A stretch of 28,238 bases of DNA from a virus. The DNA lies in IMG/VR virus record IMGVR_UViG_3300045241_000045, positions 1 to 28,238 of that record. One strand, given 5' to 3'. Shown here piece by piece: positions 1 to 28,238 of this stretch. The position numbers and the translations under genes were made by a program. Every line of letters starts with the position of its first letter. Position 1 is the first letter of the stretch. A model generated the notes under the pieces. That model ran no database searches. It had not been told where the DNA came from and saw only the letters and a program-made list of their open reading frames with translations.

Positions 1-478
1 GCAATGCCGGGATGGACAGCGTGATCCACATGACGCCCTGGTTCTCGGTGAGGGGGGCGTACGACGGCTTGGAGGGCTGGGCGCGGAAGCAGTCCAGGAT
101 GAGCGGCAGCGGGGTGCCGCCGGGGCCGGGATCCCTCGTCCAGGTGATGGTGTAGGTGTCCTGGTCGACGGCCTGCTCGAGGACCTCGCGGGCGGCGGCG
201 AGCAGCTGCAGGCTGGCGCCCGCCGCGAGGCCGGCCGGCGCGATGATCTTGACGGGCAGGGTGATGAGGCGGTTCCCGGCCCGCCGGCCGAACGGGCGTT
301 CACCGTCCAGGATCAGCGAGGCCACGAAATCGGACGTGGGGGCGGGGGCTCCCATGTCGAAACCGCCGGTATCAGCCAAGAGGAAGATGACCCCGGCGCA
401 GGCGGGGATGCTGCTCGGGACGCCGCCCTCGGCGCCGAGAAGCTCGATAACGTTGGCAACCACTAGGCTGCTCGTCAT
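1..478 (-). CDS. Minor tail protein, Dit-like (partial, cut by left edge)
   Basis: Probably forms the distal tail ring at the tube tip, the first minor tail protein made after the tape measure. The window edge removes the C-terminus; 159 residues are visible. Seen in them: LILDGERPFGRRAGNR at residues 55-70, LPVKIIAP at 74-81, a helix rich in Ala, Leu and Glu at 92-106, ITWTRDPG at 111-118 and LILDCFRAQPS at 126-136. This series (DGERP, then LPV, then WTRDP, then LDCFRA) is what I know from Dit-like tail proteins of actinobacterial phages, and the position just downstream of the tape measure fits. The start is ATG at 478 or the GTG one codon before it; the ribosome site is weak (GGGGGCCGG). 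A plus-strand small gene lies between this gene and the tape measure. Confidence 0.75.
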   Translation of the reverse strand, partial: MTSSLVVANVIELLGAEGGVPSSIPACAGVIFLLADTGGFDMGAPAPTSDFVASLILDGERPFGRRAGNRLITLPVKIIAPAGLAAGASLQLLAAAREVLEQAVDQDTYTITWTRDPGPGGTPLPLILDCFRAQPSKPSYAPLTENQGVMWITLSIPAL

Positions 479-499
479 CACCGGCCCCCGAGCGGGTCA

Positions 500-534
500 G
501 TCGTCACTTGCTCCTCCGGGCGTACGATGCGGAC
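500..534 (+). promoter_or_regulatory. Possible leaderless promoter for the gene at 535
   Basis: TACGAT at 523-528 fits the actinobacterial -10 form TANNNT and ends six bases before the ATG at 535, so transcription would start at the ATG itself. GTCGTC at 500-505 sits 17 bases upstream of it. The plus-strand gene at 17103 has the same layout with closely similar sequence (GTGGTC, 17 bases, TACCGT, six bases, ATG). Inferred from sequence only. Confidence 0.4.
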
Positions 535-741
535 ATGAAAGTCACGGTGCGGTTCACGCTCGACGTGCCGGACGGCACCGACCCGCAGAAGGTGCTCGAA
601 GAGGCGCAGAAGTCAATCGACAGCGAGATAGGCCACGGTGGCTTGTGCCAGTGGGGAGACTGGGACGTCGGCGAGGCCGAACTGGCCGGCGTCGAGCTGT
701 TACGCCCCTCCCCTGGGATAACGCGACCTGAAGCTTGCTGA
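535..741 (+). CDS. Small antisense protein of unknown function (68 aa)
   Basis: I do not recognise this protein. It is small and acidic, with a probable beta strand KVTVRFTLDVPDG at residues 2-14, a helix DPQKVLEEAQKSIDSEIG at 16-33 and an acidic WGDWDVGEAELAGVEL segment. The residue mix is that of a normal folded protein, unlike the arginine-rich shadow frames around it. The ATG at 535 was chosen because a longer reading back to 508 adds only LLRAYDAD-type shadow sequence and because a -10-like TACGAT lies six bases upstream. No Shine-Dalgarno site is seen, consistent with a leaderless message. It is transcribed against the late operon, and its last 42 bases overlap the 3' end of the tape measure gene. 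Confidence 0.6.
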   Translation: MKVTVRFTLDVPDGTDPQKVLEEAQKSIDSEIGHGGLCQWGDWDVGEAELAGVELLRPSPGITRPEAC

Positions 742-3700
742 CGAGGCGGCCCCGCCGATGGCCCCGCCGACGTGGCGGCCGGTCGCGGCGGGGATCGCGG
801 CGGTGGTGCGGTTCAGCTCGGCCATCTGCCCGCGGAGCGCCCGCAGCTCGGCGACGAGGGCGGCCCAGCCGTCGCCGCTGCCGCCGGATCCGGCGCGGAC
901 GGGGGCGACCTGCTCGCCGCCGCGGAACTTCACCAGTTCCGGGCCGCGCTCCCCGACCCACGCCCAGCCGGGCATCGCGCTGGACGTCCCGGACGCGTAC
1001 CAGTAAGGCGTGTGCGACGTCTCGAAAGCCAGCGCGGCAGCGGGAGTCCCGTACCGCTGCGCGATGTAGTTGGCCTGCGCGGTGGCCTGCCCGGCGTAGG
1101 TGTTCGGGTTCCCGCCGTACGTGTAGTACTCCGACGGGCCGCCGATGAACTGGGCCAGGCCGTAGGCGCCGGAACTCGGGTTCCTCGCGGTCAGGCTCAG
1201 GCTCGCGTCCTCGTAGCTTTCGAGCCTGAGCCACGCTTTCACTTGCGCCGGTCCCCAGCCGTGCTTAGCGGCTGCGCTGGAGATCGCGGCTACCGCGGAC
1301 GCATTGGATACGCCGACGCCGCTGGCCAGCGCGGCGGCGGAGAACTGGGAGGTGTCCAGGACGATCTTCCCGCCGAGCAGCTTCCCGCCCGCACCCTTGA
1401 TCTTGCCCAGTATCCAGGACGCGATGCCGCCGACGAACGACCCGACCGGCCCGAATCCTGCCTTCAGCCCGTTGAAGAACCCGCCCATCAGTGCCTGGCC
1501 TGCCGGGTACAGCAGCTGCTGGTCCAGGCTGACCGGCCCCTTGTGCGCCTTGATCCACGACGCGATCGTGCCGATCCAGGTGGTGACCTGGGTCCAGATG
1601 GAGGTGAGCCCGTTCCAGAACCCCTGGATGACGTTCTTGCCGGCCTGCAGCAGCCAGGTCCCGGCACCGGCGACAGCGGCGGTGACCTTGGCGGCCAGCC
1701 CCTGGAAGAACCCGACCACAGCGGCGATCCCGGTGGTCACCGCGTTGCGAGTGTTCGTCCAGATGGTCGACCAGGCGGACGCGATGTTCGTCCTGACCGT
1801 GTTGTACGCGCTGGTGACGCCGGCCTGGAGGGTGCGCCAGGCCCCCGCGATGAACGCGAGCCCGGCATTGACCACGTTGCGGGTGTCCGCCCAGATCGTG
1901 TTCCACGCGGCGGCGATGCTGGTCCGGACCGTGTTGTACGCGGAGACGACGCCGGCCTGCAGTTTCTGCCACGACCCCGCGATGAACGCGAGCCCGCCGG
2001 CGACCGCGGTCCGCGTGCCCGCCCAGATCGTGTTCCAGGCGGCGGCTATGGAGGCGGTGATGGTGCCCCACCACAGTTTCGCGCCGTTCGCGATGCTGGT
2101 CCACGTGCCGGTGACCGTGGCGACCAGCCGCTTCCCGTCGCTGGAGGCACCGCCGATCGTGTTGGCCCAGATGGTCGCCCACGTGTTCTGGATGAACTTG
2201 CCGGTGGCGAGCAGCGCCGCGCCGACCGGCTGGCCGATCTTGGCTGTCACCCACGCCTCGAGCCCGCCGAACGTGAACGCGTGCAGGACGCTGGTGCTGA
2301 TCGGGCCCTGCAGCCGCTGGAACATGCCGTTGAGCTTCCCGGCGAACGTGCCGCTGGGGGACAGCGTGTCGCCGACGGCCTTGATGAGCGCCCCGGCGAA
2401 CGCCCCGGCCACCACCACTCCGGCCGCGGCGCCCGCGGCAGCTATGCCACCCCCGGCAGCTCCCTTAGCAGTCCCCCCGGCTGCGCCTCCGGCCGTGCCC
2501 TCCGCCCCGGCCGCGGCTCCGCCTCCGGCCATGGCCGCGCGTATCTCAGCGGCAGCTGCGGTCCCGCCGGAGACCATCGCGGCCCGGATCTCGGCGCCGG
2601 CCGCCGCCCCGCCGCCGAGGTTCACCACGCCGCCGGTCAGCCACTTGGCCGCCGCCCCGACGATCTGGACGCCGACCTTCAGCACGCCGAGTTTGGACAG
2701 GATCAGCAGCGTCCCGGCGACCTCGGTGATCGGCTTCGCGAACGACGCGGGCAGCTTCGCGACCAGCCCGAAGAAGTCGGAGATGATCTTCAGCTCGAAG
2801 GTGCCGCCGGTGGTCAGTCCCGGCGCGAGGGCCTTCAGCGCCCCGCCGATGTTCGTCAGCAGCCCCCCGACGACCGGCCCGTTGGTGCGGAACCAGTCCA
2901 TGAACTTGGTGATGTCGTCGGCGGTCTTCTTGGAGTTCGCCCACTTCAGCACCGCCGGGCCGAGCGCCGCGATCCACCCGACACCCTTCTCGATCAGCGG
3001 GTTGAACTTCGGCAGCAAGATGACGAACGCGTTGACGAAATCGATCAGGGTGCCCCCGATCGCGCCGACCGCCTTGCTCCCGGTGTTCGCGATGAAGTCG
3101 CGGAACGCCTTGAACGCGGGCGAGCCGATCAGGGCGTCGAACTGGCCGCCGAGCTTGCCGATGACCGGGGCGACCTTCGCGATGATCGGCCCGAGCATGC
3201 CGGTCAGGTCGGTGACGGACTTCAGCCACGGCTGCAGCGCCCCCGCGACGACGGGGGTCTGCGCGGCCTTCACCTTGTCCCACGCGGTCGCCATCGCGCC
3301 GAGCTGCTTGGACAGGGCGATCTGGGCGGGGGACATGTCCCCGTACGCCTTCGCGATGGCGAGCTGCTCAGCCTTGTACGCCTTGGCCGGGGGGACGCCG
3401 TTGGCGATGGCGATGTTGTAGGCGTCCTGCGCCTTCCCGACGGCGGTCGCGGCGGTCTTCGCGTCGGTCAGGATGGGCTTGGCGACGGACCCGAACGCGG
3501 CCAGCGCCAGGCCCCCGGCGACGAACGCGCCGCCCAGGGCGACCCCGGCCCCCGCGGCGACCCCGGTCAGCGTGCCGAGGGCCGGGGCGAGCGCCACCGC
3601 CGGGCCGAGCAGCCCCGGGTTGAGCTTCAGGCCGCCCAGCGCCTTGTTCAGGCCGTCGGACTTCTTGGACGCCTCCTGCTCGGCGTCGCCGAGGCGGCGG

Positions 3701-3954
3701 ATCGCGGCGTCGGCGAGGACCGCCTTCGCCGCGGCCCGGTCCGCCGCATCGCCGGTCTGCCTCAACGCGGACGCCAGGAGCTTCGACTCGGCGGCGGTCC
3801 TGTCGGCCTTCGACCCCAGCCGCTCAATGGTGTCCTGGAGGACTTTCACGCCCCGCGATGACAATGCACTGTCATCGCCGATTGACCTAAAGTCACGACT
3901 CAGTGACGCTGCGCCACGGCTCAGAAAGTCGAACGTGATCGACTGACCGGCCAC
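700..3954 (-). CDS. Tape measure protein with lysozyme-like domain
   Basis: Sets tail length and probably opens the cell wall during DNA entry. At 1084 residues it is the largest product here; by the usual rule of about 1.5 angstrom per residue it implies a tail of roughly 160 nm. Seen: a charged helical N-terminus (1-110), long Ala/Gly-rich hydrophobic stretches, Trp-rich 44-residue tandem repeats, then at about 881-990 a transglycosylase-like domain with candidate catalytic Glu912 in WLRLESYE, NPSSGAYGLAQF and NYIAQRYGTP. Near 996-1016 is the GERGPELV-type motif common at tape measure C-termini. The GTG at 3954 has AGGAGA five bases upstream. It starts eight bases after the endonuclease VII-like gene ends, downstream of the chaperone frameshift genes as expected for tape measures. 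Confidence 0.93.
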   Translation of the reverse strand: MAGQSITFDFLSRGAASLSRDFRSIGDDSALSSRGVKVLQDTIERLGSKADRTAAESKLLASALRQTGDAADRAAAKAVLADAAIRRLGDAEQEASKKSDGLNKALGGLKLNPGLLGPAVALAPALGTLTGVAAGAGVALGGAFVAGGLALAAFGSVAKPILTDAKTAATAVGKAQDAYNIAIANGVPPAKAYKAEQLAIAKAYGDMSPAQIALSKQLGAMATAWDKVKAAQTPVVAGALQPWLKSVTDLTGMLGPIIAKVAPVIGKLGGQFDALIGSPAFKAFRDFIANTGSKAVGAIGGTLIDFVNAFVILLPKFNPLIEKGVGWIAALGPAVLKWANSKKTADDITKFMDWFRTNGPVVGGLLTNIGGALKALAPGLTTGGTFELKIISDFFGLVAKLPASFAKPITEVAGTLLILSKLGVLKVGVQIVGAAAKWLTGGVVNLGGGAAAGAEIRAAMVSGGTAAAAEIRAAMAGGGAAAGAEGTAGGAAGGTAKGAAGGGIAAAGAAAGVVVAGAFAGALIKAVGDTLSPSGTFAGKLNGMFQRLQGPISTSVLHAFTFGGLEAWVTAKIGQPVGAALLATGKFIQNTWATIWANTIGGASSDGKRLVATVTGTWTSIANGAKLWWGTITASIAAAWNTIWAGTRTAVAGGLAFIAGSWQKLQAGVVSAYNTVRTSIAAAWNTIWADTRNVVNAGLAFIAGAWRTLQAGVTSAYNTVRTNIASAWSTIWTNTRNAVTTGIAAVVGFFQGLAAKVTAAVAGAGTWLLQAGKNVIQGFWNGLTSIWTQVTTWIGTIASWIKAHKGPVSLDQQLLYPAGQALMGGFFNGLKAGFGPVGSFVGGIASWILGKIKGAGGKLLGGKIVLDTSQFSAAALASGVGVSNASAVAAISSAAAKHGWGPAQVKAWLRLESYEDASLSLTARNPSSGAYGLAQFIGGPSEYYTYGGNPNTYAGQATAQANYIAQRYGTPAAALAFETSHTPYWYASGTSSAMPGWAWVGERGPELVKFRGGEQVAPVRAGSGGSGDGWAALVAELRALRGQMAELNRTTAAIPAATGRHVGGAIGGAASSASFRSRYPRGGA
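1708..2103 (-). repeat. 44-residue tandem repeats inside the tape measure
   Basis: Three 132-base units (about 1972-2103, 1840-1971, 1708-1839) encode 44-residue repeats. Shared words are AYNTVRT, AAAWNTIW (AWSTIW in the last) and GLAFIAGAW. The second and third are closest; the first is diverged at its N-terminal end. The regular Trp and hydrophobic spacing suits stacked helices along the tail lumen. A change in copy number would change tail length by about 6.6 nm per unit (inference). Confidence 0.8.
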
Positions 3955-3961
3955 GGCTCTC

Positions 3962-4693
3962 CTAGAAGAGTGTTATGTGTTGCGGCATCACCGCCTGACG
4001 TGCTGCGATGTCGGCGTTGGCCTGTTCGAGGTTGTCGGCGATGGTTCTCAGCAGGGATGGATCGTCCGCTGCCCAGCCAATGACGAGATTGCAGTGCTCG
4101 TGAGCCAGGCCGCGGCGGCAGGCCCGGCAGGATTTCTTCGGGTCGTGGCCGGGGCAGCCGTGCCAGTGCTCAATGTGCGCGCCATCAGGATCCATGTCGC
4201 GTCCGCAGAGGTAGCAGCGGCCTTGCTGTGCCTCCCACATCGCAGCCCAGTCAGCTGCGATACCCGGCCCATGTCTTCGCTCGAGAGTTGCCTGGCGGAT
4301 CTTGGTGCCGTTGGCCTCGTGGTATCCGCGCTTGTAATCCAGGACCTTGGCGGCGTTGGCCCGGTAGTATTCCCGGCTCCTGGCGCGTACCTGCTCGAGG
4401 TTGGCCTCATAGTATTCCCGCCGCTTGGCGCGCTCCTGCTCGAGGTTGGCCTGGCGGTGCCTGGCCTCCTGTTCGCGGATCTTGTCAGCGTTGGCCGCGC
4501 GGTACTTCCGATTTCTCTCGCGGATCTTGTCAGCGTTGGCCGCGCGGTACGCCTTGCCGGCCTCTAGCTTCTTCTGGCGGTTCGCTACGTAGTGGCTGTG
4601 CGCCTGCTCGAGGATCTTGGCGCGGTTCGCCTGGTAGTACTGCCGGCGCTGTTCCCGCTGGCGCGCCTTGGCGTCAGGGTTAGGCTCAGTCAT
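3962..4693 (-). CDS. Endonuclease VII-like HNH nuclease with N-terminal repeats
   Basis: Likely a free-standing DNA endonuclease of the recombination endonuclease VII type, known for cutting branched DNA or acting as a homing nuclease. The C-terminal third has the zinc and nuclease pattern: Cys160-x2-Cys163 (CYLCGRDMD), His176 and His178 in HIEHWHGC, Cys189-x2-Cys192, then HEHCN at 198-202 and IGWAADDPSLLRTIADNL. Residues 18-137 are about eight copies of a 14-15 residue unit, YRAANADKIRE-like, giving a long charged helix. The ATG at 4693 has AAGAGGT six bases upstream. It sits between the gp10-like gene and the tape measure, a place where such nucleases are not required for the virion, so it is probably a selfish insertion. 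Its stop lies seven bases before the tape measure start. Confidence 0.85.
   Translation of the reverse strand: MTEPNPDAKARQREQRRQYYQANRAKILEQAHSHYVANRQKKLEAGKAYRAANADKIRERNRKYRAANADKIREQEARHRQANLEQERAKRREYYEANLEQVRARSREYYRANAAKVLDYKRGYHEANGTKIRQATLERRHGPGIAADWAAMWEAQQGRCYLCGRDMDPDGAHIEHWHGCPGHDPKKSCRACRRGLAHEHCNLVIGWAADDPSLLRTIADNLEQANADIAARQAVMPQHITLF
4283..4642 (-). repeat. 45-base coding repeats of the endonuclease VII-like gene
   Basis: About eight units of 42-48 bases encode YxxANxxKIxE-type residues. Two neighbouring units share a perfect 33-base match (4473-4505 and 4518-4550, period 45 bases), so at least one duplication is recent. Confidence 0.8.
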
Positions 4694-4750
4694 GTCGGAC
4701 CTCTTATCCAGGTTCGGCCAGCCCCGGGAGGTTCACCGGCCTCGCCGGGG

Positions 4751-4756
4751 CACTTG
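4751..4756 (+). promoter_or_regulatory. Possible -10 box for the small membrane gene
   Basis: TATATT lies in a short AT-rich patch that stands out in this GC-rich DNA, 40 bases upstream of the GTG at 4797. No convincing -35 box is seen. The bases just before it, CACTTGCTCCT at 4741-4751, recur at 505-515 just upstream of the other plus-strand gene. Confidence 0.3.
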
Positions 4757-4796
4757 CTCCTATATTACCGCAGGTCAGGACCCGAAAGGCGAAATC

Positions 4797-4973
4797 GTGG
4801 CCGTAATCGTGATCGTGTACCTGCTCGCGTGGGTGCCTCTCGTCGCCGCCGGGCGCAGGCTCGGGAGACGGTGGGGTAACCCGGACGCCGGGTTCTGGCT
4901 CCCTGTCCTGCTCGGCGGCCTGGGTTTCGCGATGTTCATCGCCGTCGCCGTCACCGACGGCGACCTCCGCTAG
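4797..4973 (+). CDS. Small membrane protein, antisense (58 aa)
   Basis: A two-pass membrane protein of unknown role. Residues 1-17 (VAVIVIVYLLAWVPLVA) and about 32-52 (GFWLPVLLGG onwards) are hydrophobic segments separated by a positive loop GRRLGRRWGNPD. The GTG at 4797 was chosen because it begins the first hydrophobic segment and has AAAGG seven bases upstream; the frame stays open to 4668 but that part looks like shadow sequence. It lies on the plus strand in the gap between the endonuclease VII-like gene and the gp10-like gene, overlapping the latter's end by four bases. Small phage membrane proteins can act in lysis or superinfection exclusion, but nothing here shows which. Confidence 0.55.
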   Translation: MAVIVIVYLLAWVPLVAAGRRLGRRWGNPDAGFWLPVLLGGLGFAMFIAVAVTDGDLR

Positions 4974-5613
4974 GGCCTGCTAACCCGGTCGGCGATGGCC
5001 GCCAGCGCCTTCTCGATCCCGTCGCGCACCCGGGGCCCGGCCGCCTCGGCGGGACCGGTGAACCACCCTGGCTGTACGGAGGGTTCCTCCTGGGTGTACC
5101 AGTGCTCACGGTCAGCGAAGAGGGGGTGGGTGAGCCGCCCCGCGTCGAGGTAGCGGAGCTTGCGGGTCTTGCCCAGCGGCGCGCCGGTGACGGACACGCC
5201 GGGGTCGCTGCCCACTGTGCGGACGTTGATGCCGAGGTGCACGTCAGCGTCCAGTTCGGCGGCGTACCTCTTCGGGATGTGGTGAGGCTCGGCGTTGGCG
5301 CGGATCTCGTCCGGCACCGGGACCACGGCGTCCCGCATCGCCTTCGTGACCTCCCGCAGCAGCTCCTCCTCGCCCGCCCGGCGCAGCCGGAACGCGAGCG
5401 CCTCCAGCTCCGTCGCCGCATCAGCCAGCCCCGACATAACCGCCGCCCTTCCTTCTCGCGGTCTTCTTCCTCGACCTGGAAGTACGCCATCCACTCCGAC
5501 AGCTCGGCGCTGGTGATCCGCTCGAGCATCTCCCCGACCGGGCAGTGGAAGACCTCCCGCGCTAGGTCGAAGTAGAACCGTCGTTCGGGGCGGTCGCGGA
5601 GGAGGCTTTTCCC
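4951..5613 (-). CDS. Tail assembly chaperone gpT extension, made by -1 frameshift from gpG
   Basis: The C-terminal extension of the lambda gpGT-type chaperone, made when ribosomes slip back one base on GGGAAAA (5607-5613) near the end of gpG. After gpG residue 118 the new frame reads SLLRDRPERRFYFDLAREVF and then PVGEMLERITSAELSEWMAY, a typical gpT segment that would recruit tail tube protein to the tape measure. It then reads EEEDREKEGRR where one expects the protein to end, but no stop occurs: the frame stays open across the entire gp10-like gene to a stop at 4951-4953. The full fusion would be 336 residues, its last 160 or so Arg- and Ser-rich shadow-like sequence. A missing stop by base change or sequencing error is an alternative. 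Confidence 0.75.
   Translation of the reverse strand, partial: GKSLLRDRPERRFYFDLAREVFHCPVGEMLERITSAELSEWMAYFQVEEEDREKEGRRLCRGWLMRRRSWRRSRSGCAGRARRSCCGRSRRRCGTPWSRCRTRSAPTPSLTTSRRGTPPNWTLTCTSASTSAQWAATPACPSPARRWARPASSATSTRGGSPTPSSLTVSTGTPRRNPPYSQGGSPVPPRRPGPGCATGSRRRWRPSPTGLAGPSGGRRR
4970..5437 (-). CDS. HK97 gp10-like tail completion or connector protein (155 aa)
   Basis: Probably a tail completion or head-tail joining protein of the HK97 gp10 kind. Seen: a helical N-terminus LEALAFRLRRAGEEELLREV at residues 11-30, VPDEIRANAEPHHIPKRYAAEL, then GKTRKLRYLDAGRLTHPLF at about 89-107, REHWYTQE, VQPGWFTGPAEAAGPRVRDG and a C-terminal helix. The order (Lys-rich strand, YLDAGRLTHPLF, W, PGWFT, closing helix) matches gp10-like proteins of actinobacterial phages as I know them. 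The ATG at 5437 was preferred to the longer reading from 5494, which is chaperone shadow; GGAAGG lies about nine bases upstream. Such genes usually sit before the tail tube gene, so its place after the chaperones is odd. The whole gene is overlapped by the gpT frame. Confidence 0.75.
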   Translation of the reverse strand: MSGLADAATELEALAFRLRRAGEEELLREVTKAMRDAVVPVPDEIRANAEPHHIPKRYAAELDADVHLGINVRTVGSDPGVSVTGAPLGKTRKLRYLDAGRLTHPLFADREHWYTQEEPSVQPGWFTGPAEAAGPRVRDGIEKALAAIADRVSRP

Positions 5614-5960
5614 GTCTCCACGGCGTCCGCGTTCAGCCCGGACAGCTTTGACGCGACCTCGAACACGCGGTCCAGCGCGGCGGCGGACAGCTCGCCGAGC
5701 GCGTTCACGTCCTGCTGGGTAAAAACAGGCTCGCCGTCCTCGCCGACAACCGTCCGGGCGACGAGCTTGGCGCGCATGTTGGCGACGTCGGGGACCATCT
5801 GCCGGCCCCGCTGGACGGCCAGCGACGCCTCCCACTCGTCACGCTCACGTCCTCGCAGCTCCCGGACCAGCACCGACCCGCCCCACTCCGGGACCGGCAC
5901 GTCCTCGGTCTTGAGGGTGTCGGCGGCCAGGATCGCGTCCCGGGTCAGGTAGGACCCCAC
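5562..5960 (-). CDS. Tail assembly chaperone gpG-like (132 aa)
   Basis: Coats the tape measure during tail assembly and is lost from the mature virion. Seen: N-terminal SYLTRDAILAADTLKTEDVP, WGGSVLVRELRGRERDEWEA at residues 26-45, a helical middle, and an Ala/Ser-rich C-terminus containing the slip codons Gly117-Lys118. The size, the place between tail tube and tape measure, and a canonical GGGAAAA slippery site 15 codons before the stop identify it. The GTG start at 5960 shares its first base with the last base of the tail tube stop (TAGTG), so translation is coupled. Motif WxxSVLVRELRGRERDEWE is common in actinobacterial phage gpG proteins. Confidence 0.9.
   Translation of the reverse strand: MGSYLTRDAILAADTLKTEDVPVPEWGGSVLVRELRGRERDEWEASLAVQRGRQMVPDVANMRAKLVARTVVGEDGEPVFTQQDVNALGELSAAALDRVFEVASKLSGLNADAVETGKASSATAPNDGSTST
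5607..5613 (-). promoter_or_regulatory. Programmed -1 frameshift slippery site GGGAAAA
   Basis: On the minus strand the bases G GGA AAA form a canonical X XXY YYZ heptamer in the gpG frame (codons GGA at 5612-5610 and AAA at 5609-5607). Slipping back one base gives GGG AAA AGC and enters the gpT frame. The site lies 15 codons before the gpG stop, as in other siphophage tail chaperone genes. Confidence 0.9.
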
Positions 5961-6439
5961 TACGGGATGACCACGTTGTTGGCGGGGACCTTGGTGATTG
6001 AGAAGTTCACGTCGACCTGTTCGGGGTTCGTCATCGAGCCGTTCACCGCCGAGCTGGTGACCTTCGCGGGGAAGACATCGCAGCGCTGCCCGGTCACATC
6101 GCCCTCCCAGAGGATCACCACGAAGCCGACGGTGTCGCGGGGCAGGGTGAGCCGCACGTCGCTGCTGGTGTTGGTCGCGTAGAACGACAGGGAGCAGCCG
6201 GTGGCGGTGATGTTGCCGGGGATCTCACTCACGAACCGGCTGGACAGGTCGGGGGTGGGGACCGTGGTGGAGACGACGGTGAACCCGGCCATGGCGGCGA
6301 CTTCGTTGGACAGGTCGATGCCGGCGTTGAGCTCGCCCCTGGTGGGCGCGGTGTAGGTGGCGATGGTGGTGATCCAGTAGATTTTCCGGACACCAGGCGG
6401 AATGTACCTTGAGGTCGCGGAAAGTGGTGTCGGCGGCAC
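5960..6439 (-). CDS. Major tail tube protein (159 aa)
   Basis: Forms the stacked rings of the tail tube. Seen: RKIYWITTIATYTAPTRGEL at residues 18-37, NEVAAMAGFTVVSTTVPTPD, then alternating hydrophobic strands, including DTVGFVVILWEGD and CDVFPAKVTSS, and a closing beta strand VDVNFSITKVP. This is the usual order of the lambda gpV / phage tail tube fold in actinobacterial siphophages, and it lies directly upstream of the chaperone pair. The GTG start at 6439 has AGGAGA seven bases upstream; ATG is absent nearby. The abundance expected of a tail tube protein fits the strong ribosome site. Confidence 0.85.
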   Translation of the reverse strand: MPPTPLSATSRYIPPGVRKIYWITTIATYTAPTRGELNAGIDLSNEVAAMAGFTVVSTTVPTPDLSSRFVSEIPGNITATGCSLSFYATNTSSDVRLTLPRDTVGFVVILWEGDVTGQRCDVFPAKVTSSAVNGSMTNPEQVDVNFSITKVPANNVVIP

Positions 6440-6441
6440 GG

Positions 6442-6657
6442 CTAGTTCTCCTCGGTTTCAGCGCTGGCGGCCTTCGCCGCCTTGGCGGCCTGGACCTTGG
6501 TCATCGGCGGAGGTTCCGGGTGCGCTTCCGGCGGCGGTATCTCGTCGTCGGCGAGGAGCCGCCAGCCCGACGCGTAATGCGCGGGGAGGGATGCCCGGTG
6601 CACCTCGCCGGTGCCGCCGGTCTCCGGGTGGATGATCGTCACCCATTCGTCGTCCAT
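6442..6657 (-). CDS. Small head-tail region protein (71 aa)
   Basis: Of unknown exact role. The pattern WVTIIHPETGGTGEVHRASL, then HYASGWRLL, followed by an acidic, Pro-rich and finally Ala/Lys-rich tail is one I recognise from short proteins encoded near head-tail and tail tube genes of actinobacterial phages. The ATG at 6657 has a strong AAGGAG site six bases upstream. The gene ends two bases before the tail tube start and starts ten bases after the preceding gene, so it belongs to the same transcript. Confidence 0.75.
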   Translation of the reverse strand: MDDEWVTIIHPETGGTGEVHRASLPAHYASGWRLLADDEIPPPEAHPEPPPMTKVQAAKAAKAASAETEEN

Positions 6658-6667
6658 GACCCGCTCC

Positions 6668-7021
6668 TTATGCGCTGATGGCGATGACGGCGCCGCTGAC
6701 GGTGCCCGCCGCGACGTCGAATGTGCAGAGCCCGGTGACCGGGTCGCCGTAGGTGAGGGCGGGCAGCGGGATGACGGTGATGGCGCCGATCGTGGCTGGC
6801 AGCGTCACCGTCCGGTTGGGGATGACCAGGCCGTCAAACGTGGTGGTCGCCGGCACGTGCATCGTGATCACGCAGGTGGAGGCGGCGCCGTTGATGAGCA
6901 TGAGCCCGATGCCGGAGCCGCAGGGCGCGGTGTGAGTGAACGTGGCGAGCCCGGCTGTCTGGGTGACCGGGTTCAGTCCTGCGTGCGGTGCGACCTGCAC
7001 CGTGAAAGCGGTTGCCGCCAT
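6668..7021 (-). CDS. Structural protein of decoration or tail-tube type (117 aa)
   Basis: A beta-rich virion protein, probably structural. Seen: AFTVQVAPHAGLNPVTQTAG at residues 5-24, LMLINGAASTCVITMHVP, FDGLVIPNRTVTLPATIGAI at about 62-81, then TFDVAAGTVSGAVIAISA at the end. The series V-AGLxP, NG, DGLxVxxRTVTxPA, final VxGAxIA is common to a roughly 110-residue protein family of phage head-tail regions in actinobacterial phages. The ATG at 7021 was chosen over the longer reading to 7333 because GGAGGT lies nine bases upstream and the extra part is antisense to the XRE regulator. It lies upstream of the tail tube gene. Confidence 0.75.
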   Translation of the reverse strand: MAATAFTVQVAPHAGLNPVTQTAGLATFTHTAPCGSGIGLMLINGAASTCVITMHVPATTTFDGLVIPNRTVTLPATIGAITVIPLPALTYGDPVTGLCTFDVAAGTVSGAVIAISA

Positions 7022-7061
7022 GGCCTTGGTACCTCCGGTTTTGGGTGGTAGTCGTGGAGTC

Positions 7062-7193
7062 ATGAAGGTGCAGCGGCGGCGGACGTGGAAGCCGCTGATC
7101 CGGCAGCGGCTGTGGTTCCCCCGCCGCCGCCCGCGGCTGTCCCTGCCGCTCGAGTGGGCGCGGCGGAAGCGGCCCCGCCAGCGGGAGGGCTGA
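7062..7193 (+). CDS. Possible small basic peptide (43 aa)
   Basis: An open frame for a strongly basic peptide (MKVQRRRTWKPLIRQRLWF, then RRRPRLSLPLEWARRKRPRQ), with about 16 Arg or Lys in 43 residues. It stops six bases before the XRE regulator start, so the two could be one transcript. Bases before the ATG (GTAGTCGTGGAGTC) resemble the start regions of the plus-strand genes at 535 and 17103. Arg-rich frames also arise by chance in this DNA, so it may not be real. Confidence 0.3.
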   Translation: MKVQRRRTWKPLIRQRLWFPRRRPRLSLPLEWARRKRPRQREG

Positions 7194-7198
7194 GTCAT

Positions 7199-7462
7199 AT
7201 GAGCGTTATCGACGTGACACCCGATGCTCTCGACGCGGTCTTTGCGCGCCGGGTATGCGAAGCCCGCCGCGCGGCGGGCCTCAAGCAGCAGGACCTGGCC
7301 GATCTCATGAGCTCGACTGGCCGTAAGATGCACCGGAGCCAGATCGGGAAGATCGAGGCCGGCGACCGGGTGGTGTCGGTCGGCGAAGCTGTCCAGCTCG
7401 CCGCCTTCCTTGAGGTCGACCTCGCCGAACTGGTCAGCGGGTGGTGTACGCCTCGACGTTGA
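7199..7462 (+). CDS. XRE-family helix-turn-helix regulator (87 aa), antisense
   Basis: A small cro/cI-like DNA-binding protein. Seen: ARRVCEARRAAGLKQQDLAD at residues 16-35 (first helices), then RSQIGKIEAGDRVVSVGEAV at about 46-65 (recognition helix SQIGKIEAGDR followed by the S-V/L-xEA-xxLA pattern), and LAAFLEVDLAELV. The order and spacing fit the HTH_3 fold, and no second domain is present. The ATG at 7199 is chosen because upstream sequence is Pro/Ala shadow; GGGAGG lies about ten bases upstream. It is transcribed against the late genes, in the gap between the tail terminator and the 117-residue structural gene, and its last 29 bases overlap the 3' end of the terminator gene. It could repress late genes, a host gene, or its own message. 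Confidence 0.8.
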   Translation: MSVIDVTPDALDAVFARRVCEARRAAGLKQQDLADLMSSTGRKMHRSQIGKIEAGDRVVSVGEAVQLAAFLEVDLAELVSGWCTPRR

Positions 7463-7901
7463 CGGGGAAGGTGACCCTCGCCAGGGCCCCGTTCTGCGTC
7501 TGCTGCTGCCGCAGCGACCCGATCCCCACCGACGCGATCAGCACCGTCTTGCCGAGGGTGCGGTCGACGGCGATGGCCGCGCCGCACGCCGCGTGGAGCT
7601 GGTACGCCCGGGTCCGCGCGGCGGCGGTGTCGCCGCCCGGGTCGATGACCTCGGCGGCGCAGGTGACGGCGTACCGTTCCCGGTCCGGCCCTACGCCCAT
7701 GCCCTCGGGGGAGGCGGTGCCGGTGACGACGTCGGTGTTCTGGTCGCCGGCGTAGCCGACGGCGACGGCTTCGAGGCCGGCGGCGTCGGTGAGCTGGGGG
7801 CCGTCCCGGACCGGGACCCCGGCCAGGCCCAGCGCGGTCGAGGTCCGGAACGCGGCGACGAGCGCGGTGATCGCGGCGGGGACGGAGGAGTAGTAGGTCA
7901 T
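7434..7901 (-). CDS. Tail terminator-like protein (155 aa)
   Basis: Probably caps the tail tube and joins it to the head. Seen: SSVPAAITALVAAFRTSTAL at residues 5-24, a segment VRDGPQLTDAAGLEAVAVGY, ERYAVTCAAEVIDPGGDTAA at about 75-94, RAYQLHAACGAAIAVDRTLG, and a C-terminal strand LARVTFPVNVEAYTTR. The two-helix plus beta-sheet pattern and end in a tail-tube-like strand fit tail terminator proteins of siphophages. The ATG at 7901 overlaps the connector stop by four bases (ATGA), so it is translationally coupled to it. Its 3' end overlaps the antisense XRE gene. Confidence 0.7.
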   Translation of the reverse strand: MTYYSSVPAAITALVAAFRTSTALGLAGVPVRDGPQLTDAAGLEAVAVGYAGDQNTDVVTGTASPEGMGVGPDRERYAVTCAAEVIDPGGDTAAARTRAYQLHAACGAAIAVDRTLGKTVLIASVGIGSLRQQQTQNGALARVTFPVNVEAYTTR

Positions 7902-8803
7902 ATGTATGCCTGGCTGATGTACGGCATGCCGCCCTGCGCGCCGTCGAGCAGCTCAGCGGCGGCGTTGGGGATGGCGAACCCGAACCCGGGGAGGATCACG
8001 TCCGCGCCGCCCGCGAGCGGCCCTTGCAGCGACGGGGCGCGCTGCGTCCACCACAAATGTTGCAGGATGATCCGCGCCGCGGAGTTGAACGCGGGCGGGA
8101 CTGAGACGCCCCAGCCTGCGACGTAGGTGACGTTGACCGTGGGCAGCCACTGGAAGAAGGGGCCGTAGAAGGGGTAGCCGAGGGGGCGGCGGATCAGGCC
8201 CGCGTTGATGTCGAGGTCCAGGCCGCCGGAGATGTCGATGGCGCCGCCTGTCACCGACGTGATGGAGGTGACGGATACGAGGGGCCGCTGCCGGACGGGG
8301 ATGACGGTCTGGTTGTTCATCATCTCGGACCGTTCGGCGGTGATCACCTTGTTGACCAGGGGGCCACCGGTGTACTTCTTGAGCGCCGATTCGATGGTGG
8401 CGATGTAGGACTGGATTTCCGCATCGCTGCCGGTGTTCGACTGGGGGATGTTGAGCTGGTCTTTCGCGTCCTGCAGCGGGAGGACGGCGGTTTCGAACGG
8501 GTCGAAGACGTCGAATTCGCCGAACGTCACCCCGGCGCCGGTCCCGGTTGAGGTCGCCGCCCACTGGTAGTGGCCGATGACGGTCAGGTCGGTGGCCGGG
8601 ACATCCTGGTGGTACTTGCCGAGGCTGTCGTGGGCGGGGCTGGAGTAGGTGCCGGTCGTGGTCCAGGTGCCGTCTATGGCGGCGAGCTTGACGACGGTGG
8701 TGAGCGTCCCGGCGTCGACGAGGCTGTAGGTGCCGTCCGTGTTCCGCTGCTGGACGGTGATGGGGCCGATGGTCAGCGGCTGGCCGAGCGGGTACCTGCT
8801 CAA
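7898..8803 (-). CDS. Head-tail connector (gp6-like) with N-terminal Ig-like domain
   Basis: Likely the adaptor ring below the portal. The C-terminal two thirds begin with LPLQDAKDQLNIPQSNTGSD and SYIATIESALKKYTGGP, the helical start typical of HK97 gp6-like connectors, and contain VTYVAGWG and a helix RIILQHLWW. Residues 1-104 form an extra beta domain (YPLGQPLTIGP, then DGTWTTTGTYSS, then YHQDVPATDLTVIGHYQWAA, FGEFDVF) like the Ig-type domain often found on phage baseplate or connector proteins. The start is TTG at 8803, overlapping the preceding stop (TTGA), with GGAGG seven bases upstream. A second domain on a connector is uncommon and may be surface exposed. Confidence 0.8.
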   Translation of the reverse strand: MSRYPLGQPLTIGPITVQQRNTDGTYSLVDAGTLTTVVKLAAIDGTWTTTGTYSSPAHDSLGKYHQDVPATDLTVIGHYQWAATSTGTGAGVTFGEFDVFDPFETAVLPLQDAKDQLNIPQSNTGSDAEIQSYIATIESALKKYTGGPLVNKVITAERSEMMNNQTVIPVRQRPLVSVTSITSVTGGAIDISGGLDLDINAGLIRRPLGYPFYGPFFQWLPTVNVTYVAGWGVSVPPAFNSAARIILQHLWWTQRAPSLQGPLAGGADVILPGFGFAIPNAAAELLDGAQGGMPYISQAYI

Positions 8804-11106
8804 CTCGGTCCTCCTGTCCGCTGGTCGGTGGCTGTGAGGGTGCCGCCTGCCGCGGCGCCGGGGGCGGTGGCGGCGGTCAGCGATGATGCTGCCGCCGTGG
8901 CCGAGGTCAGCGTGCCGACGGTGAACGCGAGCTGGACGGCCCCGGCTGCGGTGGCCGTCCCGGATGCGGTGAGGGCGGCGGTGGCCTGCTGGGCGGCCAG
9001 GGCGGACAGGGACCCCGCGGCGGCTGCCGTGGCTCCCGCAGCCTGGGCGGCCTTCGCCGAGGCCGAGCCCGCCCCGGCCACGCTCGCGGCCCCGGGGATG
9101 ACCCCGGACGCGTTGACCGCACCCGCACCGGCGGCAGTCGCCTTTGCGATCTGCGTCGCGACGTCAGTGACCGACCCGGCACCCGCGGCGGTACCCGGGG
9201 CGATGACCGTGGCGACGGCGGTGACGGATCCCGCGCCCGCGGCGGTGGCGGTGGCTGACCCCGACGACGTCCCGGCGGCGGTGACCGCGCCCGTGCCGGC
9301 GGATGCTCCTGCCGCGGCCTGCGTGGCGACGTCAGCGACGGCTCCGGCGCCGGCGGCAGCCGCCGGGGCGATCTGCGTGGCGGACGCGGTGGCCGCGCCT
9401 GCACCCGCGGCCGAGGCGGTGCCCTGTATCGTGACCGCGGCCACGCCGGTTATCACGCGCGGGGCTGGCGTCAGGACGAGCATGACGGGGAGCTCGGAGG
9501 CCGCCAGCACCGGCAGGTAGACGACGGCTGCCTGCGCGGTCGCCGCGGTGACTGACCCGGCGCCCGCGGCGGACGCGGTGGCGGCCTGGGTGGCGACGGC
9601 GGTGACCGCGGCCGCTCCGGCCGTCGCGGCGCCGGCGATCTGGCCGGATGCGGACGTGACCGACCCGGCGCCCGCAGCTGCCGCGGTGACGGCCTGGACG
9701 GCGGTGTCAGCGACAGACCCGGCGGCGGCTGCCGTCGCGGGGGCGATCTGGGTGGCGACTGCCGTGACCGCGCCCGCGCCCGCGATGGAGGCGGTGCCGC
9801 TGCCCGGCAGGCCGCCGATCGCGGTGACCGACCCCGCGCCCGCCGCTGTCGCGGGCGCGATCTGGACGGCGGTGTCAGCGACGGACCCGGCGGCGGCTGC
9901 GGTGGCGGCGGCAGTCTGTGTTGCGGCAGCGGTGGCAGCGCCTGCGCCCGCCGCCGCGCCCGCGGCACCCTGGACGGCGGGAACCGCTGCGACGGCACCC
10001 GCACCCGCTGCCGTGGCGGGCGCCTGCTGGACGGCCGTAGCCGCGGCCGCTCCCGCCCCGGCGGCCGCGGCCGTGGCGGTGAGCGTGGCGAAAGTGACCG
10101 ACGGGTCCGGGATCGCCCGGTACGGCACCCACGCGGCGGGGGAGGCGAACCCGGGTGGCCGTGCGGGTGGCGGTGCGGGGACCGGGGCTTCGCCGTAGTC
10201 CTGGACGGCGGGCTGCACGAGGCCGGTGCCGCCGGGGGTGATCAGCCCGGGGCGGGCCACGCCCGGCTGCGACGTCATCAGCGCGGTGACCGGCGGCGCG
10301 GTCTGCCCCTGGTCCGGGACCGTCCGGTACGGCGCCCACGACCCGGGGGACAGGAACCCGGGTGCGCGGACCGGAGGCGGCGGAGCTGCCCAGCCCGCCT
10401 GCCCCGTAGCGCCCCCCCCGGCCGGCCCGGGCGTGGCCGTGTCGTCGTAGGCGACGGCATCCCACCAGGAGTTCCAGGTACTGGTGAGCGTGATCGCCGA
10501 CTGCGGCCCCCACCGGACGGTATCGACGGTGCCGCCGATGGAGCCGTTCGACGCGGACACCGAACCGCCCGAATCCGGGGTGTTCGTCTCCAGGTTCGCG
10601 GCGGAGAATATCCGCGCGGCCACCGTCCCGGTCGTCCCGGAGATCCCGGTGATCTCGAACTCGATGCGGACCCACTGGTTCAGCGGGACCTGCTCGGTGG
10701 TCGTGCCGATCGTGCTGCCAGCCGAGTTGATCGTGCGCAGTTCCCCGGTCGGCTGGAGGACCACCCCGCAGCGCAGCGCAGCTGACCCGATAAACCTGAC
10801 CAGGCCCGCTGTCGTGCCCACGCTGAACACCGGGTAGGCGGTCAGGTACATGTACCAGCGGACGAAAGCGTTCGCGGTCGGTGTGGCCGGCAGCGTAGAC
10901 CACGTTTGCTGGATGGTGGACGACACGCTGGTGATGACCGAATCCCGCAGCGCTGTGCCACCCGCGTACACGTGGGTGTTATCCCAGGTCGCGGTGGTCC
11001 CGGCCCCGGTGACCGCGGTGGTGTTGAACGCGTTCGGGGCGCCGGCGTTCGTGGTCGGGATGTTCGACCCGCTGGTGCCCTCGCAGGTGTTAGCGAGCGA
11101 ACTCAT
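8800..11106 (-). CDS. Large tail or surface protein with Ala/Gly repeats (768 aa)
   Basis: Probably a virion surface stalk or adhesin. Residues 1-225 look like a jelly-roll carbohydrate-binding (laminin G or concanavalin-like) domain: FVRWYMYLTAYPVFSV, VPLNQWVRIEFEITGI, GTVAARIFSAAN, TVDTVRWGPQ and WWDAVAYDD. A Pro-rich linker follows with two copies of a motif (PGFLSPGSWAPYRTVPD at about 249-265 and PGFASPAAWVPYRAIPD at 318-334). From about 341 come some 18-19 degenerate copies of an 18-residue unit, ATAAGAGSVTAVATQIAP-like, broken once by LPVLAASELPVMLVL. The ATG at 11106 has GAGGTGAG five bases upstream. Such a protein between capsid and connector genes is unusual. The binding target is not known. 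Confidence 0.8.
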   Translation of the reverse strand: MSSLANTCEGTSGSNIPTTNAGAPNAFNTTAVTGAGTTATWDNTHVYAGGTALRDSVITSVSSTIQQTWSTLPATPTANAFVRWYMYLTAYPVFSVGTTAGLVRFIGSAALRCGVVLQPTGELRTINSAGSTIGTTTEQVPLNQWVRIEFEITGISGTTGTVAARIFSAANLETNTPDSGGSVSASNGSIGGTVDTVRWGPQSAITLTSTWNSWWDAVAYDDTATPGPAGGGATGQAGWAAPPPPVRAPGFLSPGSWAPYRTVPDQGQTAPPVTALMTSQPGVARPGLITPGGTGLVQPAVQDYGEAPVPAPPPARPPGFASPAAWVPYRAIPDPSVTFATLTATAAAAGAGAAAATAVQQAPATAAGAGAVAAVPAVQGAAGAAAGAGAATAAATQTAAATAAAAGSVADTAVQIAPATAAGAGSVTAIGGLPGSGTASIAGAGAVTAVATQIAPATAAAAGSVADTAVQAVTAAAAGAGSVTSASGQIAGAATAGAAAVTAVATQAATASAAGAGSVTAATAQAAVVYLPVLAASELPVMLVLTPAPRVITGVAAVTIQGTASAAGAGAATASATQIAPAAAAGAGAVADVATQAAAGASAGTGAVTAAGTSSGSATATAAGAGSVTAVATVIAPGTAAGAGSVTDVATQIAKATAAGAGAVNASGVIPGAASVAGAGSASAKAAQAAGATAAAAGSLSALAAQQATAALTASGTATAAGAVQLAFTVGTLTSATAAASSLTAATAPGAAAGGTLTATDQRTGGPS
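8900..10086 (-). repeat. About 18-19 degenerate 54-base repeats (Ala/Gly-rich)
   Basis: The coding sequence repeats an 18-residue unit of the form TAxAAGAGSVTAVATQIAP with many substitutions. About ten units lie at 9535-10086 and nine at 8900-9430, separated by a non-repeat segment of some 35 residues containing VVYLPVLAASELPVMLVL. The product should be a regular, low-complexity beta or polyalanine-like stalk. Confidence 0.8.
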
Positions 11107-11141
11107 CCGTGCTCACCTCGTTTCCGGGGCGCCGCCTCCCC

Positions 11142-12986
11142 TCAGTCCCCGAACCACACCCAGGTCGGGGCGCTGGTGTAGGTGAGCGTGATCGTGGCCC
11201 CGGACTCCAGCCGGACCGTGCCGACCCCGGCGGACGGGATGGTGAGCACGGTGGTGGCGTTCAGCTTCACCGCGCACGTCGACGCGCCTGCGGTGATGTA
11301 AATGGTGACGTCGGTGGAATACGGGTTGCCCAGCGCGACCGTGGTGGCCGGGACGGACGGGGCGGTGAGCACCCCGCAGGGCTGCGGGACCTGGGGGGCT
11401 TTCAGCACCTCCGATACCGGCAGGCACGCGATCCCCGACGAGGCGACGTAATCGACCAGCGTGAGGAACTGGCTGGTGAGTGACTGCAGCCCGGTCGGCG
11501 ACGCGGACAGGTCGTGCCACCCGAGGACGAGCCACTGGTGGTTCGCGACGGCCGCGTCGATGTACCCCTGGATGGTCGCGGTGACGGTGGCCGGGCCGAT
11601 CATGACCCGCCGGATGCGCGCCCGGTCGGCGGGCGGCCAGGTCTCCCCCGGGTCGTCGCCGTTCTGGCTGATCGACAGGGACGACGCGAAATTCGACAGG
11701 CAATTCGTCATCGTCGCGTCGTTGTACAGGCCCTCCGGGTAGCAGAACGTCTCCGGGCAGCGGAACCCGTTGTTCAGCAGCCAGAACTTCCCGGCCTGCA
11801 TGTCGGCCAGCGCCGCGGCGTCGCTGATCCCCGTGTAGGAGGCGTTGTGGTTGTAGGCGGTGTAGGAGTGGACGCCCATCTCCCAGCCGTTCATCTGCTC
11901 CAGCTGCCGGGCCTGCGCGAGGGTGAAGTAGGACCCGAAGACGGGGTTCCACAGCGTCTCGGTGATGATGTAGCTGGTGGCACGCTGCCCGTACCGGTCC
12001 ATGTACGGCGCGGCGACGGAGAACTGGCTGGCGTACCCGTCGTCGCAGGTCCAGGACACGACCCCGTGGGGCCACTGGGTGGCGGCCTCGGCCATGGTCG
12101 CGACCCCGCCGAGGGTCACGGTGGCCGGGCCGGTGCTGGCGTCGAACGTCTGGATGGTGATCGCCGCGAGGCTCGCCCGGTTCGGGGACCCGACCGTGTG
12201 CGCCGCGCCGAACGGCAGCGTCATCCTGATCCACTCGCCGTCCAGCGCCCACGGCTGCGCCGGGTTCTCCTTCGTCGCCCAGTAGTAGTAGTTCGTCAGG
12301 GACGTGTCGCCCAGGCAGACCCGCGGGTACGAGCCGAGGAAGTTGGAGAACGTGGTCCGCTTCATCCAGATGACCAGCGACTTGCCGAGCATGTTCAGCG
12401 GCGTGTTCACCGAGTTGAGCTGGAAGGTCCCCTGGATGAGGGACGACCCGCCGGCGCCGCTGGTCGCGGCGGTCACCCCGAACGTGCCGAGCGCGTAGTT
12501 CACCGCGTCGGTGTTGTTCCCGCTGCCGCCTGACGCGGTGAACGTGGGGGTGACGACGAGGCGGGTGGCGGGCGGGGTGGCCTGCCCGGCGAACGGGGTG
12601 TCTATCACCGCCGAGGCGGCCTCGGGCGGCCAGGATCCGCGCGGCGGCATGTTCAGCGCCATCGCGGTGAGCACGGACGCGGGAACCGTGTTCTGCACGG
12701 TGAACCCGGGGGCGTGGGTGACCGGGGTGGTTCCGTCCGCGCCGCGGGTGACCGTCCAGGTGGTCCCGGCCACGTTGGTGACCATGACGGACTCGGACGG
12801 GGCGGCGGGGTCGGTGACGTGGAACACCCAGAACGCCCCGGTGCCGGTGCTCACCCCGGACAGCGCCGGGGGGAACGACGCGGAGGAGGTCACCGTCCAG
12901 GTCTCGACCGTGCCGATCGACGGCGCGGTAGTGCCGCCGTTGGTGACGGTGGTCTGCCCCTGGTTGGAGAACAGCTCAACAGGCAT
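11142..12986 (-). CDS. Tailspike with polysaccharide deacetylase (CE4-like) domain
   Basis: Likely a tail- or head-attached enzyme that removes acetyl groups from cell-wall or capsular glycan. Residues 1-120 form a virion-attachment part (WTVTRGADGTTP at about 77-88). Residues 140-300 are a beta sandwich (QGTFQLNSVNTPLNM, LVIWMKR, EWIRMTLPFG). A NodB-like domain follows: WTCDDG at 312-317 with metal Asp315 or 316, GVHSYTAYNH at 371-380 (His373, His380), CYPEGLYN at 415-422 in the place of the R/Y-P-G motif, and LGWHDLS with His491. The second His is seven rather than four residues from the first, a departure from the usual HxxxH. The ATG at 12986 begins MPVELFSN. It lies two bases after the 189-residue gene. 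Confidence 0.85.
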   Translation of the reverse strand: MPVELFSNQGQTTVTNGGTTAPSIGTVETWTVTSSASFPPALSGVSTGTGAFWVFHVTDPAAPSESVMVTNVAGTTWTVTRGADGTTPVTHAPGFTVQNTVPASVLTAMALNMPPRGSWPPEAASAVIDTPFAGQATPPATRLVVTPTFTASGGSGNNTDAVNYALGTFGVTAATSGAGGSSLIQGTFQLNSVNTPLNMLGKSLVIWMKRTTFSNFLGSYPRVCLGDTSLTNYYYWATKENPAQPWALDGEWIRMTLPFGAAHTVGSPNRASLAAITIQTFDASTGPATVTLGGVATMAEAATQWPHGVVSWTCDDGYASQFSVAAPYMDRYGQRATSYIITETLWNPVFGSYFTLAQARQLEQMNGWEMGVHSYTAYNHNASYTGISDAAALADMQAGKFWLLNNGFRCPETFCYPEGLYNDATMTNCLSNFASSLSISQNGDDPGETWPPADRARIRRVMIGPATVTATIQGYIDAAVANHQWLVLGWHDLSASPTGLQSLTSQFLTLVDYVASSGIACLPVSEVLKAPQVPQPCGVLTAPSVPATTVALGNPYSTDVTIYITAGASTCAVKLNATTVLTIPSAGVGTVRLESGATITLTYTSAPTWVWFGD

Positions 12987-12989
12987 CGG

Positions 12990-13559
12990 CTAGTTCAGCG
13001 CTTCGAGAAGCCAGTGGTCGCAGGTGACGGACGGGGCGCCGGTCACCTGGGACAGGGTGGCGCCGAGCGCCAGGGTGGTCGCCGCGGCGGTCGACACGGT
13101 GACCACTGCCCAGGTGTTCAGCGGCATCGGGAAATCGGTCAGGGTCAGGCCGCCGGTAGCGACCATCTTGAAGAACCCGAGGGTGGCGAAAGTGCCTGTC
13201 GCGCCGACGGTGCGGCACTGGATGTAGGACTCCAGCAGCCAGGGTGCCCCGGTGATAGCGGTAGCGGCCATGGGAACGGCCCCGGTGGTGGACAGCATGG
13301 TGCCGGAGGACAGCACCCCGGCGGTGTTTGTGGCCCCCCAGTACAGCGCCATCGTCAGGTTGGTGGCGGTCGCCGAGGTGTTCATGTGCCCGTTGGCCCG
13401 GATGCGGAGGCACGCGCCCGGGTACCACCAGTTCGCGGGAAACGTGAAGTCAGGCTGCGGGGAGACATCGCCGATGGTGGTGACCGTCGACCAGGTGGTC
13501 CCGGCGGCCGTCCACGGGGCGGTCGCGTCGATCAGCGATTCCCAGAACTGGGCAGGCAT
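12990..13559 (-). CDS. Virion surface or minor tail protein, jelly-roll type (189 aa)
   Basis: Probably a beta-rich virion surface protein. Seen: FWESLIDATAPWTAAGTTWS at residues 5-24, PDFTFPANWWYPGACLRIRA at about 36-55, NLTMALYWG, a segment PWLLESYIQCRTVGATGTFA at about 105-124, and a closing CDHWLLEAL. The series W-LxD, F-FPAN, Rixa-G, LxLxxYxG, PWxLE-x-CRTxGxxGT, CxxxxLE is one I know from proteins coded near tail fibre genes of actinobacterial phages, usually called minor tail or virion proteins. The ATG at 13559 has GAGGGAG four bases upstream and overlaps the previous gene by 28 bases. It may act in host binding next to the deacetylase spike. Confidence 0.65.
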   Translation of the reverse strand: MPAQFWESLIDATAPWTAAGTTWSTVTTIGDVSPQPDFTFPANWWYPGACLRIRANGHMNTSATATNLTMALYWGATNTAGVLSSGTMLSTTGAVPMAATAITGAPWLLESYIQCRTVGATGTFATLGFFKMVATGGLTLTDFPMPLNTWAVVTVSTAAATTLALGATLSQVTGAPSVTCDHWLLEALN

Positions 13560-13750
13560 AAGGCTCCCTCGTTTTCTTTCACGTCCGCGGGCTGAAGGTC
13601 AGCGACAGGCACCCACTCGCGGCTGCCGTCGTCATCCCAGATGAGGTTGACCTCAAGGCCCGTGATGTCCTTGACCACCCCGGGTCGGCCGTCCGCGGTC
13701 CGGGTGACCCGCTCGCCGTGCGCGTAGAACCGCATGCCCGACGTGTCCAC
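13532..13750 (-). CDS. Small SH3-like protein of unknown function (72 aa)
   Basis: I do not recognise a family. The middle reads FYAHGERVTRTADGRPGVVK, then GLEVNLIWDDDGSREWVPVA, which has the strand and turn pattern of small SH3 or KOW-like barrels (basic strand, turn, G-V/V, then W-DDG-S-EWVP). The GTG at 13750 has AGGAGG five bases upstream, a strong ribosome site. It starts nine bases after the metallophosphoesterase stop and overlaps the next gene by 28 bases, all in the surface-protein transcript. Role in virion or as an assembly factor is not shown. Confidence 0.7.
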   Translation of the reverse strand: MDTSGMRFYAHGERVTRTADGRPGVVKDITGLEVNLIWDDDGSREWVPVADLQPADVKENEGALCLPSSGNR

Positions 13751-13759
13751 GAGGACCTC

Positions 13760-14734
13760 CTAGGGCTGGTTGGAGGCCACCGGGCCGCCGGAATCGAGGA
13801 TCGCGCCGGGATTCTGGCTGCCGCCGGCGTTCTGCGACACGAACTGCCAGGAGTAGGAATGCGGGTGCGGGTACAGCCACAGCTTGAAGTACCCGAACCA
13901 CTGGCTGTTCAGCTGGTCGTAGGCGGCGGACTGCCAGGAGTTGACCTCGGCCCGGCTCAGGCCGGTGAGGGTGTGCAGCCCGGACCCGCCCGACCCGACG
14001 ACGAACTCGCGGATCCCCGCCGCGTCGGCCGTACCGGTCTTCCCCAGCTTCGGGAACCGCTGGTAAGAATGGCAGTGCCCGTTGAACACCAGGTCACAGT
14101 GATTGTCGTACAGCAGGTTCCACAGGTCGCTCACCACGGTGGTGTCCCCGGTGCCGCCCGGGTCGGAGGTGTTCGTGCCGTCTGACCACCGCGGGTGATG
14201 CCAGAACGCGATCAGCGGCTTCCCGGCGTTCGCGGTCAGGTCGGAGCTGATGGCCGTGTACGTGGCGGACGGGTTGGCCAGGCTCCCGGTCCACTGCTCG
14301 GAGGAGTCCAGGGCGATGACGTGCCACCCGGCGGGGGTGTCGAAGCTGTAGAAGTGCGGCGGGGTCGCGCCCGACTGGGATTGGCTGCCCCAGTACGTGT
14401 CGTAGTGCGTCAGGTCACCCTGGCCGGGGACCTGCCCCCAGTCGTGGTTGCCGGGCACCGGGCGCAGCGCCGGCTTGATGCCCCCGTACATGGAGTTGAA
14501 GTTGGCGTACTGGCCGGAGAACCCGGTGTTGTCGCCGTCGTTGGTGACATCCCCGGGGATCAGGACATACAGCGGGGCGGGGTTCAGCGCGGATACCTGC
14601 GCGCCTACGACAGTTGGGGGGGCGGTGGTGGCGGCGGCGGGCTGCATGTCGGCGACCACCACCAGGAAGTCCGGGGCCTGCGGCGCATTCCCGCCGACTA
14701 CCCGGCTCCGCTTCTGCGACACCCAGGCCGTCAC
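13760..14734 (-). CDS. Metallophosphoesterase, purple acid phosphatase-like (324 aa)
   Basis: A calcineurin-like metal-dependent phosphoesterase. All metal motifs are in order: FLVVVADMQ (Asp29), GDVTNDGD at 61-68 (Asp62), GNHDWG at 95-100 (Asn96, His97), FWHHPRW at 177-183 (His179 or 180) and NGHCHSYQR at 218-226 (His220, His222). No signal peptide or membrane segment is seen, so it probably acts in the virion or the producing cell. The GTG at 14734 starts one base after the previous stop; the frame open to 14800 is shadow. Its place among fibre genes suggests a virion-borne enzyme acting on teichoic-acid-like or other phosphate polymers, or on a host nucleotide. The substrate cannot be read from sequence. 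Confidence 0.88.
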   Translation of the reverse strand: MTAWVSQKRSRVVGGNAPQAPDFLVVVADMQPAAATTAPPTVVGAQVSALNPAPLYVLIPGDVTNDGDNTGFSGQYANFNSMYGGIKPALRPVPGNHDWGQVPGQGDLTHYDTYWGSQSQSGATPPHFYSFDTPAGWHVIALDSSEQWTGSLANPSATYTAISSDLTANAGKPLIAFWHHPRWSDGTNTSDPGGTGDTTVVSDLWNLLYDNHCDLVFNGHCHSYQRFPKLGKTGTADAAGIREFVVGSGGSGLHTLTGLSRAEVNSWQSAAYDQLNSQWFGYFKLWLYPHPHSYSWQFVSQNAGGSQNPGAILDSGGPVASNQP

Positions 14735-14735
14735 G

Positions 14736-15200
14736 TCACTCGGCGACCTTGACGTACAGGTCGTAGGTGACGGCCAGCGCGCTGATCTGCCATAGGACAA
14801 CCGTGCCGATAGCCGCGGCGGACCACATGGTGAACTCTCCCGGCAGCCAGGTGAAGATCACGCCGGCGCCGGCGACGGCCTGCAGCTGCGCGCGGCGCAT
14901 GAACGTCGCGGGCGCGGTCGGGGCGGTACCCCAGGTGGCGGCGATGGTCGTGTTCCCGGCGAGCACGTCGGCTGAGTGAGTCGCCTGGACCGTCGTCAGG
15001 GTCGCCGGGGTGATGCCGATGGCAGCCGGCCGGCCGATGCCGATCTCGGCGGCTACGCCGGAGACGTTGAAGATGCCGATCTCGCGGATTTCCGGCAGCC
15101 GCTTGCCCGCGGCGATGGCCGCGGCGATGACCTCGGCGAAGGGAGCCGCAGCGGCGCCCGTCGTTTTGGTCATGGCGCCTTCGTAAATATGGTCAGCCAT
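14736..15200 (-). CDS. Probable tail fibre or minor tail protein (154 aa)
   Basis: Of uncertain role. The N-terminal half reads MADHIYEGAMTKTTGAAAAP, FAEVIAAAIAAGKRLPEIRE (about 21-40) then IGIFNVSGVAAEIGIGRPA; the second half has TWGTAPTAPATFMRRAQLQ, GVIFTWLPGEFTMWSAAAIG and a strand YDLYVKVAE. The layout of a helix, IREIGIFN, IGIGRPA and a late W-PGE strand resembles short tail-fibre-associated proteins in actinobacterial phages. ATG at 15200 has only a weak GAGG; another ATG nine codons later has GAAGG four bases upstream and could be the true start. It follows the scarred gap at 15201-15402. Confidence 0.6.
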   Translation of the reverse strand: MADHIYEGAMTKTTGAAAAPFAEVIAAAIAAGKRLPEIREIGIFNVSGVAAEIGIGRPAAIGITPATLTTVQATHSADVLAGNTTIAATWGTAPTAPATFMRRAQLQAVAGAGVIFTWLPGEFTMWSAAAIGTVVLWQISALAVTYDLYVKVAE

Positions 15201-15210
15201 TACCGCCGCC

Positions 15211-15258
15211 TCACGTCAGGGAAATCTGGATGCCGGCAGCTTGGCCACGGCATAGTTT
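15211..15258 (-). pseudogene. Remnant repeating the C-terminus of the 152-residue gene
   Basis: In one frame the minus strand reads AAGIQISLT and a stop (15211-15240), exactly the last nine residues of the neighbouring gene at 15403-15861. At DNA level nearly every third base differs (GGC ATC CAG ATT TCC CTG against GGC ATA CAG ATA TCA CTA), so it is not a recent copy. Upstream in frame there is a weak ITFPQV echo of NTFQV, then a stop. Probably the displaced end of this gene or of a paralogue. Confidence 0.55.
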
Positions 15259-15266
15259 GCTCGATG

Positions 15267-15316
15267 CGCTGACCTGCGGAAACGTAATACATGATCCTTA
15301 TAATTGCAGGTCAGCG
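15267..15316. repeat. 11-base perfect inverted repeat around an AT-rich loop
   Basis: CGCTGACCTGC at 15267-15277 and its exact complement GCAGGTCAGCG at 15306-15316 flank 28 bases that are AT-rich for this DNA. The loop end holds TATAAT (15299-15304, plus strand). Beside the arms are near-identical direct words GCTTGGCCA (15239-15247 and 15317-15325 region). The gap also contains an open frame of 51 codons on the minus strand (15216-15371, start ATG, no strong ribosome site) that I cannot support as a gene. Confidence 0.6.
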
Positions 15317-15402
15317 GCTTGGCCAGCGGAACGGGCGCTCGCATGCGGATTGCAGGTTCGGTTGACGGCATGGATCTACATCCTCACGTCAGTTAACACT
15401 GT

Positions 15403-15861
15403 TTACGTTAGTGATATCTGTATGCCCGCTGCGGCAGCCGCGCCACCCGTGACCTGGAACGTATTGCCGTTCCCCACGTTCACCGGCTGCGCGTTGAACG
15501 GACCCCAGAACGACCGCTGGCCCGCGCTGCCCTGCAAGTCGAACGACACGACCGCAGTGGGTGACCCGTTCGAGACGAACGACTGGGTGGTGAACGGCAC
15601 GCCGATCACGGTGGGAGTGCCGGTGCCGGTGCACACCCCGAGCGGCGACCATCCGCCGTTGGACGCGGTGGTGTACCCGGACGTCTGGGTGGCGATCTCG
15701 GTGCCCGCCGCCGCGCCGGTGCTCAGCGTGCTGTTCAGCCGGATCCGCATCGCCGCCGTCCCTACCGGCGTGCCCAGCGCCGTCCCCGGGATCCCCGCCG
15801 CCCCGGTAGGGGTCAGCGCGTTCAGGATGAGCCCGATGAGCGTGTTATCTATCGCGGCCAC
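15403..15861 (-). CDS. Tail fibre-like structural protein (152 aa)
   Basis: A probable virion surface or tail fibre protein. Seen: AIDNTLIGLILNALTPTGAA at residues 3-22, a beta-rich middle with MRIRLNSTLST, TQTSGYTTASNGGW and VPFTTQSFVSNGSP, VVSFDLQG, SFWGPFNAQPVNVGNG and a final strand FQVTGGAAAAAGIQISLT. This layout (helix, then RIRLNST, GY or GGW, late GxGxxFxV and a strand at the end) is typical of short fibre or tip proteins. The GTG at 15861 directly follows the preceding stop, with AGGAG seven bases upstream. Its last codons (ATA, ATA, TCA, CTA) are AT-ending, unlike the rest of the gene, and a second copy of this peptide end lies 190 bases downstream. Confidence 0.7.
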   Translation of the reverse strand: MAAIDNTLIGLILNALTPTGAAGIPGTALGTPVGTAAMRIRLNSTLSTGAAAGTEIATQTSGYTTASNGGWSPLGVCTGTGTPTVIGVPFTTQSFVSNGSPTAVVSFDLQGSAGQRSFWGPFNAQPVNVGNGNTFQVTGGAAAAAGIQISLT

Positions 15862-16008
15862 TTATGTCTCCTCGCCTGCGTCCGCGGACGCTTCTGTCAC
15901 GGTCTGGCCGCCGGAATCGACCACGTTGCCGTCCGGGTCGAGGACCACCCAGCCGACCGGCTCGTCCGGCTTCTCGTCCTCCGGCACGGTCGCCGGCTGC
16001 TCGCTCAT
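15862..16008 (-). CDS. Tiny acidic protein, paralogue of the next upstream gene (48 aa)
   Basis: Unknown function. It is short and acidic: MSEQPATVPEDEKPDEPVGW then VVLDPDGNVVDSGGQTVTEA and an acidic end. The core GWVVLDPDGNVVDSGGQT (residues 19-36) closely matches GWRVLDPDGHVVSAGGKT in the gene just upstream, so the two are paralogues. The ATG at 16008 overlaps the upstream stop (TGATG), and its stop is followed at once by the GTG of the 152-residue gene, so three genes are translated as a chain. The core looks like two short beta strands with an Asp-Pro-Asp-Gly turn. Confidence 0.7.
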   Translation of the reverse strand: MSEQPATVPEDEKPDEPVGWVVLDPDGNVVDSGGQTVTEASADAGEET

Positions 16009-16208
16009 CAGCTGACCTGCCGCAGCAGCGGCACCCGGTTGCCGTCCACGCCGAACTCGTCCGTGAACTCGTGCGTGAACACGAGCTCAACGTGGATGAT
16101 CGTCTTGCCGCCCGCGCTGACCACGTGCCCGTCCGGGTCCAGGACCCGCCACCCCTGGTCCGGCTCCCACGCGGGCAGCACGATCTGCGCCTTGCCGAGC
16201 AGGTGCAC
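16008..16208 (-). CDS. Small protein with LDPDG core (66 aa)
   Basis: Unknown function. Seen: HLLGKAQIVLPAWEPDQGWR then VLDPDGHVVSAGGKTIIHVE and a C-terminal part HEFTDEFGVDGNRVPLLRQV. The residues 19-36 core is shared with the next gene downstream. The GTG at 16208 has a near-perfect AGGAGG six bases upstream and is the first gene after a 217-base gap, so it probably opens a translation unit of three coupled small genes. Strands alternating with DPDG and GVDG turns suggest a small beta protein, perhaps an accessory of the fibre-like protein it precedes. Confidence 0.7.
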   Translation of the reverse strand: MHLLGKAQIVLPAWEPDQGWRVLDPDGHVVSAGGKTIIHVELVFTHEFTDEFGVDGNRVPLLRQVS

Positions 16209-16425
16209 GGCGGGCCTCCTAGCTGTAGAATCGGGGGCAATCCCCCGCCTGACGGCCTGGTGACGCGGGCCGGTGAAGCGGGGTAATGCGGGGAATGAGC
16301 GGATTCAGCGCAAGCCGTGAGACGACCTGGCCCCCGCCCGGGCCCGCCCAAGGCCCCGGAGAACCGCCCCGCTCGTCGGCCGGGCGGCCGGGGACCGGGA
16401 TGGGCCCGGAGGGTCGGACGAGCCG
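16209..16425. other. Intergenic gap with GC hairpin, no gene seen
   Basis: No convincing gene in either strand. CGGGGGCAATCCCCCG at 16232-16247 is a perfect six-base stem with a four-base loop, lying just upstream of the ribosome site for the gene at 16208. No run of T follows on either strand, so it is not a clear intrinsic terminator. Near the other end GCTCGTC (about 16370) and GACGAGC (about 16417) could pair. The gap may hold a processing site or promoter for the three-gene unit. Confidence 0.5.
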
Positions 16426-17079
16426 CTAGATCAGCATCGTCGTCTTCATGTGGCCGATTTTGACGCCGGTGTGCACGTGGACGGGGATCCCGGCAGCGGC
16501 GCAGCGCAGGCAGAACGTCAGGTCCTCGCCCATCAGGGCCAGCGGCGCGTTCCGCAGCGCGGTCTCCCGGAACCACGGCGCCGCCACGTCCCCGGTGTCC
16601 TTCTCCACGGCCTCGAGCGCGGTCCGGTGGATCAGCAGGCACGCCGCCCCCGTCGCGGACACCTGGACGCACTGGTCTTCCGGCCACGTCTCGTACCGGG
16701 TGAACGCCAGCCGCCCGCCGCCCTTGTCGGTGAGCTCGTACATCGTGGAGTAGGGTGCGCCGCCGTCCGCGTTCTTGCTGAACGCCAGGCCGCCGACCAC
16801 CGGCCGCTCCCCCGGGTCCGCCGCCGAGATCAGCCGGTCCAGGGTGTCCGCCGGGAACCACATGTCGGTGTCGCACATGAACAGCCACGGCGCGGCCTGG
16901 GCGTCGAGGAACTCCCGGCAGATCATGTTCCGCGGCGTGGAGATGTTCGGCCCGGACTCGAGCGCGATCACGCTGTCGACCGGGGTGCGGCCCTCCAGGC
17001 ACACGGCGAGGAGCGACGCGGCGAACTCGGCGCGGACGGTGCCGGGGTGGCAGTAGCCGATAACCGCGTGGTCAGGCAA
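16426..17079 (-). CDS. Glycosyltransferase, GT-A type (217 aa)
   Basis: Probably transfers a sugar from a nucleotide-sugar donor. Seen: VIGYCHPGTVRAEFAASLLA at residues 6-25, ALESGPNISTPRNMICREFL at about 39-58, WLFMCDTDMWFP with the metal-binding DxD at 70-72 (DTD), VGGLAFSK at 99-106, and near the end a GEDLTFCLRCAAAGIPVHVH segment typical of the acceptor side. These are family 2-like (GT-A) features, with an ExD-type GEDLTF. No membrane segment. TTG at 17079 is the only plausible start and has GGGAG five bases upstream. It lies among surface-protein genes; glycosylation of virion proteins or of a host polymer are both possible. It diverges from a plus-strand gene 23 bases away. Confidence 0.85.
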   Translation of the reverse strand: MPDHAVIGYCHPGTVRAEFAASLLAVCLEGRTPVDSVIALESGPNISTPRNMICREFLDAQAAPWLFMCDTDMWFPADTLDRLISAADPGERPVVGGLAFSKNADGGAPYSTMYELTDKGGGRLAFTRYETWPEDQCVQVSATGAACLLIHRTALEAVEKDTGDVAAPWFRETALRNAPLALMGEDLTFCLRCAAAGIPVHVHTGVKIGHMKTTMLI

Positions 17080-17102
17080 AGCCGCTCCCGTACCGTGGTG
17101 AC
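17068..17102 (+). promoter_or_regulatory. Possible leaderless promoter for the gene at 17103
   Basis: TACCGT at 17091-17096 (TANNNT) lies six bases before the ATG, with GTGGTC at 17068-17073 spaced 17 bases upstream. The arrangement and many bases match the region before the plus-strand gene at 535: CGTACnnTGnnGACATGA is common to both. Inferred from sequence only. Confidence 0.4.
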
Positions 17103-17381
17103 ATGACCGACGAGGACAAGAAGACCCTGTCCGCTGAGATAGCCGATGAGCTGCGGGATTCGGTCGGCATCACGACTGAGGCTGACCGTGATCTCACGGC
17201 GCGGATGGTCGTGGACCGCATCGAGCACGCGCTCTATGAGCAGGGCTGGATGCCGCCTCGCACCTACGAAGGCGTCCAGGGATGGGTCATCCGCGCCGGG
17301 AGCATTCCCGATCACCACGTCAACCGTGACGTCCTGACCTCGCACCTATGCGAGCTGACGGCCATCCTGCACGACCGCTAG
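17103..17381 (+). CDS. Small antisense protein of unknown function (92 aa)
   Basis: I do not recognise a family. It is acidic at first (TDEDKKTLSAEIADELRDSV, 2-21), then helical (DLTARMVVDRIEHALYEQGW at 30-49), then PPRTYEGVQGWVIRAGSIPD and a helix LTSHLCELTAIL. The balanced composition, without runs of Arg or Pro, argues for a real protein. ATG at 17103 was chosen because of the upstream -10-like TACCGT and because the 5' end of the glycosyltransferase lies just beyond on the other strand. It runs against the late genes; its stop overlaps the 3' end of the 106-residue gene by four bases. It might regulate or modify something in the host, but this is not shown. Confidence 0.65.
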   Translation: MTDEDKKTLSAEIADELRDSVGITTEADRDLTARMVVDRIEHALYEQGWMPPRTYEGVQGWVIRAGSIPDHHVNRDVLTSHLCELTAILHDR

Positions 17382-17698
17382 CCGCCGTGCGGGCCGGGCC
17401 GCAGCGGCGTCTCGTACCCCTCCGGCGGCTCCACGTCCGTGGGCCACCCGTACGACGCGCCCGAGTCGATGTCGAACCCGTCCGACCCGAACCCCTGCGG
17501 GGATTCCAGCAGCGTCTTCGCCTCGGCGATCCGGTCCGACATCGGGTACAGCACCCCCGACCCGCCGTCGGCGATCGCCTGGTCGAACGCGGCCTGCACA
17601 TCCGGCAGCGGAACCCCCGTGAACTCCTGCACCGGGGTCTTCGGGTACGACATGCGCCCCCCCGGCGTCGCCGGGGGGATATCGGGAACGGTCATCAC
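17378..17698 (-). CDS. Small virion-region protein, unknown function (106 aa)
   Basis: Not recognised. The middle reads TPVQEFTGVPLPDVQAAFDQ at about 21-40, then GGSGVLYPMSDRIAEAKTLL, and the C-terminus is acidic and Gly/Pro-rich (DGFDIDSGASYGWPTDVEPP). It could be a short head or tail accessory protein. GTG at 17698 or the ATG just after it is the start; the GTGA overlap with the preceding stop means coupled translation with the 87-residue gene. Proline- and glycine-rich content suggests partly disordered protein. Confidence 0.6.
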   Translation of the reverse strand: MMTVPDIPPATPGGRMSYPKTPVQEFTGVPLPDVQAAFDQAIADGGSGVLYPMSDRIAEAKTLLESPQGFGSDGFDIDSGASYGWPTDVEPPEGYETPLRPGPHGG

Positions 17699-17958
17699 GA
17701 GCCTCCGGGGGCGTCTTGGTTGGTCTCAGGGAAATACGGTTCCTCGAACGGCGGCGGCGGCCCCGGCAGGTCCACCAGGTCACCGATCGACGAGCCCTGC
17801 CCGTACGTGTCGCCCTGGAGCTCGCCGAACCGGGCCTTCGCGTTCGCCACCGCCCCGTCCACCGACCCGGCCACGATGTCACGCCCCCCGGCGTCCGCGT
17901 CGCCGCCGACATAGACAGGGCCGGGGGTGCCCGGCTCGTACGGCGCCTGGATATCCAT
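17695..17958 (-). CDS. Small protein, unknown function (87 aa)
   Basis: Not recognised. Gly/Pro-rich N-terminus (QAPYEPGTPGPVYVGGDAD), a central helix AVANAKARFGELQ at about 36-48, and a proline-rich end with PPPPFEEPYFPE. The ATG at 17958 uses the last base of the preceding stop (TGATG). Flanked by similarly small, coupled genes between the fibronectin-like protein and the glycosyltransferase. The PPPP and EEPYF segments look like flexible tails. Confidence 0.6.
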   Translation of the reverse strand: MDIQAPYEPGTPGPVYVGGDADAGGRDIVAGSVDGAVANAKARFGELQGDTYGQGSSIGDLVDLPGPPPPFEEPYFPETNQDAPGGS

Positions 17959-18182
17959 CAGGAGGGAGCCTTCCGGCCCAGGGTCATCGACGCCTTCGGC
18001 TTCGGGCCCGCCTGCGGCGGCGCGTCCTCATCGTCTAGGTTCAGCTTCCGGAACAGCGTCCCGGAGCCCGCCTGGTCCCGCAGGACAAGCTCGTGCTTGT
18101 CCGGCAGCACCTCGCCCTTCATCACCCGGAGCTCCGCCCCGGACTTCAGGGCCGCCACGAACGAGTCCATCGCCTGATACAC
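17958..18182 (-). CDS. Small protein, unknown function (74 aa)
   Basis: Not recognised as a family. A helix YQAMDSFVAALKSGAELRVM at about 2-21 is followed by KGEVLPDKHELVLRDQAGSG, then an acidic LNLDDEDAPPQAGPKPKASM linker. The GTG at 18182 has AAGGAG seven bases upstream. A phrase such as GEVLPDKHELV suggests a small SH3-like or OB-like element but is too short to decide. First of three coupled small genes after the fibronectin-like gene. Confidence 0.65.
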   Translation of the reverse strand: MYQAMDSFVAALKSGAELRVMKGEVLPDKHELVLRDQAGSGTLFRKLNLDDEDAPPQAGPKPKASMTLGRKAPS

Positions 18183-18192
18183 CAGCGTCTCC

Positions 18193-18738
18193 TTAGAGTT
18201 GCGACCCGGCCGCGTACTGCGCCAGGTGCTGCGCCCGGCGGCCCGTCATGTGCGGCGTGCCGCCCGGGACCGGCGCGACCGTCCCGAACAGCGACGCGTT
18301 CGCCACCGCCTCCGGCGACGTCACGCTGTCCCGCAGCGCCCCCTCCTCCACGAACACCGACGCGAGCGGCGCCGTGTTCAGCGCCGGCACCGTCGCGGCC
18401 GTCCCTACGGTCCCCGTGTCCGTGTACGCCACCACCGCGCCCAGCGTCGCGACCAGCACGTTCTCCGTCGCCGTCACCGTACCCCGGTACACCTTCACCC
18501 CCGTCGTGCCCGCCGGGAGCGCCGCCCACGTCAGCGACGCCGTGCCGCTCGCCGCCACCGTGCACGTCGCCTCGTTGGATCCGGTCGTCTCGCCGTTGCC
18601 GTTCAGGCCGGTGATCTTCCAGAAGTAGGCGGCGTTCGCGAACGTGCCGCCGCCCACGTTCGGCGACGCCGCCAGCGTCGACGGGGCCGCCAGGACAGGC
18701 GTGTACCAGAAATCCTGGCTTGCGTATCGAGCAGCGAT
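18193..18738 (-). CDS. Fibronectin-like virion protein, no standard start codon
   Basis: Probably a surface decoration or adhesion protein. The last 154 residues (after a GTG at 18657) contain YFWKITGLNGNGETTGSNEA, WAALPAGTTGVKVYRGT and TDTGTVG, the fibronectin type III-like signature (YFW-I-LN-NGET, W-xx-G-xGVKVYRG). The same frame stays open upstream and reads ARYASQDFWYTPVLAAPSTL, a sensible domain start. An ideal AAGGAGG at 18747-18753, right after the HNH stop, points to GTC (18741) or ATC (18738), but no ATG, GTG or TTG is in frame there. Either a non-standard start is used, or translation begins at 18657. ATC at 18738 gives 181 residues. Confidence 0.65.
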   Translation of the reverse strand: MAARYASQDFWYTPVLAAPSTLAASPNVGGGTFANAAYFWKITGLNGNGETTGSNEATCTVAASGTASLTWAALPAGTTGVKVYRGTVTATENVLVATLGAVVAYTDTGTVGTAATVPALNTAPLASVFVEEGALRDSVTSPEAVANASLFGTVAPVPGGTPHMTGRRAQHLAQYAAGSQL

Positions 18739-18753
18739 GACAACCGCCTCCTT

Positions 18754-19431
18754 CTAGACCGCCAGCATCTGCCGCATAGCGTCCGCGTGATACTCAGCGA
18801 TGTACTCCATCAGGTCCGTAACCCGCTGGCCCGTTGGCTGCATGACCAGCCACAGCTCCAGGTTGCCGAGGTCGTTCTGATCCTTGATGCCGTTCTTGTG
18901 GTGGACGTTCTCGGGCCCCACCAGGCGGCGGCCGAGATGCTGCTCCATCACGTAGACGTGCTCCATCACGCGGCGGCCATCTGGCAGGGTGAGCCGCTTA
19001 TAGCCATCCCCGCGCGGCTTAACGACGCCATCTTTCCTCAGTGGCTGCGCCGGACCCAGTTCGCCAGTGCGGCGGAGTCGCTCACGGTGAAGTTTGCAGT
19101 ACGGGCTACCGTGATCACGGAGCCGATCACAGCCCTCCACCTCGCAGGGGAGGGCCGGAGAAGGCTTGCGGCCCTTTCTCACACGGCCCGCTGGACCCGG
19201 ATCGCCGTGGACCCGGACCCGGTACCTGTGCATCGAGCAGTAACCGCCGGCTTCGCTGAGGTTCCCGCAGCCGAGGACGATGCATGGAGTCTTGTCCGGT
19301 AGCCGCTTCAGCCCGACGGGGCCGGTGTCGCCGGTTTGATGCCACCGGGCGTAGTGGCGGCGGCACCAGCCGCGCGCCACTACTACCCTGTCGCATCCAT
19401 CTACTGCGCATACTCCAGAGTTCTTGGTCAT
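18754..19431 (-). CDS. HNH endonuclease with three zinc repeats (225 aa)
   Basis: A free-standing homing-type endonuclease. The N-terminal half holds three copies of a CxxxxC...CxxH zinc unit followed by TGDxGP or similar: Cys8, Cys13, Cys23, His26; Cys50, Cys55, Cys65, His68; Cys96, Cys101, Cys112, His115, in which the first reads GWCRRHYARWHQTGDTGP. The C-terminal half has the HNH nuclease: LPDGRRVMEHVYVMEQHLGR (149-168) and VGPENVHHKNGIKDQNDLGN (171-190), ending in LELW. The ATG at 19431 was chosen because the zinc motifs start there; upstream sequence is capsid-end shadow. A selfish insertion between the capsid gene and the fibronectin-like gene; the downstream gene lacks a normal start. 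Confidence 0.88.
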   Translation of the reverse strand: MTKNSGVCAVDGCDRVVVARGWCRRHYARWHQTGDTGPVGLKRLPDKTPCIVLGCGNLSEAGGYCSMHRYRVRVHGDPGPAGRVRKGRKPSPALPCEVEGCDRLRDHGSPYCKLHRERLRRTGELGPAQPLRKDGVVKPRGDGYKRLTLPDGRRVMEHVYVMEQHLGRRLVGPENVHHKNGIKDQNDLGNLELWLVMQPTGQRVTDLMEYIAEYHADAMRQMLAV

Positions 19432-19457
19432 ACCCCGGAGTATATCACGTCCTGGAG

Positions 19458-20957
19458 TTAAGCTCCCTTCAGGACGCGGAAAGCGTTGATAGTCGAGAGG
19501 CTGGAACCTGTTCTCCAGAACATGAACCATCCTGCTTGTCCTGAGGGCAATATCCCGCCTGAGCCCTGCACCAACGGATCATAAATCATACTGACCCCGA
19601 CGCGATCCGCGATGATGAACTGGTTGAAGTCCCCGAAGATGGCCTCCAGGGTGCCCGCCGCAGTCGCCGCGGACATCGTGGTCGACTCGTAGATCGGCGC
19701 ACCCAGCAACGTCTCCGGCGCACCCTGCCCCAGGTTCGTCCAGAACGAGGAGCCGCCGGCGGGGTCGAGCTGCCGGGTCTTGTTGATGTAGGCCACGTTC
19801 ATGACCCACGCGACCTTCGGGCTGTTGCGGAACCTGGCCGGGAGCGCGGCGTGCGTGGAGTACACGTCGCCGATCGCGTACACCAGGGTGGTCGCGCCGG
19901 TCACGACCGTAGTCGCGCCGACGACGACGCCGTTGGGGACGGTGGTGCCGCCGCCGGTGGCGAACGCGGCCTCTTCCAGCCTGTCCTTGGCGTCCGCGAG
20001 GAGCGCCGGGAGCTGCTGGCCGAAGTCGGTGTCCTCGAGCACTTCGTAGGAACCGAACACCCACGCCGCGGCCTTGACCGGGGTCACGACCACGTTGCCG
20101 AGGGTCGGGGTGCCGTCGGTGGTGACGATGCCCTCAGCGAGCCACGCCGCGTTCACGCCGGCGCTGTTGACCCCGTTCCACGTGTTGCTCGTCGTCTGCA
20201 CGATGCGGCTGATCCGCCGCCACGGGTTCGCCGAACCGGCGTTCGTGAGGATGATCGACGGGTCGAGCACGTAGGGAAGGAGGAACCCTCCCGCGGACCC
20301 GGGCGTCAGCGTCAGCGCGGCACGCTGGGCGTTGGCGATCGGGTCGGTCAGGTACTCCTGCCACGTGTCCTGGTACTCCTGCGAACCGGTCATCAGGATG
20401 TGCCGGGCGATGTTCGACTGGCCGAAGAACTGCTCCTGCGCCTTGCGGGTGGCTTCCTCGGCGAAGTCGTGCACGAGGCGTCCGCGGCGGACCTCGATCT
20501 CGATGGCGTCCAGGGCCCGCTCGCGGAGCTCGGAGCGGCGCATGAGGATCTGCTTCTCGTTGCGGATCGCGTCCTGGCAGTCGTACGGGTCCCGGTTGTT
20601 CCGGATGACCAGGTCGGGTCCGGAGTTGCCGTACCGGCCGGTGCCGTACGGGTCGCCGTCGGCCCCGGTGGCGGTCCGCCGGGCGGTGCCGCCGTTGCCG
20701 CCGTTGCCGTTGCCGCCGTACTCGGGGTCTGGGCGCTCGAGGTTGGTCTCGTCGCCGGCGAGCCGGGTGATCGCCTTGATGCGCTCCATCCGCTCGACGA
20801 TCGGCTTGACCTTCTCATCCAGCGATTCCCACCGGGCGATCAGGGTGTCCCTGAAGTCGCCGTCCTTCTCCTCGGTGCTCTCGTCGCTGTCCTCCATGCG
20901 CTGCAGTTCCGCCTTGATGGCGGCCTGCTCGTCGAGGAGTTCCTGCAAAGCGGCCAT
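19458..20957 (-). CDS. Major capsid protein, HK97-type (499 aa)
   Basis: Forms the capsid lattice. Residues 1-65 are the predicted delta (scaffold) domain: LQELLDEQAAIKAELQRMED (about 4-23) and ERMERIKAITRLAGDE, a charged coiled coil, followed by a Gly-rich linker of GGNG repeats. The capsid fold starts near 200: DPIANAQRAALTLTPGSAGG, then PYVLDPSIIL, WLAEG, VKAAAWVFGSYEVLEDTDFG, a helix ADAKDRLEEAAFATGGGTTVP (with P-G), and near the end APIYESTTM and FGDFNQFIIADRVG. These are the usual order of HK97-type capsids. ATG at 20957 has GGAAGGAG eight bases upstream, a strong site. It follows the protease by 22 bases. The protease probably cuts off the delta domain. Confidence 0.95.
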   Translation of the reverse strand: MAALQELLDEQAAIKAELQRMEDSDESTEEKDGDFRDTLIARWESLDEKVKPIVERMERIKAITRLAGDETNLERPDPEYGGNGNGGNGGTARRTATGADGDPYGTGRYGNSGPDLVIRNNRDPYDCQDAIRNEKQILMRRSELRERALDAIEIEVRRGRLVHDFAEEATRKAQEQFFGQSNIARHILMTGSQEYQDTWQEYLTDPIANAQRAALTLTPGSAGGFLLPYVLDPSIILTNAGSANPWRRISRIVQTTSNTWNGVNSAGVNAAWLAEGIVTTDGTPTLGNVVVTPVKAAAWVFGSYEVLEDTDFGQQLPALLADAKDRLEEAAFATGGGTTVPNGVVVGATTVVTGATTLVYAIGDVYSTHAALPARFRNSPKVAWVMNVAYINKTRQLDPAGGSSFWTNLGQGAPETLLGAPIYESTTMSAATAAGTLEAIFGDFNQFIIADRVGVSMIYDPLVQGSGGILPSGQAGWFMFWRTGSSLSTINAFRVLKGA

Positions 20958-20979
20958 CTGGACCGCTCCTTCCGGTCTG

Positions 20980-22344
20980 TTACCAGACCAGCCCCACCCG
21001 CTCCCGTGCCTCCTTGGAGCGCAGCGCGAACAAGGCGTGCTGGTGATGCCGCTCGAGTGCCTGGCCCTCGGCGGGGGGCGGCTCGTCGGCGGCGGCTTCA
21101 CCATCTGGGAGAAGTGCCTCTTCTTCGGGTTCGTCGCCGTCGGCGGCCTGCCAGGTGCCGAGCGGTGACATGCGGACACCGACCAGTTCCGCGCCCGTGT
21201 AGGCGGGGAACAGGGTCGCGCCGTACTCCTTCAGGCCGAGCTCGAGGCGGCGGACACGCGGCAGCTGGCCGTCCCTGGGCCGGTACTGCTCGCCGCGGCG
21301 CAGCTCGGGGCTGGACCGGATGATCGCGCCGGTGAACGACTGGGCGGTGATCGCGCCTTCCCGCCACATCTCCAGCACCTCGTTACCCAGGGGCGTATCC
21401 AGGTAGTACGAGCGGGTCAGGACGCCGCGGGACTCCGCGCTGATGTGCCTGCAGACCGCGGGGGCGACGGAGAACCGTTCCGCCGGCGTGCCATGCAAAG
21501 TCATCGCGTGGTTGTAAATGCACTTGACCAGGCCGTATCCGGTGCGGGACCGTTCCACGTCGGCGATCCGCTTGTTGAACGCCGTCCGGTCAAGTTCTTC
21601 GGCGTAGTGGCCCTGGTGGTCGTGGATCTCGGCGGGCTCGTCGAACACGGCGCAGTACGCCTCGACGAGGCGGCCGGATCCGTCGCCTTCGGCGCGGGTG
21701 ACGACGTGGGCGTCCTCGAGCGGGTAGGAGCGGAACAGCTCGGCCCGCTGCGGCCGGTCTTCACTCATGCGGCTCGCGCCACCTTTCCCGCGTGCTTTCG
21801 CGGCGATCTTGGCGAACTTGGCCTTGCCGAGCTTTTTCCGCCCGATGTAGGCGGCGAGCGCGCCGGGGTTCTTGGCGCCCTTGGCGGCCAGCGAGGCGGA
21901 CAGCTTCTTGAACCGGGCGCCGGTGCCGAGCTTCGGCATGGCCCGCTGCGCCGGGCCAGGCGGCGGGGCCGCACCCGCCGCCTGCTCGGCGGCCTCGAAG
22001 TGGGCCACGTCCAGGCCGGTGAGGTCGGGCAGGTCGGAGCAGTCGCCGTCCCAGGACCCGTCGAGCCCGTCGCCGTCGTAGCCGCCGTCCGGTGTGCTCA
22101 TCGCTGACCTTCCCGCCGCGTGGGCCTGTTTCATGTAGCCCGGCATGACCGCCTGGATGATGTTGGTGGTCAGCCCGTCCGCCATGGCCGCCGGGACACC
22201 CGCCGTCAGCAGCAGGTTGCGCAGCGCCGTCCACTTGTGCACGGCCCCGGACCACTTCGCGAACCCCGCGCCCTTCGTCCAGTACTCCCACAGGTGCGAT
22301 CCGGGACCGTACTTCAGGTCAGACGCCCGGCTGATCCCGGCCAT
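20980..22344 (-). CDS. Prohead protease fused to N-terminal head-assembly domain (454 aa)
   Basis: Residues about 205-350 are the HK97-type maturation protease: GRLVEAYCAVFDEPAEIHD, HYAEELDRTAFNKRI, KCIYNHAMTLHGTPAERFSV with candidate catalytic His279, and EMWREGAITAQSFTGAI with candidate Ser336. Residues 1-75 (KYGPGSHLWEYWTKGAGFAK, WTALRNLLLTAG) match a short protein usually coded separately between portal and protease in actinobacterial phages. Between lies a Lys-rich segment with NPGALAAYIGRKKLGKAKFA at 159-178. There is no stop between parts, so it is one fused product, unless an internal start at Met193 is also used. The ATG at 22344 overlaps the previous stop (TGATG). The C-terminus is acidic and Pro-rich. 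Confidence 0.85.
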   Translation of the reverse strand: MAGISRASDLKYGPGSHLWEYWTKGAGFAKWSGAVHKWTALRNLLLTAGVPAAMADGLTTNIIQAVMPGYMKQAHAAGRSAMSTPDGGYDGDGLDGSWDGDCSDLPDLTGLDVAHFEAAEQAAGAAPPPGPAQRAMPKLGTGARFKKLSASLAAKGAKNPGALAAYIGRKKLGKAKFAKIAAKARGKGGASRMSEDRPQRAELFRSYPLEDAHVVTRAEGDGSGRLVEAYCAVFDEPAEIHDHQGHYAEELDRTAFNKRIADVERSRTGYGLVKCIYNHAMTLHGTPAERFSVAPAVCRHISAESRGVLTRSYYLDTPLGNEVLEMWREGAITAQSFTGAIIRSSPELRRGEQYRPRDGQLPRVRRLELGLKEYGATLFPAYTGAELVGVRMSPLGTWQAADGDEPEEEALLPDGEAAADEPPPAEGQALERHHQHALFALRSKEARERVGLVW

Positions 22345-22856
22345 CAGAGCTTCGCCGCCTGCGCGTCCAGCGCTTTCGCCTGCGTGTTCAGCGTGGCGAT
22401 CTGGTGCTGCAGCCCGGCGATCCGCGTCTTGAGGCTCGCGTGGTGCGCGGTGGTCTTCCCGTGGGCTTTGCGGGCGGCGGCGGCCTTGACGGCTGCGGCG
22501 TGGGCTTTCGCCGACACGGGGGCCTTCGCGGCGGCCTTGGCGTGGGCGGCGGCTGCCTTGTGCGCCGCGGCGGTCTTGACGGCGGCGGCGTGGGCGGTGG
22601 CGGCCTGGTGTTCCAGGGCGCGGAGCTGGACGCCGAGTTTGCGGGCCTGCGCGCGGAGGGCGGCGGCGCGGGCGTGCAGGGCGGCTTTGCGCGCCTGGGT
22701 GCCTTTCGCCGGCGGCTTGGCCGCCCCGGCGGCTGCACCGCCGCTGGCAGCGAACTGGCCGCCGGTGGCGGTGCCGGCGGGGGCGTGCGTCATGTTGAAC
22801 CGCTGCGCCCCGGACGCCCACGACTGCGCCCAGCGAGCCGTCCAGGTGTCAGTCAT
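22344..22856 (-). CDS. Ala/Lys-rich helical head protein, possibly scaffold-like (170 aa)
   Basis: Probably a helical head-assembly accessory. Residues 20-45 hold THAPAGTATGGQFAASGGAA, a GGQFAA-type motif often seen at phage head-gene starts. From 46 to the end the protein is a regular Ala, Lys, Gln, His-rich coiled coil (HAKAAAKAPVSAKAHAAAVK, then LKTRIAGLQHQIATLNTQAK). The order between portal and protease fits a scaffold or internal head protein. ATG at 22856; GTGAGG lies about four bases upstream. The composition resembles histone H1 tails, and DNA binding inside the head is a possibility. Confidence 0.7.
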   Translation of the reverse strand: MTDTWTARWAQSWASGAQRFNMTHAPAGTATGGQFAASGGAAAGAAKPPAKGTQARKAALHARAAALRAQARKLGVQLRALEHQAATAHAAAVKTAAAHKAAAAHAKAAAKAPVSAKAHAAAVKAAAARKAHGKTTAHHASLKTRIAGLQHQIATLNTQAKALDAQAAKL

Positions 22857-22862
22857 GAAGCC

Positions 22863-23108
22863 TCACAGATCCGCCACGTCGGCCATGACGTCACGCTCGA
22901 ACGCGCGGTCGCCGTCCGTGCGGCGGCGTACCGTGTCACCGGGCATCGGGGCATAGGGGTTCTCCAGGTAGAACTTCGCCAGGGCCTCGGCCTGCATCTC
23001 CGCCATCTCGGCGGCAGCGAGGGGGCGGCAGGGCGGGCAGAACACGCGCGGCTCAGGGCCGGTGAACTCGGCCTCGCACCGCAGGCACTCGCTCGTGAAG
23101 TCCGTCAC
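22863..23108 (-). CDS. Small zinc-ribbon protein (81 aa)
   Basis: A small protein with two CxxC knuckles: CLRC at 8-11 and CPPC at 24-27, spaced as in zinc ribbons, then a helix AAEMAEMQAEALAKFYLENP and PGDTVRRRTDGDRAFERDVM. Zinc binding is inferred from the Cys pairs. The GTG at 23108 overlaps the preceding stop (GTGA), so it is coupled; the longer reading adds only shadow residues. Such small zinc-ribbon proteins often lie next to the portal of actinobacterial phages; the role is unknown. Confidence 0.65.
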   Translation of the reverse strand: MTDFTSECLRCEAEFTGPEPRVFCPPCRPLAAAEMAEMQAEALAKFYLENPYAPMPGDTVRRRTDGDRAFERDVMADVADL

Positions 23109-23248
23109 GGCGTCCGCTCTGCCTTCTCTGCGAACCACACAGCGACGTTCATGAGGTTGAGCGCCTCCCGGAGGTGCCCGGCCGCCCGCGCCTCGCGCGC
23201 CCGGCGTAGGAAGTAATCCGCGCCCCGCTCGAGATCCCGCCTGGTCAC
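23105..23248 (-). CDS. Small helical protein, unknown function (47 aa)
   Basis: Two charged helices: DLERGADYFLRRAREARAAG at residues 6-25 and LREALNLMNVAVWFAEKAE at 27-45, like a short TPR-type hairpin. The GTG at 23248 follows the portal stop by five bases; an ATG at 23305 would overlap the portal by 52 bases and has no better ribosome site. Its stop overlaps the next start by three bases, so it belongs to the coupled run portal, 47-residue, 81-residue. Function not known. Confidence 0.55.
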   Translation of the reverse strand: MTRRDLERGADYFLRRAREARAAGHLREALNLMNVAVWFAEKAERTP

Positions 23249-23253
23249 GACTG

Positions 23254-24747
23254 TTACCCGCGTTCGGAAGGCTGAGGCGGCGTCTTCATGAGCTGATCGA
23301 GCCATCTGAGCCGGTCAGCTTCGTCGTGACCGTTGGCTCCTTCCAGCGCCCGGCGCGCGCTGGCCGGCCTCGGCGTCGGCCTGGTGTGATTTCCGCCGTC
23401 CCCGGGGCTTGTGCTGCCGACCGGCAGGCGGGGCATCGCCGGCGGCAGCGGATCCGCCGTCGCGCCCGGCGAGGTCTGCGGCAGCAGGTGCTGCACGACC
23501 GGCGCCGGCGGCGGGGGCGGCGGCGGTGGCGCGGCCTTCAGCTGCGACAGGTCCCCCGACTCCACCGCCGCCACCGCCGACTCGTGCGTGTACCCGGCCT
23601 GCACCAGCGCCAGCACCGCCTGAGCCCGCACCAGGGCGGCCTGCGCCCGCGCCGTCTCCGAGTCCTGCAGCGCCGCGATATCCGACACGTCGAACCACAG
23701 CCGGTTACCGGCGGGGACGTCCGCGATCTGCGACAGCGCCCCGCACACGCCGCGCCACTGCGGGCGCGCCCACAGGTTCGCGAACTTCTGCATGCTCTCC
23801 TGGAAGCCCCGGCCGGCCCCGCGCAGGGGCTCCAGGCCGACCAGGACGCCCGGCACCGAGCACGCCGCCAGGATCCGCTCCGCCCCCACCGCCGAGACGC
23901 CCGAGAAATCCATCTGCGACAGCGAGTTCCCGACCAGCGTCAGGTCCGCGCCCTGGTCCAGGATCAGGGTCTTGCCCGCGTTGTCCGGGCCGCCGTACCG
24001 GGCGGCCATCCGCTCCCGGAGACTGTCGACGGTGGACGGCTGCAGCTTCTGCGCGTACTTGATGATCACGTTCGGGCTGGCGTCGTTCTGCAGGTAGCGG
24101 ACCTTGAACCGGCTCATGTCGTCGTCGCCCTGGACGTCCCGCATGATCGGCGTCAGCGGCGACATGCCGCGGAAGTCGGCGGCAGGGTCCGGGATGGGCG
24201 CCCAGGCCACGCACTCCTCCGCGGGGACGAGGAACCCGGTGCCCTTGTCCAGGACGCCCTTGGGCGGTTCGTGCCAGTAGCCGACCGGGCGCCGGTACCA
24301 GCCGCCGCCGCCGACGCGGACCACCTCGGACACGATGGTCGTCCAGTCGGGGCGCAGCCTGACCAGCCGGCCCTCATCGGGGGGATCCCAGATGTACGCC
24401 TGGCCGGCGAGGAACGCGTCCTGCTCCATCCGGGCCAGCAGGTGCCCCGTCGTGCTGTTCGGGCCGAACGGCTCCTCCAGCTTCGCCAGCGCGGTGGTGC
24501 CGAACAGGTGCTTGTCGTCTTTGGCCTGGTACTGCAGCCGCGCCTCGGAGAACAGGGCCATCCGGATCAGGGCGGCGGAGAACACGATCGCGGACGAGGA
24601 GTTGGCGTTCTGCGCGAACTGGGCGAGCTGCGGCAGGACCGGCTCGCGGTCGGGGGAGGCGTAGGAGGTGGTCAGGACGGCCGCGCCGGAGGCGAGGCCC
24701 TCCCAGTAGCCGTCGCGGCGGATCAGCCGGTCCCACAGCCGCGTCAC
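23254..24747 (-). CDS. Portal protein, HK97-type (497 aa)
   Basis: Forms the dodecameric ring through which DNA passes. Seen: an early segment SSAIVFSAALIRMALFSEAR (about 51-70), EQDAFLAGQAYIW, a wing region with RLVRLRPDWTTIVSEVVRVG, then VAWAPIPDPAADFRGMSPLT and DVQGDDDMSRFKVRYLQNDA (about 208-227) with NVIIKYAQKLQPS, and AERILAACSVPGVLVGLEPL followed by a GRGFQESMQKFANLWARPQW helix. All fit HK97-type portals. The C-terminus is Pro-rich (a run of eight Pro) and acidic. GTG at 24747 overlaps the preceding stop (GTGA). Confidence 0.92.
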   Translation of the reverse strand: MTRLWDRLIRRDGYWEGLASGAAVLTTSYASPDREPVLPQLAQFAQNANSSSAIVFSAALIRMALFSEARLQYQAKDDKHLFGTTALAKLEEPFGPNSTTGHLLARMEQDAFLAGQAYIWDPPDEGRLVRLRPDWTTIVSEVVRVGGGGWYRRPVGYWHEPPKGVLDKGTGFLVPAEECVAWAPIPDPAADFRGMSPLTPIMRDVQGDDDMSRFKVRYLQNDASPNVIIKYAQKLQPSTVDSLRERMAARYGGPDNAGKTLILDQGADLTLVGNSLSQMDFSGVSAVGAERILAACSVPGVLVGLEPLRGAGRGFQESMQKFANLWARPQWRGVCGALSQIADVPAGNRLWFDVSDIAALQDSETARAQAALVRAQAVLALVQAGYTHESAVAAVESGDLSQLKAAPPPPPPPPAPVVQHLLPQTSPGATADPLPPAMPRLPVGSTSPGDGGNHTRPTPRPASARRALEGANGHDEADRLRWLDQLMKTPPQPSERG

Positions 24748-24947
24748 AGGCCCTCGACCACTTCCACGCTCATCCCGCTGTCGAGGACCACGACGTGCAC
24801 GTCATCAGGGAGGTCGAGCCCATGCCGGACCCGATCGAGCAGGTAAGCGGCCGTGTCGGCGCGGAGCTTCTCGTCAGTGCGGATGATCAGCCGGTCGCCG
24901 GGCTTCACCGTCAGCCGCTGAACTTCAGTGATCTCGGGAAGGGTCAT
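24744..24947 (-). CDS. Small protein with strand-helix-strand, unknown function (67 aa)
   Basis: Seen: ITEVQRLTVKPGDRLIIRTD at residues 6-25, a helix AYLLDRVRHGLDLP and a strand DVHVVVLDSGMSVEVVEGL. The pattern LxVxPGDxLIIRxDxxLxxxxAxxLxxxV... resembles a small beta-alpha-beta fold. The ATG at 24947 overlaps the preceding stop (ATGA), and its own stop overlaps the portal GTG. The frame is open upstream, but that part is shadow. Coupled to portal translation, so a portal or packaging accessory is possible. Confidence 0.7.
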   Translation of the reverse strand: MTLPEITEVQRLTVKPGDRLIIRTDEKLRADTAAYLLDRVRHGLDLPDDVHVVVLDSGMSVEVVEGL

Positions 24948-25165
24948 CCGGCCCGCCGTGCCCTCTCCAGGATCGCGTGCAGCGTCGCCGGCTCCACCGC
25001 GTCCGGCTGCCGGCGTGCGGCCCCGTCGTCGCGGCCCAGCGCGTACACGCCGGCGCACAGGGACACGAAGATGACCGCGCCGCCCAGCGCGGGCAGGCCG
25101 ATCAGCGCCGCGCCGCCCAGGATCCCCGCGAGGGAGACGACCAATAGCACGACGGACAGGCGCAT
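24944..25165 (-). CDS. Small membrane protein (73 aa)
   Basis: MRLSVVLLVVSLAGILGGAA (1-20) followed by LIGLPALGGAVIFVSLCAGV make two hydrophobic segments, then YALGRDDGAARRQPDAVEPA and a short Arg-rich helix. It is probably a two-pass inner membrane protein with a cytoplasmic tail. ATG at 25165 has GAAGGG eight bases upstream and begins the first hydrophobic segment; the frame extends upstream only as Arg-rich shadow. It is the first minus-strand gene left of the plus-strand cassette and heads a coupled run into the portal. Role not shown. Confidence 0.65.
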   Translation of the reverse strand: MRLSVVLLVVSLAGILGGAALIGLPALGGAVIFVSLCAGVYALGRDDGAARRQPDAVEPATLHAILERARRAG

Positions 25166-25260
25166 CGTCGTGTCCCTTCGTCTTCGCTTGTCTCCGCGTA
25201 CCGGTGACGGTAATCTCCCGATACGGTTACTCTTCTCCTGATGACGGGGTAGACTTCGCG

Positions 25261-25445
25261 GTACGACCGCACCCTGACGCGCCCGCACTGCCCACGCCAC
25301 CCCCGCCCGCGCCTGCCCCCGCCGTGACCGCCCTATACCGCCCGTCCCTTACCTCACTCGCACACTCCGGGCCCACCCGCCTCCGTCCTCGCCCCGCCGT
25401 GCCCATCCCGCCCGCCGCAGCCCTCACCTAACCGAACGGAGCATC
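25261..25445 (+). promoter_or_regulatory. C-rich, purine-poor leader spacer 1
   Basis: The plus strand of this spacer is very rich in C and poor in G and A, unlike coding DNA on either side. It contains CCCTTACCTCACTC at 25346-25359 and CCCTCACCTAACC at 25421-25433, two of five matches in this region to CCTYACCTVAC. ACGGAG precedes the ATG at 25446 by four bases. TAGACT at 25250-25255 could be a -10 box, with TTACTC 17 bases upstream a poor -35. C-rich unstructured RNA is what Rho-type termination sites look like; here it would be a leader. Confidence 0.5.
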
Positions 25446-26030
25446 ATGCAGATCACAGCGAAACTCGTCGGGACGAAGCCGCTGCTTCTCCACAACGTCG
25501 ACCTCGCCAACCCGCTCAACCCGTGGGCGCGGAAGATGGCCGACCTGCGCGGCACGCCAAGCAAGCGCCGCACCGAGAAATGGCACGAGGAAATGGCCTA
25601 CGCCAACTTCATGGGCGCGTTCTACGAAATCCCCGGCGTCGAAGGTGTCGCCATCCCCGCCGAGAACGTGCGCCGGTCGATCATCACGACCGCGAAGGCG
25701 TCACGGCTGGGCACGCAGGTGCTGCGGGCGCTCATGGTCACCGTCGCCGCCATCCCGCTCATCTACGACGGGCCGAAGACGCCCCAGGAGCTGTGGGACG
25801 CGCAGAAGTGGCACCTGACCCGCATGATCCGGGGCACCGGAGGCGCATCGCCGACCACGTACCCGATCTTCCGCGAGTGGGCCGTCAAGGCACCGTTCGA
25901 GCTTGACGAATCCCTGCTCAACGTCCGGGACCTCACCGAGATCGTTGAGCGCGCCGGCCGGATCGAAGGCCTCGGCGCGTCACGCAAGCAGGGTTACGGC
26001 CGGTTCGACGGGCTTATCGAGACGTCCTAG
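25446..26030 (+). CDS. RAMP-like phage protein of unknown function (194 aa)
   Basis: Function unknown. The N-terminus MQITAKLVGTKPLLLHNVDL reads as the first strand of a ferredoxin-like fold with PLLLHN after it, like RAMP proteins of CRISPR systems (Cas5, Cas6, Cas7 types). The C-terminus has GLGASRKQGYGRF at about 176-188, close to the RAMP glycine-rich loop (G-x-G-x6-G-x-G). Between are AIPAENVRRSIITTAKASRL (75-94), a strand RALMVTVAAIPLIYDGPKTP and YPIFREWAVKAPFELDE. No other cas-like gene is near. I recall proteins of this general type in other phages without a function; an RNA or ssDNA binding role is inference. ATG 25446 follows ACGGAG. It opens a two-gene plus-strand cassette. Confidence 0.8.
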   Translation: MQITAKLVGTKPLLLHNVDLANPLNPWARKMADLRGTPSKRRTEKWHEEMAYANFMGAFYEIPGVEGVAIPAENVRRSIITTAKASRLGTQVLRALMVTVAAIPLIYDGPKTPQELWDAQKWHLTRMIRGTGGASPTTYPIFREWAVKAPFELDESLLNVRDLTEIVERAGRIEGLGASRKQGYGRFDGLIETS

Positions 26031-26254
26031 CCATGCCTCGCCATCCCCCGCCAGCCCATTACTCCCCGGTCCATCCCCCGCCTCGGCCTTCCTGATCTTG
26101 ACTCGCCTTCACACGCCATTCCTTACCTGACCAGCTCTCGCCCCTGCAGCCCAGCCCGGAACTGAACGCTCCTGCCCGGCTCTGGCCCCTCCTTGCCTAG
26201 CCCCCACTCAGCACGCCACCCCAGGCCTCGCCTCACCTGACACCGGAGAACCGC
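26031..26254 (+). other. C-rich spacer 2
   Basis: Non-coding between the two cassette genes. Plus strand is C-rich and G-poor. TTCCTTACCTGACC at 26119-26132 and GCCTCACCTGACACC at 26230-26244 repeat the spacer 1 word. ACTGAACG at 26161-26168 plus CCTGCCCGGC at 26171-26180 recur around the end of the next gene (26766-26773 and 26781-26790). GGAG lies six bases before the ATG at 26255. No hairpin with a T run seen; a Rho-dependent terminator is plausible. Confidence 0.5.
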
Positions 26255-26770
26255 ATGACAGACCTATTCTCACCCCGCCGCCCGGACGGGCAAAGCGAGT
26301 GGCGCGTCATCCACGCCGCCGCTCTCAAGCTCACTTACGGCTCCGACCTCACGTTTGACGAGATCGCCAAGCTGCTCGACACCGACGACCGCAGCCGCGC
26401 CCACCGCGCCGTCCGCCGCTGCAACCAGCAGTTCACCCGCGAGAACATCCCCCGCGTCCTCGGCAACGTACGCGGCGCCGGCTACCGGGTCCTCAAACCC
26501 TCCGAATACGCCACCGCCGCGATCGCGCTCCAGGTACAGGGACGCCGCAAAGTCAGCAACGCCCTCGACCTGATGCGCACCGCGCCGATCAACGACATGA
26601 GCCCGCAAGCCCAGGAATGGGCCCACAAAGTGACCCTCGTCCTCATGGACAACGAACTGCGGCTACGTTCCCAGGAACAGTGGCAGCAGACCGCCGAGCA
26701 GCGGCTGACCGAACTGGAACGCCGCGCCGGAATCCCGCCCGCCATCATCGGCGGCGAGATCGAAGACTGA
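26255..26770 (+). CDS. Winged-helix-like DNA-binding protein (171 aa)
   Basis: Probably a DNA-binding protein. Residues 14-95 show a helix-turn-helix with wing: EWRVIHAAALKLTYGSDLTF, DEIAKLLDTDDRSRAHRAVR (about 35-54), RCNQQFTRENIPRVLGNVRG, then AGYRVLKPSEYATAAIALQ, with the wing strand GYRVLKPSE as in winged-helix proteins. The rest is helical, ending in a coiled coil QQTAEQRLTELERRAGIPPA. I cannot assign a family; regulators and replication initiators of phages both use this fold. ATG at 26255 has GGAG six bases upstream. It follows the RAMP-like gene in the same direction, separated by a C-rich spacer, and faces the terminase. Confidence 0.75.
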   Translation: MTDLFSPRRPDGQSEWRVIHAAALKLTYGSDLTFDEIAKLLDTDDRSRAHRAVRRCNQQFTRENIPRVLGNVRGAGYRVLKPSEYATAAIALQVQGRRKVSNALDLMRTAPINDMSPQAQEWAHKVTLVLMDNELRLRSQEQWQQTAEQRLTELERRAGIPPAIIGGEIED

Positions 26771-26944
26771 ACGATCCAACCCTGCCCGGCCCGTGCCTTC
26801 CCCTGCCGATCCCCGCCCTGACCCTTCTGCCCGCGCCTAGCCACCCCACTACCAGCCGCGCCCCCTCGGCCCTTACCGCCCCAGTCCTCTACTCCGCCAC
26901 CCCGGCCAGGCCAACCCGCCACCAGCCTTACCTCACCTAACGCT
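26771..26944 (+). other. C-rich spacer 3, between cassette and terminase nuclease
   Basis: A convergent gap with C-rich, G-poor plus strand. AGCCTTACCTCACCTAACGC at 26924-26943 is a double match to the CCTYACCTVAC word. No intrinsic terminator hairpin seen. Since both flanking genes converge here, Rho-type termination of the plus-strand message is a natural guess. Confidence 0.5.
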
Positions 26945-27451
26945 TCACACCGTCCAGACGGACGGCGCCGAAAGCCGCTCCCAGTTCAGGAAAGCCCAGG
27001 TCGCCAGCGTGGCCGCGATCAAAGGCGATTGATCGACCTGCACTTTCGGGTCCCACGCCGCAGCGCCGCTCAGGGGACGCTGCTGCGCGGCGCGCACTGC
27101 CGAAGTGAGCGGCCCCTGGTCCAGGTGCTCAAGGCCGCCGTCGCTGACGAGATCCAAAAAGAGGCCATGAGCCACGGCCACATCCTGCGCCGTCGGCTGC
27201 AATGCGATGATGCCCGCCTCGAACAGCGGCCTGATCAGCGTCCCCGACTGGCTCTTAGGGTTCACCACCACGGCCACCGGGTCATGCCGCTCGTACAGCA
27301 CACCCATCCGGGCCACCAGCAGCCGCGGGTGATCGTAGAACGGGGCCAGGTCGACCAGGATCTTCCCCGAACTGCTACGCCCGGCCGCCACGATCGAGCC
27401 GTGCTTGCGGTCCTCGCTGATCGCGGCCCCCAGGGCGATCTCGCCGCTCAC
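26945..27451 (-). CDS. Terminase large subunit, separate nuclease part (168 aa)
   Basis: The nuclease half of TerL that cuts concatemeric DNA, here in its own frame. It aligns in order with TerL C-termini: IALGAAISEDRKHGSIVAAG (5-24), PVAVVVNPKSQSGTLIRPLF (58-77), VAVAHGLFLDLV, AVRAAQQRPLSGAAAW and VDQSPLIAATLATWAFLNW (139-157). The GTG at 27451 overlaps the stop of the ATPase ORF (GTGA), so it is coupled, and the ATPase frame ends where the linker should be. At positions where such domains carry metal-binding Asp, residue 10 is Ala and residue 64 is Asn; only Asp140 remains. Whether it is active is open. A one-base frameshift splitting a normal gene is the main alternative. Confidence 0.82.
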   Translation of the reverse strand: MSGEIALGAAISEDRKHGSIVAAGRSSSGKILVDLAPFYDHPRLLVARMGVLYERHDPVAVVVNPKSQSGTLIRPLFEAGIIALQPTAQDVAVAHGLFLDLVSDGGLEHLDQGPLTSAVRAAQQRPLSGAAAWDPKVQVDQSPLIAATLATWAFLNWERLSAPSVWTV

Positions 27452-28238
27452 AGCGCGGCCTGCCGCACAGTCGCCGCGCCCCACGCGTCCTCGGCGATGA
27501 CCTCCCACGCGCCGTCCGGGTCATCCCACACGCCCAGCGCCTCGCGCATGAAATCCTCCGGGCTCAGCAGCTTGCGCATCCGCAGGATCGCCTTCGCCGG
27601 GGTCCGCCGCGGGTAGGACGGGTTCGCCTTCCGCCACGCCGCCCGGTCATCCGGCCCGCAGCCCGCCGGCGCCGACAGCTCCACGTACAGGACGCCGGTG
27701 CTCTCGCCGGCCAGCGCGTCAGCCCGCAGCCGGGTCACGACCTCGGACGGGTCCGACGGCTTCGGCGGCGTGCACATCAAGATGACCTGCGGGTTAACCG
27801 CCTGGTTCATCGTCGGGACCAGGTCCGACAGCGCCATCTCCGTCAGGATCTGACCCTCGTCAAGCACCAGCCGCCGGACCTTCGTGAACCCGCGGACCGA
27901 GCCCCGCTCCCGGGCCGCGAACACGATCCGCGAGCCGTTACGGAACGGGATGCACTCATTGCCCGCACCCGTCGTGATGTCGTCGTAGTCGATATGCGGC
28001 ACCAGCAGCGGCGACTTCGCCCACGCCCGCATCTCGTTGAACGACTCCCGGGCCACCTTGAACCGGTGCGCCGTCCACACCGTCACCGTGCCCGGGTTGA
28101 TGATCGAATCAGCGAACACCACGCCGCCGACATCGAACGTCTTGCCCACCTGCCGCGGGATCGACAGCAGCGCCGTGTCCGCCGCGTACAGGCCATCGCG
28201 CGACTTCGACAGCAGGCACCGGTTCAGGTCACGCTGCC
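27448..28238 (-). CDS. Terminase large subunit, ATPase part (partial, cut by right edge)
   Basis: The DNA-packaging motor ATPase. The start lies beyond the window; the frame is open to the edge and reads GLYAADTALLSIPRQVGKTF, so SIPRQVGKTF (28135-28164) is the Walker A motif. A GTG at 28149 encodes the Val of QVGKT and is internal, not a start. RLVLDEGQ (about 27850-27873) is Walker B with the catalytic Glu, and MCTPPKPS is the coupling motif. It ends WEVIAEDAWGAATVRQAAL, just where nuclease sequence normally continues, because the nuclease lies in the -1 frame. The stop overlaps the nuclease GTG by four bases (GTGA). No slippery heptamer is seen in the overlap. Confidence 0.92.
   Translation of the reverse strand, partial: QRDLNRCLLSKSRDGLYAADTALLSIPRQVGKTFDVGGVVFADSIINPGTVTVWTAHRFKVARESFNEMRAWAKSPLLVPHIDYDDITTGAGNECIPFRNGSRIVFAARERGSVRGFTKVRRLVLDEGQILTEMALSDLVPTMNQAVNPQVILMCTPPKPSDPSEVVTRLRADALAGESTGVLYVELSAPAGCGPDDRAAWRKANPSYPRRTPAKAILRMRKLLSPEDFMREALGVWDDPDGAWEVIAEDAWGAATVRQAAL

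Follow-up and report, generated by a model that had tools for sequence, protein, structure and literature searches.

The 28,238-base IMG/VR virus record analysed here (the window, meaning this stretch at its full length) very probably carries a genuine VIPR system, in a form in which the fixed part of the guide RNA has changed. VIPR, described only recently, is an RNA-guided weapon with which phages fight one another; according to its description (PMC13142463), the system combines a RAMP protein with a single RRM, a vap gene, and vrRNAs in which GGY and NN alternate and which read double-stranded DNA by skipping one base, and the definition is broad enough to allow either GGY or 'a related consensus'. 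In the mechanism proposed for the window, the single-RRM RAMP, Vipr, would form a coat along vrRNAs whose 5-nt units each consist of a fixed triplet and a variable NN. The NNs would pair with double-stranded target DNA, skipping one base (usually the wobble base of a codon), and this pairing would shut down the homologous genes in sister phages that compete with this one. The fixed triplet of the window and its closest relatives, read on the strand of vipr, would be SCC (S = G or C), replacing GGY. We infer that the arrays are transcribed from the plus strand and that the resulting RNPs form, bind DNA and cause repression to the benefit of the phage. CRISPR effector proteins have been proposed to descend from VIPR, and a clade with a differing scaffold would show that the fixed part of the VIPR code is evolvable.

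The vipr ORF (25446-26030, plus strand, 194 aa) is bracketed by the portal gene (23254-24747, minus strand) and the terminase ORFs (26945-28149, minus strand), and the initial annotation rightly assigned it to a phage late region since it sits there antisense to both. The cassette has the order array-vipr-array-vap-array, all on the plus strand: array 1 (25266-25432; ∼33 SCC-NN pentamers), vipr, array 2 (26030-26241; two contiguous, in-phase vrRNAs), vap (26255-26770; a DNA-binding-like accessory protein of 171 aa) and array 3 (26770-26940, ending in CTTACCTCACCTAAC). The terminase-portal distance is 95-1377 bp in siblings with no vipr in the gap, and 1.75-2.65 kb in those with the cassette. 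The carrier is, with high confidence, an actinophage-like tailed phage bearing a VIPR cassette antisense between its terminase and portal genes. The large subunit of the terminase in the window appears to be split between two overlapping ORFs, one for the ATPase and one for the nuclease (26945-27508 and 27448-28149, both on the minus strand); the same split layout is seen in locus L001.

A phmmer search of the PDB matched the 194-residue protein to chain 36pp_D, 'SUSP1 Vipr protein' (E = 1.5e-17), and a search of PHROGs matched it to phrog_4652, a family of unknown function (E = 1.9e-30). Pfam, NCBIfam and PADLOC returned nothing useful and no family for it, no Cas family in Pfam matched its sequence (the likeness to Cas proteins being one of fold only), and scans of genome contigs revealed no close relative. 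When modelled with AF2 from a 71-row alignment composed of the window and IMG/VR loci only, the protein was predicted with a pLDDT of 94.2 and a pTM of 0.87, while the use of only five alignment rows gave a pLDDT of 63. The motifs from which the initial annotation had deduced a RAMP fold are present, PLLLHN at residues 12-17 and GLGASRKQGYGRF near the C-terminus, and the fold itself was borne out both by the match to SUSP1 Vipr, a RAMP, and by the structure search against Cas5, Cas6 and Cas7 that it had called for: the top PDB matches of the model in Foldseek were Csm3/Cas7 subunits (E = 3.5e-7, probability 1.00). The glycine-rich segment does form a loop in the model (residues 175-186), lying between the last helix (160-174) and the final strand (187-193), a placement that, in the prediction, is as expected for the RAMP glycine loop. 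The C-terminal motif stands above chance because G171, R180, G185 and their neighbours are invariant, or nearly so, across 71 homologues. The model thus displays the predicted single RRM, glycine loop and thumb of a Vipr-type RAMP. Type III CRISPR RAMPs of the Csm3/Cas7 family share with it the RRM core, the glycine loop and a thumb-like hairpin; in contrast to their settings, neither CRISPR repeats nor Cas1 or Cas10 were seen in the window, so that the protein has neither the neighbouring CRISPR array or cas genes nor the Cas-family match that mark a CRISPR-Cas RAMP.

The gene following vipr provides the companion expected of a VIPR system. The product of vap belongs to phrog_5926 (E = 4.1e-5), the family of the SUSP1 gene that lies directly downstream of vipr and itself matches phrog_5926 at E = 1.1e-75; in addition, BLASTP matched it to gp77 of phage MakoManhole, a 'DNA binding protein' (E = 2e-7).

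All three intergenic stretches around vipr and vap are arrays of 5-nt units in perfect phase, tandem pentamers of a fixed triplet and a variable NN with the consensus SCC on the plus strand. The earlier statement that no repeat array lies near vipr therefore holds for CRISPR arrays but not for these pentanucleotide guide arrays, three of which flank the gene. In the best phase, CC occupies 25 of the 34 units of array 1, 30 of the 42 of array 2 and 25 of the 32 of array 3, as compared with maxima of 20, 20 and 19, respectively, in 2000 dinucleotide-preserving shuffles of each stretch (the null mean for array 1 was 13.1). No period-5 phase signal was found elsewhere in the 28-kb window, where other 170-base stretches gave 13 or less, and the same scan recovered the GGY arrays of SUSP1, used as a calibrator. 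Array 1 can be divided into two vrRNAs, with CTTACCTCAC (25348-25357) and CTCACCTAAC (25423-25432) at their ends, and those of array 2 are bounded by CTTACCTGAC (26122-26131) and CTCACCTGAC (26232-26241); the short CYTYACCTNAC is the sole conserved array end, as read from the DNA. Just upstream of array 1 lies a -10-like hexamer, TAGACT (25250-25255, plus strand), a putative promoter element; TAGACT, TATACT or TAGTCT with a similar downstream stretch precedes array 1 in the window, L001, L002 and L003, and L024 and L036, inspected by eye, are laid out alike, their GGC array being preceded by TTGACA-17-TAGANT-like elements. The genes of the window and L001 are 89-92% identical while their arrays are 53-58% identical, a hypervariability which, judged from this comparison, is as expected for guides.

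The NN pairs of the arrays were decoded in the phases tested, with skips of 0-3 bases, and compared with 70 sibling loci (467,861 bases). Reading with a one-base skip gave scores of 14.0 and 13.0, the maximum in 116 shuffled controls being 8.0; skips of 0, 2 and 3 reached at most 8.0 against the same loci, the level of their own shuffles. The best guide score within the family was 10.5, a value attained by none of 150 shuffle sets. Other registers and skips stayed at shuffle level, apart from low-complexity GG/GC runs. The base skipped in these guide-target matches has a constant place in the codon, most often the wobble position, and it is through such sequence matches that the one-base-skip targeting typical of VIPR is recognised here. 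The clearest case is a guide in array 3 (26833-26924, plus strand) which, read on the minus strand, spells W A F L R W E E L A K P G A W V V stop A: 17 of its 19 dinucleotides agree with the C-terminus of the L161 terminase, in phase with the codons and skipping the wobble base, and 13 of its first 15 dinucleotides are found in the terminase of several other siblings. Its 15-dinucleotide core scores 9 on the terminase of the window itself; with 9 of the 15 core dinucleotides still matching, self-protection would be only relative. For a guide of L001, 13 of 13 dinucleotides match the terminase genes of L118, L121 and L124, and the last, downstream guide of sister phage L101 matches 12 consecutive dinucleotides of the window portal gene (highest value in 10 shuffles, 8). 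Two weaker matches, that of another L001 guide to the start of the L002 vap (score 7.5) and that of a guide of L003 to the start of the window portal gene (8.0), are also codon-phased in homologous genes, although chance alone could give either score. For the guides of arrays 1 and 2, none of the collections searched yielded a convincing target. One of them, A2a, had no match in pattern scans, and the single matches of A2b (11 of 22 dinucleotides, in a contig of 47% GC) and A1a (9 of 18) were attributed to chance. Together with the vipr match described below, the decoded targets (terminase, portal, vap and vipr) would tell who attacks whom within one environmental phage family.

Two explanations that dispense with VIPR guides were weighed against these matches. 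The intergenic spacers are C-rich, and the period-5 stretches might be a compositional quirk of such DNA, with the RAMP binding RNA without guides; this is very improbable, given a phase signal that dinucleotide-preserving shuffles never reached and that is absent elsewhere in the window, and an NN content that matches homologous genes codon by codon and fails to do so when its order is shuffled. Equally remote is the proposal of the initial annotation that vipr encodes a stand-alone RAMP acting as a decoy or blocker of a type I/III CRISPR complex. The Cas7/Csm3-like fold would suit such a role, but guide arrays and a vap gene accompany the protein, its closest sequence relative is a Vipr and not a Cas protein, and the guides match genes of sister phages and nothing from CRISPR; the decoded targets already speak against that proposal.

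An important difference between the window and most of its relatives concerns the fixed triplet. Units of GGY+NN lie on the strand of vipr in ∼80 relatives, and GG arrays run along that strand in nearly all of ∼85 related loci surveyed, while in a clade of five loci (the window and L001-L004) GG is found only on the opposite strand; the strict GGY triplet is thus missing from vipr's strand in this clade. L041 is the one partial exception, its upstream GG arrays (-482 to -45) running opposite to vipr and its downstream ones along it. In confident interior units the canonical triplet columns are G89 G86 Y95, and those of the window clade, read on vipr's strand, are C41/G39, C65 and Y95; the pyrimidine before NN has therefore been kept, and it is mainly the first two triplet positions that differ. 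Since GCC and GGC are reverse complements, an SCC array mimics an inverted array, and as the target is double-stranded, the target matches cannot separate the strands.

The arrays might accordingly produce minus-strand vrRNAs (GGN-NN), if transcription of the late terminase operon ran on through them in antisense to vipr; the scaffold would then be near-canonical and the arrays inverted. The minus-strand reading of the window arrays does resemble GG-type arrays, the upstream arrays of L041 do lie opposite to their vipr, and the terminase genes are transcribed toward array 3. However, all three arrays would have to have been inverted, and GGY would be lost anyway, the third position on the minus strand being G41/C39 instead of Y. 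The conserved -10-like element precedes array 1 in the plus direction, no late minus-strand operon is seen in L004, whose neighbouring gene-like ORFs have the plus orientation, and the RNA-side loops of Vipr are altered. We regard transcription from the minus strand as unlikely. Plus-strand SCC vrRNAs are favoured with fair confidence because Y is kept, a third form of triplet exists in L101, the protein branches are long, the loops have changed and the -10-like element points in the plus direction. In L101 (G007:C1:10296-10859 and its flanks) the units are AGC-NN, unambiguously on vipr's strand, and the order is again array-vipr-array-vap-array. The branch leading to Vipr of the window clade measures 1.35-1.7 changes per site (support 100/100), and that of L101 Vipr 2.02. 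The canonical loop VKVGxARVxRTRPIF reads MIRGTGGASPTTYPIF in the window clade, and the canonical GLGDWRPRFGRF reads GLGASRKQGYGRF; these altered loops, as aligned, fit coevolution of Vipr with a changed RNA scaffold. The clade thereby suggests which protein loops may read the scaffold, making orthogonal VIPR tools and a protein-RNA code directly testable.

A related array was found in locus L102, a 66-kb, possibly incomplete contig (IMGVR_UViG_3300049456_000054) in which the 71-row profile gave no Vipr match at E = 0.01. Its terminase-portal gap contains one lone SCC-type array (L102:3911-4001), preceded by the same -10-like element and downstream stretch as array 1. The guide matches the start of vipr, in the part encoding IKAVGTKPLLL, with 10 of 11 dinucleotides (10 consecutive) in L001, L002 and L003 and 9 of 11 in the vipr of the window; its score of 10.0 compares with a highest value of 8.0 among 200 shuffles. 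L001 and L102 share one metagenome sample. Such a lone anti-vipr guide suggests a counter-weapon exploiting the enemy's own protein. It is about as likely as not that Vipr and its scaffold, which went from GGY to SCC in this clade and to AGC in L101, have changed together into mutually unreadable 'dialects' within one phage family, with the lone guides of vipr-less sisters turning the enemy's Vipr on vipr.

The locus resembles the VIPR of Escherichia phage SUSP1 and its relatives (PMC13142463) in its Vipr homologue, phrog_5926 vap, flanking pentamer arrays, one-base skip at the codon wobble position and targets in competing phages and other VIPR loci. It differs in its triplet (SCC in the plus-strand reading, instead of GGY) and divergent RNA-side loops, in having arrays also between vipr and vap, and in the antisense position of the cassette inside a late operon. 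In type II VIPR, as characterised in SUSP1 and P. fulva, the repeats number 9-16 and the 3′ tail is invariable and structured; as read from the DNA, the window has up to ∼33 units per array (∼33 in array 3) and no recognisable tail of that kind, only the short CYTYACCTNAC boundary. The Gordonia/Mycobacterium phages MakoManhole, Trine, LittleE and prophiBWHA-1 likewise combine vipr with period-5 arrays, and in MakoManhole and LittleE a phrog_5926 gene adjoins vipr; unlike those of the window, their GGC/GGT arrays lie on vipr's strand, and in MakoManhole, Trine and LittleE they are separated by tRNA T-arm-like hairpins. Hairpins of this type lie between arrays at L007:4789-4857, with similar ones in L006 and L008, and one was reported by ARAGORN as 'tRNA-???'; Rfam gave no match in the Gordonia/Mycobacterium phage loci searched. 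Judging from these hairpins, tRNA-type processing of the arrays of these phages is possible. Finally, at L108 (6434-7068) and L172 (G006:C1:27250-27627), about nine canonical GG arrays downstream of portal were noted, as was a Vipr-like protein of greater divergence (E = 3.6e-13).
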